Assembly (NCBI RefSeq): GCF_003788635.1
Contig: NZ_AYKH01000042.1
Span: 1-64,000 of the forward strand
Length of the DNA stretch: 64,000 nt
Direction of reading: 5' to 3'
Origin: Salinisphaera orenii subsp. orenii MK-B5
GTDB lineage: Bacteria; Pseudomonadota; Gammaproteobacteria; Nevskiales; Salinisphaeraceae
Positions 1 through 64,000 of the stretch are shown piece after piece. A program made the translations under genes and the position numbers. The notes under the pieces were generated by a model. The model was given only the letters and a program-made list of their open reading frames with translations. It did not search any database and was not told the DNA's origin. Positions within the stretch are counted from its first letter, which is position 1. Every line of letters starts with the position of its first letter.

Positions 1-70
1 CTCGTCGTTCCTGGCCCAAGCTCAGATCGCGTGTCTCTGCTTATGGCTTAAAATTTCGTGACGACACGCC

Positions 71-1977
71 TTAGGTCGATAGCATTTCGTCTACGAGATC
101 CCTCAGTGCTTCAGACCTAAGACCAGACGCCCAAGCGCTCTCTAAGGCCCTTGATACTGCGAGAGGGTTCTTATTTAACCCCCCAGCATTGCCGTAGTAT
201 GCAGCCGCCTGATCGACGTGCTGCTTCCATTGTTCACCTAACTCGGGCCCGATTGTCTTTGTAATATTCGTTTCCCACATTCTGAGATTGTGCTTCTTAA
301 TATCGTGGCCCGGCCAGTTTTCACCTTTATCGTGCCCCAATAAATGCAAGATAGCCGCGTTATCTTTCTTATGTTTTCCAATCTCTTGTTCATTTGTCTT
401 GTCGGTGTCGGCGTCGCACACCACAAAAACCTTAATATCGAGTAGCTTGGCGATAGCTAGTGGCTTTATCAGTTCATTTTTCCCGCCTACAGGAATAATG
501 TGATACCCAGAGCGCCTAAAATCGTTATACCTATCCATTAACTGTATATACGATGTTATATATGCGACATCTTCCACTCCTTCAGCCAAAACAAGCCTTT
601 CGCTGAAAAACATTTCGCTGATCTCTGGGCGTAGAGTTGGATAAAGCTTTGCAACCATGCCGCTTTCTTTTACAGGATTTTCGCCAGCATTGCTCAATTC
701 TAACGCCAGCTCACTATATTCTAGAGAAGAAACGGCGGAACGAGCAGGATTACCAGACTCCCTAACAAGCCTCACATTATGAAAATCATCGCCCGGTATA
801 AAATGAGGACTGTGCGAACATAGTATAACCTGAGACTGGTCTCTTGATAGCTCCTGCAAAACTTCTGATAAATATCGAGCTTGGGGTGGATGCTGATAAA
901 GCTCTGGCTCCTCGATAGCCATTATTAGAGTTGGCGAATTTTCTTCGTCTAAATCTGCAAGCTCTTGCAATAAGGTTAAAAGATACGATCTCTGCATGCC
1001 ATGGCCGAATCGTGCAAGATCACTTTCAAAACCTTTTTCGCCAATCCTAATATGAGCAAGCGGCTCTTCTATTTTAATTGATTTTTCAGCATGGTTTTCC
1101 AGAGAACCTTTGCTTTTGCACTGGGGTTAGCCCATAATTTTAGTTTTTTTTCAAGCGAATCAGATATATCCGAAAGAACCCCTTGCTCCTCATCCAGCAT
1201 TTGTTGGTAGCTTTGCCGTAACCCGTCTTTCAACTCATCCACTTTTTCTGTGAAATTGACCTTGGCCCTAATAGCCCTAGACAGGAGCTACCCAAGAGCA
1301 GAATTTTTACTTTCTTCCGCCTCCTCGGAAAAATCTTTTGATGCAGAGACGAAGACCCACTGCAAATGAGGCGCAAGCCGATTGGCCCCTTTTGAAACCC
1401 CGTAGAATTGATCTTCACTCGGAATCAAGCTACAGCTATCGGGGTTAGATGCTTCAAATTCATTTAAATCCGCTGCCATATCAGATTTCGAATTTGCTCC
1501 TGTAATTCCAGGCCATTTCTCCCTTAGCTGCGCGAAAATCTCTTTCAATTTTTTGGCTGGCGTTTTCGATTTCTCCGCTTCAAACCAAACCTTGAAGTCA
1601 GTTATGCCAAGACGATTCCCGAATTGCTTGACCTCAGCTCGCTCCGTCCCCTCATCGTATTCAGCTTGCGCAGTTATAACGAGCTTTTCTTGCCTTACGT
1701 AATCAGCTAAATCCTTCTTGGCTTCATCTGAGAGATCTCCAAATGTGACGGTTATCGAAATTGGATCAGCTGTATTTTTATGATGGAAATCGTCGGCTGA
1801 TAGCTTACTCAGGTCAGTTTTCGAATCTTTATGTTGTCTAAAAAACACATTTAGCGCGTTTATTACAGTTGACTTACCGGCACCATTTGGCCCCACAAAA
1901 CAGTTGTAATCATCAAATTCAATCTTCTCGTCTTTGAATGCTCGAAAGTTCTGTATTCGCACCGATTTCAATTTCAT
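71..1977 (-). pseudogene. Broken OLD-family ATPase/TOPRIM nuclease
   Basis: On the minus strand the 5' part (1977-1291) encodes an SMC/RecF-like ATPase start (KLKSVRIQNFRAF) with Walker A GPNGAGKST. The 3' part (997-71) encodes the Walker B region (IMAIEEPELYQHP), the ILCSHSPHF switch and a TOPRIM domain (LAEGVED, then VVCDADTD). The same reading frame continues past an in-frame TAG at 1288-1290. A one-base frame change must lie between 1127 and 1069, the only interval open in both frames. Read through both lesions, the product would be about 635 residues, normal for OLD-family nucleases, many of which act in phage defence. Base composition is clearly more AT-rich than the rest of the window, which suggests acquired DNA. 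A good Shine-Dalgarno (AGGGAAC) precedes the original ATG. Family assignment is firm; loss of function is inferred from the two lesions. Confidence 0.85.
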
Positions 1978-2466
1978 TTTTGTTCCCTGATTTAGAAACT
2001 AACGCCGAAGCTCAGTTGCCGACCGAAGCGCGGCAGCGCTTTCGGAGTAAGATTGGGAGTAGGTCTTGCATCGTGCATCAACTGCGCGATCCCGAGTTCC
2101 GCGATTAGCCGCGAGCCCAAACCATCGAACGCGTCGGCTCCAAAGTCTGCGCCATAGCCCTACCAGCATCCGCGTGCGCCGTACTTTCACCGGCGCACAG
2201 CGCCGCGCGGCGATAATTCGACAACTCATGTTCCCCTCGTCTCGCACGGCTGCTTGCCGCGACCCGGCTAGAGCGCAAGTGCACCCGAAAACCGAAAAGA
2301 CAACATTCCATGAACGGCGCGCAAAGAAAAGGCCCGCCGAGGCGGGCCTTTCTTAGCTATTCGTCGCACAGAGCGGCGAAATCAAGGCATGGCAAACGAT
2401 GCACGCTTACCCCTCGGCGGCGCGGCGCGAGCGGCTGCCTCGGCCAGCCCGTACCGAAGCGCGGCC
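1978..2466. other. Intergenic stretch without a recognisable gene
   Basis: Composition changes here from AT-rich to GC-rich. Short open frames on both strands show no recognisable domain and no convincing ribosome binding site. The only element I can support is the terminator hairpin near its right end. Confidence 0.6.
2326..2353 (-). terminator. Rho-independent terminator after atoE operon
   Basis: An 8-bp GC stem (GGCCCGCC/GGCGGGCC, loop GA) is flanked by A-rich sequence on the left and TTTCTT on the right. On the minus strand it therefore ends in a T-run and fits the end of the leftward operon whose last gene stops at 2467. It could also work in the other direction. Confidence 0.8.
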
Positions 2467-3783
2467 CTAGATCAGCAACAACGCCCCAATCGCCACACCC
2501 GTAACCAGCATGATCACCACACAGAAGCCCATGATGTCGCGGGCCTTGAGGCCGGCGATGGCGAGCGCGGGCAGCGCCCAGAAGGGCTGGATCATGTTCG
2601 TCCAGGCGTCGCCCCAGGCGAAGCCGGTGATGACGTTGCCGATATCGGCATTGAGCGACTGCGCGGCTTCGATGAGGATGGGCCCCTGCACGGCCCACTG
2701 GCCGCCGCCGGAGGGGATGAAGATGTTGATGAAGCCGGCCGACAGGAAGCTGATGAACGGCAGGGTGTGGGCGGTGGAGATGCTCACGAAGCCGTTGGCG
2801 AGTTCGGCCGCGAGGCCGGAGGCGCTCATCATGCCCATGATGCCGGCATAGAACGGGAACTGGATGAGCACGCCGGCCACGCCGCGCACGGCTTCGTCCA
2901 GTGTTTCCAGAAAGGCCTTGGCACTGCCGTGCAGGGCCAGACCCAGAAAGATCAGCACGAAGATGACGATGTTGAGGTTGAGCCCGCCGCCGGTGAAGGC
3001 ATAGGCGAGCACCGCGGCGAAGCCGAGTGCGGCGCTGATCCAGGCCAGCCATTTCGACTGTTCCAGGCGCTCGGCCGGGCGCGTCTGCTCGTCGTGATCG
3101 CGCTTGGCGGCGGGCGCATCCTCGAGCTGGTCGGCCTTGACGGTGACGGGGTCCTTGATGCCGCGCATCATCAGCCCGCAGACGATCGGCATGAGGACCA
3201 GTATCACCAGACAGATGATGAGATTGATCGGGCTGAAGATGGTCTCGCTCGTGGAGATGAGCCCGATCTGGTCTTCCAGGAAGTGGCCGGGCGTGGCCAC
3301 GACCAGGGGCGCGGCCGCCGACAGGCCGGCATGCCAGATGATGAAGCCGGCATAGGCGCTGGCGACCAGCAGGCGGTAATCCACGCCCTCGACGCGGCGG
3401 GCGAGTTCACGCGCGAGAATCGCGCCCACGACCAGACCGATGCCCCAGTTGAACCACGTAACCACCAGCGACACGAAGCTGACCGTGACCACCGCGCGTA
3501 CCGGCGTGCGGGCGACGGTGGCGATACGCGAGACCAGGCTCATGAACAGCGGCGTCTTGGCGACGGTGAAGCCGGTGACCAGCATCAGCGCCATCTGCAT
3601 GGCGAAGCTGAGCAGATTCCAGAAGCCGTCCTGCCAGAAGCCGAGCATCGCGACCGGGCCGTGGCCCTGGAAGACCATGCCCGCGGCGAACACCACCAGC
3701 GTGATGATGAGCACGAGGATCAGTGGATCGGGCAGGTAGCGGTCGAATACGCGAACACAGCCGCGGGTGAGTGCGCTGAACAT
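2467..3783 (-). CDS. atoE: AtoE-type short-chain fatty acid transporter
   Basis: This 438-residue, strongly hydrophobic protein has about ten membrane segments and matches the short-chain fatty acid transporter (AtoE) family. Family-like features are the FNWGIGLVVGAILARE stretch near residue 110 and PSGGGQWAVQGP in the C-terminal half. It should sit in the inner membrane and take up a small carboxylate such as acetoacetate or butyrate. The hydrophilic loop near residues 215-240 is highly charged. It is the last gene of the leftward operon with the cyclodeaminase-like gene and the molybdopterin fusion enzyme, which suggests it imports the substrate of that enzyme. The true substrate cannot be read from sequence. 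An AGGGGG motif lies about 9 bases upstream of the ATG. Confidence 0.85.
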   Translation of the reverse strand: MFSALTRGCVRVFDRYLPDPLILVLIITLVVFAAGMVFQGHGPVAMLGFWQDGFWNLLSFAMQMALMLVTGFTVAKTPLFMSLVSRIATVARTPVRAVVTVSFVSLVVTWFNWGIGLVVGAILARELARRVEGVDYRLLVASAYAGFIIWHAGLSAAAPLVVATPGHFLEDQIGLISTSETIFSPINLIICLVILVLMPIVCGLMMRGIKDPVTVKADQLEDAPAAKRDHDEQTRPAERLEQSKWLAWISAALGFAAVLAYAFTGGGLNLNIVIFVLIFLGLALHGSAKAFLETLDEAVRGVAGVLIQFPFYAGIMGMMSASGLAAELANGFVSISTAHTLPFISFLSAGFINIFIPSGGGQWAVQGPILIEAAQSLNADIGNVITGFAWGDAWTNMIQPFWALPALAIAGLKARDIMGFCVVIMLVTGVAIGALLLI

Positions 3784-3830
3784 AGTTGGAATCCCCCTTG
3801 TGAGCCGGTGGGCTCGTTATAGACACAAAG

Positions 3831-4763
3831 TCAGTGGGCGTTGGCCTCGTAGATGAGCGTCGCGCTGGCCAGATCCTCCAGCGCGGTGCCGACGGCCTTG
3901 AATACGGTGATGTCGTTGTCGTTCTCGCGGCCGGGATGGTCGCCGCGGCACAGCGTGGCCAGATCGGCGCGGATGTCGGCCTCGGCGAGCGCGCCGCTGG
4001 CGATGGGTTCGATGAGATCGCCGCTTTCGTGCAGCGCGCCGAGCACGTCCACGAAGACCTGTCCGCGGGCGAACACGGCGTCGTCGGCCTCGCGCATGGC
4101 GGGCGAGAAGCTGCCGATGAGGTCCACGTGCACGCCGGCCTGCAGCCACTCGCCGTGAATCAGCGGCGCGGTGGACAGCGTGGCGCCGACGACGCAGTCC
4201 GCCGATTTCACGGCGGCTTCCAGGTCGGACACGACCTCGGCGTCGAAGCCGTCCTCGCGCAGCGCGCCGACCAGGCGCTCGGCGTTGGCGGCGGTCGGAT
4301 TCCAGACGCGCACGCGCTCTATGGCCCGCACGCTGCGATAGGCCGCGGCCATGAGCGAGCCGATCCGCCCGGCGCCGAGAATCAGCAGCTCGCGGGCGTC
4401 CTCGCGGGCGAGATAGGACGCGCCGAGCGCCGAGGCCGCGGCCGTCCGCCTTGCGGTGATCTGGTCGCCGTCGATGAGGGCGAGATGCTGGCCGGTATCG
4501 GCATCGCAGAGCAGATAGCTGGCGTGCAGGCCCGGCAGGCCGCGCTGGCCGTTGCCCGGAAACACGCTCACCACCTTGATGCCCATATAGCGCTCGGACC
4601 ACGCCGGCATGAGCAGCAGCGTGCTGTCGGCAGCGTTGCCCACGCCGTGGTGATGATGGCGCGGCGGCGCCTGGCAGCCGGCGACGAAAGCGTCGCGCAG
4701 GGTGGGCACGAGGCGCTCGAAGGCCAGGCACTGGCGGGCGGTGTCGGCGTCGATGGTCAGCAT
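3831..4763 (-). CDS. Ornithine cyclodeaminase/mu-crystallin family protein
   Basis: A 310-residue member of the ornithine cyclodeaminase/mu-crystallin family. The Rossmann glycine motif LILGAGRIGSLMA lies mid-protein, preceded by the family helix DGDQITARRTAAASALGA. Relatives use NAD(P) to cyclise ornithine, or reduce delta1-pyrroline-2-carboxylate or related cyclic imines; the sequence does not decide between these. I start at the ATG at 4763, which has a GGAAG a few bases upstream. An in-frame ATG at 4787 would add eight residues and has no clear ribosome site. It follows the molybdopterin fusion gene by 67 bases and precedes atoE, so all three probably form one transcript controlled by the divergent LysR gene. 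A histidine-rich patch (RHHHHG) sits near the N-terminus. Confidence 0.85.
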   Translation of the reverse strand: MLTIDADTARQCLAFERLVPTLRDAFVAGCQAPPRHHHHGVGNAADSTLLLMPAWSERYMGIKVVSVFPGNGQRGLPGLHASYLLCDADTGQHLALIDGDQITARRTAAASALGASYLAREDARELLILGAGRIGSLMAAAYRSVRAIERVRVWNPTAANAERLVGALREDGFDAEVVSDLEAAVKSADCVVGATLSTAPLIHGEWLQAGVHVDLIGSFSPAMREADDAVFARGQVFVDVLGALHESGDLIEPIASGALAEADIRADLATLCRGDHPGRENDNDITVFKAVGTALEDLASATLIYEANAH

Positions 4764-4830
4764 GGGAACTTCCGGGGTCGTGAACATGGGGCGAGCGCAT
4801 GGCGGCGGCGACAGACGGCGCGCCGCGCGT

Positions 4831-7800
4831 TCATGCGTCGAGCTCGATATCGGTGAGCGGCACGGCCTGGCAGGTCAGGCAGACATCGTCGGCGAGTGCG
4901 GCGGTATCGACCGCGGTCTGCACCCGCCCGGAGACCAGCCGCAGGGCACAGCTTTCACACTGGCCGGCGCGGCAGCCGCTGGGCAGCTCGACGCCGTGGC
5001 GGTCGGCGCAGTCGAGAATGGAGGCATGCGTCGGCGTCCAGTCGATCGTGATGCCCGAGCGGGCGAGATGCACCCGCTGCGGCGCCAGCCCGGCGCGATC
5101 GACCGGCGCCGGGGCGGTGAACGCTTCGGAAAATATCTCGAAATCGAACACGCCGCGCGCGGCCAGCAGGGTGCGCGCCTGCGCCATGAGCGCATCCGGC
5201 CCGCAGAGATAGAAGCGCGCACGGCGCGCGATCCAGTCGTCGGCGATCACGCGGTCGTCGAGGCGTCCGGCGCGGTGGTAGTCGCGGCCAGGTTCGTCGG
5301 TGGCGCGCGGCGCGCTGTAGAGATCGCTCACGTTCAGCCGGGGCAGGCGCGCCTGCAACGCACGCAGGCGCGCGGCGAAGGCGTGGCTGGCGCCGTGGCG
5401 GTTGGCGTAGACGAGATGAATCTCGGGCATGGCGTCGTCGTCGCTCGCGGCCAGCGTTTCCAGCAGCGACAGGAACGGCGTGATGCCGATGCCGCCGGCG
5501 ATCAGCACGATCGGCGCGTCGTGACGCGTGGGCAGCGTGAAACGCCCGGCGGGCATGCGCGCTTCGACCACGTCACCCTCGCGCAGGGCCTCGTTGATAT
5601 GCGTGGACACGACGCCGGGCGCGCCCTCGCCTGCGCGCGCGAGCCGCTTGACGCTGATGCGGTAGGTGCGCGGCGTGTCGAGCGCGGCGCCCGACAGCGA
5701 ATAGAAGCGCTCGGCGGCCTCGCCGTTCGCGAGCGCGAAGCGCAGCGGCAGATGCTGGCCCGGGCGAAAGCCTGCCAGCGGGGCGCCGTCCACGGGCTGC
5801 AGGATCACCGAGGCCACGGCCTCGCTCTCGCGCTGTATCGCCATGACCCGAAAGGCGCGATAGCCGGCCCAGCCGGTCGCGCCGGCGAGCGCGCGCACCT
5901 CGCAGCGCGCGCTGCGCAGCGCGATCGCCCCGCTGACCGGGTCGCGGGCAGTGTCGTCGATCACGGCGTTGATATTGCGGGTCGCGGCGCCGCTGATCGG
6001 CGCGCCGGGCAGGCCGAGATCGTCGCAGGCCTGCCACCAGCCGTAGTCGGCGATGGCCACGTCGTCCTCGAGCGCGTCGTCGATCGTCAGACGCAGATGC
6101 GCGCTGCCGGTCGCACCTTCGACGGCCACCCACTGCCCGGCCCCGAGGCCGCGCTGCGCGGCGGCGCCCGGCGACAGCGCCACGCGCGGGTCGGGCGAGC
6201 GCCGGCGCAGCGAGCTGATCTGGCGATGCTGGGAATGACAGTAGTAGCCGTCCTTGACCGTGACCAGCCGCAGCGGCCGCCCGGGCTGCGCCGCGGCCGG
6301 CGCGCGCGCCTGCGGTACCGCCGGATAGCCGTGGACGTGCAGCATTTCGCTGTAGAACTCCACCCGGCGCGAGGGCGTGGCGAAACCGGCGGCTTCGCCG
6401 TCGGCGTTCACGCGCGCGTACTTGCGCTCGCCGCTGTCGAGCTCGACGCGGCGCCCGCCGGGCTCGGCCCGCAGCGTATCGACGTCGAGGCCCAGCGGTT
6501 CGAGCATGTAGTCCCAGCCGGCCTCGATATCGCCGCCGAAGAAGTCGCCGGCCATGCCCAGCCGACAGGCGAGCGCCATGGCGACGTCGTAGTCGGCCCG
6601 GGATTCGCCGCGCGGCGCGACCATGCGCGGGCGCAGCTGCACGTGGGCCGCGGCATCGGCGTCGACCTCGAAGCCCAGGCGCAGGCCTTCGCGCTCCCAG
6701 GGTGTGTTGATGGGCAGCAGGATATCGGCGTAGGCGTTGGTGGGCGTATGAAACAGGTCGCAGTGGACATGAAACTCCAGCGCCTCGAGCGCACGCTGGC
6801 CGCGCTCGGTGCCCGGCTGGGAGACGAGAAAATTGGCGCCGAAGCCGAACAGCGCCTTGACGGCATAGGGTTTGTCGTCGAGCACGGCGTCGTAGACATC
6901 CGCCGCGGTGACCCAGCCCGTCGCCGGCGGGCCGAGCGGGCGCGTGTCGATACCCAGGGCTTTCGCGCGCTGGGTGGCTTCGAGCAGCGACGGATCGTTG
7001 ACGCCGTTGGCGGGCAACGGCCCGTAGATACGATTGCCGCCGATCCGGTCGAAGCTGCCGGTGAGCGCATAGAGCGTGGCGATGGCGCGCTCGGTCTGGG
7101 TGGCGTTGGCGTGCTGGCCGATGCCGGTCCAGCCGTGATAGCTCACCGCCGGCCCGGCGGCGGCGATCATGTCCGCGGCGCGGCGGATATCGTCGGGCGC
7201 CAGGCCGGTCACCTCGGCGGTGCGCGCGAGCGTCCACGGCGCGCAGGCGCGCCGGTAGTGGTCGAACGCCGGCCGACAGGTGACGGTATCGCCGTTGGCG
7301 AGCGTGACCTCGTAGCGCCCGTGCAGGCACAGGTCGTCGGCGTGCGCGGCCGGCATCGGCGTGCGCGTATCGACCGTGAAGGCGCCGTGCCCGGTGCGCG
7401 ACCAGGCGACATAGCCCTGCGCATGCTCGTCGAACCGCTCGGCGCGCAGCAGCGCACCGCTGGCCTCGTCCACCAGAAAACCGGCGTTGCTCCAGCGGCG
7501 CACGAAGTCGTGATCGATACGCCGTTGTTCGATCAACAGCCGGGCCAGGCCCAGCGCCAGCGCGTCGTCGGTACCGGGGCGAATACGCAGCCACAGGTCG
7601 GCCGCACGGGCGTGGGCGGTGGCGCGCGGGTCGACGACCAGCAGCGTGCGGCCCTTGGCCACGCGCGCCGCCTGGGCCAGCCAGACGCTGGACGGGTTAT
7701 GGCCCCAGAGAATGTTCAGACGCGCGCGGGCATAGTCGGCCACCGGCATACCGCAGCCGAAGGTGAACTGGTGGGCGACATCCTTGTGCCAGTTGCACAG

Positions 7801-8235
7801 CTCGGTGGCATAGATGGTGTTGGGGCTGCCGTAGCGCCGGATGAAGCGCTCGACCCAGTCGATGCTGTCCGACATCGGCGTGCCGCTGGGCGTGGTCACC
7901 GAGAACGCCACGCTCTCCGCGCCGAGGCGCGCGCGATAGTCGGCGAGGCGATCGGCAATCTCGGCGAGGGCCACGTCCCAATCGATCCGCTGCCAACCGG
8001 GGTCGGCATCGCCCTTGGGGCGCGTGCGCTTGAGCGGGTAGAGAATGCGATCGCGCGCATGCACGAGTTCGGGCGCGGCGCGGCCCTTGGCACAGGTGGC
8101 CTGGCCGGTGGGATGCGCGGGGTCGGCCTCGACGGCGACGAGGCCGTCGCCGTCGACGGTATTAAGCGTGCCGCAACGCGAGCGACACAGCGTGCAATAG
8201 CCGGGAATGCGGCGTGTCACCGCGATGTTGCGCAC
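4831..8235 (-). CDS. Molybdopterin oxidoreductase-flavin reductase-ferredoxin fusion
   Basis: A 1134-residue three-part enzyme. Residues 1-60 carry a 4Fe-4S site (C14, C17, C21, C48). Residues 60 to about 760 form a molybdopterin guanine dinucleotide oxidoreductase of the DMSO-reductase superfamily, with the dinucleotide-binding domain running to about 790. A flavin reductase follows, with flavin motif RFYSLSG, nucleotide motif LIAGGIGITPF and YLCGP. The last ~85 residues are a plant-type 2Fe-2S ferredoxin (cysteines near 1088, 1093, 1096 and 1122). The C-terminal half resembles VanB/phthalate dioxygenase reductases, so electrons could pass from NAD(P)H via flavin and 2Fe-2S to molybdenum, or in reverse, within one chain. 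No twin-arginine signal is seen, so it is probably cytoplasmic. The substrate is unknown. It is the first gene of a probable operon with the cyclodeaminase and AtoE genes, divergent from LysR. Confidence 0.88.
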   Translation of the reverse strand: MRNIAVTRRIPGYCTLCRSRCGTLNTVDGDGLVAVEADPAHPTGQATCAKGRAAPELVHARDRILYPLKRTRPKGDADPGWQRIDWDVALAEIADRLADYRARLGAESVAFSVTTPSGTPMSDSIDWVERFIRRYGSPNTIYATELCNWHKDVAHQFTFGCGMPVADYARARLNILWGHNPSSVWLAQAARVAKGRTLLVVDPRATAHARAADLWLRIRPGTDDALALGLARLLIEQRRIDHDFVRRWSNAGFLVDEASGALLRAERFDEHAQGYVAWSRTGHGAFTVDTRTPMPAAHADDLCLHGRYEVTLANGDTVTCRPAFDHYRRACAPWTLARTAEVTGLAPDDIRRAADMIAAAGPAVSYHGWTGIGQHANATQTERAIATLYALTGSFDRIGGNRIYGPLPANGVNDPSLLEATQRAKALGIDTRPLGPPATGWVTAADVYDAVLDDKPYAVKALFGFGANFLVSQPGTERGQRALEALEFHVHCDLFHTPTNAYADILLPINTPWEREGLRLGFEVDADAAAHVQLRPRMVAPRGESRADYDVAMALACRLGMAGDFFGGDIEAGWDYMLEPLGLDVDTLRAEPGGRRVELDSGERKYARVNADGEAAGFATPSRRVEFYSEMLHVHGYPAVPQARAPAAAQPGRPLRLVTVKDGYYCHSQHRQISSLRRRSPDPRVALSPGAAAQRGLGAGQWVAVEGATGSAHLRLTIDDALEDDVAIADYGWWQACDDLGLPGAPISGAATRNINAVIDDTARDPVSGAIALRSARCEVRALAGATGWAGYRAFRVMAIQRESEAVASVILQPVDGAPLAGFRPGQHLPLRFALANGEAAERFYSLSGAALDTPRTYRISVKRLARAGEGAPGVVSTHINEALREGDVVEARMPAGRFTLPTRHDAPIVLIAGGIGITPFLSLLETLAASDDDAMPEIHLVYANRHGASHAFAARLRALQARLPRLNVSDLYSAPRATDEPGRDYHRAGRLDDRVIADDWIARRARFYLCGPDALMAQARTLLAARGVFDFEIFSEAFTAPAPVDRAGLAPQRVHLARSGITIDWTPTHASILDCADRHGVELPSGCRAGQCESCALRLVSGRVQTAVDTAALADDVCLTCQAVPLTDIELDA

Positions 8236-8266
8236 ATTCTGTCCATCACTCGACCCTACCGGGGGC

Positions 8267-8299
8267 GGCTCGAAACAATCTAATATGTATTTTCGAGCC
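8267..8299. promoter_or_regulatory. 9-bp inverted repeat in LysR/Mo-operon divergent promoter
   Basis: GGCTCGAAA (8267-8275) and TTTCGAGCC (8291-8299) form a perfect inverted repeat around a 15-base AT-rich spacer, centred between the divergent molybdopterin operon and the LysR gene. It is a candidate regulator binding site. Confidence 0.6.
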
Positions 8300-8304
8300 C
8301 AGCG

Positions 8305-8321
8305 TATAGATAAAAACTATA
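8305..8321. promoter_or_regulatory. Second dyad abutting the LysR start codon
   Basis: TATAG (8305-8309) and CTATA (8317-8321) flank seven bases, a T-N11-A type layout expected for LysR regulators. The dyad ends one base before the LysR ATG, and no Shine-Dalgarno is visible there. Binding would block that gene directly, which fits autoregulation. Confidence 0.5.
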
Positions 8322-8322
8322 G

Positions 8323-9237
8323 ATGAAGCTTCAGCAACTGCGCCATTTCCTGGCGGTCGCGGAGACAGGCACGCTTTCGGAAGCCGCCCAGCGCTGCCAT
8401 ATCTCGCAGCCGTCGATGTCGGCCTCGCTGCAGAAGCTCGAGCAGGACGTCGACAAGCCGCTGTTCCTGCGCCACGCCCGCGGGCTCACGCCCACCGAGT
8501 ACGGGCGGCGCCTGCAGCAGTACGCCCTGCGCATCCTGCGCACGGTCGAGGAGGCCCGCCTGAGTCTGGACGACGAGCCCGTGGAGCTGACGGGCTGCCT
8601 AACCGTGGGCGTCACCGAGACGATCTCGGCCTACCTGCTGCCCCGTATCCTGCGGTGGCAGCAGAGCATGCTGGCCGGGCTCGCGATCCGCTTCGTGGAG
8701 GACGATATCGCCGGGCTCCAACAGCAGGTCAAAGACCGTCGACTCGACATGGGCCTGATGGTCACCGACAACGTCACGCCGGACGACGCGCTGCGCTGCG
8801 ACGTGTTGTTCACCTCCCCGCGCCATCTCTGGCTGAGCTCCGGCCATCCACTGCAGCAGGCCGAACGGATCACGCTGGCCGACGTGGCCGATTACCCGTT
8901 CGTGCGGCTCGAGATGGACGAGCACGCCAGCACCTGGACGCGCTACTGGCGCACCAGCCCCGTGCGACCCGAGATCGCGTTCCGCAGCCATTCGATCGAG
9001 GCCGTGCGCAGCATGGTCGGCCGCAACATCGGCATCACGATCCTGTCGGATCTGGTATTCCGCCCGTGGACGCTCGACGGCGAGCATCTATCGCGCCGCG
9101 CGCTGGTCGACAGCATCCCCGGCATGGACATCGGCGTGATTCGCAGCGGCGGCGCCGACAGCGCGCCGCTGCAGGCCTTCGTCAACATGCTGAACCACAA
9201 CCTGCAGCGCGATGCTTTGCTCGAGCAACAGCGCTGA
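8323..9237 (+). CDS. LysR-family transcriptional regulator
   Basis: A 304-residue LysR-type regulator. The N-terminal winged helix-turn-helix is clear (LRHFLAVAETGTLSEAAQRC, then ISQPSMSASLQKLE). The C-terminal ligand-binding part has the usual periplasmic-binding-like fold pattern. It is divergent from the molybdopterin fusion operon, with 87 bases and two dyad sequences between the starts, so it most likely controls that operon in response to its substrate. The effector is unknown. The ATG lacks an evident ribosome binding site, and the start was chosen because the conserved LysR N-terminus begins there. Confidence 0.9.
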   Translation: MKLQQLRHFLAVAETGTLSEAAQRCHISQPSMSASLQKLEQDVDKPLFLRHARGLTPTEYGRRLQQYALRILRTVEEARLSLDDEPVELTGCLTVGVTETISAYLLPRILRWQQSMLAGLAIRFVEDDIAGLQQQVKDRRLDMGLMVTDNVTPDDALRCDVLFTSPRHLWLSSGHPLQQAERITLADVADYPFVRLEMDEHASTWTRYWRTSPVRPEIAFRSHSIEAVRSMVGRNIGITILSDLVFRPWTLDGEHLSRRALVDSIPGMDIGVIRSGGADSAPLQAFVNMLNHNLQRDALLEQQR

Positions 9238-9390
9238 GCACACGCTCGCCGTACACACGGCCACGACACCGCGCCGCCGGACGGCGGGCGCGCCCGGCCC
9301 GACCCGGGCCCTCGGCCCGCCAGAGCGAAGCCACCGCACCAGCCAGCCCACGGCTTCGCGCCCGTACGGGCGCCTCGTGTCCGGGCCTCG

Positions 9391-10038
9391 TCAGCCGGCC
9401 GCCGACCGCACCGCGCCGAAGTCCTTCGCCAGCTGGGTGCGCACCAGCGCGGCGACCAGGCGGGGGAACTCGCGCGGCTCGACCAGGCCGGCGAGATGCT
9501 CGACCTCGGTGGGCAGCCCCAGTTTCTCGGCGGCCTTGAGTGCGGCCTTGTCGGCGAAGGGATGGAACTCCGGCCATGCGGCCTGGACCTCGCGCAGGAA
9601 GATGCCGGCGCCGGTCTCGCCGATGCCGTGGAACTGCTTCAGGGCCTTGCGCGCGGCGCGCAGGTCGCCGTCCGCCTCGCCGCGCAGCCGTCGCAGGTCG
9701 CCGCCGTATTCGGACAGCAGCCGGTCGTTGAACCGCTCCAGCTGGGTGGCGGTCTTTTCATCCACGCGAGCGTAGCCGGCGCGGTTGAGCACCGCCGCGC
9801 GCTCGGCCCAGCTGCTGCGGCGCAGCTTGTCGGGCGTGGTCCAGCCGGCCGTGCCCAGCGCCTGCGCGCCGCGCATGGCCAGATCGGCCTGTACCGGCGC
9901 GCTCGTCAGCAGCGACAGACACAGCAGCCGGAACAACGGCGAGGGCGTGTTGCGCTGCAGCCGGACGCCGAGCTCCGCGGCGAAGGTGCGGCCGTGCCGC
10001 CGGAGCGCGGCCTGCGCGATATCCTGTTGCCGGGCCAT
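9391..10038 (-). CDS. HhH-GPD superfamily base-excision repair protein
   Basis: A 215-residue protein of the endonuclease III/HhH-GPD class. The helix-hairpin-helix is visible as LKQFHGIGETGAGIFLRE around residues 133-150, followed by a candidate catalytic aspartate in FADKAAL. I see no C-terminal four-cysteine iron-sulfur loop, so it belongs to the cluster-free branch. It probably removes damaged bases from DNA, but the lesion is unknown. The ATG at 10038 has GTGGAG about seven bases upstream. The open frame continues far upstream, antisense to the next gene, and that part is not coding. It is transcribed alone, convergent with the LysR gene. Confidence 0.8.
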   Translation of the reverse strand: MARQQDIAQAALRRHGRTFAAELGVRLQRNTPSPLFRLLCLSLLTSAPVQADLAMRGAQALGTAGWTTPDKLRRSSWAERAAVLNRAGYARVDEKTATQLERFNDRLLSEYGGDLRRLRGEADGDLRAARKALKQFHGIGETGAGIFLREVQAAWPEFHPFADKAALKAAEKLGLPTEVEHLAGLVEPREFPRLVAALVRTQLAKDFGAVRSAAG

Positions 10039-10337
10039 GCGGGCTCCACGGTTGATGTTCTGCCCGCATTGTCGGGGCCGCATCCGCCACGGGCCCATCC
10101 GTAGGATTCCGGGTACGCGGGCCTTTTCACGACCTGCGATAGCCGGACGCCCGCGCCATGGAAGCGCCCCGCGCCGCGCGGTTTGCGGCGCCACACGCTG
10201 CCGGCCGGCTCCGCCGCATCGCTCAGGATGCGGCATATGGCGGGCCTCGAGCGGGCTCAGCGATATCCCCAAATGCGGCGGATATCGAAGCTCCGCGCCG
10301 ACAACGCGAGGCGACGGACGACGCAACCCGCAGTGCG
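10039..10337. other. Intergenic, nothing recognised
   Basis: About 300 GC-rich bases between two leftward genes. I find no convincing gene or terminator. Confidence 0.5.
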
Positions 10338-12104
10338 TCAGCGTTCGGGCACGGGCCGGGCGGGTGCGACCGCCCACGGTGGGTCGCTGCGCAGCAGCGC
10401 GGCGAGATCCTCGGCCGGCACGGGGGCAGAGAACAGATAGCCCTGGGCCTGATCGCAGCCGCGGGCGGCCAGTTCGGCGAGCTGGGCCTCGGTCTCCACG
10501 CCTTCGGCCACCACATCCAGATTCAGGCTGTGGGCCATGCGGATGGTCGCGTCCACGATCGCGGCGGTACTCGCGTCCACGGCGATATCGCGCACGAACG
10601 AGCGATCGATCTTGATGACATCCAAGGGGAAACGCCGCAGGTAACTCAGGCTCGAATAACCCGTGCCGAAGTCGTCCAGCGCCAGCCGCACGCCCAGCGC
10701 CTTGAGCGCGGCCAGCGTACGCACCGCGCCCTCGGCATCGTCCATGAGCATGCTTTCCGTCAGCTCCAGCGTGAGGCGCTGCGGCGCGACGTCGGCCGTA
10801 TGGAGCATCGTCTCGACCTGGCGGACGAAGTCCGGCCGCAGGAATTCGCGCGCCGAGATGTTGACGCTGATCTGGGCCAGCGCCAGCTCTCCGGCCAGCC
10901 AGCCGCGGGTCGTCGCCAGCGCGGTCTCCAGTGCCCAGGCGCCCATGGGCACGATGCGCCCGGTCTGCTCGGCGATCGGGATGAAACGATCGGGCGGCAC
11001 CACGCCGTGGCCCGGCCGGCGCCAACGCATGAGGGCCTCGGCGCCGACGATCCGCCCCGAGGCCAGATCCACCTGCGGCTGATAGCACAGGAAGAGCTCG
11101 TCGCGCTCGATCGCGTGGTGCAGCGCGGATTCCAGCGCCAGCCGCTCGGGGTCGCGATCGTCCGGACCCCGCCGGTACACCTCGGCCAGGTTGCCGCCGC
11201 GCGCCTTGGCGCCGTACAACGCCGCGGAGGCCTTCTTCAGCAGCAGACCGTCGTCGGCATCGCCGGCGGCGCTGTGGCGCGCACAGCCGATGCTGCAAGT
11301 CAGATGAATCTCCTGGCCTTCGACCGTGATCGCCCGCCCCAGGATGTCGGCCACCGCCGTGGCCGCAGCCGCCGGATCCACGTCGCCGTCGAGCAGTACG
11401 GCGAACTCGTCACCGCCCACGCGCGCGACCCGATCCCGGTCGCCGGCCCAGTCCATCAGACGGCGCGCGGCCTCGCACAGCACCGTGTCGCCCGCGCCGT
11501 GGCCCAGCGACAGGTTGATCAGGTTGAAGCGGTCCAGGTCGATCAGCAGCACGATGACGACTTGATCGGGCCCGGCCTGCTCCATCGCCTCCGCCAGGCG
11601 CGCCTGCAGCAGGTGCCGATTGGGCAGGCCGGTGATCTCGTCATGCGTGGCCAGATACTCGATACGCTGCTCGGCGACGCGGCGCTCGGTCAGATCGCTG
11701 GCCGCGGGCACCAAATACTCCACCTCGCCGCTCGCCCCGTAGAGCGGCTCCAGCGAGAAGTCGAGCAGCAGCACGCGGCCGTCGCGGTCCTGCATCGCGG
11801 CCTCGAAACGGGAGCGCTTGCCGTCACGACCATCCCGGATCGCGGCGCGCAGCTGGCGCCGCGACACCTCGGAGAACCGCCACCAGGGCGTGGTCTCGAA
11901 CGGCTGGCCCAGCACGTCCTCCGGCCGCGCATCGATGGCATCGAGCGCCGCCCGGTTGGCGTCGATCAACACACCGTCGACGTCCAGCAGCCCGGCGAAC
12001 ACCGACCGCGGCAGCCGGTCGATCACGGCCCGCAGCTGCGGCAGATCGAGCGGCTTCGGCTTCTCCGCCGGCGCCGACCCGCCCTGTCCTCCGGCTCCGC
12101 TCAT
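10338..12104 (-). CDS. PAS-GGDEF-EAL cyclic-di-GMP signalling protein
   Basis: A 588-residue protein with a PAS sensor (about residues 25-140), a GGDEF domain with an intact GGDEF motif at 230-234, and an EAL domain with EAL at 356-358. The EAL domain keeps the other phosphodiesterase motifs (LELTES, DDFGTGYSSL, KIDRSFV, AEGVE), so it is probably an active cyclic-di-GMP phosphodiesterase. The GGDEF half could also be active as a cyclase or act as a GTP-sensing domain. No membrane segment is seen, so it should be cytoplasmic and sense a small ligand or redox state through PAS. I place the start at the ATG at 12104, which has a strong GGGAGG Shine-Dalgarno; a start 45 bases upstream lacks one. 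Confidence 0.9.
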   Translation of the reverse strand: MSGAGGQGGSAPAEKPKPLDLPQLRAVIDRLPRSVFAGLLDVDGVLIDANRAALDAIDARPEDVLGQPFETTPWWRFSEVSRRQLRAAIRDGRDGKRSRFEAAMQDRDGRVLLLDFSLEPLYGASGEVEYLVPAASDLTERRVAEQRIEYLATHDEITGLPNRHLLQARLAEAMEQAGPDQVVIVLLIDLDRFNLINLSLGHGAGDTVLCEAARRLMDWAGDRDRVARVGGDEFAVLLDGDVDPAAAATAVADILGRAITVEGQEIHLTCSIGCARHSAAGDADDGLLLKKASAALYGAKARGGNLAEVYRRGPDDRDPERLALESALHHAIERDELFLCYQPQVDLASGRIVGAEALMRWRRPGHGVVPPDRFIPIAEQTGRIVPMGAWALETALATTRGWLAGELALAQISVNISAREFLRPDFVRQVETMLHTADVAPQRLTLELTESMLMDDAEGAVRTLAALKALGVRLALDDFGTGYSSLSYLRRFPLDVIKIDRSFVRDIAVDASTAAIVDATIRMAHSLNLDVVAEGVETEAQLAELAARGCDQAQGYLFSAPVPAEDLAALLRSDPPWAVAPARPVPER

Positions 12105-12534
12105 GACGCCTCCCGCGTATCGTCCGGGGCCCTCAGGCCCCAGCGGCATCGGCCCGCCGCCGGTCGCGGCGCTGCCCCAAGCCTTCCAAGCACCATGAAG
12201 TGCCGGCCGGGCGAGCGCAACAAGTCAGCGCGACATCCCGATATATCGGCGCGTATCGAGAATTCATGAGTTACAGAAGACCGGCGACGCAATAGCCCGC
12301 TATACGCGGGCCTTGTCGGAAAGGCTGGGCGGCTCATCCCTGCCCGGTCCGCTGTTCAGATGGACTGTTGGCATAGATTGAAGATCAGCCAAGCGCTAGT
12401 GGGATCCCCTGTGAATTCGACTCCATCTTGAATAACGTACTACGAAAAACTAGACCCCATCGCCCCTTATGCTTCCCACCCACGATAAAACGCGGGCTAA
12501 CAGCGCGCTTAGCATTTAATGCTGTACGCCCCTG
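12105..12534. other. Intergenic with two small hairpins
   Basis: Base composition is lower in GC than the flanks. GCCCGC/GCGGGC (12295-12311) and AGCATT/AATGCT (12511-12523) can form short hairpins, but neither has a T-run. No gene is recognised. Confidence 0.5.
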
Positions 12535-12948
12535 TTATCCGTTCACCGTCGGGCCAGAGTGGCACGGCAAGCCGTCATCAAGGCGGTAGTAATCGCCCGC
12601 TTCGGCACAGCAGATATGTGTGGCCGTGGCCAGGCCGGTGGGGCCATCGAGCGCGCCCGGCGCGACCGAAATGCGGTCCGCGTCGTGCAGGCGGTAGAAC
12701 AAGCTCGAACCGCACCGATTGCAGAACCCGCGCTCGGCGATGTCCGACGACGCCCACCAAGCGAGCGTCTCGTCGCTGTCGATGACGAGCGCAGTACGTG
12801 CGACGTGGGTCGCGGCCCAGTAATAACCGGAGACGCGGCGACAGGTCTTGCAGTGGCAGGCGATCACGTCGGTCGGCTGGGTCATGAGGCGGAAGGTCAC
12901 CGCACTGCAGGCACAGCGCCCGGAATGTATCCAGGTCATCACATCCAT
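12535..12948 (-). CDS. GFA-family zinc-binding protein (CENP-V fold)
   Basis: A 137-residue protein of the glutathione-dependent formaldehyde-activating (GFA/CENP-V) family. The zinc-binding cysteines are present: CAC near residue 12, CHCKTC near 31-36 and CNRCG near 77. Family members bind zinc, but few have a proven reaction, and the formaldehyde role should not be assumed here. It stands alone between a lower-GC gap and the EAL gene, next to a decayed toxin-antitoxin pair. The start is the ATG nearest the conserved glycine-cysteine start of the domain; no strong Shine-Dalgarno is seen. Confidence 0.82.
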   Translation of the reverse strand: MDVMTWIHSGRCACSAVTFRLMTQPTDVIACHCKTCRRVSGYYWAATHVARTALVIDSDETLAWWASSDIAERGFCNRCGSSLFYRLHDADRISVAPGALDGPTGLATATHICCAEAGDYYRLDDGLPCHSGPTVNG

Positions 12949-13511
12949 TCTCCGGTCAACGGGGCCCGCGGCCGGGCGCCCCGAGTCGATGAACAGGGTA
13001 GGTGTTTTCAGCTGCCGCGATTATTGGGATACGTCCTGTAATATTTCCGGTCTTGATTATGTATCAAACTCAGCTGGCTCTCGGTTGGCGATATGCGTGA
13101 GCCACGGGACGCCTCGCGACGAAGGTTTTGCTATGTCTGCGTGGCCGGTGATGATTACCTGTAGATTGGGCGACAGCCCCTCAACGACCGGCGGTTTTCG
13201 CGACGCCGTCCCCGTAGGCGCAGGTAGCCGCGCCGGCGAAAATCGCCTGCCCGAACAGGATTCGGTTGATCAAGATTGCCCCTCACTTCGCACGCGGATG
13301 CGTGCGCCCCTCGTTCTTTGATCTACGCCATGCAGTCAGCGCATTCGTGCAAACATGCCACAATGGCGGAAAACGTCAAAGACCCGACGAGGCGACAGTT
13401 GTAGGCTATTTGCCTTGCGGAATCCGCAAACCAAAGCGGTGCGACGATCAGGCGAAAGACGTATTATTCGAAATTAACCGAGCTTTTCAGCAAACGCCGC
13501 CTATCCCGCAG
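12949..13511. other. Lower-GC intergenic stretch, no gene supported
   Basis: About 560 bases with more A and T than most of the window, lying between the GFA gene and the broken toxin gene. Open frames on the plus strand match no family I know. It may be debris of the same acquired patch. Confidence 0.5.
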
Positions 13512-13813
13512 CTAGAAATAGTCTCGTTCGCGCTGATGCCGAACGGCGAGAACAGTCACCGTCGAATCATCGGTGATTTCGAACAGGGCGACATGGCCTG
13601 CACGGCCGAAGCTGATGACCAGTTCCCGCAGGAACGGCGTGTCTTCGGTCGCCTTGCGGCACGTGAAGGGGAAATCGGCGAGCAGAGGCCGAACGCCCTG
13701 CGTATCGCGGCGCGCGCACCAGCGCCCGCCACCGGGTCGCGCCTGTCGAGAAAGTCGTACAGGCGCGTCAGATCATCACGCGCCTGGCGCGTGAAGACCA
13801 CGCGGTAAGTCAC
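13512..13813 (-). pseudogene. RelE/ParE-type toxin, frameshifted
   Basis: From a GTG at 13813 the minus strand reads as a RelE/ParE toxin (TYRVVFTRQARDDLTRLYDF). Near 13685, after the residues AFGL, the family sequence switches to the -1 frame, where it continues as LADFPFTCRKATEDTPFLRE and ends with VLAVRHQRERDYF at the TAG at 13512-13514. The total of 302 bases is one short of a whole number of codons, so a single-base deletion explains it, probably a lost C in a CTCCTG context. In the uncorrected frame the C-terminus is nonsense. The GTG overlaps the antitoxin TGA (GTGA), as in intact toxin-antitoxin operons. The toxin is almost certainly dead. Confidence 0.82.
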
Positions 13814-14082
13814 TCATCGCGAACCCGGGCGTTTTCTTCGGCGAGTGCATCCAAGCCGTCGAGAACTTCATCCCCGGTGAGGTATTCACCCGTGCGGCGT
13901 GCTTATTCGCGCGCTGCCAGCCCGCGGGCAATGAACGCTTCCTGACTTTCCCGCACATACACCTGGTCGCGAATCGCGGCTTCCACGAAGGCGGACAGCG
14001 TTTCGCCGTCGCGCAGCACCCGCTCGGCGGCTTCGCGAAGCTGGGGCGACACGCGTACGGCCGGGATCGATGCGGATCTCAT
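13810..14082 (-). pseudogene. Cognate antitoxin with internal stop
   Basis: The frame begins at ATG 14082 (RSASIPAVRVSPQLREAAER) and looks like a ribbon-helix-helix antitoxin. A TAA at 13903-13905 stops it after about 59 residues. The same frame then continues as ARRTGEYLTGDEVLDGLDAL to a TGA at 13810-13812, the expected antitoxin C-terminus that would hold the toxin. The stop is probably a mutated GAA. The shortened protein might still bind its operator. I prefer the ATG at 14082 over 14100 because the latter lies inside the palindromic operator. Confidence 0.75.
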
Positions 14083-14095
14083 GAACGACTCGCGA

Positions 14096-14115
14096 TGCAT
14101 TGCATTTGCAATGCA
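14096..14115. promoter_or_regulatory. 20-bp palindrome at broken toxin-antitoxin promoter
   Basis: TGCATTGCA and TGCAATGCA form a perfect 9-bp inverted repeat with a TT spacer, 14 bases upstream of the antitoxin start. It is a likely autoregulatory operator for the ribbon-helix-helix antitoxin. Confidence 0.65.
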
Positions 14116-14143
14116 ATATACGGCGCGGCAAGAGCCACGCCGA

Positions 14144-14177
14144 GTGGCCTAGTGCCGGGTGTGGCCTAGTGCCGGGT
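14144..14177. repeat. 17-bp exact tandem duplication
   Basis: GTGGCCTAGTGCCGGGT occurs twice in direct tandem (14144-14160 and 14161-14177). The second copy contains the stop codon of the adjacent DUF971 gene, and the first duplicates it just downstream. Confidence 0.9.
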
Positions 14178-14525
14178 CTGGTCCCGCGAGGCTTCGGCCT
14201 GTTCGAGGCGCGCGAGGTATTCCTTCCAGTTGGCCTCGTAGTTGTCGCCGAGCTCGCGCAGCTCTTCCCAGGAGAAGATGCCGGTGTTGTGGCCGTCGTC
14301 GAAGTGGAGCTGGATGGCGTAGTTGCCGACCGGTTCGATCTTGTCGACGCCGACGTCGCGCTTGCCGGTGACCAGTTCCATGGGACCGCCGTGGCCTCGG
14401 ACCTCGGCGGAGGGGCTGTAGACGCGCAGGTATTCCAGCGGCAGCTCGTAGCGGGCGCCGTCGGGGTATTCGACCTCGAGCACCCGCGATTTCTGGTGCA
14501 GGGTGATGTCGGTGGGTGCGTCCAT
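14166..14525 (-). CDS. DUF971 family protein
   Basis: A 119-residue protein of the DUF971 family, related to the N-terminal domain of gamma-butyrobetaine hydroxylases. Typical features are LEVEYPDGARYELPLEYLRV near the start and the later NYAIQLHFDDGHNTGIFSWEEL. Free-standing copies are thought to bind a metal or iron-sulfur centre, but their role is not settled. The gene lies just downstream of hslVU, a common neighbour in gammaproteobacteria, but a strong terminator after hslU separates them, so it probably has its own promoter in the short gap. AGGACA lies upstream of the ATG. A 17-base tandem duplication covers its stop codon. Confidence 0.85.
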   Translation of the reverse strand: MDAPTDITLHQKSRVLEVEYPDGARYELPLEYLRVYSPSAEVRGHGGPMELVTGKRDVGVDKIEPVGNYAIQLHFDDGHNTGIFSWEELRELGDNYEANWKEYLARLEQAEASRDQTRH

Positions 14526-14542
14526 GGCGGATGTCCTGTAGG

Positions 14543-14581
14543 CGAAAAAAAGCCGGGCCGCGATGGTATCGCGACCCGGCT
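14543..14581 (-). terminator. Strong rho-independent terminator after hslU
   Basis: On the minus strand, AGCCGGG-T-CGCGAT pairs with ATCGCG-G-CCCGGCT (13 pairs around one mismatch, three-base loop), followed by seven T residues. It lies just after the hslU stop at 14602. Confidence 0.92.
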
Positions 14582-14601
14582 CGAGCGTACCGACCTGTCG
14601 A

Positions 14602-16011
14602 CTACAGAATATAGCGCGACAGGTCCTCGTCGGCAGCCAGGTCCTTGAGCTTGGAATCGACGTAGGCGGCGTCGATGGTCAGCGTCTCGCCGGTGCGGTC
14701 CGGGGCGTCATAGGAGATCTCCTCCATGAGCCGCTCCATGACCGTGTGCAGGCGGCGGGCGCCGATGTTCTCGGTGCCCTCGTTGACCTTGAACGCCATC
14801 TCGGCGATGCGGTGCACGCCGTCCTCGGTGAAGGTCAGCGTGACGCCCTCGACGTTCATCAGCTCGCTGTACTGCTCGGTGAGCGAGCAGTGCGGCTCGG
14901 TGAGGATGCGCACGAAGTCCTCGGCCTTGAGCGCATCCAGCTCGACCCGGATCGGCAGGCGACCCTGCAGCTCGGGGATCAGGTCCGAGGGCTTGGCCAC
15001 GTGGAATGCACCCGATGCGATGAACAGGATGTGATCCGTGCGGACCATGCCGTACTTGGTGGAGATGGTGGAGCCTTCCACCAGCGGCAGCAGGTCGCGC
15101 TGCACGCCCTCGCGGGAGACGTCGCCACCCGAGCCGCCACCGGCGTCCGAGCGCTTGCAGACCTTGTCGATCTCGTCGAGGAAGACGATGCCGGAGTTCT
15201 CGACCTGCTCGATGGCTTGGGTCTTGATCTGCTCCTCGTCGACCAGCTTGGCGGCCTCTTCGTCGACGATCTGACGATAGGCGTCCTTGATGCGGATCTT
15301 CTTGCGCTGGGTCTTGCCGCCCTGCATGTTCTGAAACATGGACTGGAGCTGGTTCGTCATCTCCTCCATGCCCGGCGGCGCCATGATCTCCATGCTCTGC
15401 TGGTTCTGCTGGAGTTCGAGCTCGATCTCCTTGTCGTCGAGCTTGCCCTCGCGCAGACGCTTGCGGAACGCCTGGCGCGTGGCACTCGACTCACTGGCGC
15501 GCTGGTCGGATTCGGAGGCCTCCTCCCAGTTCTTGGGCCGCGGCAGCAGCGCGTCCAGGATCCGCTCCTCGGCGGCGTCCTCGGCCTTGACCCGCACCTG
15601 GGCCTTGGCGGCCTCGCGGGTCATCTTCATGCCGACCTCGACCAGATCCTTGACGATCGAGTCAACTTCCTTGCCGACGTAGCCCACTTCCGTGAACTTG
15701 GTCGCCTCGACCTTGGTGAACGGCGCGTTGGCGAGCTTGGCCAGACGGCGCGCGATCTCGGTCTTGCCGACGCCGGTGGGGCCGATCATGAGGATGTTCT
15801 TGGGCGTGATCTCGCCGCGGATGGCCTCGTCGAGCTGCATCCGCCGCCAGCGGTTGCGCAGGGCGATGGCCACCGAGCGCTTGGCCTCGGCCTGGCCGAT
15901 GATGTGGCGATCGAGCTCGGCGACGATCTCGCGCGGGGTCATTTCGTGGCGCGGCAGCATGGGCGCTTCGCGGCGCTCCTCGCCGGCGGATCCGGGGGCT
16001 GTATCAGGCAT
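14602..16011 (-). CDS. hslU: HslU, ATPase subunit of HslUV protease
   Basis: A 469-residue AAA+ unfoldase that feeds substrates into the HslV peptidase in the cytoplasm. It has Walker A GPTGVGKT (residues 77-84), the intermediate I-domain in the middle, Walker [11 protein letters not shown], and the conserved C-terminal tail EDLSRYIL that inserts into HslV. I start at ATG 16011, which overlaps the hslV stop by eight bases and has GAGGTG upstream. Starts at 15960 or 15942 would be closer to the usual TPREIV N-terminus and cannot be excluded. It is translationally coupled to hslV. Confidence 0.95.
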
Positions 16012-16546
16012 GGTCCAGCACCTCGACGGTGATGTGATGGTTGGTATAGATGCAGGTGTCGGCGGCGATGTGCATCGCCTTCTCGGCGATGGTGGGTGCA
16101 TCCATGTCGGTGTTCTCGGCCAGCGCCCGGCCGGCGGCCTGGGCGTAGGCGCCGCCGGAGCCGATGGCCATGCAGGCGTGTTCGGGCTCCATGACGTCGC
16201 CGTTGCCGGAGATCATCAGCGTGGCGGTCTCGTCGGCCACCAGCAGCAGCGCCTCCAGCCGGCGCAGGGCGCGGTCGGTGCGCCAGTCCTTGGCCATTTC
16301 CACGGCGGACTTCACGAGCTGGCCGCTGTGCTCGCCGAGCTTGCCCTCGAAGCGCTCGAACAGCGTGAAGGCGTCGGCCGTGCCGCCGGCAAAGCCCGCG
16401 AGGACCCTGTCGTCGTAGAGGCGGCGCACCTTGCGGGCGTTGCCCTTGAACATGGTGTCGCCCATGGAGACCTGGCCGTCGCCGGCCACGGCGACGCGGC
16501 CGTTGTGGCGCACGGCGAGAATAGTGGTGCCGTCGAATTGTCGCAA
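16004..16546 (-). CDS. hslV: HslV, peptidase subunit of HslUV protease
   Basis: The threonine peptidase of the HslUV complex, about 180 residues. The mature enzyme begins at the catalytic threonine in [20 protein letters not shown], and the conserved [17 protein letters not shown] follows. The start is uncertain: no ATG lies at the right place. TTG at 16546 gives a six-residue propeptide and has GGGTGA five bases upstream; GTG at 16555 is the alternative. The ATG at 16606 would add an unlikely leader. It overlaps hslU and follows xerC by about 90 bases. Confidence 0.93.
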
Positions 16547-16639
16547 AGCGTTCACCCGCGTTGACGTCGATGGAGCCGACTTGGGGCCGCGCGCGCAGCG
16601 ATTCAAGCGAGACCGCAGCCGGCGCCGTTCGGCCGCGGT

Positions 16640-17668
16640 TCAGCCGGCCTCGGGATCGCCCGCGCCGGGAGCCGCCTCGGGCGCGCTGTCGGCCGCGTGC
16701 CGGGCGCGCGGATGGGCAGCGTCGTAGACCCGCGCCAGATGCGCGAAATCCAGATGCGTGTAGACCTGCGTGGTGCTGATATGGGCGTGGCCGAGCAGTT
16801 CCTGCACGGCGCGCAGATCGCCGCTGGATTCCAACAGATGGGTGGCGAAGGAGTGGCGCAGCTTGTGCGGATGCAGGTGCACCGGCAGGCCGTGGCGACG
16901 GGCCCAGAGGTCCATGCGCCGGGCGACGCTGGAACGCGACAGCCGCGTGCCGTGGACGGAGACGAACAGCGCCGTCTCATCGGCCGCCGCCCACCGCTCG
17001 CGCACGGGCAGCCAGCGCGCCAGGGCGGCCGCCGCGCGGCGGCCCACCGGCACCGCGCGCTGGCGTGCGCCCTTGCCGAGCACGCGGGCCTCGCGCCCGG
17101 CCAGGTCCACGTCGGCCGCGTCCAGGCCCACGGCCTCGGCCAGACGAATGCCGGCGGAGTAGAACAGCTCCAGCAGGGCGTGGTCGCGGATGTCGATGTC
17201 GGTTTCGGGGGTCACATCCAGCAGCGCGGCGAGGTCGTCCACGTCCGCCGTCTCCGGCAGCCGCGCCGGGCGTTTGGGCGCGCGCACGTCGACCGCCGGA
17301 TTGGCCGCGGCGCGGCCTTCGCGCATCTGCCAGACATAGAAGCTGCGCAGGGCCGAGAGCAGGCGGGCGAGGCTGGCCGGCTGGATGCCCTGCCGGTGCC
17401 GATGGGCGAGCAGGTCGCGCACGTCGGCGTCGGTCACGCGCGTCCAGTCGGGGACGCCGGTGTCGGCGAAGCGCCGGGCGGCCACACCCAGATCGCGGGC
17501 ATAGGCGTCGCGCGTATGGGCCGAGGCGCGGCGCTCGTGAGCCAGGTGCTCGAGAAAACCGTCGAGGCCGACGGCCATGGCCTCGGGCAGCGCGTCGTCG
17601 GCGGGTCGGTTCACGGTCGGCGTCGCGGCCGCTTCGTCGCGCCGGCCGGGCGGATCCTGATGGCCCAC
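16640..17668 (-). CDS. xerC: Tyrosine recombinase XerC
   Basis: A tyrosine recombinase for chromosome dimer resolution at dif, acting with XerD. The N-terminal SAM-like domain ([20 protein letters not shown]) precedes the catalytic domain, where all catalytic residues are visible: Arg in SAGIRLAEA, Lys in GKGARQR, His-x-x-Arg in HPHKLRHSF, and His and Tyr in [14 protein letters not shown]. With the GTG at 17668 it is 342 residues, somewhat long for XerC; the extra ~30 residues at the N-terminus make an internal ATG at 17578 a real alternative. The position after dapF and the DUF484 gene is the standard gammaproteobacterial order. Confidence 0.93.
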
Positions 17669-17684
17669 GGCGGGCGCGGCGCGC

Positions 17685-18401
17685 CTACGGCAGGACGTCC
17701 GGGCCGAGCAGGCGCTGCAGCGAGGCGGTGACCAGCTCGCCCATCAGCTCCAGAAACAGGGTGCCCACCTCGGCGACGAAGCGCTGCGGCCGCCGGCTGG
17801 CCAGCACCAGCGCGCCGTGCACGCCGCGGCTGCCCAGCGGAATCATGGCCGCACTGGCCAGGGCCGGCACGTCGTGGCTGTCGGTGGCGAACAGGGCCTC
17901 GGACTGGTCCGCCGACAGCGGCCCGCAGATGGGCTTGCCGCGGCGGAAGACGTTGGTCAGGGCGCGGTCGGCCTCGGCATCGCTGCCCAGGGCGTGGATC
18001 TCGCCGTCGGCGTGGGCGGTGGTGCCCTCCAGGCCGATGTAGATGTGATCGACATCCAGGTGCTGCTGCATGCAGTAGTCCAGCTCGCGGACCATGGTCG
18101 CGGCGTCCTCGGCCTCGACCAGCACCTTGGCGAGCCGGTTCATCTGCACCACGCGCTGCTCGTTAGAGCGCGCGGTCTCGATGAGTTCGTTGAAACGCGA
18201 CTGCAGCTGCCGGTTGTGGGTCCGCAGCACGCCCACCTGGCGTTCGATCAGGGAGACCGCGCTGCCGCTGTCGTGGGCGACGTGCAGCGCCTCCAGCGCG
18301 GCCGGGTAGCGGTCGAAGAAGTCCGGATGCGCCTGCAGATAGGCGGCGATCTCGGCCTCGTCGAGCTGGGGCGTGGAGGTCTGCTTCTCGGCTTCGTTCA
18401 T
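17685..18401 (-). CDS. DUF484 family protein
   Basis: A 238-residue DUF484 protein. It starts with the family helix [19 protein letters not shown], has a coiled-coil-like middle ([22 protein letters not shown]) and a GAF-like C-terminal half. The family is linked by gene order to dapF and xerC in many gammaproteobacteria, but no activity is established. Here it lies between those two genes, 16 bases before the xerC GTG, so it is part of their operon. Confidence 0.88.
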
Positions 18402-18480
18402 TGCGAAACATCTCTTGCGTTGCCTGACGCCGTCTGCGCCTCGACCCCGGTGATGCGGTCGCCGGCGCGCGGTCCACCCT

Positions 18481-19320
18481 TCATCCAGACGATACCAGCT
18501 TGCCGTCGAACACGCGCTCCGCCGGGCCGGACAGAAACACGGGCTCGCCCGGCCCGGCCCAGTCGACGCGCGCCCGCCCGCCGGGCAGATCCACGGCCAC
18601 GGTCGGGTCGAGATCGCCCGCGGCGATGCCGGCGACCACCGCCGCCGCGGCGCCGCTGCCGCAGGCCAGCGTCTCGCCGGCGCCGCGCTCGAACACCCGC
18701 AGCCGCACGTGGTCGCGGGCCAGCGGCTCGAGAAAGCCCACGTTGACGCGCTCGGGAAACGCCGGATGCGATTCCAGCGCCGGGCCGATGGTGTCGACCG
18801 CCGCGGTGTCGACGTCGGCTACCCGCAGCACCGCGTGCGGGTTGCCGATGGCCAGCGCCGCGAAGGTGACCCGGCTGCCGGCGACGTCGTCGAGGCTGTA
18901 GTCGGGCGCGGCGTCGAAGCCGGCCAGCGGGATGCGCGCCGGGTCGAACTCGGGCACGCCCAGGGCGACGCGGTAGTGATGGTCGCCCAGCGTCTCGATG
19001 ACCATGCGGCCGTCGCGAATGTCGACCGTGATGGTGTCCCGGTCGGTCAGCCCGTTCTCGCGCACGAAGCGGGCGAAGCAGCGTGCGCCGTTGCCGCACT
19101 GGCCGGACTCGCTGCCGTCGGCGTTGAGGATGCGATAGCCGAAGTCGGCGTCCGCGCTGCGCGCCGGCTCGACCAGCAGGATCTGGTCGCAGCCGATGCC
19201 GAACCGGCGATCGGCGATCCGCCGGGCCCGGGCCGTGTCCAGGTCGATCGGCGTGGCGGTGGCGTCGATCACGACGAAGTCGTTGCCGAGGCCGTGCATC
19301 TTGGTGAAGGCGAGTGTCAT
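18481..19320 (-). CDS. dapF: Diaminopimelate epimerase
   Basis: A 279-residue enzyme converting LL- to meso-diaminopimelate for lysine and peptidoglycan synthesis. Both active-site cysteines are present: QCGNGARC near residues 74-81 and LACGSGA near 219. The N-terminal KMHGLGNDFVVID is typical. The gene follows the PCuAC-like lipoprotein gene by 12 bases on the same strand, so the two may be co-transcribed even though their functions differ. The DUF484 gene and xerC follow. Confidence 0.96.
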   Translation of the reverse strand: MTLAFTKMHGLGNDFVVIDATATPIDLDTARARRIADRRFGIGCDQILLVEPARSADADFGYRILNADGSESGQCGNGARCFARFVRENGLTDRDTITVDIRDGRMVIETLGDHHYRVALGVPEFDPARIPLAGFDAAPDYSLDDVAGSRVTFAALAIGNPHAVLRVADVDTAAVDTIGPALESHPAFPERVNVGFLEPLARDHVRLRVFERGAGETLACGSGAAAAVVAGIAAGDLDPTVAVDLPGGRARVDWAGPGEPVFLSGPAERVFDGKLVSSG

Positions 19321-19332
19321 GTAGCGCCGCGG

Positions 19333-19962
19333 CTATTCGGCGGTGGCCGAATCGTCGGCCGCGCCCGCGGTCTCGTTCTTGCCCGCGGCGTCCTCGCCGG
19401 CCGGCTCTTCGTCGGCCTCGCCGGCGTCCGAGTCGCCGTGATTCATGTCCTCGTGGTTCATGCCCGGCTCCGCGTCCGCATCGGTGGCGACGCCCGGCGC
19501 GTTGGCGCGCACGATCGCGGCCGCGGGCAGTTCCGCATCCTGGCTGCCACAGGACAGGATCAGCTCGACCTGGTCGCCGGCGGCGTAGGGCTGGCTGGGC
19601 GAGAACAGCATGACGTGGCGCCCGCCCGGCTCGAAGGCCACGCGCTCGCCGGCGGGCACGACGACCCGCTCCATCGGCTGCATGCTGGCCTGGCCGTCGT
19701 CGTTGACCACCGTTTCGTGAACTTCGGCGCGCTCGAACTGGGTGCTGCTCACGCCGTTGACGACGACCGTGTCGTCGCCGCTGTTGTCGAGCGTGAAATA
19801 GGCGCCCATGACGTCCATGCCCGACGGCGCTTCGCGCACCCAGGGATCGCCCACCTGGAGGCCGCCGCAGCCGGGTGCTTCGGACTGGCCGCAGGCCGAC
19901 AGGCCCGCCGCCAGCAGGACGGCCACGCCGAAGCCTGCGGGCCGTTGGAAACGCTGCATCAT
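19333..19962 (-). CDS. PCuAC-type metal chaperone lipoprotein
   Basis: About 209 residues starting at ATG 19962 (or 19959) behind AGGAGG. The N-terminus is a lipoprotein signal with lipobox LSAC, so it should be anchored in the envelope. The core is a PCuAC (DUF461) domain with the His/Met ligands: HE in AEVHETV, methionines in SMQPMERV, and HVM in GGRHVMLF. Such proteins deliver copper(I) to cytochrome oxidase. The acidic C-terminal tail carries two MNHxDMNHGD-like clusters, unusual for the family and suited to bind more metal. The divergent merC-like/zur pair and a Zur-like site in the shared promoter raise the possibility that it responds to zinc. Confidence 0.85.
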   Translation of the reverse strand: MMQRFQRPAGFGVAVLLAAGLSACGQSEAPGCGGLQVGDPWVREAPSGMDVMGAYFTLDNSGDDTVVVNGVSSTQFERAEVHETVVNDDGQASMQPMERVVVPAGERVAFEPGGRHVMLFSPSQPYAAGDQVELILSCGSQDAELPAAAIVRANAPGVATDADAEPGMNHEDMNHGDSDAGEADEEPAGEDAAGKNETAGAADDSATAE

Positions 19963-19976
19963 CGCCCCTCCTGTAC

Positions 19977-19998
19977 AAATGTTATATATTAACGCAAA
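19977..19998. promoter_or_regulatory. Predicted Zur operator
   Basis: AAATGTTATATATTAACGCAAA is an AT-rich imperfect dyad resembling the known Zur box core (GTTATA-N-TATAAC). It lies between the divergent PCuAC gene and the merC-like/zur operon. A related sequence precedes the TonB/ZIP operon at 45157-45177. Confidence 0.6.
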
Positions 19999-20021
19999 GC
20001 AACCGCCAGGGAGGCCTTGCC

Positions 20022-20459
20022 GTGCGCCGCGCGTCATCCAGCAATTTTACCGGCAAACTCGACAAGACCGCAGTCGCGCTGTCCGGACTGTGCCTGGTGC
20101 ATTGCCTGGCCCTGCCGCTGTTGATCGCGGTCTTTCCGGTGCTGGGCTTCACGGTGGTCGAGCACGAGACCTTCCATCAGCTGATTCTGATCGTGGTCAT
20201 CCCCACCACGGCGATCGCGCTGGGCGTGGGCTGCCGGCGTCACCGCAGCCGTCTGGTGGCCGTGCTCGGCATCCTCGGCGTGCTGGCCCTGGTGGTCGCC
20301 GCCTTCGTGGTCCACGCCATGGGCACGGAGGCGCTGGAGCGCACGGTCACCGTCGCCGGCGGGCTGGTGCTGGCCGCCGCCCACGTGCGCAACTTCGTGC
20401 TCACGCGGGCCCTGCACGATCATCGCCACCATGCGGCGCAGCCGGCCCCGCCCGGCTGA
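20022..20459 (+). CDS. MerC-domain membrane protein
   Basis: A 145-residue protein with four predicted membrane segments and the MerC domain. The first helix carries the paired-residue motif SGLCLVHCLALPLL, whose cysteines are expected to bind a metal. I start at GTG 20022 because GGGAGG lies seven bases upstream and the domain begins soon after. The C-terminus is histidine-rich (HDHRHH). It is followed by zur within 30 bases, and no mer genes are nearby, so a role in zinc rather than mercury handling is the better guess. Confidence 0.85.
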   Translation: MRRASSSNFTGKLDKTAVALSGLCLVHCLALPLLIAVFPVLGFTVVEHETFHQLILIVVIPTTAIALGVGCRRHRSRLVAVLGILGVLALVVAAFVVHAMGTEALERTVTVAGGLVLAAAHVRNFVLTRALHDHRHHAAQPAPPG

Positions 20460-20488
20460 TACGCCGCCCATGCCATGCTGTACGCATC

Positions 20489-20983
20489 ATGAGTGACACC
20501 TTCGGCCAAACCGTATTCGAGGCTCCCGGCCACGATCACGACGCCTGCATTCGCGGGGCGCTGGCCCGTGCGGACGCGCTCTGCGCCGAGCGCGGGCTGC
20601 GGCTGACCGCGATCCGGCGCCGGGTGCTCGAGCTGATCTGGGACAACCACCGGCCCACCAAGGCCTACGATCTGCTGAGCGCGATCAGCGCCGAACGCGG
20701 CAATGCCGCCCCGCCGACGGTCTATCGCGCGCTGGATTTCCTGCTGGAGGCCGGGCTGGTGCACAAGATCGAGTCGCTGAACGCCTTCGTCGGCTGCGAT
20801 GCGGGCCACGAGCGCGGCCACCCCAAGTTCCTCATCTGCCGGCGCTGCGAACACGTCGCCGAGATCCCCGGCCCGGCGGTCGACAGCGCGATCGCCCGCG
20901 AGGCCGAGCGCAGCGGCTTCACCGTCGATCACGAGACCATCGAGATCGGCGGCATCTGCCGGCGCTGCGCCGCCGCCGACTGA
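20489..20983 (+). CDS. zur: Zinc uptake regulator Zur (Fur family)
   Basis: A 164-residue Fur-family repressor. The winged helix covers about residues 35-95 (GLRLTAIRRRVLELIW, PPTVYRALDFLLEAGLVHKI), followed by the dimerisation domain. Two CRRC pairs (C117/C120 and C157/C160) form the structural zinc site, and an HERGHPKF segment supplies further ligands; this pattern is typical of Zur rather than Fur. A separate Fur is encoded at 50 kb. Its own upstream region carries a Zur-like box, so it probably represses itself along with the merC-like gene. Confidence 0.9.
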   Translation: MSDTFGQTVFEAPGHDHDACIRGALARADALCAERGLRLTAIRRRVLELIWDNHRPTKAYDLLSAISAERGNAAPPTVYRALDFLLEAGLVHKIESLNAFVGCDAGHERGHPKFLICRRCEHVAEIPGPAVDSAIAREAERSGFTVDHETIEIGGICRRCAAAD

Positions 20984-21165
20984 CCGATCGCTGTACGAAA
21001 CAGCATTCCATCGTCATCGACTAAGGTGGCATAACGACCCGACGCACCGCACCGCTAGACTCGGATCAAAGCCGGCAGCCGCCGGCGATCGCCAGAACAA
21101 AAGCGACGATCTATGGTGCGGAGCAACGAGCGAGAACCGCGTCGAGCCGGCGCGGACGCGGGCCG

Positions 21166-21918
21166 ATGAGCGATGCCATCCTGCAGGCCCGCGGGCTGAC
21201 CAAGACGTTCGCCGGCTTCACCGCCGTCGAGAACGTCGACCTCGACGTCGTCTGCGGCAGCATCCACGCGCTGATCGGGCCCAACGGCGCGGGCAAGACC
21301 ACGGTGTTCAACCTGCTCACCCGCTTCATCACACCGACCGCCGGTTCCATCGTCTACGACGGCACCGACATCACCCGCGCCAAGCCGACCGCGATCGCCC
21401 GTCAGGGTATGGTCCGCTCGTTCCAGATCTCGGCGATCTTCGGGCATCTGTCGGTGTTGGACAACGTCCGCGTCGCGCTGCAGCGCCATCAGGGCAAGGC
21501 CTATCACTTCTGGCGCTCGGAGAAGATGCTGGACTCGCTGACCGACCGCGCCATGGCGCTGCTGGACGAGGTCGGCCTGGCCGAGTTCGCCGACACCCTG
21601 GGGGTGGAACTGGCCTACGGCCGCAAGCGCGCGCTCGAGATCGCCACGACGCTGGCCCTGGACCCGCGCCTGATGCTGCTCGACGAACCGACCCAGGGCA
21701 TGAGCGCCGAGGACGTGGGCAAGGTGACCGAGCTCATCCGTCAGGTCGCCGCCGACCGCACGATCCTGATGGTCGAGCACAATCTGCAGGTGGTCTCGCG
21801 CCTGGCGGACACAATCACCGTGCTCAACCGCGGCGAGATCCTGGCCGAAGGGCCCTACGAGACGGTCTCGCGCGATCCGGCTGTCATGGAGGCCTACATG
21901 GGGACGGCCGATGCCTGA
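21166..21918 (+). CDS. livG: Branched-chain amino acid-type ABC ATPase LivG
   Basis: A 250-residue ABC ATPase with Walker A GPNGAGKTT, the Q-loop in RSFQISAIF, Walker B RLMLLDEPTQGM and switch histidine VEHN. The signature motif is degenerate (LAYGRKRALEI where LSGGQ or LSYGQQR is usual), which is common in this clade. The C-terminal end GPYETVSRDPAVMEAYMG is typical of LivG. It is the first gene of a five-gene rightward importer operon (livG-livF-binding protein-livH-livM) and overlaps livF by eight bases. Confidence 0.92.
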   Translation: MSDAILQARGLTKTFAGFTAVENVDLDVVCGSIHALIGPNGAGKTTVFNLLTRFITPTAGSIVYDGTDITRAKPTAIARQGMVRSFQISAIFGHLSVLDNVRVALQRHQGKAYHFWRSEKMLDSLTDRAMALLDEVGLAEFADTLGVELAYGRKRALEIATTLALDPRLMLLDEPTQGMSAEDVGKVTELIRQVAADRTILMVEHNLQVVSRLADTITVLNRGEILAEGPYETVSRDPAVMEAYMGTADA

Positions 21919-22615
21919 ACTGCTCGCCATCGAGAATCTGCACGCCTGGTACGGCGAGTCGCACATCCTCCACGGCATCGAGCTGTCGGTCGCCGAAGGC
22001 GAGGTGATCACGCTGCTGGGCCGCAACGGCGCCGGCCGCACCACCACGCTGAAGGCGATTCTGGGCATGGTGGACAAGCGCACCGGCTCGATCCGGCTCA
22101 ACGGCCGCGAGGTGATCAAGGAGCCGACGCACAAGATCGCCCGCATCGGCATGCTCGGCTACTGCCCGGAGGAACGCGGCATCTTCTCGCGCCTGACGGT
22201 CGACGAGAATCTGGCGCTGCCGCCGACGCTGGGTGACGGCGGCATGAGCCGCGACGAGATCTACAGCATGTTCCCGAACCTGGCCGAGCGCCGACGCAGC
22301 ACGGGCACCCAGCTGTCCGGCGGCGAGCAGCAGATGCTGGCCATGGCGCGGGTGTTGCGCACCGGCGCCCGCATCCTGCTGCTCGACGAGATCACCGAAG
22401 GGCTGGCGCCGGTCATCGTGCAGACGCTGGGCCAGACCATCCGCCAGATGCGCGAACGCGGGCTGACCATCGTGCTGGTGGAGCAGAACTTCCACTTCGC
22501 CGCGCCGCTGGCCGATCGCCACTACATCATCGAACACGGCGCGGTGGCCGAAGTCGTCGCCGCGCACGAGGCCGAGGAAAAACGCGAACGCATCAACGCG
22601 TTCCTCAGCGTCTGA
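21911..22615 (+). CDS. livF: Branched-chain amino acid-type ABC ATPase LivF
   Basis: A 234-residue ABC ATPase, partner of LivG. Walker A reads GRNGAGRTTT, with arginine in place of the usual lysine. The signature LSGGEQQML, Walker B RILLLDEITEGLAP and an H-loop region are normal, though the usual H-loop histidine reads VEQN. Both substitutions occur in part of the LivF family, so the importer is probably functional, with LivG carrying the canonical site. It overlaps livG and precedes the binding-protein gene by 40 bases. Confidence 0.92.
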   Translation: MPELLAIENLHAWYGESHILHGIELSVAEGEVITLLGRNGAGRTTTLKAILGMVDKRTGSIRLNGREVIKEPTHKIARIGMLGYCPEERGIFSRLTVDENLALPPTLGDGGMSRDEIYSMFPNLAERRRSTGTQLSGGEQQMLAMARVLRTGARILLLDEITEGLAPVIVQTLGQTIRQMRERGLTIVLVEQNFHFAAPLADRHYIIEHGAVAEVVAAHEAEEKRERINAFLSV

Positions 22616-22655
22616 TCGGACGCACACGACACGACAGACAACCCACGGGGGAGAC

Positions 22656-23870
22656 ATGAACAAATCATTTCTGACCGCACTGTGCGCGACCGGCGCCCTG
22701 ATGTTCGGCGCCGCGCAGGCGGCCGACGGACCGTCCGACGGCAGCGTCAAGGTCGGCGTACTGACCGACATGTCCGGCGTCTACGCCGCGATCGAGGGGC
22801 CGGGCTCGGTCATCGCCGCCGAGATGGCCATCGAGGACTTCGGCGGCGAGGTTCTCGGCCAGCCGATCGAACTGGCCTCGGCAGACCATCAGGAAAAGGC
22901 CGACGTGGCCTCCTCGATCGCCCGCCGCTGGATCGACCGCGACAACGTCGACATGATCGTGGGCATGGTCAACTCCGCGGTGGGGCTGGCGGTCCAGGGC
23001 CTGGCCTCGGACAAGCAGACGATCACCATGAACACCGGCGCCGGCTCGCAGGAGCTCACCGAGAGCCAGTGCTCCAAGTACGGCATCCACTACGTCTACG
23101 ACACCTACGCGCTGCCGGTGGGCACCGCCACGGCGATGGTCGAGAACGGCGGCAAGAAGTGGTTCTTCATCACCGCCGACTACACCTTCGGCCACTCGTT
23201 GCAGAAGAGCACCGCCCGCGTGGTCCGGGAACTCGGCGGCGAGGTCGTGGGCAGCGTCAACGCACCACTGGGCACCAACGACTTCTCCTCCTACCTGCTG
23301 CAGGCCAGTAGCTCCGGCGCCGACGTGATCGCCCTGGCCAACGCCGGCAACGACACCGTCAATGCCATCAAGCAGGCGCATGAATTCGGCATCGTCGACC
23401 GCGGCCAGAAACTGGCGGGCATGCTCGTGTTCCTGTCCGACGTCAAGGCACTGGGCCTGGAGACCGCCCAGGGGCTGCAGTTCACGACCGCGTTCTACTG
23501 GGACCGCACCGAAAAATCGCGAGAGTGGTCGCAGCGCTTCCTGGACAAGCACGGCGAGATGCCGACGATGGTCGACGCCGGCGTGTATTCCGCGACGCTG
23601 GCCTATCTCAAGGCGGTCGAAGCCGCGGGCACCGACGAGGCCGACGCCGTGCGCGCCGAGCTGGGCGACATGAAGATCAACGACTTCTTCGTCACGGATG
23701 GCTCGATCGAGCCCAACGGCCTGATGCCGCACGACATGTACCTGGTGCGCGTCAAGCAGCCCAGCGAGTCCGAGGGCCCGTGGGATCTGCTCGAGGTGGT
23801 GAGCACCATCCCGGCCGATCAGGCCTATATCGCCACCGAGGACAGCGCCTGCCCGCTGCTCGGCGAATAG
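22656..23870 (+). CDS. LIVBP-like periplasmic binding protein
   Basis: A 404-residue substrate-binding protein with a Sec signal (cleavage after AQA near residue 22) and a type-1 periplasmic-binding fold (VKVGVLTDMSGVYA, GKKWFFITADYTFGHSL). It delivers the substrate to the LivHM permease encoded just downstream. It is closely similar along its length to the protein encoded at 33688-34911, for example in the shared NAPLGTNDFSSYLLQA-type stretch. The ligand is not decided by sequence: branched-chain amino acids, amides or small carboxylates are possible. GGGGGAG precedes the ATG. Confidence 0.9.
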   Translation: MNKSFLTALCATGALMFGAAQAADGPSDGSVKVGVLTDMSGVYAAIEGPGSVIAAEMAIEDFGGEVLGQPIELASADHQEKADVASSIARRWIDRDNVDMIVGMVNSAVGLAVQGLASDKQTITMNTGAGSQELTESQCSKYGIHYVYDTYALPVGTATAMVENGGKKWFFITADYTFGHSLQKSTARVVRELGGEVVGSVNAPLGTNDFSSYLLQASSSGADVIALANAGNDTVNAIKQAHEFGIVDRGQKLAGMLVFLSDVKALGLETAQGLQFTTAFYWDRTEKSREWSQRFLDKHGEMPTMVDAGVYSATLAYLKAVEAAGTDEADAVRAELGDMKINDFFVTDGSIEPNGLMPHDMYLVRVKQPSESEGPWDLLEVVSTIPADQAYIATEDSACPLLGE

Positions 23871-23895
23871 CGGCCCGCACCGGAGCGAACGCGCG

Positions 23896-24795
23896 ATGAG
23901 TCTCAACGCGATTCTGGCCCAGACGATGCTCGGGCTGAGCCAGGGCGTGTTCTACGCCATGCTCAGTCTGGGCCTCGCGATCATCTTCGGGCTGCTCAAC
24001 GTGATCAACTTCGCCCACGGCGCGCTCTACATGCTGGGCGCGTTCGTGGCGCTGATCGGCTATTCGTATCTGGGACCGTGGCTGGGCCAGCCCGACTGGC
24101 ACATGGGCTTCTGGACCGCCCTGGTGGTCTCGCCGCTGCTGGTCGGCGGCCTGGGCATGCTCATCGAGCGCTTTCTGCTCCGGCGTCTGTACGACTTCGA
24201 CCATATCTACGGCCTGCTGCTCACCTTCGGCATCGCGCTGATCCTGCAGGGCCTGTTCGCCAACTACTTCAACATCTCCGGCACCCCGTACCCCGGCCAG
24301 CCGGAGAGCCTGTCCGGGATCGTGAACCTCGGCTTCATGTACTTTCCCAAGTACCGGCTGTTCGCGATCCTGTTCTCGATCGTGGTCTGTTTCGCGACCT
24401 GGTTCGTGATCGAGCGCACCTCGCTGGGCGCGGTGCTGCGGGCCGGCGTCGAGAACCCGAAGCTGGTGGAGGCCTTCGGCATCAACGTGCCCCGCATGGT
24501 CACGCTCACCTTCGGCTTCGGCGTCGCGCTCGCCGCGCTCGCGGGCGTGCTGGCCGCGCCCATCTACTCGGTCAGCCCGCTGATGGGGGCCGATCTGATC
24601 ATCACCGTGTTCGCGGTGGTGGTCATCGGCGGCATGGGCTCGATCCTCGGGGCCATCGTCACCGGGCTGATGCTCGGTCTGGTGCAGGGCCTGACGCAGG
24701 CGGTGTACCCACCGGCGGCCAACACGGTGATCTTCTTCATCATGGTCGTCGTTCTGCTGATCCGTCCCGCCGGCCTGTTCGGCAAGGTCGTCTGA
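23896..24795 (+). CDS. livH: LivH-type ABC permease
   Basis: A 299-residue inner-membrane permease with about eight hydrophobic segments. The family segments GLLNVINFAHGALYMLGAF near residue 35 and VIGGMGSILGAIVTGLMLG near the C-terminus are clear. It forms the channel together with LivM, whose gene begins two bases after the livH stop. It lies 25 bases after the binding-protein gene. Confidence 0.93.
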   Translation: MSLNAILAQTMLGLSQGVFYAMLSLGLAIIFGLLNVINFAHGALYMLGAFVALIGYSYLGPWLGQPDWHMGFWTALVVSPLLVGGLGMLIERFLLRRLYDFDHIYGLLLTFGIALILQGLFANYFNISGTPYPGQPESLSGIVNLGFMYFPKYRLFAILFSIVVCFATWFVIERTSLGAVLRAGVENPKLVEAFGINVPRMVTLTFGFGVALAALAGVLAAPIYSVSPLMGADLIITVFAVVVIGGMGSILGAIVTGLMLGLVQGLTQAVYPPAANTVIFFIMVVVLLIRPAGLFGKVV

Positions 24796-24796
24796 A

Positions 24797-25723
24797 ATGT
24801 CCATCATGAACCGTGTCTTCTGGGTCGTGCTGATCGTGGCGGGTCTGATCGCGCCGCATTTCGTCTACCCCGTGTTCGCGATGAAGCTGCTCTGCTTCGC
24901 CCTGTTCGCCTGCGCCTTCAACCTGCTGCTGGGCTATGCCGGGCTGCTCTCGTTCGGGCATGCGGCGTTTTTCGGCGGCGCGGCCTACATCACCGGCCAT
25001 GCGGTCAAGGTCTGGGGCCTGAGCCCGCTGCCGGGCATCCTGGTCGGCACCCTGTTCGCGATGGTGCTGGGGGCGATCTTCGGCAGCCTGGCGATCCGCC
25101 GCCAGGGCATCTACTTCGCGATGATCACGCTGGCGCTGGCCCAGATCATCTTCTTCCTCGCCCTCAAGCTACCGTTCACCGGGGGCGAGAACGGCCTGCA
25201 GGGCGTGCCCCGCGGCACCCTGCTGGGCGTGGTCGATCTGAGCGATCCGATCGCGATGTACTACATGGTGTTCGCGATCTTTCTGATCGGCTTTCTCATC
25301 ATCTACCGCACGGTGCACTCGCCGTTCGGCCAGATTCTCACCGCCATCCGCGAGAACGAACCGCGGGCCCGATCGCTGGGCTACGACGTCGAGCGCTTCA
25401 AGCTGATCGCGTTCACGCTGTCCGCCGCGCTCGCCGGTACCGCGGGCGCCACCAAGGCGCTGGTGTTCCAGTTCGCATCGCTCACGGACGTGCACTGGCA
25501 GATGTCCGGCGAGGTTGTGCTGATGACGCTGCTCGGCGGCATGGGCACGCTGTTCGGCCCGGTCGCCGGTGCGGTGACGATCGTGACGCTGCAGAACGAG
25601 CTCGCCAGCTTCGGGTCCTGGGTCCAGGTCGCCATCGGTTCGATCTTCGTGGTCTGCGTGCTGCTGTTCCGGCGCGGTTTCGTGGGCGAGCTGGCGCGCC
25701 GTCTCGGTGCGAAATCAGCCTAG
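24797..25723 (+). CDS. livM: LivM-type ABC permease
   Basis: A 308-residue inner-membrane permease, partner of LivH. Family landmarks are NLLLGYAGLLSFGHAAFFG near residue 40 and LLGGMGTLFGPVAGA near 255. It completes the importer operon. No hairpin with a T-run follows directly on this strand; the next gene runs in the opposite direction. Confidence 0.93.
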   Translation: MSIMNRVFWVVLIVAGLIAPHFVYPVFAMKLLCFALFACAFNLLLGYAGLLSFGHAAFFGGAAYITGHAVKVWGLSPLPGILVGTLFAMVLGAIFGSLAIRRQGIYFAMITLALAQIIFFLALKLPFTGGENGLQGVPRGTLLGVVDLSDPIAMYYMVFAIFLIGFLIIYRTVHSPFGQILTAIRENEPRARSLGYDVERFKLIAFTLSAALAGTAGATKALVFQFASLTDVHWQMSGEVVLMTLLGGMGTLFGPVAGAVTIVTLQNELASFGSWVQVAIGSIFVVCVLLFRRGFVGELARRLGAKSA

Positions 25724-26186
25724 GTCCGGTCGAGCGCGTCAACCGTCGCCCGCGCGGGTGAACAGCGGGCGGCAGGCGGTCGCCGAGCCGGCGTTGGGTG
25801 GCTTAGGGATGTCCCTGCCCCGCAGTGCGTACGCGTCATCGCGGGTTGCAGCCACGCCTTGGGGCGGCCACAGCCGTAACACCGCGCCCGCCCCGACGGC
25901 GGCTCGCCGAAACGCCGGCCGTCCTGCGCCGCCGCCCGCGCGCCGGCCGTTATCCCGCGACGTCACGCCACGCCTTCGTTCAGTCATCCCGGTCGCCGCG
26001 GGCGCCGCATCGGCCCGCCAGCGGCCGCGCCGTATTCGAGGGCGTCGATGTCTGCGCTGGATTCGCGGGCGGCCTCGACAGGGAAACGAGGCCGCCTGGC
26101 CGCGGGCCCCGGAAGGGCGCGCCGCGACAGCCGCCGGCCACAGGGCTGGCGGCGCGCCGAGCCCGCGTCGCGCCCGGAGCCGACGA
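25724..26186. other. GC-rich gap between convergent operons
   Basis: About 460 very GC-rich bases with open frames in all directions that match nothing known. I see no gene. The terminator for the leftward operon lies at the right-hand end of the full gap. Confidence 0.55.
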
Positions 26187-26222
26187 CAAAAAAGAGCCGC
26201 CCCGAAACCCCGACGGGGCGGC
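26187..26222 (-). terminator. Rho-independent terminator of isobutyrate operon
   Basis: On the minus strand a 9-bp stem GCCGCCCCG/CGGGGCGGC with a nine-base loop is followed by TCTTTTTTG. It lies 60 bases after the stop of the last gene in the leftward seven-gene operon. Confidence 0.92.
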
Positions 26223-26284
26223 CAATCCGCCGCACAACAACGATTCGGTGCCGGGCTTCCGGCGAGCGCCACCCCGCCGTCGGC

Positions 26285-27967
26285 TCAGGCCCGGAGTTCG
26301 GGAAAATCGCTCTCCGCGTACGCGTGCTCGCCGTGGTTGCGCTCGGCGGCGTGCGCGCGCAGCTCGACCCGGCGAATCTTGCCGGAAATGGTCTTGGGCA
26401 GTTCCGCGAACTCGAGCTCACGGATGCGCTGATAGGGCGCCATCCGCTCCCGGGAGAAGGCGAACAGCGCCTTCGCCGCCTCGCTGCCGGGTTCGTGGCC
26501 GCGGCGCAGGACGATATAGGCCTTGGGCACCGAAAGCTTCATCTCGTCCGGCGCCGGGACCACCGCGGCCTCGGCCACGGATTCGTGCTCGATGAGGATG
26601 GACTCCAGCTCGAACGGGCTGATGCGATAGTCCGAACTCTTGAACACGTCGTCCGCGCGGCCGACGTACCAGTAGTAGCCGTCGGCATCGCGGCGGGCGA
26701 CGTCACCGGTGCGGTAGTAACCGTCGTGCAGAGCCTTGGCCATGCGCTCCGGGTCGTCGCGGTATTCCTGCATCAGCCCGAGCGGCCGGGTGTGGCGAAC
26801 GTCGATCGCGATCTCGCCCTCGTCGTGCTCCTGATCGAAGGGATCGAGCAGCGCGATGCGATAGCCCGGCAGGGGCCGCCCCATGGAGCCCGGCTTCATC
26901 TCCTGGCCGGGCGAGTTGCCGATCTGGGCCGTGGTCTCGGTCTGGCCGTAGCCGTCGCGGATCGACAGCCCCCAGAGCCTGCCCACGCGGTCGATGACTT
27001 CCGGATTGAGCGGCTCGCCCGCGCCGACCAGGCTTTTCAGGCTCACATCGTAGGCGGACAGATCCTCCTGGATGAGCAGCCGCCAGACGGTGGGCGGGGC
27101 GCACAGGCTGGTCACGCCCTTGTCAGCGATCACCTGTAGCGCCTCGGGCGCGGAAAAGCGGGATGTGCGGTAGACGAACACCGTGCAACCGGCGTCCCAG
27201 GGTGCGAACAGGTTGGACCAGGCGTGCTTGGCCCAGCCGGGCGAACTGATGTTGAAGTGGACGTCGTCCGGCTGCAGACCGAGCCAGTACATCGTCGACA
27301 GCGAACCCACGGGGTAACTCTGGTGGGTGTGCAGCACGAGCTTGGGCTGCGACGTGGTGCCCGAGGTGAAATAGAGCAGCAGCGGATCGGTCGCGCGGGT
27401 GACGCCTTCGGGCGTGAACCCGGTGTCTTCGGCATACGCTTGCTCGAAGGCGATCCATTCGCCGACGGGCGCGCCGACTACGATCCGCGTCAGGCCGTCG
27501 GCCACCCCCTCGAACTTGGCCACGTGGGCCTCGGCGGCCACCACGTGCGTGACCCCGCCGCGGCCGAGTCGATCGCCCAGGTCCTTCTGCGAGAGCAGCG
27601 TGGTCGCCGGGATGACCACGGCACCGAGCTTGATCGCGGCCAGCATCGTCTCCCACAGCTCGACGACGTTGTCGAGCATCAGCAGGATCGTATCCCCACG
27701 GCTGACGCCCTGGGCGCGCAGGAAGTTGGCGACCTGGTTGGACCGGCGCCGCATGTCCTCGAAGCTGTAGCGCTCCTCGCTGCCGTCGGCATCGACCAGC
27801 CAGAGGGCGAACCGATCGTTGTCGGCGGCGTAGTCGTCGAACCAGTCCAGCGCCCAGTTGAACGTGTCCAGCTTCGGCCATTCGAAAACCTCGTAGGCCT
27901 CGGTATAGTCTTCCCGCCGCTCCAGCAGCTGCTGCCGGACGGCCTTGAACGCGTCGACGGATGCCAT
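26285..27967 (-). CDS. AMP-forming acyl-CoA synthetase
   Basis: A 560-residue adenylate-forming ligase. The AMP-binding signature YFTSGTTSQPKLV lies near residue 205, followed by DGYGQTET and the C-terminal SGKIRRVELR with its catalytic lysine. It resembles medium-chain/benzoate-type acyl-CoA ligases. It is the last gene of an operon that otherwise encodes the full isobutyryl-CoA to propionyl-CoA route, so it probably activates a small acid such as isobutyrate; this is inference. An AGGAGG motif lies upstream of the ATG. Confidence 0.9.
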   Translation of the reverse strand: MASVDAFKAVRQQLLERREDYTEAYEVFEWPKLDTFNWALDWFDDYAADNDRFALWLVDADGSEERYSFEDMRRRSNQVANFLRAQGVSRGDTILLMLDNVVELWETMLAAIKLGAVVIPATTLLSQKDLGDRLGRGGVTHVVAAEAHVAKFEGVADGLTRIVVGAPVGEWIAFEQAYAEDTGFTPEGVTRATDPLLLYFTSGTTSQPKLVLHTHQSYPVGSLSTMYWLGLQPDDVHFNISSPGWAKHAWSNLFAPWDAGCTVFVYRTSRFSAPEALQVIADKGVTSLCAPPTVWRLLIQEDLSAYDVSLKSLVGAGEPLNPEVIDRVGRLWGLSIRDGYGQTETTAQIGNSPGQEMKPGSMGRPLPGYRIALLDPFDQEHDEGEIAIDVRHTRPLGLMQEYRDDPERMAKALHDGYYRTGDVARRDADGYYWYVGRADDVFKSSDYRISPFELESILIEHESVAEAAVVPAPDEMKLSVPKAYIVLRRGHEPGSEAAKALFAFSRERMAPYQRIRELEFAELPKTISGKIRRVELRAHAAERNHGEHAYAESDFPELRA

Positions 27968-28042
27968 CGTGGTGTCCTCCTGCGCGGGACGGCCGCCGGG
28001 GCGGCGCCCGCGTTGTTGTTGTGTCGGCGGTGCGAAGCCGCG

Positions 28043-28942
28043 CTAGGTCGTGCCCTGCCCCTTGAGCAGATTCATGATGCTGGAGAAATCGGCGCCGCCG
28101 TTGCCGGCCTGGCTGTGCATGGAATACAGGTTGCGCGCCATCGAGCCGAGCGGCGTGGACACGCCGTTGGCCACGCTGGAATCCATCGCCAGCCCGAGGT
28201 CCTTGAGCATGAGATCGACCCCGAAGCCGGGCTTGTAGCCGTTCGAGGCGGGGGCGTTGTCCATCACGCCGGGATAGGGGTTGTAGACGTTGAGCGTCCA
28301 GTTGCCGCCGGAGGCGTTCTTCATGATCTCGGAGACCACGGCCGGGTCCAGGCCGTTGGCCACGGCGAGGTTGAGCGCCTCCGAGGTGCCGGTCATGAGG
28401 ATGCCCAGCAGCATGTTGTTGCACATCTTGGCGACCTGGCCGGCGCCGCCGGGCCCGGCGTGGAAATGCGCCTTGCCCATGACCTCGAACAGCGGCGTGG
28501 CGCGTTCCACACCCGCCGCCTCGCCGCCCACCATGAAGGTCAGCCCGCCGGCCTTGGCGCCGTTCACGCCACCCGAGACCGGCGCGTCGAGCATCGCGAT
28601 GCCGCGCTCGCCGGCGGCTCCAGCCACCCGGCGCGCGGTCTCGGCGTCGATGGTGCTGCAGTCGATGAGCAGGGTGTCGGCGTCGGCCGCCGCCAGCAGA
28701 TCGCCCTCGCCCAGATAGAGCGACTCCACCTGCGGCCCGGCCGGCAGCATGGTGATGACGAACTCGGCCTCGGCCGCTGCGGCCGCCGCGCTCTCGGCCA
28801 CCCGCGCGCCCCGGGCCGCGGCGTCGGCGCTCGCCTGTTCGGCAAGATCGAACACGGTCAGCGTATAGCCCGCCTCGATCAGATTGGCGGCCATCGGCGC
28901 CCCCATGTTGCCCAGGCCGATGAATCCGACGGTGGCGCTCAT
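28043..28942 (-). CDS. mmsB: 3-hydroxyisobutyrate dehydrogenase
   Basis: A 299-residue NAD-dependent dehydrogenase oxidising 3-hydroxyisobutyrate to methylmalonate semialdehyde in valine breakdown. The Rossmann motif GFIGLGNMGAPMA opens the protein, DAPVSGGVNGAKAG is the substrate-binding segment, and the catalytic lysine lies in GQVAKMCNNMLLG. Its substrate is made by the hydrolase encoded directly upstream, and its product is used by MmsA from the same operon. AGAGGAG precedes the ATG. Confidence 0.94.
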   Translation of the reverse strand: MSATVGFIGLGNMGAPMAANLIEAGYTLTVFDLAEQASADAAARGARVAESAAAAAAEAEFVITMLPAGPQVESLYLGEGDLLAAADADTLLIDCSTIDAETARRVAGAAGERGIAMLDAPVSGGVNGAKAGGLTFMVGGEAAGVERATPLFEVMGKAHFHAGPGGAGQVAKMCNNMLLGILMTGTSEALNLAVANGLDPAVVSEIMKNASGGNWTLNVYNPYPGVMDNAPASNGYKPGFGVDLMLKDLGLAMDSSVANGVSTPLGSMARNLYSMHSQAGNGGADFSSIMNLLKGQGTT

Positions 28943-28972
28943 GGCAGTCTCCTCTCGCAGTGCATTGGTGGT

Positions 28973-30127
28973 TCAGCCCGGCCCGTCGGCCGACAGATCG
29001 GCCAGCGGGTGCGGGCCGCCATAGTCGTCGGGCAGCCGGAAGTGCGCGTCCACGTCGGCGGCGCGAACGTCCGCCAGCCGCGCCGGCGACCAGGCCGGTT
29101 GCTTGTCCTTGTCCACGAGCAGCGCACGGATGCCCTCGGCCAGATCCGGCCGCCGGCTACAGGCCACGGCCATGGCGTAGTCGCGCTGCAGAACGGTCTC
29201 GATGGCGGCCCGCGGATCGCCGGCAAGCTGGCGATGCACCACCGCCAGCGAGGTCGGCGAGGCGCCGGCGATCGCGCGGACGCCGTGCTCGAAGAAGGCG
29301 TCCTGATTGGCGGCCGCCTGCAGGCCCTGGACGAACGCGGCCGCATCGGCCGCATCGTCGAGCCCGGCGATGGTGGCCTGGCGCTCGAACAGCGGCGACT
29401 CGCGGCGCTCGGCCGCCGCCGTGTCGTCGTCCTCGAAGCGACGCAGCAGCTGGGAAAGACGGGCGTCGTCGGCAGCGCGTTCGCCGCTCCAGCGCAGCGT
29501 CGTCAGTGCCTCGAACACCGCCTCGCGATCGTCGCCGTCGAGACGGAAGTCGGCCATATTCAGCCACAGCGCGTCGCCAGCGCGCATGGGCGTGGTCGTC
29601 ATGCCCAGAAAACGCCCGATACCGCCCGGCATGCGGCCCAGGAACCAGCTCGCGCCGACGTCCGGGAACAGGCCGATGGTGACCTCGGGCATGGCGATGC
29701 GGCTGGCTTCGGTGACCACCCGGTGGCTGGCCCCGGCCATCAGGCCGAGGCCGCCGCCCATGACGATGCCATGGCCCCAGCACAGCACCGGCTTGGGGAA
29801 CCGATGCACGCTGTGATCGAGCCGGTACTCCGCCGCGAAGAAACCCTCCGCGTCGGCGCTGGGCGCCCCGTCGGCCGCCCGCAGCGCGGCGTGAATGCCG
29901 ATGACGTCGCCGCCGGCGCAGAAGGCCTTCTCGCCGGCACCGTGCAACACCACTGCGGCGACGTCGTCGCGGCGGGCCCATTCGGCCAGCTTGGGCTGCA
30001 GGATCGCGATCATAGCCTGCGACAGGGAGTTCAGCGCCCGCTCGGCGTTGAGACAGGCGAAGGCCACCGTGTAGCCGCCGCCGGCGGGGCGCTCCTCGAT
30101 GAGCACGGGTGCGTCGGGCGTCGTCAT
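28973..30127 (-). CDS. 3-hydroxyisobutyryl-CoA hydrolase
   Basis: A 384-residue crotonase-fold hydrolase that releases CoA from 3-hydroxyisobutyryl-CoA. Markers of this subgroup are the oxyanion stretch AFCAGGDV, GHGIVMGGGLGLMAG and the catalytic PEVTIGLFPDVGASWFLGR. Length and C-terminal extension fit HIBCH-type enzymes rather than plain enoyl-CoA hydratases. Its ATG overlaps the TGA of the upstream enoyl-CoA hydratase gene (ATGA), and mmsB follows after 30 bases. Confidence 0.92.
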   Translation of the reverse strand: MTTPDAPVLIEERPAGGGYTVAFACLNAERALNSLSQAMIAILQPKLAEWARRDDVAAVVLHGAGEKAFCAGGDVIGIHAALRAADGAPSADAEGFFAAEYRLDHSVHRFPKPVLCWGHGIVMGGGLGLMAGASHRVVTEASRIAMPEVTIGLFPDVGASWFLGRMPGGIGRFLGMTTTPMRAGDALWLNMADFRLDGDDREAVFEALTTLRWSGERAADDARLSQLLRRFEDDDTAAAERRESPLFERQATIAGLDDAADAAAFVQGLQAAANQDAFFEHGVRAIAGASPTSLAVVHRQLAGDPRAAIETVLQRDYAMAVACSRRPDLAEGIRALLVDKDKQPAWSPARLADVRAADVDAHFRLPDDYGGPHPLADLSADGPG

Positions 30128-30906
30128 GACGGACGCGTCCAGACCGGATCGCGCTTGTCGAAGAATGCGCTCACGCCCTCGTTCGGATCGTTTGTCTCGA
30201 ACAGGGCGGCGAAGGCTTCGCTCTCGCGGGCGTGGCCGGTCTCCAGCGCGCTCAGGCGCGTGCCGTCGATCAGCCGCTTGGAGGCGGCCACGGCCCGCGG
30301 GCTCTGGCGCGCCGCGCGCTCGGTCAGCGCCATGGCGGCGTCGAAGGCGCCGCCGCGGGGCACGACCTCCTCGACCAGGCGGATGCGCTGGGCGGTCTCG
30401 GCGTCGACGTGCTCGCCGCAGAGAATGATGCGCTTGGCCCAGCCCTCGCCCACCAGCCAGGGCAGCCGCTGGGTACCGCCGCCGCAGGGCAGCAGGCCGA
30501 CCCGCGCCTCCGGCAGGCCAAGCTGGGCGTGCTCCTCGCAGATGCGCACGTCGCAGGCCAGCGCGAATTCCAGCCCGGCGCCCAGGCAATAGCCGTTGAT
30601 GGCGGCCACGGTCAGGCCGCGGAAACGGGCCACGCGGGCCACCGCCGCGGCCAGCAGCCGTGCCAGTTCGCGCGCGCCGGCACGATCGGCGTTGCGGAAC
30701 ATTTCCAGGTCGTCGCCGGCCGAAAAGTATTGATCACCGGCGCCGGTGATCACGATCGCGTCGATCGCACGATCCTGCTCGATACGGGCCAGCCGGCCCT
30801 CGAGCCCGGACAGCGCGGTCACGGACAGGGTGTTGGCCGGCGGATGGTCGAGCGTGAGAATCGCGATCCGGCCGCGCGTCTCGATGGTGGGTTCGCCGTT
30901 ACTCAT
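30124..30906 (-). CDS. Enoyl-CoA hydratase
   Basis: A 260-residue crotonase-family enzyme, probably hydrating methacrylyl-CoA in this operon. Both usual catalytic glutamates are present (GYCLGAGLE and GLPEARVGLLP), and the oxyanion loop reads YFSAGDDLEM. It is coupled by ATGA overlaps to the acyl-CoA dehydrogenase gene upstream and the hydrolase gene downstream, which sets the start at 30906. Substrate choice is inferred from operon context. Confidence 0.92.
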   Translation of the reverse strand: MSNGEPTIETRGRIAILTLDHPPANTLSVTALSGLEGRLARIEQDRAIDAIVITGAGDQYFSAGDDLEMFRNADRAGARELARLLAAAVARVARFRGLTVAAINGYCLGAGLEFALACDVRICEEHAQLGLPEARVGLLPCGGGTQRLPWLVGEGWAKRIILCGEHVDAETAQRIRLVEEVVPRGGAFDAAMALTERAARQSPRAVAASKRLIDGTRLSALETGHARESEAFAALFETNDPNEGVSAFFDKRDPVWTRPS

Positions 30907-32063
30907 CGAAGTCGGTCTCCGTTGTCGTCCGCCAGTACGCGGCGGGCGATGATCAGTCGCATGATTTCGTTGGTTCCCTCGAGAATCTGATGCACGCGCA
31001 CGTCGCGCACGTGCCGCTCGAGCGGGTACTCGCGAATATAGCCGTAGCCGCCGTGGATCTGCAGCGCGGTGTTGCAGACATCGAAACAGCGGTCCGTGGC
31101 CAGGCGCTTGGCCATGGCGCAGAAGGCGGTCGCCTCGGGGTGGCCTTCGTCGAGCCTGGATGCCGCCAGCCACACCATCTGGCGGGCGGCGATCAGCTCG
31201 GTGGCCATGTCGGCGAGCTTGAACTGCAGTGCCTGGAAATCCGCGAGCCGGCGGCCGAACTGCTCGCGCTCGCCCAGATAGGCGCGCGCCGCGTCGAGCG
31301 CGGCCTGGGCGGTGCCGAGCGAGCAGGCGGCGATGTTGATTCGGCCGCCGTCCAGCCCCTTCATGGCGATGGCGAACCCCTCGCCTTCGGCCCCGAGCCG
31401 GTTGGCCGCGGGCACGCGCACGCCGTCGAAGGTGATCGTGCGCGTGGCCTGGCTGTTCCAGCCCATCTTGGCTTCCTTACGGCCGTAGCCGATGCCCTCG
31501 GCGTCGGCCGGCACCGCGAACGTACTGATGCCGCCTGCCCCGGCGCCGCCGGTGCGGGCCATGACCACCAGCAGATCGGTATCGCCCGCACCGGAGATGA
31601 AGCACTTGCTGCCGGTGAGCACGTAGTCGTCGCCTTCGCGCGCCGCCCTGGTCTTCAGGGCGGCCGCGTCGGAACCGGCACCCGGTTCGGTGAGGCAGTA
31701 GGAGGCGAGTTTCGTGCCCGCGGCGAGCTCGCCGCACCAGAGATCGCGCACGTCATCGCCGCCGAAGGTGGCCACCATCCAGGTGGCCATGTTGTGGATG
31801 CTGATATAGGCCGCAGTGGAGGTGCAGCCGCCGGCCAGCGCCTCGAATATGAGGGCGCTGTCGAGCCGGGCGAGCCCGAGCCCGCCCTGGTCCTCCGGCG
31901 TGTAGAGGCCGCAGAAACCGAGCTCACCGGCCCGGGCGATGACCTCGCGAGGGAAGATCGCCTCCGCATCCCAGCGCGCCGCCTCGGGGGCGAGCGCCTC
32001 GCGGGCGAAATCCTGCGCGGCCTCCTGCAGTGCGCGCTGGGTCTCGTCCAGGTCGAAGTTCAT
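30903..32063 (-). CDS. Acyl-CoA dehydrogenase (probably isobutyryl-CoA)
   Basis: A 386-residue FAD-dependent acyl-CoA dehydrogenase. The signature CLTEPGAGSDAAALKT lies near residue 122 and the C-terminal LQIHGGYGYIREYPLERHVRD with LEGTNEIMRLIIAR is complete. In this operon it should oxidise isobutyryl-CoA to methacrylyl-CoA, passing electrons to an ETF not encoded here. The start is 22 bases after the mmsA stop, and its end overlaps the hydratase gene by four bases. Confidence 0.93.
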   Translation of the reverse strand: MNFDLDETQRALQEAAQDFAREALAPEAARWDAEAIFPREVIARAGELGFCGLYTPEDQGGLGLARLDSALIFEALAGGCTSTAAYISIHNMATWMVATFGGDDVRDLWCGELAAGTKLASYCLTEPGAGSDAAALKTRAAREGDDYVLTGSKCFISGAGDTDLLVVMARTGGAGAGGISTFAVPADAEGIGYGRKEAKMGWNSQATRTITFDGVRVPAANRLGAEGEGFAIAMKGLDGGRINIAACSLGTAQAALDAARAYLGEREQFGRRLADFQALQFKLADMATELIAARQMVWLAASRLDEGHPEATAFCAMAKRLATDRCFDVCNTALQIHGGYGYIREYPLERHVRDVRVHQILEGTNEIMRLIIARRVLADDNGDRLR

Positions 32064-32085
32064 CGTGGACCGCCGCCGACGTCCG

Positions 32086-33612
32086 TCATTTCATGTTGAT
32101 CGTCATGTTCGGACCGTCCGGCACATCGGTCTCCGGCCAGCGCGAGAGCACCGTCTTGGTCTCGGTGTAGAAACGCACCGCCTGCTTGCCGTAGGCGTGC
32201 AGATCGCCGAAGAAGGAATGCTTGGACCCCGTGAACGAGAAGAACGGCGCCGGCACCGGGATCGGCACGTTGATGCCGACCTGGCCGACCTCGGTCTCGT
32301 GCTGATACTTGCGGGCCGCGGCGCCCGAACGCGTGAAGATGGAGGTGCCGTTGCCGTAGGGGTTGGCGTTGACCAGCTCGATCGCTTCCTCGAGCGTGTC
32401 GACGTGGATCACGCACAGCGCCGGTCCGAAGATCTCCTCCTGATAGACGCGCATCCCGGTGGTGACGTTGTCGAACAGCGTCGGCCCGATCCAATTGCCG
32501 TCGGGATAACCCTCGACCACGCAGTCGGCGCCGTCCAGACGCACGTCGGCACCCTCGGCGGCCGCGCCGCGGATGATCTCGCGCACGCGATCGCGCGCCT
32601 TGCGGTTGATCAGCGGCCCGTAGGCGGCGCCGTCGTCCCCGGGCGCGCCCGGGCGGATGTCGGCGAGCGCGGCCTCTATGTCGTCGACCCAGTCGCGGGT
32701 GGCCTCGCCCACGAGCACGGCCACCGATATCGCCATGCAGCGCTGACCCGCCGCACCGCAGGACGAGCCCACGAGCGCGGAGACCACCTGCGCCTTGTCG
32801 GCGTCCGGCATGACGATCATGTGGTTCTTGGCGCCGGCCATCGCCTGGACGCGCTTGAGGTTGTCGGTGCCGCGGCGATAGACGTGCTCGGCCACCGGCA
32901 CCGAACCGACGAAGGACACCGCCCGGACGTCCGGATGATCGAGCAGGAAATCCACCTGGCGCTTGTCGCCGTGCAGCACCTGCAGCAGGCCCTTCGGAAA
33001 GCCGGCTTGCGCGAACAGCTCGGTGAGCATGGTGGGCGTGAGCGGGTCCTGCTCGGAGGGCTTGAGAATGAAGGCGTTGCCGCAGGCCACCGCCAGCGGA
33101 TACATCCACAGCGGGATCATCGCCGGGAAGTTGAACGGGGTGATGCCGGCACAGACGCCGATCGGATGGACGTAGCTGTGGGTGTCGATGTTGCGGGCCA
33201 CGTTCTCGGTGGTCTCGCCCATCATGTGGGTGGTCATGCCGCAGCCGTGCTCGACCACCTCGATCCCGCGCCAGACGTCGCCCATGGCGTCGGCGAAGGT
33301 CTTGCCGGTCTCCTCCGAGAGCACCGCGGCGATGGCTTGCTGGTGTTCCTTGAGCAGCGCCTGATAGCGGAACAGATAGCGCACGCGCTCGATCGTGGGC
33401 ACGTCGCGCCATTCGCGGAACGCCACCCGGGCCGACGCCACTGCCCGCGTCATCTCGTCGTCGGTGGCCACCGGCACCTGCGCGATCACGTCCTGCGTCG
33501 CGGGGTTGCTCAGCTCGATCCAGTCCGTGGTCCGGCTGTCGACGAATTCACCGTCGATGAAAAGCGGCACCGTGCCCGCGCTGCGGATACGGTCGATCTG
33601 GCTGTCACTCAT
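32086..33612 (-). CDS. mmsA: Methylmalonate-semialdehyde dehydrogenase
   Basis: A 508-residue CoA-acylating aldehyde dehydrogenase that converts methylmalonate semialdehyde to propionyl-CoA. Family markers are [17 protein letters not shown], the catalytic cysteine in [11 protein letters not shown], and the typical MmsA ending with [19 protein letters not shown]. It performs the last step of the pathway in this operon. The ATG at 33612 is chosen by homology; only a weak GAGCGAG lies upstream. The binding-protein gene precedes it by 75 bases. Confidence 0.95.
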
Positions 33613-33687
33613 GAAAACTCGCTCGTTGTTGCAATCAAAGGCCTGCCCGCCGGCACGCGGGCCGGCGGGCATCGGGCGGCGGCCGCG

Positions 33688-34911
33688 CTACTCGGCCACG
33701 CGCGGGCAGCCGGATTCGGCCAGCGAAGCGTAGGCGCGGTCGCCGGGAATCGTGCGTTCGATGGTGGCCAGATCCCACGTCCCCTCGGACTCGGACGGCT
33801 GCTTGGCCTTGAGCAGATACATGTCGTGCTCAAGCAGGCCGTCGTCGCGGATCGTGCCGCCCTGGGCGAAGAAGTCGTCGATCGGCTTGTTGCCCATGGC
33901 TTCGCGTACCGCATCGCTCTCGTCGGTGCCCGCCGCTTCGACCGCTTTCAGATAGGCCATGGTCGCGGAATAGAGCGCGGCGTGCGGGGAGGTCGGCGTG
34001 GTGCCGCCGTTGTCGAGATAGCGCTCGGTCCACTCGCGCGAGGCCTCGTCCCGATCCCAGTACCAGCCGGTGGTGAACTGCAGCCCGGCGGTCGTCTCCA
34101 GCCCGAGGCTGCGGATGTCGGACAGCAGCACGAGCATGCCGGCCAGCTGCTGGCCGCCCGCGACGATGCCGAACTCGTTGGCCTGCTTGACCGCGTTGGT
34201 GGTGTCCTGACCGGCGTTGGCGAGCCCGATCACCTGCGCGCCCGAGCTCTTAGCCTGCAGCAGGTAGGAGGAGAAGTCATTGGTGTTCAGCGGCGCGTTC
34301 ACCGAGCCGACGACGCTGCCGCCGAGCTCCTCGACCACGGCCCGGGTGTTCTTTTCGAGCGAATGCCCGAAGGCATAGTCGGCGGTGATGAAGAACCACT
34401 TCTTACCGCCGTTCTTGACGATGGCCGTGGCCGTGCCGACCGGCAGGGCATGGGTGTCGTAGCCGTAGTGGATACCGTACTCGGTGCAGGACGCGCCGGT
34501 GAGCTCGGAGGTGGCCGAGCCGGTGTTGATGGTGATGATGCCCTTCTCGGAGGCCAGATTCTGAACCGCCAGCCCGACCGCGCTGTTGGTCAGATCCATG
34601 ATGACGTCGACGCCGTCGCGATCGATCCAGGCGCGCGCCGTGGCCGAGGCGACATCGGCCTTGTTCTGGTGGTCCGCGGAGACCACCTCGATCGGCTTGC
34701 CGAGGACCTCGCCGCCGAAGTCCTCCGCCGCCATCTCCACCGCGGCGACCGCGCCGTCGCCGGAGAAGCCGCTGGAATACACGCCCGACATGTCGCCGAG
34801 CACCCCGAGCTTGACCTGACCGTCGTCGTTGCCCGCGGCCTGGGCCGGCAGACCGACCCCGACCGCCGCCGCCATGACGCACCCTGCCAGTACACGTTGC
34901 ACGCTGACCAT
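33688..34911 (-). CDS. Second LIVBP-like periplasmic binding protein
   Basis: A 407-residue type-1 periplasmic-binding protein with a Sec signal (cleavage after AQA near residue 25). It is a close paralogue of the one at 22656-23870 (shared GKKWFFITADYxFGHSL and DFSSYLLQA segments). It heads the leftward catabolic operon, but no permease or ATPase gene lies with it, so it may dock onto the LivGFHM importer encoded at 21-26 kb. AGGAG precedes the ATG at 34911, and the signal peptide fixes this start. The ligand is probably the acid or amino acid degraded by the operon. Confidence 0.88.
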   Translation of the reverse strand: MVSVQRVLAGCVMAAAVGVGLPAQAAGNDDGQVKLGVLGDMSGVYSSGFSGDGAVAAVEMAAEDFGGEVLGKPIEVVSADHQNKADVASATARAWIDRDGVDVIMDLTNSAVGLAVQNLASEKGIITINTGSATSELTGASCTEYGIHYGYDTHALPVGTATAIVKNGGKKWFFITADYAFGHSLEKNTRAVVEELGGSVVGSVNAPLNTNDFSSYLLQAKSSGAQVIGLANAGQDTTNAVKQANEFGIVAGGQQLAGMLVLLSDIRSLGLETTAGLQFTTGWYWDRDEASREWTERYLDNGGTTPTSPHAALYSATMAYLKAVEAAGTDESDAVREAMGNKPIDDFFAQGGTIRDDGLLEHDMYLLKAKQPSESEGTWDLATIERTIPGDRAYASLAESGCPRVAE

Positions 34912-35756
34912 CGCGAATCTCCTCGCATCGTTGTTTTTATGTCTTTGGTTGCACAATGCAGCACGCCGTGTTCGGCGGCCCATTCAACTTTGGTGGAACA
35001 GCCGGCTCCGCGGCGTTCGGCGGACGCGTCACTGCGACAATCGATCGCCGTCGCGGCCGTGTCGCCGCCGTTCAGAAGACCTGCCACGGCGTGCCGATCA
35101 CGGCCGCGCCCCGACGGTCGAAACGGCCGAATCCACGATGGCTGAGGCGCGATGCCCGGCGCCCGCACGCAGCGCCGAGCAGGCCGCGAGACTGACGCCC
35201 GCGCGACACGACGCCCTCGGAAAAGGCCAGCCCCGATCGCCGGCACACCGGCCCTGCGCCGTGCACGCCGCACCCGACCGACCGTTTCCGCCCCCCGCTC
35301 GCGCGTCGAAGCACGGCGACAACCCGGCGGGCTCCGTCGAGCCGCGATGCGACCGGCGCGGCCGCCCGGCGCGTCATGCCGCCGACGGCGACCGGCTCGG
35401 CCGCAGCAGCCCGCGGTGCCCAAACGTCCCCGCTTGCCGGCGCGACGCCGAACGAACGCGGCCGGGTCGCTCTGCCCGATGACGCGTGGATGCGCGAGCG
35501 CCGCCGCCAGCCCGCCATCGCCGTGGCCGGTTGCCCTGCCCCGCTCGCGTGGACCGTCCTCGCGGACGCGCGCGAGGCCGGCCTGCGGCATCCCGGACAG
35601 CACCTCCGCCGTCCGCGGGCCGGGGCGCCGTACCGACATCGCCCCGGGCGGCGCCCGCGTAACATGGACGCATCCGGTGACGGCCGCCCGCCTTCCGGCC
35701 CCACTCCGACACGGGCACGGCGGCCGTCACCCCGTCCGACCGACACGGAGACACGG
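34912..35756. other. 845-bp divergent intergenic region, no gene found
   Basis: This long gap lies between the divergent binding-protein operon and the enoyl-CoA hydratase gene. The part next to 34912-35000 is AT-richer and should hold the catabolic operon promoter. The rest is very GC-rich with open frames on several strands, none with a recognisable domain or good ribosome site. Confidence 0.5.
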
Positions 35757-36539
35757 ATGAGCGCATCGATCCCGGATTTCGAGCACGCCCGGCTGACCTG
35801 CGACGACCGCGGCGTCTACACGCTGACGATCGTCGAGGCCGGCGCCCTGAACATTCTCGGCACGCCGGTGCTGCGCGGGCTGACCGACGCGCTGCAGTGG
35901 CTGGCCGGACGCACCGATCCGCGCGTACTGATCCTGCGCGGCAGCGGCGAGCGCGCCTTCGTCGCCGGCGCCGACATCCACGAGATGGCCGCGCTGGCGC
36001 CGGAGTCCGCGCGGGCCTTCATCACCCGCGTGCGTGCGCTGTGCGATGCGGTGCGGGCGCTGCCGGTACCCGTGATCGCCCGGGTGCCGGGCCACTGCCT
36101 CGGCGCCGGCATGGAGCTGGCCGCGGCCTGCGACATCCGGCTGGCCGCGAGCGCCGCCCGGGTCGGCATGCCCGAGGTGCGCGTCGGCCTGCCCTCGGTG
36201 GTGCACGCCGCGCTGCTGCCGGGCCTGATCGGCCAGGGCGCCAGCGACTGGCTGACGCTGACCGGCGAGACGGTCGACGCCGAGCAGGCCCGGGCCTGGG
36301 GATTCTTCCAGTTCGTCGCGGAGGCGCAGGAGCTGGACGCCCTCGTCGAACAGAGCGCGGCCGCGATCGTCGCCGCCGGAGCGCGGGCTGTCGGCGCCCA
36401 GAAGCGGCTGAACCAGCACTGGGCCGATGCCGATCTCGAGACCGCGCTCGATCACAGCGTGTCGGTCTTCGGCGCGGCCTTCGAGACCGACGAGCCGGCG
36501 CGCTGCATGGCGCCGTTTCTGCGCCGGCGGAGCGGGTGA
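35757..36539 (+). CDS. Enoyl-CoA hydratase/isomerase family protein
   Basis: A 260-residue crotonase-family protein. The oxyanion loop reads AFVAGADIHEM, and both catalytic glutamates are present (GHCLGAGMELAAA and GMPEVRVGLPSVV). The PSVVHAALLPGLIG stretch resembles enoyl-CoA hydratases with hydrophobic substrates, but the substrate is unknown. GGAG lies seven bases upstream of the ATG. Its TGA overlaps the GTG of the following membrane sulfatase-like gene, so the two are coupled although no shared pathway is obvious. Confidence 0.88.
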   Translation: MSASIPDFEHARLTCDDRGVYTLTIVEAGALNILGTPVLRGLTDALQWLAGRTDPRVLILRGSGERAFVAGADIHEMAALAPESARAFITRVRALCDAVRALPVPVIARVPGHCLGAGMELAAACDIRLAASAARVGMPEVRVGLPSVVHAALLPGLIGQGASDWLTLTGETVDAEQARAWGFFQFVAEAQELDALVEQSAAAIVAAGARAVGAQKRLNQHWADADLETALDHSVSVFGAAFETDEPARCMAPFLRRRSG

Positions 36540-38164
36540 TCGCGCTACTGCCGCACCGTACGCTGCGGGCCCGGGTCGGCGCGCCGCTGGCCATCGCGCT
36601 GGCCTATGCGGTCTTCGCCCTGCCGGCCGCACCCGCCGCGCCGACGGCCTATATCGGCCTGCCGATCGAGCTGGCGCTGCTCGTGCTCGCGGTCCTGATC
36701 ATGCCGGCGCCGCTGGCCCGGGCGACGCGCCTGGGGGCGACGCTGGCCGTGGGCCTGCTGCTGCTGTTCAAGCTGGTCGATCTCGCGACCCGGCTGGCCA
36801 TCGGCCGCAGCTTCAACCCGGCGCTGGACGCCGCCCTGCCCGGTTTCGGCTGGAACGTGCTCTCGCGGGCGCTCGGCCCGGGGGTGGCCGCGCTGCTGCT
36901 GGCCGCGATCGCACTGCTGTTCTTCGGCCTTCTGTGGCTGATCGCGGCCGGGCTGCGCGGACTGCAGGATTGGCCGCGTTCACGGCGTCGGGCCGCCGCG
37001 ATCGCGAGCGCCGGCCTCGCGGTCGCGGGCACACTCCTGCTGCTGGCGCCCGCAGCCGCGCGCCCGCCGCTGGTGGGCATCGACAACAGCCGCCTGCTGC
37101 TGGCCCGGGTGACCGAGACCCAGCGCGCGCTGCGCGATCTCGCCGTCTTTCGCGCGCGCCTGGCCAGGGGTTCGGCAACCGCCGACGACGGCGCCGATTT
37201 CGGCCCGCTGGCGGGCAAGGACGTGCTGTTCGTATTCGTCGAGTCCTACGGCCGCACCGTGTTCGAGCGGCCGCGCTATGCGGACACGATCGGCCCGCGG
37301 CTGGCCGCATTCGAACGCCGGCTCGCCGACGCCGGCTTCGGCGCGCGCAGCGGCTGGCTGACCTCGCCGACCGTGGGCGGCCAGAGCTGGCTCGCCCACG
37401 GCACGCTGTTCTCGGGGCTGTGGGTGGACAACCAGGCGCGCTACGAGCAGCTGGTGGCCAGCGAGCGCGTCTCGCTCAACCGTCGTTTCCGGGCGGCGGG
37501 CTGGCGCACGGTCGCGGTCATGCCCGCCATCACCCGGGCCTGGCCCGAGGGCGAGTGGTTCGGCTACGACCGCGTCTACGGCGTCGACGATCTGGGCTAT
37601 GAAGGCCGGCCCTTCAACTGGGTGACCATGCCGGACCAGTACACCCTGGCCGCACTCCAGCGCCGCGAGCTCGCCCGCGGCGACGACGACCCGGTGATGG
37701 CCGAAGTCGCGCTCATCTCCAGCCACGCGCCGTGGACGCCGATTCCGCCGCTGCTGGACTGGTCGGCGGTGGGCGACGGCCAGGTGTTCGACGCCTACGC
37801 CGACGCCGGCGATCCGCCGTCCGTGGTCTGGCAGGACAACGAGCGCGTGCGCGCCCAGTACCGCAAGGCCATCGACTACGCGCTGGCGACGCTGGCCTCC
37901 TTCGTCGAGACCTACGGCCACGAGGATCTGGTGCTGGTGATCCTCGGCGATCATCAGCCCGCGCCGCTGGTCACCGGCGATGCGGCGACCCGGGACGTGC
38001 CCGTGCATCTGATCGCCGCGGACGCCGACGTGCTGTCGGCGATCGACGGCTGGCAGTGGGCGCGGGGCATGCGGCCGACCGCGACGACACCGGTCTGGCG
38101 CATGGACGCGTTCCGCGACCGTTTCCTCGACGCCTTCGAGTCCGGCGACCGCACGGCCCGATAG
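36536..38164 (+). CDS. Membrane-bound sulfatase/LTA synthase-like enzyme
   Basis: About 542 residues from a GTG that overlaps the previous stop (GTGA). Four to five membrane segments fill residues 10-180. A periplasmic domain of the alkaline phosphatase superfamily follows, with VLFVFVESYGRTVFERP near 225, SPTVGGQSWLAHGTLFSG, and the metal-ligand region VLVILGDHQPAP near the end. Relatives transfer phosphoglycerol or phosphoethanolamine to envelope polymers, or hydrolyse sulfate esters; the reaction here cannot be told. The coupling to an enoyl-CoA hydratase gene is unusual. Confidence 0.8.
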   Translation: MIALLPHRTLRARVGAPLAIALAYAVFALPAAPAAPTAYIGLPIELALLVLAVLIMPAPLARATRLGATLAVGLLLLFKLVDLATRLAIGRSFNPALDAALPGFGWNVLSRALGPGVAALLLAAIALLFFGLLWLIAAGLRGLQDWPRSRRRAAAIASAGLAVAGTLLLLAPAAARPPLVGIDNSRLLLARVTETQRALRDLAVFRARLARGSATADDGADFGPLAGKDVLFVFVESYGRTVFERPRYADTIGPRLAAFERRLADAGFGARSGWLTSPTVGGQSWLAHGTLFSGLWVDNQARYEQLVASERVSLNRRFRAAGWRTVAVMPAITRAWPEGEWFGYDRVYGVDDLGYEGRPFNWVTMPDQYTLAALQRRELARGDDDPVMAEVALISSHAPWTPIPPLLDWSAVGDGQVFDAYADAGDPPSVVWQDNERVRAQYRKAIDYALATLASFVETYGHEDLVLVILGDHQPAPLVTGDAATRDVPVHLIAADADVLSAIDGWQWARGMRPTATTPVWRMDAFRDRFLDAFESGDRTAR

Positions 38165-38216
38165 ACGACCGTCGGCGCCGCAGCCGCTCGCCGGGCGCTG
38201 GGCCGAACCCGTTGCT

Positions 38217-38243
38217 GCCGGGCCGGGCGGCGGCCGGCCCGGC
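38217..38243. terminator. GC hairpin between convergent genes
   Basis: GCCGGGCC and GGCCCGGC pair around an 11-base loop between the stops of the sulfatase-like gene and pyc. No T-run follows on either strand, so this is a possible but weak terminator. Confidence 0.4.
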
Positions 38244-38248
38244 GTCCG

Positions 38249-41200
38249 CTAGCCGCTCTCCAGGGTCACCAGCAGATCGCCCGCCGCGACGGTGACGCCG
38301 CTGGAGACGTGCAGCTCGGCGACCCGGCCGGCGTGCGGCGCCGAGATGGTGGTCTCCATCTTCATCGCCTCCAGCCCGAGCAGCGCCTCGCCGGCGGCGA
38401 CCTCCTGGCCGACCTGCACGGCGGTATGCACCACCATGCCGGGCATGGGCGCGCCGACGTGATCGGGATTGGCCTTGTCCGCCTTGGGGTGGGCCGCGGC
38501 GGCATCGCTGCCGGCCTTGGCGATGCGGATCGGCCGCGGCTGGCCGTTGAGCTCGAAGAACAGCCGCACGATGCCGGCCTCGTCGGCCTCGGCCTGCCCC
38601 TGCAGGCTGATGATCAGCCGCTTGCCGGTCTCGATGTCGACGTGGGTCTCCTCCTCGCCGCGCAGGCCGTAGAAGAAGACCTGGGTCGACAGGCCGCTGA
38701 CGTCGCCGTAGCGCTGCCGGTGCGCGACGTAGTCGGCGAAGACCTTCGGATACATCAGATGCGAGGCCAGTTCCGCGTCCGAGAGCTCGGCGCCGAGCGC
38801 GGCTTCCGCGGCCTGCTTCTCCGCGGCCAGGTCCACGGGCTCGAGCAGCGCGCCCGGCCGATCGGTCAGCGGCGGTTCGCCGCGCAGCACCTTGGCCTGC
38901 AGATCCTTCGGGAAGCCGTCGGCCGGAAAGCCGAGCTCGCCCTTGAACAGCGCGACGACCGAATCGGGAAAGTCGATATCGACGTTCGGATCGGCGATCT
39001 CAGCCGCGGTGCGATCGTTGGAGACCATGTGCAGGGCCATGTCGCCGACCACCTTGGAGGTGGGCGTGACCTTCACGATGTCGCCGAACAGCTGGTTCAC
39101 CTCGGCATAGGCCTTCGCGATCTCGGGCCAGCGCTCGGCCAGGCCCAGCGCGCGGGCCTGCTCGCGCAGATTGGTGTACTGCCCACCCGGCATCTCGTGG
39201 CGATAGACGTCGGCCGTGCCCGAGCGCACGTTGGCCTCGAACGGCGCGTAGACGCTGCGCACGCCCTCCCAGTAGTCGGACAGCGACTGCATGCTTGCAC
39301 GGTCGAGGCCCGGATCGCGCTCGGTGTGTTCGAGCGCGGCCGCCATCGAGCCGAGGTTCGGTTGCGAGGTCAGCCCGCTCATCGAATCCAGCGCGCCGTC
39401 GATGGCGTCCACGCCCGCCTCGACCGCGGCCAACAGCGTGGAGGCCGCGATGCCGGAGGTGTCGTGGGTGTGGAAGTGGATCGGCAGGCTGATCTCTTCC
39501 TTGAGCGCCCGCACGAGCGCGCGCGCCGCCTTCGGCCGGCAGATCCCGGCCATGTCCTTGATGCCCAGCACGTGGGCCCCGGCGGCCTCCAGCGCCTTCG
39601 CCTTGTCGACGTAGTACTTGAGGTTGTATTTCGGCCGGCCTTCGTCGAACAGATCGCCGGTGTAGCAGATCGCGGCCTCGCAGACGGCGCCGGCCTCGAT
39701 GACCGCGTCCATGGCCACGCGCATGTTGTCGACCCCGTTGAGCGAGTCGAACACGCGGAAGATATCGATGCCGTTTTGAGCCGCCTGGGCCACGAAGTAG
39801 CGCACGACGTTGTCGGGGTAGTTGGTGTAGCCGACCGCGTTGGAGGCCCGCAGCAGCATCTGCAGCGGGATGTTGGGCGCGGCTTCGCGGATGCGACGCA
39901 GCCGGTCCCAGGGGTCCTCCTTGAGAAAGCGCAGGGCGACGTCGAAGGTCGCCCCGCCCCAGCATTCCAGCGACAGCAGCCCCGGCAGCAGGCGCGCGTA
40001 GTGGGGCGCGACGGCGGCGATGTCGCGGGTGCGCATGCGGGTGGCCAGCAGCGACTGGTGGGCGTCGCGCATGGTGGTGTCGGTGAGCAGCACGCGTGGC
40101 TGGTCGCGCAGCCACTGGCCGAAGGCGGCCGGGCCGCGCTCGAGCAGTTCGTCGCGGAGCCCGCGCGGCGGCGGCGCGGTCAGGTCGCAGGCCGGCAGCG
40201 GCGCTTCGGGGAAGACGCCGCCGGGCACGCTGCGGCCTTCCATCTGCGGGTGGCCGTTGACGGTGACGTCGCCGATGTAGCGCAGCAGCCGCGTCGCCCG
40301 ATCCTGGCGGGTCTTGAACTCGAACAGCTCCGGCGTGGTGTCGATGAAGCGCGTGGTGTACTCGGCCGCCGCGAACTTCGGGTGGCCGATGACGTTCTCG
40401 AGGAACTGCAGGTTGGTCGACAGCCCGCGGATGCGGAACTCGCGCAGCGCGCGATCCATGCGAGCGATGGTGGCGTCGACCGTGCGCGCCCAGGTCGTGA
40501 CCTTGACCAGCAGCGAGTCGTAGTAGGGCGTGATCACCGCGCCGGTGTAGGCGGTGCCGCCGTCCAGACGCACGCCGAAACCGGCGGAACTGCGGTAGGC
40601 GGTCAGGCGGCCGTGGTCGGGGGCGAAGCCGTTCTCGGGATCCTCCGTGGTCACGCGGCACTGGAGCGCGTGGCCGTCTATGGTGATCGCGTCCTGGCCC
40701 GGCAGCGCCTCGTCCGCACCGATGGCCCCGCCCTCGGCGATGCGGATCTGCGCACGCACGATGTCCACGCCGGTGACTTCCTCGGTGACCGTGTGCTCGA
40801 CCTGAATGCGCGGATTGACCTCGATGAAATAGAACGCGCCGCTGTCCACGTCGAGCAGGAATTCCACCGTGCCCGCGCCGACGTAGCCCACCTCGCGGCA
40901 CAGGCGCAGGGCCGCGTCGCACAGGCCCGCCCGGGTCTCGGCGTCCAGATAGGGCGCGGGCGCGCGCTCGACCACCTTCTGGTTGCGCCGCTGCACCGAG
41001 CAGTCGCGCTCGAACAGGTGCACCACGTTGCCGTGGGCATCGCCCAGAACCTGGACCTCGACGTGGCGGGCTCGCTCGATGAGCTTTTCCAGATAGACGG
41101 CGTCGTTGCCGAACGCCGAGCCCGCCTCGCTGCGCGCGGTGGCCACCTCGCCGAGCAGCGCGTCGGCATCCTCCACCCGCCGCATGCCGCGGCCGCCGCC

Positions 41201-41698
41201 GCCCCAGCTGGCCTTGATCATGATCGGGAAGCCGACGTCCGTCGCGGCGCGCTCGACCGCGGCATCGTCATCCGGCAACTCCTCCGAGGCCGGCACCACC
41301 GGCACCCGCGTGCGCTCGGCGGCATGCCGGGCCGAGACCTTGTCGCCGAAGGCCTCGAGCACCTCGGCAGGCGGCCCGATGAAGATGATGCCGGCCTCGG
41401 CACAGGCCCGCGCCAGCGCCGGATTCTCCGACAGAAAACCGTAGCCGGGATGAATGGCATCCGCGCCCGCCGTGCGGGCGATCTCCACGATCGTTTCGAT
41501 ATCCAGATAGGCCGCGATGGGCTTTTCGCCCTCGCCGACCAGATAGCTTTCGTCCGCCTTGAAGCGGTGCAGGGCGAAGCGATCCTCCTGGGCATAGATC
41601 GCCACCGTGCGGATGCCCATCTCGTTGGCCGCGCGCATGACGCGAATGGCGATCTCGCCGCGGTTGGCGACGAGCAGCTTCTGTATCTTTTCCGGCAT
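38249..41698 (-). CDS. pyc: Pyruvate carboxylase
   Basis: A single-chain 1149-residue biotin enzyme making oxaloacetate from pyruvate and bicarbonate. Domain order is biotin carboxylase (KLLVANRGEIAIRV near residue 8, ATP loop KASWGGGGRGMR), carboxyltransferase (LLTDTTMRDAHQSLLATR near residue 540), and the C-terminal biotinyl domain with EAMKMET, biotinylated lysine 1113. It is full length. GGGGGAG lies just before the ATG at 41698; the longer open frame upstream is not coding. The neighbouring propionyl-CoA-producing operon feeds the TCA cycle as well, which may explain proximity. Confidence 0.97.
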   Translation of the reverse strand: MPEKIQKLLVANRGEIAIRVMRAANEMGIRTVAIYAQEDRFALHRFKADESYLVGEGEKPIAAYLDIETIVEIARTAGADAIHPGYGFLSENPALARACAEAGIIFIGPPAEVLEAFGDKVSARHAAERTRVPVVPASEELPDDDAAVERAATDVGFPIMIKASWGGGGRGMRRVEDADALLGEVATARSEAGSAFGNDAVYLEKLIERARHVEVQVLGDAHGNVVHLFERDCSVQRRNQKVVERAPAPYLDAETRAGLCDAALRLCREVGYVGAGTVEFLLDVDSGAFYFIEVNPRIQVEHTVTEEVTGVDIVRAQIRIAEGGAIGADEALPGQDAITIDGHALQCRVTTEDPENGFAPDHGRLTAYRSSAGFGVRLDGGTAYTGAVITPYYDSLLVKVTTWARTVDATIARMDRALREFRIRGLSTNLQFLENVIGHPKFAAAEYTTRFIDTTPELFEFKTRQDRATRLLRYIGDVTVNGHPQMEGRSVPGGVFPEAPLPACDLTAPPPRGLRDELLERGPAAFGQWLRDQPRVLLTDTTMRDAHQSLLATRMRTRDIAAVAPHYARLLPGLLSLECWGGATFDVALRFLKEDPWDRLRRIREAAPNIPLQMLLRASNAVGYTNYPDNVVRYFVAQAAQNGIDIFRVFDSLNGVDNMRVAMDAVIEAGAVCEAAICYTGDLFDEGRPKYNLKYYVDKAKALEAAGAHVLGIKDMAGICRPKAARALVRALKEEISLPIHFHTHDTSGIAASTLLAAVEAGVDAIDGALDSMSGLTSQPNLGSMAAALEHTERDPGLDRASMQSLSDYWEGVRSVYAPFEANVRSGTADVYRHEMPGGQYTNLREQARALGLAERWPEIAKAYAEVNQLFGDIVKVTPTSKVVGDMALHMVSNDRTAAEIADPNVDIDFPDSVVALFKGELGFPADGFPKDLQAKVLRGEPPLTDRPGALLEPVDLAAEKQAAEAALGAELSDAELASHLMYPKVFADYVAHRQRYGDVSGLSTQVFFYGLRGEEETHVDIETGKRLIISLQGQAEADEAGIVRLFFELNGQPRPIRIAKAGSDAAAAHPKADKANPDHVGAPMPGMVVHTAVQVGQEVAAGEALLGLEAMKMETTISAPHAGRVAELHVSSGVTVAAGDLLVTLESG

Positions 41699-41772
41699 GA
41701 ACTCCCCCGACACAACGTCGCTGCGTGCCAGCGTACGCTGCCACATGCGTTCTGTAACTGGATGCTGTTTAC

Positions 41773-41778
41773 AGTATA
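41773..41778 (-). promoter_or_regulatory. Possible pyc -10 element
   Basis: TATACT on the minus strand lies 75 bases upstream of the pyc ATG in an AT-rich island. No good -35 hexamer is seen, so the assignment is weak. Confidence 0.35.
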
Positions 41779-41809
41779 CGAAAAGGCACGACAAGCGCCC
41801 GATCGCGCC

Positions 41810-41850
41810 AAAAAGAGCCCCGATGTCGGGAGGCGTAAAGACATCGGAGC
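41810..41850 (-). terminator. Rho-independent terminator between ZIP gene and pyc
   Basis: On the minus strand GCTCCGATGTC pairs with GACATCGGGGC (11 pairs, one wobble) around a 12-base loop, followed by TCTTTTTGG. It lies 265 bases after the ZIP stop and 112 bases before the pyc start. It either ends the TonB-ZIP transcript or acts as an attenuator in a pyc leader. The rest of the 41699-42114 gap holds no recognisable gene. Confidence 0.85.
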
Positions 41851-42114
41851 AAGACGAGACATCGACACGACGCAGTTGAGGGGTCGCCGGCAGTCGAACG
41901 GTCCCCTGCCCGCCCGGCAACGCCTGAGTCCACGGCCGCCCGGCACGCGGATCGAACGCACGCGTCGTCGGTCACTAAGCAAACATCGACCCGCGCCGCG
42001 CGCCGCTCGACGCGGTTCACAGCGATGGGCGTGATCGGCCGTCGGCGATCGCCCTTGGGCGCATACCGCCTGCGGTGGCGAACGCCATGCCGAGCGCCCC
42101 ATGCAGACGAACGC

Positions 42115-42933
42115 TCAGCCGAAGGCGATACGCAGCGCCATCATCAGGCCCATGCCGACGCCCACCGGCAGCCAGATCCGCCAGCCGGGCGACTCGACGG
42201 CCGCGCCGCCGGGCCCTTCCAGCGCCACGCATTCCAGGCCGACGTGCAGGAAGACGCCGGCGGCCAGCCCCTGGCACACCGCGCCCACCGCGGCAGAGGG
42301 CGGCAGCACTGCGCTGGCCGTTGCGACCGGCACCGCCACGACTCCCACCGCACAGGCCGGCAACGCGACGCCGGCGAGTGCCCCGCCCTGCGCGCGCAGG
42401 CGGCGGGCGACGGCGTAACCGGCCGGCAGTTTGTGCGCGACGATGACCGTGCCCAGCCACAGCCCGAGCTCGGGCATCTGCCCGTAGAGCATGCCGATGA
42501 CCACACCGGCGCCGGCTGAATGCACGGTCAGCGCAATCAGACGGGATTCGCCCAGCGCGCCCGGCGGCCAGGCCCGTTCGCGACAGGTCCGGTGCAGCGC
42601 AAGGCCGAACAGCAGTCCCAGCGCCACGCCCAGACCCGCCAGCGGCGGGTCCAGTTCGATCGCCGCCGGCAGCAGCAGAACACAGGCCGCCGCTATCATC
42701 GCGCCCCCGGCCACGCCGTCGAGGGCCTGCCATGCCGTACTCGAGCCCGTCGCCCGGTAACCAAGCACGGCGCCGGCAGACATCCCGGCACAGGCGACCA
42801 GGGCGATTAGGGCGACCTTGTCGTATCCGGCCAGCGCGCCGAGCGCGACCACGCACAGAAAGACCAGCCCTATCGCATGGCCGGCGCCGCGCCCGCGCGG
42901 GTCGGCCGCTGCACCCGTACCGGTATGGCCCAT
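42115..42933 (-). CDS. ZIP family metal transporter
   Basis: A 272-residue inner-membrane protein with eight predicted segments. The ZIP metal-site helices are recognisable as LTVHSAGAGVVIGM and VIVAHKLPAGYAVA. The latter replaces the usual HxxPEG with HKLPAG, so one acidic ligand is missing. It most likely imports zinc or a similar divalent ion. Its ATG begins two bases after the TonB receptor stop, so outer- and inner-membrane uptake steps are made from one transcript behind a Zur-like operator. Confidence 0.85.
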   Translation of the reverse strand: MGHTGTGAAADPRGRGAGHAIGLVFLCVVALGALAGYDKVALIALVACAGMSAGAVLGYRATGSSTAWQALDGVAGGAMIAAACVLLLPAAIELDPPLAGLGVALGLLFGLALHRTCRERAWPPGALGESRLIALTVHSAGAGVVIGMLYGQMPELGLWLGTVIVAHKLPAGYAVARRLRAQGGALAGVALPACAVGVVAVPVATASAVLPPSAAVGAVCQGLAAGVFLHVGLECVALEGPGGAAVESPGWRIWLPVGVGMGLMMALRIAFG

Positions 42934-42935
42934 CG

Positions 42936-45113
42936 CTAGCCCCCGAACGGCAGACGCGCGGTCAGCCGGATGTCACGCCCCGGCGACAGCGCATAGCCCT
43001 TGTAGGTATCGAGAAAGCCGCGATAGTCCTCGTCGAGCAGGTTGTTGACGGCCAGATCGAGATGCACGGTCTGACCGGCGATCTGCGGTGAAAACCCGGC
43101 ACCGAGATCGACGAGATAGTAGTCGTCGGTCGAAGCCGAGCCGAACGGCGCATCGTCGAACTGGGCGAACGGCTCGCCCGGCGCGGCGTCCTTCGACGCG
43201 TAATAGCTGAGCTTGACCGAGGCCCGCGGATCGCGCAGCCAGCCTTCGTTGGCGGGCGTGAAATCCGCGCCGAGGCTGACGCTGTCGGCCGGCAGCAGCG
43301 GCAGTTCGTCGCCGTTGTCGCGGCGTTCGCCGTCGACGGTCTCGCCGGTGAGCGACAGAGTGACGGCATCGCTGACGTCGGCTTCGATCGACAACTCGGC
43401 GCCGATCAGCCGTGCATCGGTCTGGTCGTTCGCCAACACCGGCAGGCCGGCCATGGTTTCGCCGGTATCGCGCAGGAAGATGTAGTTGTCGATCGTATTG
43501 CGATAGACGGTGGCCTTGGCCCGCAGGGTGTCGGATGCCCAGCGTAGCGACAGGTCGGTATTCAGCGAGGTCTCTTCCTCGAGGTCCGGATCGCCCACCT
43601 GGAATGCCGCGACGCCACCGTGCTGGCCGGCCGCGTACAGCTCGAACAGGCTCGGTGAGCGAAAACCGCGACCGACGTTGGCCGCGACCGACAGCCGGTC
43701 GGTCAGGCTGTAGATACCACCCAGGGAGCCGGTGATCACATCGTAGGACTGTTTGTCGGCATCGACCACGCTGGCCGAGGGGTTGGCCGTCTTGGACGCC
43801 TCGCCCTCGACTTCGTGATGGTCGTAGCGCAGCCCGGCCTGAAGCAATAGATCGCCGATGCCTTTCTCCTCGAACGCGAAAATCGCAGCATTGTCGACGG
43901 TGCCGCCCGGCGAGAGCTGGGTGGTGCCGCGCGAGACCTGGTCCTTGGTGACGTATTCGATACCCACCGTGCCACCGTCCAGCCCGAGGACCGGGCCGTG
44001 CTGGCCTTCCAACCGTGCGGTGTACTGATCGAATTCGATATCGATGGCGTTGTCGAAACCGGCCGCGCGCGGCGTGCCGGCCACGTTCGAGCGGCGACGG
44101 TTGTTCTGCCAGACGAGCCTGGGTTTCCAGGTGATGCTGCCGACCTGTTTCTCCCCGGCGAGCTCGATCTGTTCGTTGTCGATGTACTGGCCCACCCCTT
44201 CTTCGCCGGCCGCGGGCGGCAGATTGCCGGCCGGCGGCGGCAGCAGGAAGTTGTGTTCGTCGTTGAAGCGCGAATAGCGCGCGGTCCACTTCCCGCCGTC
44301 GTCGTCGCGATAGCCGAGCGCGAAGTCGCCGTTGACCTGGTCGAAATCGGTATACCCCAGCTGGCCGGTATAGGCCGGCGCATCCCGGAACCGTTCGGCC
44401 GGCGGCGGCGGGAAATAGGTCGACTCATCCGGGGTTTCGATATCGCCCGCGCTGCGCCGGACGATACCGGCGGCATAGCCGAGGCGGCCGTTGCCGCCGC
44501 TGGCCTTGATGCCGGTATCCCATTGGTCGTTGTTGGTGGAATAGCGGGTGAGCGTTTCGCCTTCGACCGGGGTATCCCAGGCGATGTCGGGCGGCAGCAG
44601 GTTGATCGCGCCGCCCAGCGCGCTGGAGCCGTAGAGCACGCTCGATGCGCCGCGCACGACTTCAACGCGATCCAGCAGGAACGTGTCGGTGGTCGGCATA
44701 TGACGTACGCCGAACTGCTGGTGATCCACGCCCACGCCGTTGGACAGGATCTTGATGCGCTCGCCCGACAAGCCGCGGATGACCGGTTTGCCCACACTGT
44801 TGCCGGTGCTGATCGAATTCACGCCGGCCAGATCGTCGACCGCTTCGCCGAGGTTGCTCGCGCCCTGGGCTTCCATCGCATCGGAATCGACGATATCGAC
44901 ATCGGCGGCCTGCGACAGCGGGCTGCCGGGCAGCGGCGCGCCGGTGACCGAAATCGGGCCGAGCGCACGTTCCGTTGACGGCGCATCGAGGGCCCCGAGC
45001 GATTCTGCCGCGGAGCCATCCGCGTCCTGAGCTGCGGCATACGAATGAAATAACGTTGCAGCAACCAGGCCGGCAATGCCGACGTGGCGCCGGCGCGTAG
45101 GCGATGCCCCCAT
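42936..45113 (-). CDS. TonB-dependent receptor (predicted zinc uptake)
   Basis: A 725-residue outer-membrane receptor. It has a signal peptide (cleavage near AAAQ, residue 29), a TonB-box-like PISVTG, a plug domain (ALGGAINLL, VRGASSVLYGSSA), and a 22-strand barrel ending in PFGG. Histidine-containing segments such as GVDHQQFGVRHMPTTD in the plug resemble ZnuD-type receptors. Coupling to a ZIP transporter and a Zur-like box 40-60 bases upstream point to zinc uptake under zinc limitation. Substrate remains inferred. Confidence 0.9.
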   Translation of the reverse strand: MGASPTRRRHVGIAGLVAATLFHSYAAAQDADGSAAESLGALDAPSTERALGPISVTGAPLPGSPLSQAADVDIVDSDAMEAQGASNLGEAVDDLAGVNSISTGNSVGKPVIRGLSGERIKILSNGVGVDHQQFGVRHMPTTDTFLLDRVEVVRGASSVLYGSSALGGAINLLPPDIAWDTPVEGETLTRYSTNNDQWDTGIKASGGNGRLGYAAGIVRRSAGDIETPDESTYFPPPPAERFRDAPAYTGQLGYTDFDQVNGDFALGYRDDDGGKWTARYSRFNDEHNFLLPPPAGNLPPAAGEEGVGQYIDNEQIELAGEKQVGSITWKPRLVWQNNRRRSNVAGTPRAAGFDNAIDIEFDQYTARLEGQHGPVLGLDGGTVGIEYVTKDQVSRGTTQLSPGGTVDNAAIFAFEEKGIGDLLLQAGLRYDHHEVEGEASKTANPSASVVDADKQSYDVITGSLGGIYSLTDRLSVAANVGRGFRSPSLFELYAAGQHGGVAAFQVGDPDLEEETSLNTDLSLRWASDTLRAKATVYRNTIDNYIFLRDTGETMAGLPVLANDQTDARLIGAELSIEADVSDAVTLSLTGETVDGERRDNGDELPLLPADSVSLGADFTPANEGWLRDPRASVKLSYYASKDAAPGEPFAQFDDAPFGSASTDDYYLVDLGAGFSPQIAGQTVHLDLAVNNLLDEDYRGFLDTYKGYALSPGRDIRLTARLPFGG

Positions 45114-45156
45114 GAAATGCTCCCTTGTCGAATGATGGTCCTGAGACGCGGCCTAT

Positions 45157-45177
45157 ATTGTTATATTATTACGTTTC
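45157..45177. promoter_or_regulatory. Predicted Zur operator of TonB-ZIP operon
   Basis: Read on the minus strand the site is GAAACGTAATAATATAACAAT, close to the published Zur consensus GAAA-TGTTATAATATAAC-A. It lies 44 bases upstream of the receptor ATG and shares TGTTATAT with the site at 19977. Confidence 0.7.
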
Positions 45178-45180
45178 AAT

Positions 45181-45739
45181 CAAGCCTCGATCGCGGCGAA
45201 CGCGCGCCACGCTCGAATAAGGGTTCTGGCAAGGTCCGGACAGGGCCGGCAGCGCGCCCTCGTTCCCGTTCGACAAGCGGCCCTATCGTGGCCGCCGACG
45301 CTGGAGACGAAGCGGTACGGGGTGTCGCGACTGCGTTTCCGGCATCTGGGCCGGGCCAGTTTGGCTGCCAGCGTTCTCCCCATCGGTGGCCGGAGCCGTC
45401 GACCCGCGCGAGACGAGGCGCCAGTCGGGGCGCGTCTGCGGCGACGCCATGGCCTGGCGACGGCTCATGCGCCCCCGCGCCGGGTCGCCGTCGCGCGGCG
45501 GAACGGAATGCAGCACGTGCAGCACGGTCACGTCACGCCAGCGGGCCGCAACGCTGATTGCCGCAGTGTGTTCGTTTGATGAGGCGCTCGGACAGCCGGG
45601 GCGGTCCGCCCATGAGCCATTCGCGAACGGGTACCCCGCGGCGTTGCATGTCTCGATCGTGGCGTCGCGGTCGGCGACCGCGCCGTGCAGCAGCCCGTGC
45701 AGTCTCTGACGCAGCGTTCTCGAGACGTCGTGACAGACG
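45181..45739. other. GC-rich gap, no gene recognised
   Basis: About 560 bases between the receptor promoter and the end of the tetR gene. Minus-strand frames give coding-like stretches of up to about 80 codons, but they need frame changes and match no family I can name. It may hold gene debris. Confidence 0.45.
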
Positions 45740-46345
45740 CTAGGAACGCGCCCCGACCAGCCCGGCCCGGAACACCTGCCAGGCCGAATCCAGCCGGCGG
45801 CGATACTCCGCCTCGTCGTAGATGAAGCGCTCGGTGTAGAGCCCGTCCATCAGGCAGTAGAAGGCATCCGTGAACGTCCGGCAGGCCAGCCCCGGCCAGA
45901 CGTTCTCGCGCATGCCCTGAGCGTGCAGCGCCTCCAGCGCCGCGTCGATGCGCGCTTCGCTGCGGGCGTTGATCTCGCGAATCGCCGCCCGCAGCGGCTC
46001 CGGTGGAAACAGCAGGAAGCGTTTGTAGAAACTGCCCTGGTCCTCGGCGAAGATGAAGGCGCCGAGATCCTCGATCAGGGCGCGCAGGCGTGTCTCGACC
46101 GGGGTGTCGGCGTGGCGCGCCAGGCTGGCGTCCTGGATCTCGAAAAAGCGCGCCTCGACCCGTTCCACGAGCGATAGGAACAGCGCCTCCTTGCTGCGGA
46201 TATGGTTGTACAGCGACGGCTTGCGGATGCCCACGGCATCGGCGATCTGGCCGAGCGTGGTCGCCTCGTAGCCTTGACGGGCGAACAGTCGCAGCGCCGT
46301 GTCGTGGATGCGATCGGCGGTGGGCACGCGGGTCGAGCTGGACAT
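45740..46345 (-). CDS. TetR-family regulator of SMR exporter
   Basis: A 201-residue TetR-type repressor. The N-terminal helix-turn-helix is clear (IHDTALRLFARQGYEATTLG, IADAVGIRKPSLYNHIRSKE), with a ligand-binding C-terminal domain. It is divergent from a two-gene small multidrug resistance exporter, with a perfect palindrome between the two, so it most likely represses the exporter and itself until a cationic drug or metabolite binds. Confidence 0.92.
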   Translation of the reverse strand: MSSSTRVPTADRIHDTALRLFARQGYEATTLGQIADAVGIRKPSLYNHIRSKEALFLSLVERVEARFFEIQDASLARHADTPVETRLRALIEDLGAFIFAEDQGSFYKRFLLFPPEPLRAAIREINARSEARIDAALEALHAQGMRENVWPGLACRTFTDAFYCLMDGLYTERFIYDEAEYRRRLDSAWQVFRAGLVGARS

Positions 46346-46405
46346 GTCGGCATCTTAACCCGGCCCCGGCGTTGCGGCCCTTGCAGTTGCCTGTGACGAC
46401 CTTAT

Positions 46406-46421
46406 ACTAACGACCGTTAGT
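46406..46421. promoter_or_regulatory. TetR operator palindrome
   Basis: ACTAACG-AC-CGTTAGT is a perfect 7-bp inverted repeat overlapping a TATACT-like element, 28 bases before the first SMR gene. This half-site pattern is typical of TetR operators. Confidence 0.8.
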
Positions 46422-46448
46422 TCGTATTCGTTTCATCCGGAGTATGCG

Positions 46449-46772
46449 ATGAGATCCTGGGCATGGCTGGTCGCCGCCGCGCTCACCGAGGTGGGCTGGG
46501 TCGGCGGCCTCAAGGCCGCGGACGGCGCACTCGACTGGCTGGCGACGGCGGCCTGCGTACTCGCGAGTTTTGCGCTTGCGCTGGGTGCGGCCCGCCGTCT
46601 GCCGGCCACCACCGTCTACGTGGTGTTCGTGGGTCTGGGCGCGGCCGGCACCGCCATGCTCGACGCGGCCGTTTTCGGGCAGGCGCTCGGCCCTGCGGCG
46701 CTGGCCTGCCTGACCTTGCTGATCGGCGGCGTCATCGGGCTCAAGCTCACGTCCACCGGGAACCAGCGATGA
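46449..46772 (+). CDS. SMR exporter subunit A
   Basis: A 107-residue, four-helix small multidrug resistance protein. The essential membrane glutamate is present at residue 14 (ALTEVGW). CGGAG lies eight bases before the ATG. It overlaps the second SMR gene by four bases (ATGA). Paired SMR genes of unlike sequence usually make a heteromeric exporter, like EbrAB or YkkCD. Substrate is unknown. Confidence 0.9.
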   Translation: MRSWAWLVAAALTEVGWVGGLKAADGALDWLATAACVLASFALALGAARRLPATTVYVVFVGLGAAGTAMLDAAVFGQALGPAALACLTLLIGGVIGLKLTSTGNQR

Positions 46773-47083
46773 GCTGGCTGTTGCTGCTCGCCGCGGGCGG
46801 CTTCGAGATCGTGGGCGTGGCGGGCTTCGAGCGCCTGACCCGGCGCCGATACGCCACCGGCCTGGCACTCGGCGTCCTCGGCTTCGGCCTCGGCCTGACC
46901 TGCCTGCGACTCGCGATGGCCGATATTCCCATGGCCGTGGCCTACGGTGTGTTCACGGGCATCGGCGCGCTCGGCAGCACTGTCGTCGGCATCGTCTGCT
47001 GGGGCGATTCCGCGCGCCCGGCGCGACTGGCCTGCATCGCGGCGATCGTGATCGCGGTGGCCGGCCTGAAGGCCACGGTCTGA
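46769..47083 (+). CDS. SMR exporter subunit B
   Basis: A 104-residue four-helix small multidrug resistance protein with the membrane glutamate at residue 13 (GGFEIVGV) and the conserved MAVAYGVFTGIGALGS segment. It is translationally coupled to subunit A and probably pairs with it in antiparallel orientation in the inner membrane. A MITE-like repeat begins 17 bases after its stop. Confidence 0.9.
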   Translation: MSWLLLLAAGGFEIVGVAGFERLTRRRYATGLALGVLGFGLGLTCLRLAMADIPMAVAYGVFTGIGALGSTVVGIVCWGDSARPARLACIAAIVIAVAGLKATV

Positions 47084-47099
47084 GGCCGGGCACAGTGCC

Positions 47100-47410
47100 A
47101 GGGTATGTTGACGTATCGTCCGAACGCTTTGGTTTCCGACCGCAAATCGTGTCCGGCAAGGCGCGAGCCGCCGGCTCTGGGCGTGCCGCGGCACAGGCTC
47201 GCAACGCCGCCGGGCGCCCCTAGTGGTTTTGTGGGCGGCCCAATCCTTCGGGACGAGCGCCCGGAAAATCAACGACAAGACGGCAATCCAGCGTTGTCGC
47301 ACGCTGGTGCAGAGTGACTGCACGGCGCGCACTACGCCTCGTCTTGCCGCCCATGGTCAAATTTTCAGGAAGCGCTTGGCGCGGATTCGTACAAAACGTC
47401 AACAGGCCCT
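47100..47410. repeat. MITE-like dispersed repeat, copy 1
   Basis: About 311 bases bounded by imperfect terminal inverted repeats: AGGGTATGTTGACGTAT on the left and, on the other strand at the right, AGGGCCTGTTGACGTTT. The inner 9 bases TGTTGACGT are identical. The interior has no convincing gene. A diverged inverted copy lies at 62062-62360, sharing for example CAACGCTGGATTGCCG. The ends resemble those of IS elements, so this is probably a non-autonomous derivative of an insertion sequence not present in the window. Confidence 0.75.
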
Positions 47411-47446
47411 AGAATCCGCACATCACCCGACCGCTCAGGCCGTTTC

Positions 47447-47701
47447 GTGGACAAGCAACTGCTCGACATCCTCGTCTGCCCCGCCACCGGTGCGGCGGTC
47501 GCACCGGCCGAAGCCGGGACGCTGTCCCGCCTGAACGCGGCGATCGAGGCCGGCCGCGCCCACTATGCCGACGGCAGCCCGGTGGATCGCCCCCTGCAGG
47601 CCGCGCTGATCACCGCCGACGGGATCACCGCCTATCGCGTGGACGACGACCTGCCGGTGATGCTGCCCGAGCGCGGCATCGACCTCTCCGACGCGGTGTG
47701 A
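47447..47701 (+). CDS. Trm112-family small protein
   Basis: An 84-residue member of the Trm112 family (KQLLDILVCPATGAAV, then AYRVDDDLPVMLPERG). Bacterial members are short zinc-ribbon-derived proteins, sometimes linked to lipopolysaccharide or tRNA-modification genes, with no settled role. Only one of the usual cysteines is present, so metal binding is doubtful. It begins with GTG, and its TGA overlaps the GTG of the next gene. Confidence 0.82.
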   Translation: MDKQLLDILVCPATGAAVAPAEAGTLSRLNAAIEAGRAHYADGSPVDRPLQAALITADGITAYRVDDDLPVMLPERGIDLSDAV

Positions 47702-48552
47702 AGCCGGGCGACACCGTCGATCTGTTCGTCGAGCAGGTCACCCACATCGACTGCGGGGTTCTGGATCCGGACACCGGCCTCGACGGCCGCACCTGGCTGG
47801 TCGACGCCCGCCTGTCGGGCACGCGCGACGCCCACGGCATGCTGTTCGACTTCGGCCCCGCCCGGCGTCTGCTCAAGCGGGCGATCGACGAACGCCTCGA
47901 CCACCGGCTGCTGGTCCCGCTGCGGGCGCCGGGGCTGTCACGTCACGGCGATGACCTGCGTCTGACGACCACCCGCGGCGCCCACATCGATTACGCCGGC
48001 CCGGCCGAGGGCGTGGCGCTGCTCGACGCCGAGCGCATCGGACCGGCGCTGCTCGCGGACTGGCTCACCGACCGCATCGCGCCGCTGCTGCCGGACAACA
48101 TCGACGATCTGCAGCTGTCGCTGCGGGCCGAGGCCATCGACGGCGCCGCCTACCACTACTGCCACGGGCTGCGCAGCCACGACGGCAACTGCCAGCGCAT
48201 GGGACACGGCCATCGCTGCCGGCTGGCGATCGCGGTCGACGGCCGCGACGACCCGGCGCGGGCCCGACGCTGGGCCGAGGGCTGGCAGGGGGTGTTCATC
48301 GGCGACCGCGCGGATCTCGCCCGCCGCGACGCCGACGGCCGCCACCACTTCGACTACGTCGCGCCGCAGGGACGCTTCGCCCTGACGATCGACGCGGGGC
48401 GCTGCGTGCTCCTCGACGGGCCGCCGACGGTCGAGAACGTCGCCGCGCACATCGCCGACACACTCGCCGCCGAGCTGCCCGACCGACACCTCGAGGTGCG
48501 CGCCTACGAGGGCGTCGGCAAGGGCGCGATCGTGTGCCGCGGTCCGGCGTGA
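47698..48552 (+). CDS. PTPS/QueD-like protein with swapped motif order
   Basis: A 284-residue protein related to 6-pyruvoyl/6-carboxytetrahydropterin synthases. The N-terminal half has GMLFDFGPARRLLKRAIDER followed by LDHRLL, which in QueD lies near the C-terminus. The C-terminal half has YHYCHGLRSHDGNCQRMGHG, the metal-binding HGH and cysteine region that in QueD comes first. Two T-fold units, each keeping part of the active site, are the likely explanation. It may make a pterin or deazapurine precursor, but this is not shown. It is coupled by GTGA overlap to the Trm112-like gene. Confidence 0.78.
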   Translation: MKPGDTVDLFVEQVTHIDCGVLDPDTGLDGRTWLVDARLSGTRDAHGMLFDFGPARRLLKRAIDERLDHRLLVPLRAPGLSRHGDDLRLTTTRGAHIDYAGPAEGVALLDAERIGPALLADWLTDRIAPLLPDNIDDLQLSLRAEAIDGAAYHYCHGLRSHDGNCQRMGHGHRCRLAIAVDGRDDPARARRWAEGWQGVFIGDRADLARRDADGRHHFDYVAPQGRFALTIDAGRCVLLDGPPTVENVAAHIADTLAAELPDRHLEVRAYEGVGKGAIVCRGPA

Positions 48553-48623
48553 ACGTGCCCGCCCTGCCGCGACCCCGCGGCGGGCGCTAAACTGAGCCCC
48601 GCCATACGACGAGCGCTGCCGCC

Positions 48624-49958
48624 ATGAGCGATTATCTGATCACCAACGCCTGCCTGGTCAACGAGGGCGAACGCCGCGAAGCCGATGTGCTGATCGGCAA
48701 CGGCCGCATCGAGAAGATCGCCGCCGCCATCGATGCCCCGGCCGGGGTCGAGGTCATCGACGCCGCGGGCCGGTTCCTGCTGCCCGGCATGATCGACGAC
48801 CAGGTCCATTTCCGCGAGCCCGGCCTCACCGACAAGGCCGACCTGGCCAGCGAGTCGGCCGCGGCGGTGGTCGGCGGCATCACCAGCTTCATGGACATGC
48901 CCAACGTCAAGCCGCCGACCGTGGATCACGACGCGCTGGTGGCCAAGCACGCGCTGGCCGCGGGCCGCTGCAGCGCGAACTACGGCTTCCACTTCGGCGC
49001 CACCAACGACAACATCGAGCAGATCAAGGCGCTCGACACCTCGCTCGCCGCAGGCGTGAAGATCTTCATGGGGGCCTCCACCGGCCGGATGCTCGTCGAT
49101 GACGACACAGCACTCGAACAGATCTTCGAGCATTCGCCGCTGACCGTGCTGACCCACTGCGAGGACACGCCGATGATCGAGGCCAACGCCGCGCGGGCCC
49201 GCGATCACTACGGCGAGGACGTGCCCATGAGCCAGCATCCGGTGATCCGCTCGCGCGAGGCCTGCTACGCCTCCTCCTCGAAGGCGGTCGACCTGGCGCG
49301 CCGGCACGGCACGAATCTGCACATCCTCCACATCACCACCGCGGACGAGCTCGACCTGTTCGCGCCCGGACCGATGGCCGGCAAACAGATCACCGCCGAG
49401 GCCTGCGTGCATCATCTGTTCTTCGACGACAACGATTACGCCGCGCGCGGCACGCTGATCAAGTGCAACCCGGCGATCAAGACCGCCGCCGATCGCGCGG
49501 CACTGTTGAAAGCCGTGGCCGAAGACCGCATCGATGTGCTGGCGACGGATCACGCCCCGCATCAGGCCGAGGAGAAGGCCAACGCCTACTTCAAGGCGCC
49601 GGCGGGCCTGCCGCTGGTCCAGCATGCGCTGGTCTCGCTGCTGGATCACGTCTCGGCCGGCCACTTCAGCCTGGAGCAGCTGGTCGCCAAGGCCGCGCAC
49701 AACCCCGCCGAGCGTTTCGGGGTGGCCGGGCGCGGCTACCTCCGCGAAGGCTACTGGGCGGATCTGGTGCTGGTGGACATGGCCGGCCGGACCGCGGTGG
49801 ACGACGAGCCCATCCACGCCAAATGCGGCTGGTCGCCGTTCGCGGGACACGTCTTCACAAGCCGCGTCACGAGCACTTTCGTATCTGGCCAACTGGCCTA
49901 TCATGAAGGTAAACTTAGCCAAGGCTGTATCGGTCGCGCGCTGACGTACGATCGATGA
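48624..49958 (+). CDS. pyrC: Dihydroorotase (DDQVHFREPG type)
   Basis: A 444-residue cyclic amidohydrolase converting carbamoyl-aspartate to dihydroorotate in pyrimidine synthesis. The first metal motif reads DDQVHFREPG, with Gln where most type I enzymes have His; the lysine expected to be carbamylated is in GVKIFMGASTG; other ligands are in LTHCEDT and LHILHITTADE, and the catalytic aspartate is in ATDHAPH. The DDQVHFREPG variant defines a known subfamily, so activity is still likely. It stands alone between the PTPS-like gene and fur. Confidence 0.88.
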   Translation: MSDYLITNACLVNEGERREADVLIGNGRIEKIAAAIDAPAGVEVIDAAGRFLLPGMIDDQVHFREPGLTDKADLASESAAAVVGGITSFMDMPNVKPPTVDHDALVAKHALAAGRCSANYGFHFGATNDNIEQIKALDTSLAAGVKIFMGASTGRMLVDDDTALEQIFEHSPLTVLTHCEDTPMIEANAARARDHYGEDVPMSQHPVIRSREACYASSSKAVDLARRHGTNLHILHITTADELDLFAPGPMAGKQITAEACVHHLFFDDNDYAARGTLIKCNPAIKTAADRAALLKAVAEDRIDVLATDHAPHQAEEKANAYFKAPAGLPLVQHALVSLLDHVSAGHFSLEQLVAKAAHNPAERFGVAGRGYLREGYWADLVLVDMAGRTAVDDEPIHAKCGWSPFAGHVFTSRVTSTFVSGQLAYHEGKLSQGCIGRALTYDR

Positions 49959-49963
49959 GCCCG

Positions 49964-49984
49964 GCTGAATCCGAATCATTCAGC
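49964..49984. promoter_or_regulatory. Inverted repeat upstream of fur
   Basis: GCTGAAT-N7-ATTCAGC is a perfect 7-bp inverted repeat between pyrC and fur. It could be a weak terminator without a T-run or an operator for fur. Confidence 0.4.
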
Positions 49985-50037
49985 GCCGCGGCGGTCCAAC
50001 GACGCGCGACCGCCCGCCACATTCGAGGTGTTGAGCC

Positions 50038-50475
50038 ATGCAATCCAGCGATCTGCGCAAAGCCGGACTCAAAGCGACGCTGCCGCGCCTGAAAATCCTG
50101 GAAGTGCTCCAGAGCAACAAGCAGGACCACCTGTCCGCGGAGGACGTGTATCGCCTGCTCATGGAGGACGAGGAGGACATCGGCCTGGCCACCATCTATC
50201 GCGTGCTGTCGCAGTTCGAGGACGCCGGCCTCGTCATCCGCCACCACTTCGAGGACGGTCATGCCCTGTTCGAGCTCGAGCAGGGCCCGCACGATCACCT
50301 GATCTGCGTGAAGTGCGGCAAGATCGAGGAATTCTTCGACGACGAGATGCAGCAGCGCCAGCGCGACGTCGCGCAGAAATCCGGCTTCGACCTGTCCAAG
50401 CACACGCTCGTGCTCTACGGCGAATGCCAGGCGGACAACTGCGAGAACAACACCGGCAAGAAGAAGCCCTCCTGA
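50038..50475 (+). CDS. fur: Ferric uptake regulator Fur
   Basis: A 145-residue Fur protein. The winged helix is typical (GLKATLPRLKILEVL, SAEDVYRLL, GLATIYRVLSQFEDAG), and the metal-binding region is complete (RHHFEDGHALFELE, HDHLICVKCGKIEEFFDDEM). The C-terminal CQADNC pair could be a second structural zinc site. It should repress iron uptake genes when iron is plentiful. A terminator follows 55 bases later. Confidence 0.95.
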   Translation: MQSSDLRKAGLKATLPRLKILEVLQSNKQDHLSAEDVYRLLMEDEEDIGLATIYRVLSQFEDAGLVIRHHFEDGHALFELEQGPHDHLICVKCGKIEEFFDDEMQQRQRDVAQKSGFDLSKHTLVLYGECQADNCENNTGKKKPS

Positions 50476-50530
50476 GGCCGCCCGGCCGGCGCCGCCCGCC
50501 GGCTTGCGTTAGAATCCCTCCCGTTCAGAC

Positions 50531-50558
50531 GAAAGCGCGGTCCGGCCGCGCTTTTTCT
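50531..50558 (+). terminator. Rho-independent terminator after fur
   Basis: AAAGCGCGG pairs with CCGCGCTTT around TCCGG, followed by TTTCTC. It lies 55 bases after the fur stop and 60 before the sat start. Confidence 0.9.
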
Positions 50559-50620
50559 CGTGCCGGCGGGGCGGACCCGCGGCGGGCGCGGGCTCCATTC
50601 ATCAACGCAGACGCGATGCC

Positions 50621-51805
50621 ATGATCAAACCGCACGGTTCCGATACGCTCAATCCGCTTTTCGTGGCCGACGAGACCGCCCACGGCCAGCTGCTCCAGGA
50701 AGCGCACGAGCTGCCGTCGATCACGCTGTCCTCGGCCGCGGCCGCCAATGCCGTCATGCTCGGCGCGGGCTACTTCAACCCGCTGACGGGCTACATGAGC
50801 AAGGCCGACGCGCTGTCGGTCGGCGAACACATGCGCACCACCGACGGCCTGTTCTGGCCGGTGCCGGTGCTCAACGTCACCGACGACATCGAGCCCATCA
50901 AGGGCGCGGCCCGCATCGCCCTGCGCGACCCCAACGTCAAGGGCGAGCCGGTGATCGCGGTGCAGGACATCGAGGGCATCGACGAATTCAGCGACGCCGA
51001 GCTGGAGACCCTGACCGGCCAGATCTTCGCCACCAACGATCCGGCGCACCCCGGGGTGGCGACGTTCAACGGTCTGGGCCGCTACGTCATCCACGGCCCG
51101 ATCCAGGTGCTGAACTTCAGCTACTTCGAGACCGAATTCCACGAGACCTTCCGCACCGCGGGCTCGATCCGCGAGGAATTCGCCGAACGCGGCTGGGACA
51201 AGGTCGTGGCCTTCCAGACCCGCAACCCCATGCACCGCGCCCACGAGGAGCTGTGCAAGATGGCGCTGGATGCCACCGGCGCCGACGGCATCCTCATCCA
51301 CATGCTGCTCGGCAAGCTCAAGCCCGGCGACATCCCGGCGGGCGTGCGCAACGCCGCCATCCGCAAGATGGTGGACGTCTACTTCCCGCCGAACACGGTG
51401 ATGATCACCGGCTACGGCTTCGACATGCTCTATGCCGGCCCCCGCGAGGCCGTGCTGCATGCCGTGTTCCGCCAGAACGCCGGCTGCTCCTATCTCATCG
51501 TCGGCCGCGACCATGCCGGCGTGGGCGATTTCTACGGCCCCTTCGACGCCCAGACCATCTTCGAGGAACGGGTGCCGGACGACGCGCTGGAGATCGAGAT
51601 CTTCGCCGCCGACCACACCGCCTTCTCCAAGAAGCTCGGCAAGGTCGTGATGATGCGCGACGTGCCCGACCACACGAAGGACGACTTCGTGCTGCTCTCC
51701 GGCACCGCGGTGCGCGAGATGCTGGGCCGCGGCGAGGCTCCGCCGGCGGAATTCTCCCGGCCCGAGGTCGCCGAGATCCTGATGGACTACTACCAGAGCA
51801 AGTAG
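50621..51805 (+). CDS. sat: Sulfate adenylyltransferase (ATP sulfurylase)
   Basis: A 394-residue homo-oligomeric ATP sulfurylase of the Sat/Met3 class, making APS from ATP and sulfate, or running in reverse in sulfur oxidisers. The PUA-like N-terminus is followed by the catalytic motifs QTRNPMHRAHEEL and VGRDHAGVGDFYGPFDAQ. It has no APS kinase domain. No other sulfate assimilation genes are adjacent, so the direction of use cannot be told from this window. Confidence 0.95.
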   Translation: MIKPHGSDTLNPLFVADETAHGQLLQEAHELPSITLSSAAAANAVMLGAGYFNPLTGYMSKADALSVGEHMRTTDGLFWPVPVLNVTDDIEPIKGAARIALRDPNVKGEPVIAVQDIEGIDEFSDAELETLTGQIFATNDPAHPGVATFNGLGRYVIHGPIQVLNFSYFETEFHETFRTAGSIREEFAERGWDKVVAFQTRNPMHRAHEELCKMALDATGADGILIHMLLGKLKPGDIPAGVRNAAIRKMVDVYFPPNTVMITGYGFDMLYAGPREAVLHAVFRQNAGCSYLIVGRDHAGVGDFYGPFDAQTIFEERVPDDALEIEIFAADHTAFSKKLGKVVMMRDVPDHTKDDFVLLSGTAVREMLGRGEAPPAEFSRPEVAEILMDYYQSK

Positions 51806-51815
51806 CCCGGCGCGG

Positions 51816-51843
51816 GCGGCGGGTCGTCATGGCCCGCCGCTTT
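51816..51843 (+). terminator. Probable terminator after sat
   Basis: GCGGCGGG pairs with CCCGCCGC around a nine-base loop, followed only by TTTCAT. It begins 11 bases after the sat stop. The short T-run makes it moderate. Confidence 0.6.
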
Positions 51844-51916
51844 CATCCGCGTGGAAACCGGGGCCGCCGCGTTCGGCCGTACGCCTGCCGAGCTGGCGGC
51901 GGCTGGCGGCGGGGCG

Positions 51917-52108
51917 TCACGCCGTATCGTCGGCGCCGGCCGCCAGCACGCTCTCCAGATCCAGGCGGCGCATCGTGCTGATCGCCACCTCGAGGGCACC
52001 TTCGCCGCACAGCCCGGACACCGCCGCATCCTCGTAGCCTTCCAGCGCGGCAGCGATACAGGCCTCGCGGATACGTTCGGCAAGCGCCAGACGTTCTGAG
52101 TCGTTCAT
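51917..52108 (-). CDS. Small conserved hypothetical protein
   Basis: A 63-residue protein (DSERLALAERIREACIAAAL, then GLCGEGALEVAISTMRRL). It is predicted to be all-helical and soluble. I recall similar short proteins in proteobacteria, with no assigned function. A very strong Shine-Dalgarno (GGAGGA) lies before the ATG at 52108, and codon bias is normal, so the gene is believable despite its size. Confidence 0.75.
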   Translation of the reverse strand: MNDSERLALAERIREACIAAALEGYEDAAVSGLCGEGALEVAISTMRRLDLESVLAAGADDTA

Positions 52109-52652
52109 CGCGTTCCTCCTCCTTCGGCATGCACCGTGTTCCCGGGCGACCGCGGGCCGACGCCAGAACGCCGCCCCGGCGCGGCCCCGACGGATGATCC
52201 GGCGCCTGCGCCCGACCGGCTCCATCTCGCGGTCATCCGCGGCCTGGCCCCGACCCGCGCGGATCGCATTGCCACAGGCTCCGTGATCCCGCCAGACCCA
52301 CGGCGCCGTCCCTGTTCGGCGCCCGGGACGAACCACCCGACACCGCCGGGCACGATTTCGGAGGCAACCCGCAGGGCCGCTCGTGTGGTACCGGCTACCG
52401 GGATCGCCTCTGGCTCCGGCAGCACGACGGCACGACGCGCCCGGCGACCTGTGCTGCACGAGCGTCGTCTGCCGGCGCGCCATACGCGGGTCGCGCCGAC
52501 AGACTCTCACGCGCCGTGGCGCGCGTTCGCGGCATGCATCCCGGCTGACTGTTCGCGTCGGGCAGGGCGCGGTATCGGGGCTCATGGCCGTGGCTGAGGT
52601 GCCATAATGCGAAACACGCCGGAAACAATACGATGAATCGTGCGACAGGGCA
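52109..52652. other. GC-rich gap, no gene recognised
   Basis: About 540 bases between the small hypothetical gene and the CDF exporter gene. Frames are open by GC bias only; I see no domain, terminator with T-run or repeat. Confidence 0.5.
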
Positions 52653-53636
52653 CTAGCTGGCGATGCCGCAGTCCGGCTCGCAGACGCAGTCGCGTGCGGT
52701 CGCCCGGTCCTCGGGCTGGAGCGTGGTGTGCGTGATCGCGTACTTGTCCGCCAGCAGGCGCTGCAGGCGCGGCAGGATCGCCTGCCACTCGGACAGCCGC
52801 GCGATCTCGATGTGGGCGGCCAGCGCACGCTGGCTGGACGAGAGGCTCCAGATATGCAGGTCGTGAACGGACCGCACGCCCTCCACATCGGCGAGCTCGC
52901 GGCCGACGGCACCGGCGTCCACGCCCTTGGGCACGCCTTCCATGAGCACATGCACCACATCGCGCAGCAGCCGCACCGCCGAGACCAGGATCAGTACGCT
53001 GACCAGCAGCGAAAGCAGCGGGTCGATCGGCATCCAGCCGGTGAGGATGATGATCAGACCGGCCGCGAGCGCGGCCACCGAGCCGAGCAGGTCGCCGATG
53101 ACGTGAATGAGCGCGCCGCGCACGTTCATCGTCTGCTCGCCGCGCATGAGGATCACCGCCACTCCGATATTCATGAGCAGCCCGATCGCGGCGATGATCA
53201 TCACCGGCGCGCCGGCCACCGAGCGCGGCTCCGCGAAGCGCTCGATCGCGGACACGGCGATGGCGACCACCACCACGATCATCAGCACCGCGTTGATCAG
53301 CGCGCCCAGCACCTCCGCACGCTGAAGACCGAACGAATGCATCTTGGACACCGGGCGCTTGGCCATCCAGGCCGCGAGCGCGCCGATCGCCAGCGACGAG
53401 CTGTCGGTGAACATATGCCCGGCGTCGGACATCAGGGCCAGCGAATCGGCCCACCAGCCGCCCACAGCCTCGACGACGGCGAAGGACAGCGTGAGCAGCA
53501 GCGAGAACACCAGCACACGACCGCTGCCGCCGTGATGATGGTGCCCGCCGAGACCACCGTGGTCGTGATCGTGGTCATGGTCGTGGTGGGCATGACCGTG
53601 TCCGCCGTCATGTGTGTGGTCGTGCGTATGGGCCAT
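52653..53636 (-). CDS. CDF family zinc/metal exporter
   Basis: A 327-residue cation diffusion facilitator. Residues 1-38 are very rich in histidine (HDHDHDHDHGG and HHHHGG), then six membrane segments follow with the metal sites in LMSDAGHMFTDSSSL (segment 2) and IHVIGDLLGSVAAL (segment 5), and a cytoplasmic C-terminal domain. The last residues DCVCEPDCG may bind metal as well. It should export zinc or a related ion in exchange for protons. The upstream ArsR-type gene ends five bases before it starts, so metal-sensing control is likely. Confidence 0.92.
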   Translation of the reverse strand: MAHTHDHTHDGGHGHAHHDHDHDHDHGGLGGHHHHGGSGRVLVFSLLLTLSFAVVEAVGGWWADSLALMSDAGHMFTDSSSLAIGALAAWMAKRPVSKMHSFGLQRAEVLGALINAVLMIVVVVAIAVSAIERFAEPRSVAGAPVMIIAAIGLLMNIGVAVILMRGEQTMNVRGALIHVIGDLLGSVAALAAGLIIILTGWMPIDPLLSLLVSVLILVSAVRLLRDVVHVLMEGVPKGVDAGAVGRELADVEGVRSVHDLHIWSLSSSQRALAAHIEIARLSEWQAILPRLQRLLADKYAITHTTLQPEDRATARDCVCEPDCGIAS

Positions 53637-53641
53637 GGCTA

Positions 53642-53956
53642 CTACTCCTCGTCGCTGTGCTCGACCATGTCGCGCAGCACGCGTTGCACATGCGCGTCGG
53701 CGGCGACATAGAACACCTGCTTGCCGCGGCGCTCCGCGCGCAACAGGCGTGCAGAGCGCAACAGCCGCAGGTGATGGCTTGCCAGCGACATCGAGATATC
53801 GATATCGGCCGCCAGCGTCTGCACGCTTTGCGGCTCTTCGAGGCAGGCATAGACCAGCGACAGGCGGTTGGGCTCGCCCAACAGGCGAAACATCTCGGCC
53901 AGGCGCGATGTCTGGCCGGTGCTCAGAACCTGCAGTTCAAGATAAGTGGTCGTCAT
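53642..53956 (-). CDS. ArsR/SmtB-family metal sensor
   Basis: A 104-residue winged-helix repressor (MFRLLGEPNRLSLVYACLEE, SMSLASHHLRLLRSARLLRA). Helix 5 carries ADAHVQRVLRDMVEHSDEE, resembling the zinc-sensing D-x-H...E/H site of CzrA/SmtB, and I see no cysteine pair of the arsenic type. It probably represses itself and the CDF exporter until zinc or cobalt binds. Confidence 0.9.
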   Translation of the reverse strand: MTTTYLELQVLSTGQTSRLAEMFRLLGEPNRLSLVYACLEEPQSVQTLAADIDISMSLASHHLRLLRSARLLRAERRGKQVFYVAADAHVQRVLRDMVEHSDEE

Positions 53957-53966
53957 GCATACCTCG

Positions 53967-53985
53967 ACAATTGAACAAGCATTGT
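53967..53985. promoter_or_regulatory. Candidate ArsR operator
   Basis: ACAAT-N9-ATTGT forms a short inverted repeat containing TGAACA, 11 bases upstream of the arsR-type start. Position and content fit an SmtB/ArsR operator, but the symmetry is imperfect. Confidence 0.5.
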
Positions 53986-54046
53986 ATCGACCACACCGCT
54001 GTTATGGTGTTGCGTCTTTCATTGCCTGCCGCCGCGCCCCGAAGCC

Positions 54047-54784
54047 ATGCGTTCGCACTATCGGCTGCTGAGCTTCGACGGCGACATGACGCTGTGGGAT
54101 TTCGAGGCGGGCATGCGCGCCTCGCTCGACGCCACGCGGCGACTGCTTATCGAGCGGCGGCCGCAGATGGCCGATACGCTCGCCGATATCCAGCCGATGA
54201 TCGCCATCCGCGATCGGCTGCTCGCCGATCCAGGCGCTGCGGGCCTGTCGTTCGCCGAGATCCGCCGCCGCGCGTTCCAGACATTGCTCGCCGAATACGA
54301 CGCCCCGGATGACGCGCTCGCCGCCGAGCTCTATGACGCCTATCTGCAACATCGGTTCGACACCACGCCGCTATATGCCGATACGGCCGCGCTTTTCACG
54401 AGCCTCGATCCCGCCCTGTGCCTGGCGTTGCTTTCCAACGGCAATACACACCCGAAGCATCTGGGCATTGCCGATCGCTTCGACGTGATCGCGTTCGCGG
54501 ACGACACGCATCGCCCCAAGCCCGCGCCCGATCTGTTCGAATATGCCTTCGAACGGCTCGGATGCCGGGCCGACGAAACGATGCATATCGGCGATTCGCT
54601 GGAAACCGATATCGCCGGGGCCAACACCGTGGGCGCGACCTCGGTCTGGCTCAATCGCGACGGTCGGCCCAACGATACCGCGATCGTGCCCGATTACACG
54701 ATCGCCAGCCTCGCGAAACTGGACGCGCTGCGCGCTAGCCTTTCAACGCCGCGAATTCGGAGACCGCGGCATCGAGGCGCGTGA
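54047..54784 (+). CDS. HAD-superfamily hydrolase
   Basis: A 245-residue haloacid-dehalogenase-type hydrolase. Motif I is FDGDMTLWD (D11, D13), motif II lies in LALLSNGNTHP, motif III is the lysine in HRPKPAPDLF, and motif IV is HIGDSLETDIAGA. It is likely a phosphatase for a small phosphorylated compound; the substrate is unknown. Its last 50 bases overlap the convergent gltX gene, and the C-terminal tail after residue 230 (RIRRPRHRGA) looks unstructured. Confidence 0.88.
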   Translation: MRSHYRLLSFDGDMTLWDFEAGMRASLDATRRLLIERRPQMADTLADIQPMIAIRDRLLADPGAAGLSFAEIRRRAFQTLLAEYDAPDDALAAELYDAYLQHRFDTTPLYADTAALFTSLDPALCLALLSNGNTHPKHLGIADRFDVIAFADDTHRPKPAPDLFEYAFERLGCRADETMHIGDSLETDIAGANTVGATSVWLNRDGRPNDTAIVPDYTIASLAKLDALRASLSTPRIRRPRHRGA

Positions 54785-56177
54785 GCGTTTCCTCGCGGCC
54801 GAGCAACGCCAGCGTATCGTCGATCGAGGGCGAGACCGGGCCACCGGTCACCGCGATCCGGATCGGTTGGGCGACCTTGCCCATGCCGACCTCGTTGTCG
54901 GTCGCTACCTGCTTGACCACGGCACTTGCCGCCTCGCCGTTCCAGTCGTCGAGGGCAGCCAGGCTGTCGCGGACCTGGGCGATCAGGTCGGGCGTGGCGG
55001 TCTTGATATGTTTCTTGACCGCCTTGGGCTCGTACTCGGTCACCGACTGGAACACGAACAGACTCTGCTCGGCCATCTCCCGCACGGTCTTGCAGCGGCC
55101 TTTCTGGATCGCCGCGATCTCGGTCAGACGGGCGTCGTCCACGCCGTCGATGCCCAGTCGCGCAAGATGCCACCGCAGCTCACCGACCAGGTCTTGCGGC
55201 GCGGCCATCTTCAGATGTTCCTGATTCACCCACAGCAGCTTGTCGGGGTCGAAGGTCGAAGCCCCGCCCTGTACGTTTTCGATATCGAAATGCTCGAGCA
55301 TCTGCTCGCGGGTGAAGATTTCCTGATCGCCGTGGGCCCAGCCCAGGCGCACCAGATAGTTGAGCAGCGCCTCGGGCAGATAGCCCTCTTCGCGATAGCG
55401 CATCACGCCGACCGCGCCGTGGCGCTTGGACAGACGCTTGCCGTCGGGGCCGAGAATCATTGGCACATGGGCATAAACCGGCAGATCACCGTCGTCACCC
55501 ACGAGCGCTTTCAGGATGTTGATCTGGCGCGGCGTGTTGTTCACATGGTCGTCGCCGCGAATGACATGGGTGATGCCCATATCCATGTCGTCGACCACGA
55601 CACAGAAGTTGTAGGTGGGCGTGCCATCGGCACGGGCGATGACCAGGTCGTCCAGTTCGGTGTTGCTGATGGTGATATCGCCTTTCACCAGGTCGTGGAT
55701 CACCGTATGGCCGTCCAGCGGCGTGGCAAAACGGATCACCGGATCGACCCCGGCCGGCGGCTCGGGCAGCGTCTTGCCCGGCATCGGCCGCCAGGTCCCG
55801 TCGTATTTCGGCTTTTCGCCTTTCGCACGCGCGGCTTCGCGCATGGCCTCGACTTCCTCGGCGCTCGAATAGCAGCGATAGGCCTTGCCTTCGTCGATCA
55901 GCCGGTCGATGACGTCGGCATAGCGATCGAAACGCCGGGTCTGGTAATAGATCTCACCGTCGTGTTCGAGATCCAGCCAGGCCATGGCATCGAGGATCGC
56001 CTGCACGGCTTCATCGGTGGAGCGCTCGCGGTCGGTATCCTCGATACGCAGCACGAATCGTCCATCGCCGGGGCCACCGCTGGCCTTGGCGTGCAGCCAG
56101 GAATACAGCGCGGTACGCGCACCGCCGATATGCAGATAACCGGTCGGGGACGGGGCGAAACGGGTGACGACGCTCAT
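54735..56177 (-). CDS. gltX: Glutamyl-tRNA synthetase
   Basis: A 480-residue class I synthetase charging tRNA-Glu. The HIGH motif appears as TGYLHIGGART near residue 13, and the KMSKS-type loop as KRLSKRHGAVGV near 245. Length and C-terminal anticodon-binding domain are normal. The gene overlaps the convergent HAD gene at its 3' end by 50 bases, so no terminator is visible. Confidence 0.96.
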   Translation of the reverse strand: MSVVTRFAPSPTGYLHIGGARTALYSWLHAKASGGPGDGRFVLRIEDTDRERSTDEAVQAILDAMAWLDLEHDGEIYYQTRRFDRYADVIDRLIDEGKAYRCYSSAEEVEAMREAARAKGEKPKYDGTWRPMPGKTLPEPPAGVDPVIRFATPLDGHTVIHDLVKGDITISNTELDDLVIARADGTPTYNFCVVVDDMDMGITHVIRGDDHVNNTPRQINILKALVGDDGDLPVYAHVPMILGPDGKRLSKRHGAVGVMRYREEGYLPEALLNYLVRLGWAHGDQEIFTREQMLEHFDIENVQGGASTFDPDKLLWVNQEHLKMAAPQDLVGELRWHLARLGIDGVDDARLTEIAAIQKGRCKTVREMAEQSLFVFQSVTEYEPKAVKKHIKTATPDLIAQVRDSLAALDDWNGEAASAVVKQVATDNEVGMGKVAQPIRIAVTGGPVSPSIDDTLALLGREETLTRLDAAVSEFAALKG

Positions 56178-56258
56178 CGATACACCTTGGGCAGCGGGGC
56201 GTGAAAGGCGCGTAGTTTAGCAACCGGCGCCCGGGGACCGCGCCCGGGCGCCGGTTGC

Positions 56259-57161
56259 TCATGTCGACATTCGATCCGCCTGCGCGGTGCCCGCGAGCTG
56301 CTGCACGACGTCGCCCCGGGCGAAGCCGTCGATCAACAGATCGCGCACCGCGCGCATGCGCGCCACCCGGCGCAGGTCGGGGTGGATCAAAAGCCAGAGA
56401 TCGGTCGCGAGCGCCGCGATGGGCGCGCCGATGCGCACCAGCGTCGGATCGGCGTCGCCCAGATAACAGGGCAGTACGGCGCGTGCATCGCTGTGTCGCA
56501 GGGCGGACTGCATGGCCTGCACGGTGTCGAGGCGATAATCGCAGCGCGCGTGGGCGCCCTGGGCCTGCATCCAGGCGCTCAACGCCGGAAAACTCACGCT
56601 GTCGTCCAGGCCGATCCATTGCGAGGCTGCGTTTTCGTCCGCATCGCGCGCCCGGTAGACCGCCAGCGCCACGCGGGCCAGGCGGTAAGCGATCAGCGCC
56701 TCGGGCGGCTCGGCGATCGGCCGGATCGCCATATCCGCATCGCGACGCGATAGATTGAAGGTCTCGTTGGAGATCGCGACTTCGAGCGCGATCTGCGGAT
56801 ACTCGGCCCGGCAACGCCCGAGCATCGGCGCGACCAGACCCTCGAAGAGCGTATCGGTCGTGGTCAGCCGCACGGTGCCCGACGGGCGCAGGTCCCGGCC
56901 GACGGCGCGGCGCTCCACGCCTAGCACCTCCTGCTCCATGCGCGCGCCGGCGGCGGCCATATCCTCGCCGGCGGGCGTGGGCGTATAGCCGCCGCGTACC
57001 CGCTCGAACAGCCGCGTGCCGGTTCGTTTCTCCAGTGCCTTGAGGCGCCGAAAGATCGTGGCATGACTCACGCCGAGCGCCCGGGCGGCACCAGCCAGCG
57101 AGCCGGCGCGCACGATGGCCAGCGTCAGCCGCAGATCGTCCCAGCCCAGACTATCTTGCAT
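56259..57161 (-). CDS. LysR-family regulator
   Basis: A 300-residue LysR-type regulator, with helix-turn-helix LRLTLAIVRAGSLAGAARAL followed by VSHATIFRRLKALEKRTG. It is divergent from a quinone reductase gene with a 15-base palindrome between them, so it most likely controls that gene in response to quinone-type or oxidative stress. The effector is unknown. Confidence 0.9.
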   Translation of the reverse strand: MQDSLGWDDLRLTLAIVRAGSLAGAARALGVSHATIFRRLKALEKRTGTRLFERVRGGYTPTPAGEDMAAAGARMEQEVLGVERRAVGRDLRPSGTVRLTTTDTLFEGLVAPMLGRCRAEYPQIALEVAISNETFNLSRRDADMAIRPIAEPPEALIAYRLARVALAVYRARDADENAASQWIGLDDSVSFPALSAWMQAQGAHARCDYRLDTVQAMQSALRHSDARAVLPCYLGDADPTLVRIGAPIAALATDLWLLIHPDLRRVARMRAVRDLLIDGFARGDVVQQLAGTAQADRMST

Positions 57162-57165
57162 TTTT

Positions 57166-57180
57166 GCAAACCCGGTTTGC
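57166..57180. promoter_or_regulatory. 15-bp palindrome in LysR/quinone reductase promoter
   Basis: GCAAACC-C-GGTTTGC is a perfect inverted repeat just outside the LysR start codon. It is a candidate LysR binding site for both divergent genes. Confidence 0.6.
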
Positions 57181-57253
57181 GCTCATAAGCCATTTCATTG
57201 CACTGATGACAAGCCCATCGTTGCGGTCCCACGCCAACCGAACATGAACCGCC

Positions 57254-58003
57254 ATGCATGCCCTGATCGTTCACAGCCACCCCGAGCCGCGCTCGTTCAA
57301 CGCCGCCCTCACCGCGACGGCAAGGCAGACGCTCGCCGACAACGGCGCCCGCGTGACTGTATCCGACCTGTACGCCGAAGGCTTCGACCCGCTCGAAAGC
57401 CCGCGCCACTACGGCCCACGCGCCGATCCGAACTACTTCTCGGCGCTGACCGAACAACGCTATGCCGGCACCAGTCACAGCCGCCCCGCCGACGTGCAGC
57501 GCGAGATCGACCGGCTCGAAGCAGCCGATCTGGTCATCCTGCAATTCCCGCTCTGGTGGCATGCCCAGCCCGCGATCCTCAAGGGCTGGTTCGACCGCGT
57601 GTTCATCTACGGCGAGCTCTACACCGGGCGCAAGCGCTACGACGAAGGCCACTTCCGCGGCAAACGCGCCCTGCTGTCGGTGACCACCGGCGGTCCGGCC
57701 GAGACGTTTTCGCCCTATGGGCGCGGCGGGCCGATCGAGCGCCTGCTATGGCCCATCCACTACTCGCTGCACTACATGGGCTTCGACGTGCTGCCGCCCT
57801 TCGTCGCTCACGCCGTTCAGGGCGGCGGCATCAGCTACGCACAACGCGACGTTTTCGAACGCCATCTCGAAGAGCGCAAGAACGCATGGGCCGAACGCCT
57901 GACCGCACTCGACGAGGCAAAACCAATACCGTTCACCGGCTGGCGGGACTGGGATGACGACGGCGTGCTGCGGGCGGATCATCCGCTGCGTTGGGGGCCG
58001 TGA
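57254..58003 (+). CDS. NAD(P)H-quinone reductase (flavodoxin-like)
   Basis: A 249-residue FMN/FAD-dependent oxidoreductase of the NQO1/KefF family. It has ALIVHSHPEPRSFNAALTAT at the start, LVILQFPLWWHAQPAILKGW and FDRVF in the middle, and the TTGGPAETFSPYG flavin loop. It probably reduces quinones by two electrons with NAD(P)H, protecting against redox cycling. Control by the divergent LysR gene is likely. Confidence 0.9.
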   Translation: MHALIVHSHPEPRSFNAALTATARQTLADNGARVTVSDLYAEGFDPLESPRHYGPRADPNYFSALTEQRYAGTSHSRPADVQREIDRLEAADLVILQFPLWWHAQPAILKGWFDRVFIYGELYTGRKRYDEGHFRGKRALLSVTTGGPAETFSPYGRGGPIERLLWPIHYSLHYMGFDVLPPFVAHAVQGGGISYAQRDVFERHLEERKNAWAERLTALDEAKPIPFTGWRDWDDDGVLRADHPLRWGP

Positions 58004-58055
58004 CTAGCAGCCGAGGCGACGCCGTATTCAGGCGTATACGCACAGAACTAACGTG

Positions 58056-58101
58056 TTGCCGGCCGACACGCAGTACGTATAATCGTACGGACAGTCCGTA
58101 C
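58056..58101 (+). promoter_or_regulatory. yefM-yoeB promoter and palindromic operator
   Basis: A -35 TTGCCG (58056-58061) and a perfect -10 TATAAT (58078-58083) are 16 bases apart. Immediately downstream lies a perfect palindrome, GTACGGAC-A-GTCCGTAC (58085-58101). YefM operators are known to be palindromes with a GTAC core, so this fits autoregulation. Confidence 0.85.
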
Positions 58102-58115
58102 ATCTAAATTCGAGA

Positions 58116-58388
58116 ATGGATTCAATCAGCGTCAACCGCTTTCGCGACAATCTCAAGTCGCTGGTCGATCGCGTGACGACCGAACACAACCCACTCAAGG
58201 TCACACGGCGCGGCGGCGAAAGCTTCGTGGTCATCAGTGCCGAGGACTGGGAGCGCGAGCAGGAAAGTCTCTACGTGCTTCAGAACAGCGACCTCATGCG
58301 TCAGATTGGCGAATCGCTTGAGACGCATACGCAAGGCAAGGGCTATACGCCCAGCGCGGACGAGATGCGTGAGATCACTGGTCTTTGA
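58116..58388 (+). CDS. yefM: YefM-family antitoxin
   Basis: A 90-residue YefM/Phd antitoxin. The N-terminal DNA-binding fold is typical (SVNRFRDNLKSLVDRVTTEH, VTRRGGESFVVISAEDWE), and the C-terminal part (LYVLQNSDLMRQIGESLETH) matches the toxin-binding tail. The gene is intact and sits behind a good promoter. It overlaps the toxin gene by 20 bases. This pair is complete, unlike the broken pair at 13.5-14.1 kb. Confidence 0.92.
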   Translation: MDSISVNRFRDNLKSLVDRVTTEHNPLKVTRRGGESFVVISAEDWEREQESLYVLQNSDLMRQIGESLETHTQGKGYTPSADEMREITGL

Positions 58389-58647
58389 AGGCCGCACTTG
58401 GCTCGCCTATGAAACGATGCGCGCCGAGGACAAGCGCCTGCATCGCAGGCTGTGCCGTATTCTCAAGGAACTGAACCGAACCGACGATCCCACGACCGGT
58501 ACGGGCAAACCGGAGGCGCTCAAACACAACTTGAGCGGCCTTTGGTCACGGCGGCTGTCGCAGCAAGATCGCCTGATCTATCGCTTCGATGATGAAGCGA
58601 TCTATATCCTTGCGATCGGCGGCCATTACGACCGTATCGACGGATGA
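58369..58647 (+). CDS. yoeB: YoeB-family mRNA interferase toxin
   Basis: A 92-residue YoeB toxin cleaving mRNA on the ribosome. Catalytic residues of the family are present: Glu in GKPEALKHNLSGLWSRR, Arg in DRLIYRF, and the terminal His-Tyr in GGHYDR, followed by a short extension. It starts at GTG 58369 inside the antitoxin gene, the start that keeps the conserved RSLVF beginning. Full length and undamaged, so the module is probably active. Confidence 0.9.
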   Translation: MRSLVFEGRTWLAYETMRAEDKRLHRRLCRILKELNRTDDPTTGTGKPEALKHNLSGLWSRRLSQQDRLIYRFDDEAIYILAIGGHYDRIDG

Positions 58648-58683
58648 TCGATGACGCTGACGAATACCCCGCCGCAGGGGAAA

Positions 58684-58705
58684 CCGCCCCGGCTAACCGG
58701 GGCGG
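58684..58705 (-). terminator. Probable terminator after metE
   Basis: CCGCCCCGG pairs with CCGGGGCGG around a four-base loop. On the minus strand it is followed by TTTCCCC, fitting the end of the metE transcript 44 bases after its stop. Confidence 0.55.
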
Positions 58706-58719
58706 CAGCGCTACGATCC

Positions 58720-58744
58720 GACCTGCCCCCGCGACAGGTCTTTT
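58720..58744 (+). terminator. Probable terminator after yoeB
   Basis: GACCTG pairs with CAGGTC around a nine-base loop and is followed by TTTTC on the plus strand, 73 bases after the yoeB stop. Confidence 0.6.
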
Positions 58745-58748
58745 CAGA

Positions 58749-61022
58749 TCAGGCGGCCCTGTCGCGCAGCTCGCGGGCGGCGTCGACCATGTGCCGCAGC
58801 GCGGGCTCGACCTCGGCCCAGCCGCGGGTCTTGAGGCCGCAGTCGGGGTTCACCCACACCCGCTCGGCGGGCAGCACCTTGGTAGCCTTTTTAAGCAGGT
58901 CGATCATCTCCTGCTTTTCCGGCACGCGCGGGCTGTGGATATCGTAGACGCCCGGGCCGATTTCGTTCGGGTACTGGAAGGCCACGAACGCATCCAGCAG
59001 CTCCATCTGCGAGCGCGAGGTTTCGATGGAAATGCAGTCGGCATCCATGTCGGCGATCGCCTCGATGATGTCGTTGAACTCCGAGTAGCACATATGGGTA
59101 TGGATCTGGGTGTCGTCGGCCACGCCGCAGGACGCAATCCGGAACGATTCCACCGCCCATTTCAGGTAGGCATCCCAGTCCGCGCGGCGTAGCGGCAGGC
59201 CTTCGCGGAACGCGGCCTCGTCGATCTGGATCGCGGCCAGCCCGGCGGCTTCCAGATCCACCACCTCGTCGCGGATCGCGAGTGCGACCTGCTTGACGGT
59301 CTCGGACCGTGGCTGGTCGTCGCGCACGAACGCCCACTGCACCATCGTCACCGGGCCGGTGAGCATGCCCTTCATGGGTTTATCCGTTAGCGACTGGGCA
59401 TATTTCGACCATTTCACGGTCATCGGCTCGGGCCGCGACACGTCGCCGAAGATGATCGGCGGCTTCACGTAACGCGAGCCGTAGCTCTGCACCCAGCCGA
59501 ACTTGGTAAACGCATAGCCGGCCAGCTGCTCGCCGAAGTACTCGACCATGTCGTTACGCTCGAATTCGCCGTGTACGAGCATGTCGAAGCCCATGTCTTC
59601 CTGCATTTTCACGGCTTCGGCGATCTTGGCTTCCAGGAAGGCGTCGTACTCGGCATCCGACATGCGCCCCTTCTTGTGGGCGGCGCGGGCCTTGCGCACT
59701 TCCTGGGTCTGAGGAAACGAGCCGATGGTGGTCGTGGGATAGGCCGGCAGGTTCATCTTGGCGTGCTGTTTCTTCGCGCGTTCGGCGTAGGGCGAGCCGC
59801 GCTGGCGGTCCTTGTCGGCGACCGCGGCGGCGCGGCGCTTGACCGCGGCGTCGTGGATGCGCGCGGAGTCCGCACGATCGGCCATCGCCTGCTTGTTGTC
59901 CGCCAGCATGGTCTTGTCGAGCTTGCTGTCGGCGGCGTTGGCCAGGAACACGATCTCGTCGAGTTTTTCTTCGGCGAAGGCGAGCCAGTTCTTGAACTCG
60001 TCGTCGAGCTTGGTTTCGCTGCGCAGGGTGACCGGCGAATGCAGCAACGAACAGCTCGGGCCCACGATCAGACGCCCCGCGCCAATCTCGCCCTTGATGG
60101 TCTCGATCGTGGCGAGCGCGCGTTCCAGATCGGTCTTCCAGATATTGCGACCATCGATGATGCCGACGGACAGATATTTCTCGTCGTCCAGCCGCGCAGC
60201 GACGACTTCGGCCTCCTTGATACCGCGCACCGCGTCGATATGCAGTGCTTCGACCGGCAGCGACGTGAACAGCTCCATGTTGTCGGCAAGCTCGCCGAAG
60301 TAGTTCGCGACCATGATCTTGATGCCGTCGACCTGCGCGAGCCGCGCATAAGCCTTCTCGATGACCGCGCGCTGGGCGTCGTTCAGGTCCAGCGAAAAGA
60401 TCGGCTCGTCGATCTGCAGCCATTCGGCGCCGTCCGCGGCCAGTTTCTCGGCGATCTGGACATAGACCTCGATCAGCGAATCGGCCAGATCGAACTTGTC
60501 CAGATTCGAGCCGTCGGTGACCTTGCCCAGCGTGAGGTAGGTGGCCGGGCCGACCATCACCGGCTTGGTGACGATGCCCTGTGCCTTGGCCTCGGCAAAC
60601 TCGTCGAAGATCTTGGAGCCGACAAGATTGAACGACGTGTTCTGGGTGAACTCGGGGACGATGTAGTGGTAGTTGGTATCGAACCACTTGGTCATCTCGC
60701 AGGCGATCGCGCCCTGAGTGCCGCGCGCCATGTCGAAGGCGACGTCGATATTCATGTCGCGGCCGTTCCAGCCGAAACGCTCGGGCACGTTGCCGATCAG
60801 ACACGACAGGCCCAGGACCTGATCGTAGAAGGAGAAATCGTTGGACGGGATCAGATCGATGCCGGCCGCCTGCTGCTTGGCCCAGTTGGCGCGGCGCAGT
60901 TCCGCGCCCGCGGCCTCGAGCCCGGCGTAATCGAGATCGCCCTTCCAGTAGGCCTCGGTCGCCTTCTTGAGTTCGCGGCGTTCGCCGATACGGGGGAAGC
61001 CCAGGTTGTGAGATACGGTCAT
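58749..61022 (-). CDS. metE: Cobalamin-independent methionine synthase
   Basis: A 757-residue enzyme transferring methyl from methyltetrahydrofolate to homocysteine. The two-barrel architecture is complete: N-terminal [20 protein letters not shown], and the C-terminal catalytic barrel beginning [12 protein letters not shown]. Zinc ligands are in THMCYSEF and [13 protein letters not shown]. The ATG at 61022 has GAGGG five bases upstream. It is divergent from metR, which normally activates it with homocysteine. MetE uses zinc, so zinc supply genes in this window bear on it. Confidence 0.96.
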
Positions 61023-61120
61023 AAGACCCTCTGCAGCGTGGCGTATCGAGCGCGCCGCGGCCACGAGTGGAGCCGAGAGCGCTCAGCAATGGAAGCGAAC
61101 AGCGTAGTCTGTGTCATACA

Positions 61121-61160
61121 TGAATAAAAATGCTTTATAATACTAGTTCAATTATATTCG
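61121..61160. promoter_or_regulatory. metE/metR divergent promoter region
   Basis: The only AT-rich part of the intergenic gap. A TATAAT (61136-61141) suits metR; a TTGAAC on the minus strand suits metE. TGAA at 61121 and TTCA at 61147 are possible MetR half-sites, but I see no exact TGAANNNNNTTCA. Confidence 0.5.
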
Positions 61161-61178
61161 CTCATATTTTGCCCGGCC

Positions 61179-62063
61179 ATGATCGAACGCATGCACCTCA
61201 ACATCCTGCGCCAGATCGAACGCGAAGGTTCGATCACGGCCGCGGCCCGCCGACTGCATCTGACGCAGTCGGCGCTCAGCCACGCGATCAAGAAACTGGA
61301 GAATCAGTCCGGCACGCGGATCTGGATGCGGGAGGGACGCCGCGTGCGTCTCACCGCCGCCGGCGAATACCTGCTGGCGGAAGCCGGCCGCCTGGTGCCG
61401 CAGTTCGAGCGCCTGGACGCCACGCTCGCCGAGTACGCGGCCGGCAAGCAGGGCGCACTGCGCGTCGGGATGGAATGCCACCCCTGCTATCAGTGGCTCC
61501 TGAAGGTCGTCGAGCCGTATCTGAGAGACTGGCCGGGCGTCGATATCGACGTTTTCCAACAGTTCCGGTTCGGCGGCATGGACGCCCTGTCCAATCACGA
61601 CATCGACATCCTCGTCACACCGGATCCGGTGGACACGGCCGGCGTGCTGTTCGAACCGGTCTTCGACTACGAGCAGGTGCTGGCGGTGGCCCGCGATCAT
61701 CCACTGGCGCGGCGCGAATTCATCGATGCGGCCGATCTCACCGACCAGGTGCTGTTCGCCTATCCGGTGAACCCGGCGCGGCTGGACATCTACACCTATC
61801 TGCTCACGCCCGGTGGCAGCGGGCCGCGCGAGCACAAGACGGTCGAATCCACTGACATCATGCTGCAGCTGGTCGCGGCCGGACGCGGCGTGGCCGCACT
61901 GCCGAAGTGGCTGATCGACGAATACGCGAACCGGCTGTCGATCGCCACGGTGCCTCTCGGGCGGCACGGCATCCCCAAGCAGATCCATCTGGGCGTGCGT
62001 GCGGCGGACCGCAGCAACCAGCATGTGGACGCATTTCTGGAACTGGCCCGCGAGACCGCGTAG
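61179..62063 (+). CDS. metR: LysR-family regulator MetR
   Basis: A 294-residue LysR-type regulator (LNILRQIEREGSITAAARRL, LTQSALSHAIKKLENQSGTR). The ligand domain (RVGMECHPCYQWLLKVVEP) is typical of MetR, which senses homocysteine and activates metE. Position divergent from metE confirms it. Its TAG stop (62061-62063) coincides with the first bases of a MITE-like repeat, so the repeat may have reset the C-terminus. Confidence 0.93.
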   Translation: MIERMHLNILRQIEREGSITAAARRLHLTQSALSHAIKKLENQSGTRIWMREGRRVRLTAAGEYLLAEAGRLVPQFERLDATLAEYAAGKQGALRVGMECHPCYQWLLKVVEPYLRDWPGVDIDVFQQFRFGGMDALSNHDIDILVTPDPVDTAGVLFEPVFDYEQVLAVARDHPLARREFIDAADLTDQVLFAYPVNPARLDIYTYLLTPGGSGPREHKTVESTDIMLQLVAAGRGVAALPKWLIDEYANRLSIATVPLGRHGIPKQIHLGVRAADRSNQHVDAFLELARETA

Positions 62064-62360
62064 GGCCGGCTAACGCTTCATGCGAGCCCGCACCAAGCGC
62101 TTTCTGAAATTGACTATGGGGGCAAGGCTAGGCGTCCTGCGCGCCGCGCAGTCATTCTGCGTCAGGGTGCGACAACGCTGGATTGCCGCGACAGCGCTCG
62201 GCTCGCCGGGTTGGGCCGCAGATGAACGATCGACCATGGGCACGCTGCGGCGTTGCGGCTTTGCCGGCCTCGACGATCGTGGCGCGCCACGATCAGCGAC
62301 TCGCGCCGTGCCGCACACGATGTGCGGTCGCCGACGCGGCGTCCGCACGACGCGTCAACA
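62062..62360. repeat. MITE-like dispersed repeat, copy 2
   Basis: A diverged copy, inverted relative to 47100-47410. Its left end AGGGCCGGCTAACGCTT matches the other copy's AGGGCCTGTTGACGTTT with changes that are mostly transitions. CACCAAGCGCTTTCTGAAA, CGACAACGCTGGATTGCCG and the end CGTCAACA are shared. The right end is eroded. No gene is seen in it or in the remaining 62361-62591. Confidence 0.72.
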
Positions 62361-62591
62361 GTCGCGAGACGACTCGAACCCCGGCACAAGGCCACGACGC
62401 AGCGGAAACCGTACCGGGTTCAGGCGTTGCAGACGGCGCGAAGGCTCGCCGCCCGCCGTGACGGTGCCGACCGCTGGGCGGCTCACCTCGCCGGCGAGGA
62501 TGCTCGCACGGCGCCACGACAGATTTACGCTACGCCATCAAAAAGGCACGGCCACCGGACACGGCGCCGCGCCCCAACGCCGGAAGGCGGG

Positions 62592-62849
62592 CTACTTCTT
62601 GCCGCCGCCCATGCCGTAACGGCGACGGAAGCGCTCCACCTTGCCGGTGGTGTCCATGATGTTCTGCTTGCCCGTGTAGAACGGGTGGGTCGCGCTCGTG
62701 ACCTCCAGCTTGACCAGCGGATAGGTGTTGCCGTCCTCCCACTCGATGGTCTCGTCGGAGGCGATGGTGGAGCGCGTCAGGAAGGCGAAGTCGCCCCCCA
62801 TGTCCTTGAACACCACGGGGCGGTAGTTGGGGTGAATGTTTTTCTGCAT
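62592..62849 (-). CDS. rpmE2: Ribosomal protein L31 type B (cysteine-free)
   Basis: An 85-residue L31 ([40 protein letters not shown]). It has no cysteine at all, so it belongs to the zinc-independent B type that replaces the zinc-binding L31 when zinc is short. In many bacteria such genes are repressed by Zur, but I see no Zur-like box in the 76 bases upstream; it may be the main copy here. It follows ileS on the same strand. Confidence 0.92.
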
Positions 62850-62925
62850 GGCCTGCTATCTCGACTGTCGTGTCGTTCGTTGAAACTCTGGAGCCCGGAT
62901 CCGTCTGCCCGCGCCCGACGCGTGC

Positions 62926-64000
62926 TCAGGACAGACGCGTCAGGGCCAGCGTGATGGCGGCGCCGTCGATCTCGAAATGCTCGACCACTTCGCCCGCCGG
63001 TTCGTTCTCGGCCACATAGGCGGTGGCCAGCGTCTCCCGCGTCAGCGTCGCGTCGTGCGCGTCGATGGCACGGGCCAGCCCGGCGTCCGCGCTGTACTGC
63101 ACGCGGATGCGGTCGGCAACGTGGAAATCCGCCTGCTTGCGCAGCCGCTGTACCCGGTTGATCACTTCCCGCGCAAGACCACGCTCGCGCAGCGAATCGT
63201 GAAGTGTACTATCAAGTGCCACGGTAACGCCATCCTCGCGGCCCACCAGCCAGCCCTCGACGCCCTCGGCGGACACCACCAGGTCGTCCGGACCGAGCTC
63301 GATCGGCTCGCCGTCGGCCTCGATCGTGATCGCGCCGTCGCGCATGTAGGCGGCGATCGCATCGTCGTCCAGCGCGGCGACCGCAGCCGCCACCGGCTTC
63401 ATGCGCTTGCCCAGCCGCTTGCCCAGCCCCCGGAAGTCCGGCTTGGCGCTGCGCCGGACCAGATCGCCCGTGCCGGCGACGAACTCGATGGCGTCGACGT
63501 TGACCTCCTCGCGAACGATGGACGCCACCGCGTCGATATCCGCCCGCGCCACGCCCGGCTCCTCGACCACCAGGATGCGCGCCAGCGGCTGGCGCACGTT
63601 CACACCGGCCTCGTTGCGCAGCGCGAGCACGTTGGCCACCACCGCGCGCGCCAGCCGCATGCGCCGCTCCAGCGCCTCGTCGACCAGCGTCTCGTCCGCG
63701 GTCGGATAGTCGGTCAGATGCACCGAAGCCGGTTCGGAAGCGCCGGCGACGCGGGCGTAGAGCCAGTCCGAGAAGAACGGCGCGATCGGCGCCATCAGGG
63801 CCGCCACGTCGCGCAGGCAGGTGCGCGTGGTGTGATAGGCCGCCCGCTTGTCGGCGACCGCCGCATCGTCTTCGCCGGCGTCATCGTCGGCCCGGGCACC
63901 GGCCCAGAACCGCGCCCGCGAACGCCGGATGTACCAGTTGGACAGCGCGTCCACGAAGCGTTCGACCGCGCGCGCCGCGCGCGTGGGATTGTAGGCGTCG
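62926..64000 (-). CDS. ileS: Isoleucyl-tRNA synthetase, C-terminal part (type 2)
   Basis: The 3' portion of a class I synthetase that runs off the right edge; the frame stays open to position 64000. The visible 350 or so residues include AYNPTRAARAVERFVDALSN, WYIRRSRARFW, the anticodon-binding helices, and the C-terminal PDFRGLGKRLGKRMK region typical of eukaryote-like (type 2) IleRS. The zinc-binding cysteine cluster found at the end of E. coli-type IleRS is absent. Type 2 enzymes are often mupirocin-tolerant. The catalytic domain is outside the window. Confidence 0.88.
   Translation of the reverse strand, partial: DAYNPTRAARAVERFVDALSNWYIRRSRARFWAGARADDDAGEDDAAVADKRAAYHTTRTCLRDVAALMAPIAPFFSDWLYARVAGASEPASVHLTDYPTADETLVDEALERRMRLARAVVANVLALRNEAGVNVRQPLARILVVEEPGVARADIDAVASIVREEVNVDAIEFVAGTGDLVRRSAKPDFRGLGKRLGKRMKPVAAAVAALDDDAIAAYMRDGAITIEADGEPIELGPDDLVVSAEGVEGWLVGREDGVTVALDSTLHDSLRERGLAREVINRVQRLRKQADFHVADRIRVQYSADAGLARAIDAHDATLTRETLATAYVAENEPAGEVVEHFEIDGAAITLALTRLS

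Follow-up and report, generated by a model that had tools for sequence, protein, structure and literature searches.

Genes and features of the locus

The window, the whole 64,000-nucleotide stretch of DNA that was analyzed, contains an operon encoding a fused molybdoenzyme, an OCD-superfamily reductase, and a carboxylate transporter, with a divergent LysR gene (Table 1). The fusion is encoded by an uninterrupted open reading frame (ORF) of 1134 codons (1134 aa), which starts with GTG and runs from 8235 to 4831 on the minus strand, a strand that was missing from the original prediction. That prediction had placed a molybdopterin oxidoreductase, a flavin reductase, and a ferredoxin in one chain, and the Pfam domain search and the fold located all the modules in this single ORF. 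Pfam reported Molybdop_Fe4S4 (residues 10-59), Molybdopterin (63-556), Molydop_binding (655-774), NAD_binding_1 (911-1021), and Fer2 (1056-1126), all five exceeding their gathering scores. The AlphaFold model of the fusion has a mean pLDDT of 89.7 and a pTM of 0.87, with low confidence at the ferredoxin cluster loops (residues 1089-1094 and 1112-1115).

Table 1. Features of the locus, with window coordinates
Feature	Position	Strand	Evidence
Fused molybdopterin oxidoreductase / flavin-NAD(P)H reductase / [2Fe-2S] ferredoxin	4831..8235	-	ORF, Pfam, alignment, AlphaFold
Molybdoenzyme core, residues 10-774 ([4Fe-4S], Molybdopterin, dinucleotide-binding domains)	5914..8208	-	Pfam, alignment, VIA-align
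Active-site signature E145-L-C147-N-W-H-K151	7783..7803	-	46-row alignment; structure alignment of Pandoraea homologue
Flavin / NAD(P)H reductase module, residues 790-1041 (R843-F-Y-S, GGIGITPF)	5113..5868	-	Profiles, fold, alignment
Plant-type [2Fe-2S] ferredoxin module, residues 1056-1126 (C1088, C1093, C1096, C1122)	4858..5070	-	Fer2, alignment
OCD-superfamily delta1-pyrroline-2-carboxylate (P2C) / delta1-piperideine-2-carboxylate (Pip2C) reductase, 318 aa	3831..4787	-	NF004793, PF02423, alignment
SCFA_trans-family (TIGR00366-like) carboxylate transporter, 438 aa	2467..3783	-	PF02667, 488 bits
Divergent LysR-type regulator, 304 aa	8323..9237	+	PF00126, PF03466
Presumed LysR control region, 87-bp divergent intergenic region	8236..8322	.	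Position only

The OCD, SCFA_trans, and divergent LysR genes that had been claimed beside the fusion were all present as ORFs with Pfam matches. The transporter scored 484.6 bits against TIGR00366 (AtoE), missing the cut-off of 575.75, and lies in the wider PF02667 family. The OCD had been called ornithine-cyclodeaminase-like, which is too vague, as the OCD_Mu_crystall protein passes NF004793, the curated P2C/Pip2C reductase model (430.3 bits; cut-off, 322), and by sequence is a member of the P2C reductase family. Its start may be Met9 (position 4763), the usual start among most relatives. The Pfam and curated profile scan found no 3-hydroxyproline dehydratase gene among the four operon genes.

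Molybdoenzyme core and active site

The three core Pfam domains, all above the gathering score, place the fusion in the DMSO reductase superfamily, and the fold concurs. Four cluster cysteines and a Cys-type candidate metal ligand, a feature of that superfamily, are also present. Residue conservation was read from a 46-row alignment, in which C14, C17, and C21 are conserved in at least 90% of the rows and C48 and C147 are invariant. E145, N148, W149, H150, and K151 are, like C147, identical in 46 of 46 rows. Alignment via the Pandoraea homologue showed that the position of C147 matches the ligand cysteine of acetylene hydratase (2e7z) and polysulfide reductase (2vpw), which we take to be the metal-binding cysteine in both. 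The core is predicted to hold a Cys-ligated Mo (or W) bis-pterin center.

Conservation of the motif is biased in the loci found by pattern, because ELCNWHKD was among the six search peptides. When loci were found by whole-protein search, with the motif unused as a pattern, E-x-C-N-W-H-K-D occurred in 23 of 28. This set has some redundancy, since L101, L102, and L104 seem to repeat the contigs of L002, L003, and L049, and one gene is split between L148 and L150.

Acetylene hydratase of Pelobacter acetylenicus is the closest solved core both by sequence (7e-56) and by fold (VIA-align Z 39.8; rmsd 2.4; 673 aligned), sharing the [4Fe-4S] cysteine motif and the aligned ligand cysteine; the fusion differs from it in carrying a built-in NAD(P)H reductase and ferredoxin and in lying in another operon. 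The catalytic subunit of polysulfide/thiosulfate reductase (2vpw; Z 37.4) and the formate dehydrogenase alpha subunits (Z about 35) also have the ligand cysteine in a similar position. Unlike these enzymes, the window operon has no membrane or NuoF-type partners, and the fusion carries the C-N-W-H-K signature.

Reductase and ferredoxin modules

While Pfam did not report a separate FAD-binding domain in the fusion, the flavin part was visible as a match to NF009805, the flavohemoprotein model, over residues 786-1040 (204.6 bits against a curated cut-off of 432; E 2.4e-60). The flavohemoprotein and PaaE models gave the top profile scores for the reductase module, with TIGR02160 (PaaE) covering residues 794-1129 at a score under its cut-off, and the fold of model residues 790-1041 matched 4eh1 (Z 30.6; rmsd 1.9; 236 aligned). 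R843, Y845, G915, G917, T919, and P920 of the reductase module are invariant in the 46-row alignment, and so are C1088, C1093, C1096, and C1122 of the ferredoxin module (46 of 46 rows). The motifs of FNR-type reductases and plant-type ferredoxins are all present, namely, RxYS for flavin, GG...TP for nucleotide, and CxxxxCxxC...C for the cluster, and the reductase module is predicted to bind flavin and oxidize NAD(P)H. The FAD/NAD half of flavohemoprotein matches the fusion, and PaaE likewise has a C-terminal ferredoxin; here, however, the reductase module is attached behind a molybdoenzyme and is neither joined to a globin nor a separate protein. The label "PDR/VanB" is the annotation given to the reductase gene of L092, an unfused relative in which that gene stands apart.

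Distribution of the fusion and its neighbors

We compared 97 loci including the window, with close relatives among them (e.g., nine from Pandoraea) and one record present twice. The pattern search, with six peptides taken from the window protein, gave a set of 80 loci, the best of 94. The whole module set lies in one ORF in 86 of the 97, which rules out an assembly artefact, an outcome that would have undone the original prediction, or a chance fusion. Among the 11 exceptions, contig ends cut three (L047, L069, and L070), L073 and L088 duplicate one Mesorhizobium record that has a premature stop, and the reductase is missing from the ORF in six (L075, L079, L080, L081, L092, and L097). For the family as a whole, it is true that these modules usually occur as separate subunits, but the fusion itself is old and widespread. 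It also occurs on plasmids, with 26 plasmid records in which the match spans 80% or more of the query; the plasmid records H3 and H26 are unannotated. In one other class, unfused relatives are frequent, with 14 of 16 carriers matching the core only; "unfused" here means that the match ends before the reductase, with G585 truncated at a contig end and G469 close to one. An apparent in-frame stop in L107 is merely the end of an unfused gene.

The transporter and LysR genes each lie beside the fusion in 47 of the 97 loci, and the OCD gene lies there in 38 (absent beside 59). The position control counted transporter hits in 47, OCD hits in 36, and LysR hits in 47 of the loci near the fusion; elsewhere in 880 kb of flank, it found no transporter, one OCD, and two LysR genes. 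Of 17 genomes in the host family, four carry the fusion, each in the order LysR-fusion-OCD-transporter. The four-gene neighborhood survey also found 41 of the 97 loci with none of the three genes beside the fusion, so the enzyme is also used in their absence, and "self-contained" was an overstatement. Solitary copies in Photorhabdus, on enterobacterial plasmids, and in Streptomyces have unrelated neighbors, as do the unfused copies (Pfam of selected neighbors). A Pfam tally of 126 further neighbors (the head of a list of 246 eligible, from loci L003-L061, with some long genes omitted) had ABC, LysR, TctC, and SDR as the commonest families, and no hydroxyproline-pathway family was found among the 25 families listed of 130. 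Beside the unfused copy L110 lies an Ldh_2 gene, which was considered as another P2C reductase and rejected, as its profile score is that of a malate/lactate/ureidoglycolate dehydrogenase instead.

Probable link to proline metabolism

Since the window OCD passes the P2C/Pip2C reductase model, the pathway is tied to proline or pipecolate. The original proposal that a nitrogen-containing acid is processed by a small, NAD(P)H-linked set of genes stands. The OCDs of L157, L086, L007, L091, and L094 also passed NF004793 (390-428 bits; cut-off, 322) in a scan that covered these five loci. OCD-superfamily members are reported to reduce proline ketimine in 3-hydroxyproline-type pathways (PMC4113996). 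Among eight fusion-free OCD neighborhoods inspected, two hold 3-hydroxy-L-proline dehydratases passing their models. The product of these dehydratases is P2C. One, at L157, is a cis-3-hydroxy-L-proline dehydratase (506.4 bits; cut-off, 500) on the opposite strand, and in the other neighborhood the genes overlap by 4 bases. The dehydratase is missing from the remaining six of the eight, so OCD context alone cannot fix P2C as the product. In a quick OCD tree, fusion-linked and fusion-free proteins are intermixed, with at least five changes, and L157 groups with the fusion-linked L091 (SH-aLRT 87).

Rhodococcus plasmid pR1CP1 has the order fusion-OCD-transporter and, 2.6 kb further along in the opposite orientation, genes for a proline dehydrogenase-family protein and for an L-glutamate gamma-semialdehyde dehydrogenase (827 bits; cut-off, 613.6). 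The host genome of the window has one Pro_dh gene, within a 1084-aa frame.

The OCD family and its dehydratase-bearing relatives together suggest that NAD(P)H-driven reduction by the molybdoenzyme probably yields P2C or a similar ketimine, and that the OCD probably reduces P2C/Pip2C. The trans- and cis-3-hydroxy-L-proline pathways, which consist of a dehydratase and a P2C reductase, use the same OCD subfamily in their second step, whereas a redox enzyme and an SCFA_trans carrier replace the dehydratase here.

Proposed pathway and alternatives

Building on what the DNA itself shows (the fusion's modules and motifs, the operon and its recurrence, and the OCD family), we tentatively propose that the operon is catabolic and that its molybdenum reductase, cytoplasmic and self-sufficient, forms a cyclic ketimine, which the OCD converts into proline or pipecolate. 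The transporter would import a small carboxylate without a free amino group. Electrons would pass from NAD(P)H through flavin, [2Fe-2S], and [4Fe-4S] to the Cys-ligated Mo (or W) bis-pterin center, where a two-electron reduction would convert the acid into P2C or its six-ring homologue. With NAD(P)H, the OCD would reduce P2C to L-proline (or the homologue to L-pipecolate), the host proline dehydrogenase would complete its use as carbon and nitrogen, and LysR may act as the substrate sensor. The fusion would occupy the place held elsewhere by 3-hydroxyproline dehydratases beside the same OCD subfamily.

Our best guess for a single substrate is pyrrole-2-carboxylate, as pyrrole-2-carboxylate (C5H5NO2) plus 2[H] gives P2C (C5H7NO2), exactly two electrons apart. 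The specific claim that the fusion uses NAD(P)H to reduce pyrrole-2-carboxylate, and with its Mo (or W) bis-pterin dearomatizes pyrrole reductively in aerobic bacteria on the way to P2C and L-proline, is nevertheless unlikely. We know of no bis-pterin molybdenum enzyme that reduces a pyrrole ring, and by a rough estimate the reduction is slightly uphill from NADH. The main alternative substrate, also a guess, is an N-oxygenated acid (nitrone, N-hydroxy, or oxime).

A different and less likely role is that of a general detoxifying reductase of N-oxygenated compounds (oxime, hydroxylamine, N-oxide, or nitro). The fused chain alone would be the useful unit, and some lineages would have added the OCD and transporter to catabolize one such acid, the OCD reducing its imine product. 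This would fit the 41 partnerless loci, the solitary copies in Photorhabdus and on enterobacterial plasmids carrying metal-resistance genes, a Sphingobium copy adjoining nitric-oxide reductase and truncated hemoglobin genes, and the removal of oxygen atoms as the commonest reaction of the superfamily. By itself, however, it leaves the recurring P2C reductase partner unexplained, and the neighbors of the solitary copies have nothing in common. The enzyme could also run as a dehydrogenase, oxidizing an imported cyclic imino acid (e.g., D-proline or D-pipecolate) to P2C/Pip2C with electrons passing to NAD(P)+, so that the OCD would yield the L-form in a net inversion. While the OCD product and the formate dehydrogenases among the nearest solved relatives agree with that direction, FNR-type flavin domains and plant ferredoxins normally draw electrons from NAD(P)H, a zwitterionic amino acid would be an odd SCFA_trans cargo, and imino acid oxidation does not need a molybdenum center, and we consider it improbable.

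The fusion is very unlikely to be a reductase-bearing version of formate dehydrogenase, assimilatory nitrate reductase, or acetylene hydratase, even though these belong to the same superfamily, one relative is annotated nasC, and 2e7z is the top PDB match in sequence and fold. An OCD and a carboxylate transporter would be senseless for formate, nitrate, or acetylene. The fusion scored 200.5 bits against the formate dehydrogenase alpha model TIGR01591 (cut-off, 666.25) and 117.7 bits against the NasC model NF047855 (cut-off, 1100). Formate dehydrogenases have His after the ligand Cys/Sec, where the fusion family has Asn148 in 46 of 46 rows. The catalytic Asp of acetylene hydratase, which follows the second cluster Cys (CxxCD), is replaced by Arg, with R18 nearly invariant in the same alignment.

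No characterized member of the fusion family was found in the PDB or in the literature searched, with subscription literature mostly outside it. Rv0197, described as uncharacterized in PMC2936551, may, as a guess, be related to the family. The preferred reading, a ketimine-forming molybdenum reductase, offers a testable role for a scattered, plasmid-borne, generically named enzyme family. A soluble single chain whose Mo center is supplied from NAD(P)H would suit biochemical work, as no partner proteins are needed. With P2C as the product, the enzyme would open a redox route into proline catabolism next to the 3-hydroxyproline routes already known; with a pyrrole acid as the substrate, the reaction would be new to the superfamily and would allow oxygen-independent use of a heteroaromatic acid.

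N-Hydroxypipecolate and sulfur substrates were also considered, as were hydantoin or 5-oxoproline compounds; oxoprolinase- or hydantoinase-type genes lie near only three copies (L043, L112, and L134), too few and too varied. The relatives' records inspected carry the generic name "molybdopterin-dependent oxidoreductase," apart from the one labeled nasC.

Fusion gene and its operon

The original observation of a fused gene was confirmed, since a single minus-strand ORF encodes a molybdoenzyme core, a flavin/NAD(P)H reductase and a plant-type [2Fe-2S] ferredoxin, each above its gathering score in a Pfam scan. Within the 3.67 Mb of the host genome (44 contigs), the fusion occurred once at full length; the eight remaining matches were all partial, with 27-36% identity.

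Genes of the fusion operon and other open frames in the window
Feature	Position	Strand	Remarks
Fusion gene	8235 to 4831	-	GTG start, 1134 aa
OCD-family gene	4787-3831	-	downstream of fusion, gap 43 bases
Transporter gene	3783-2467	-	downstream of OCD, gap 47 bases
LysR gene	8323-9237	+	divergent from fusion across 87 bases
AAA_15 ORF	71-997	-	profile 310-374
AAA_15 ORF	1288-1977	-	profile 1-222
Antisense open frame	4702-8283	+	1193 aa

The antisense frame, which spans the entire fusion gene, most probably just reflects GC-rich codon use, and a search of the host genome with part of it returned no match except itself. On the 3' side of the operon, the ends of an AAA_15 ATPase lie on two ORFs, one of which also has an OLD-like TOPRIM domain; the pair looks like an OLD-type nuclease gene, split or broken.

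The AlphaFold model of the fusion (46 family rows) had a mean pLDDT of 89.7 and a pTM of 0.87, with the ferredoxin cluster loops (1089-1094 and 1112-1115) under 50 in pLDDT. Acetylene hydratase was the best match of the core (Foldseek rank 1; Z 39.8, rmsd 2.4, 673 aligned), followed by polysulfide reductase (Z 37.4) and formate dehydrogenases (Z about 35), and the reductase module resembled the flavohemoprotein FAD/NAD domain 4eh1 (Z 30.6). Residues C48, E145, C147, N148, W149, H150 and K151 and the ferredoxin cysteines 1088, 1093, 1096 and 1122 were invariant in all 46 alignment rows, and C14, C17 and C21 were conserved at 90% or more. Compared with solved enzymes, the fusion has Asn after the ligand Cys, where formate dehydrogenases have His, and Arg after the second cluster Cys, where acetylene hydratase has Asp. 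Scores against the curated models of named enzymes, formate dehydrogenase and NasC among them, fell far short of the cut-offs.

Distribution and partner genes

The best 80 of 94 relatives came from Gammaproteobacteria, Burkholderiales, rhizobia, Rhodobacterales, Photorhabdus and Streptomyces, and 26 plasmid records covered at least 80% of the query. Whole-genome searches found carriers in 4 of 17 host-family genomes, and matches in 6 of 398 genomes of the phylum (one core-only, one reductase-only), 6 of 369 of the class (four confined to all or part of the core) and, in another class, 16 of 385 (14 core-only). The family is thus patchy, with the fusion as one branch beside unfused cores of the same signature. 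The pattern E-x-C-N-W-H-K-D occurred in 23 of 28 loci found independently of it, and E-x-C-[NT]-W-H-K-D in 91 of 97. Two Variovorax plasmid records carry an unfused core and then a separate reductase gene.

In one Mesorhizobium plasmid record, which accounts for both L073 and L088, the fusion ORF ends prematurely, and the annotation gives the ferredoxin cluster part a small CDS of its own, with a 4-base overlap with that ORF. At L153 (genome G790, 6574-9203), two ORFs about 200 bases apart share a split unfused core.

The neighbor census covered 97 loci, the window included, with an OCD threshold of 80 bits. Beside the fusion or core, a transporter was found at 47 loci, LysR at 47 and OCD at 38 (36 with a threshold of 150 bits); all three partners were present at 29 loci, OCD or transporter at 54, and none at 41. 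Away from the fusion in the flanks (880 kb), the transporter was found at no locus, OCD once and LysR twice. Gene order varies (OCD-transporter, transporter-OCD, transporter-fusion-OCD), which points to selection that maintains these genes as a set. In the fusion tree, the partners occur in many separate branches and are missing from others, including the window's sister branch.

The transporter search also returned a relative with no fusion beside it (L161, 6989-8296), which adjoins a gene annotated as putP, the sodium/proline symporter.

Proposed pathway

The window OCD and all five relatives tested passed NF004793, the curated model for reductases of delta1-pyrroline-2-carboxylate (P2C) and delta1-piperideine-2-carboxylate (Pip2C). 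Its best PDB matches were 7rbp, named only as ornithine cyclodeaminase/mu-crystallin, and 6t3e, named as delta1-pyrroline-2-carboxylate reductase. The same OCD subfamily is also found on plasmids without the fusion. Among eight fusion-free neighborhoods inspected, two had 3-hydroxy-L-proline dehydratases, both passing their own curated models, and six had other neighbors, not 3-hydroxyproline dehydratases; an aconitase X gene near a fusion-free OCD failed its own model (367.7 versus 700). PMC5144071 describes aconitase X as a dehydratase, and PMC4113996 gives P2C as the product of both dehydratase pathways and states that an OCD-superfamily enzyme can reduce it to L-proline. Fusion-linked and fusion-free OCDs were intermixed in a quick tree, which suggests that the pathways have one OCD function in common. 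The fusion would then most simply fill the dehydratase's place, forming P2C (or Pip2C).

The pairing of an FNR-type flavin module with a plant-type ferredoxin favors catalysis in the reductive direction, and the substrate would have to be an acid two electrons more oxidized than P2C. Pyrrole-2-carboxylate is a candidate that fits this count exactly; to our knowledge, pyrrole reduction has no precedent in the molybdoenzyme superfamily, and oxygen removal from N-O bonds does. Pyrrole-2-carboxylate and a nitrone or oxime acid would all suit the SCFA_trans carrier, because they are simple anions with no ammonium group. In Rhodococcus, genes for a proline dehydrogenase-family protein and a P5C dehydrogenase are found close to the fusion, and the host genome has a proline dehydrogenase gene. 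Both findings fit proline as end product but are weak indications, since genes of this kind are common (Pro_dh in 8 of 14 control genomes).

Against this pathway count the solitary copies (enterobacterial plasmids, Photorhabdus and Streptomyces) and the unfused copies, whose neighbors show no shared theme. In these settings the enzyme must serve some purpose independently of OCD, so it may instead be a general detoxifying reductase of N-oxygenated compounds. We hold the P2C/proline-directed pathway with moderate confidence, and there is a small chance that the fusion catalyzes a new reaction. This reading sharpens the pathway proposed originally, which was for a small acid that could not be named.

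On conjugative plasmids of Klebsiella and Enterobacter (L085 and L095), the full-length fusion adjoins metal-transport and metal-regulator genes.
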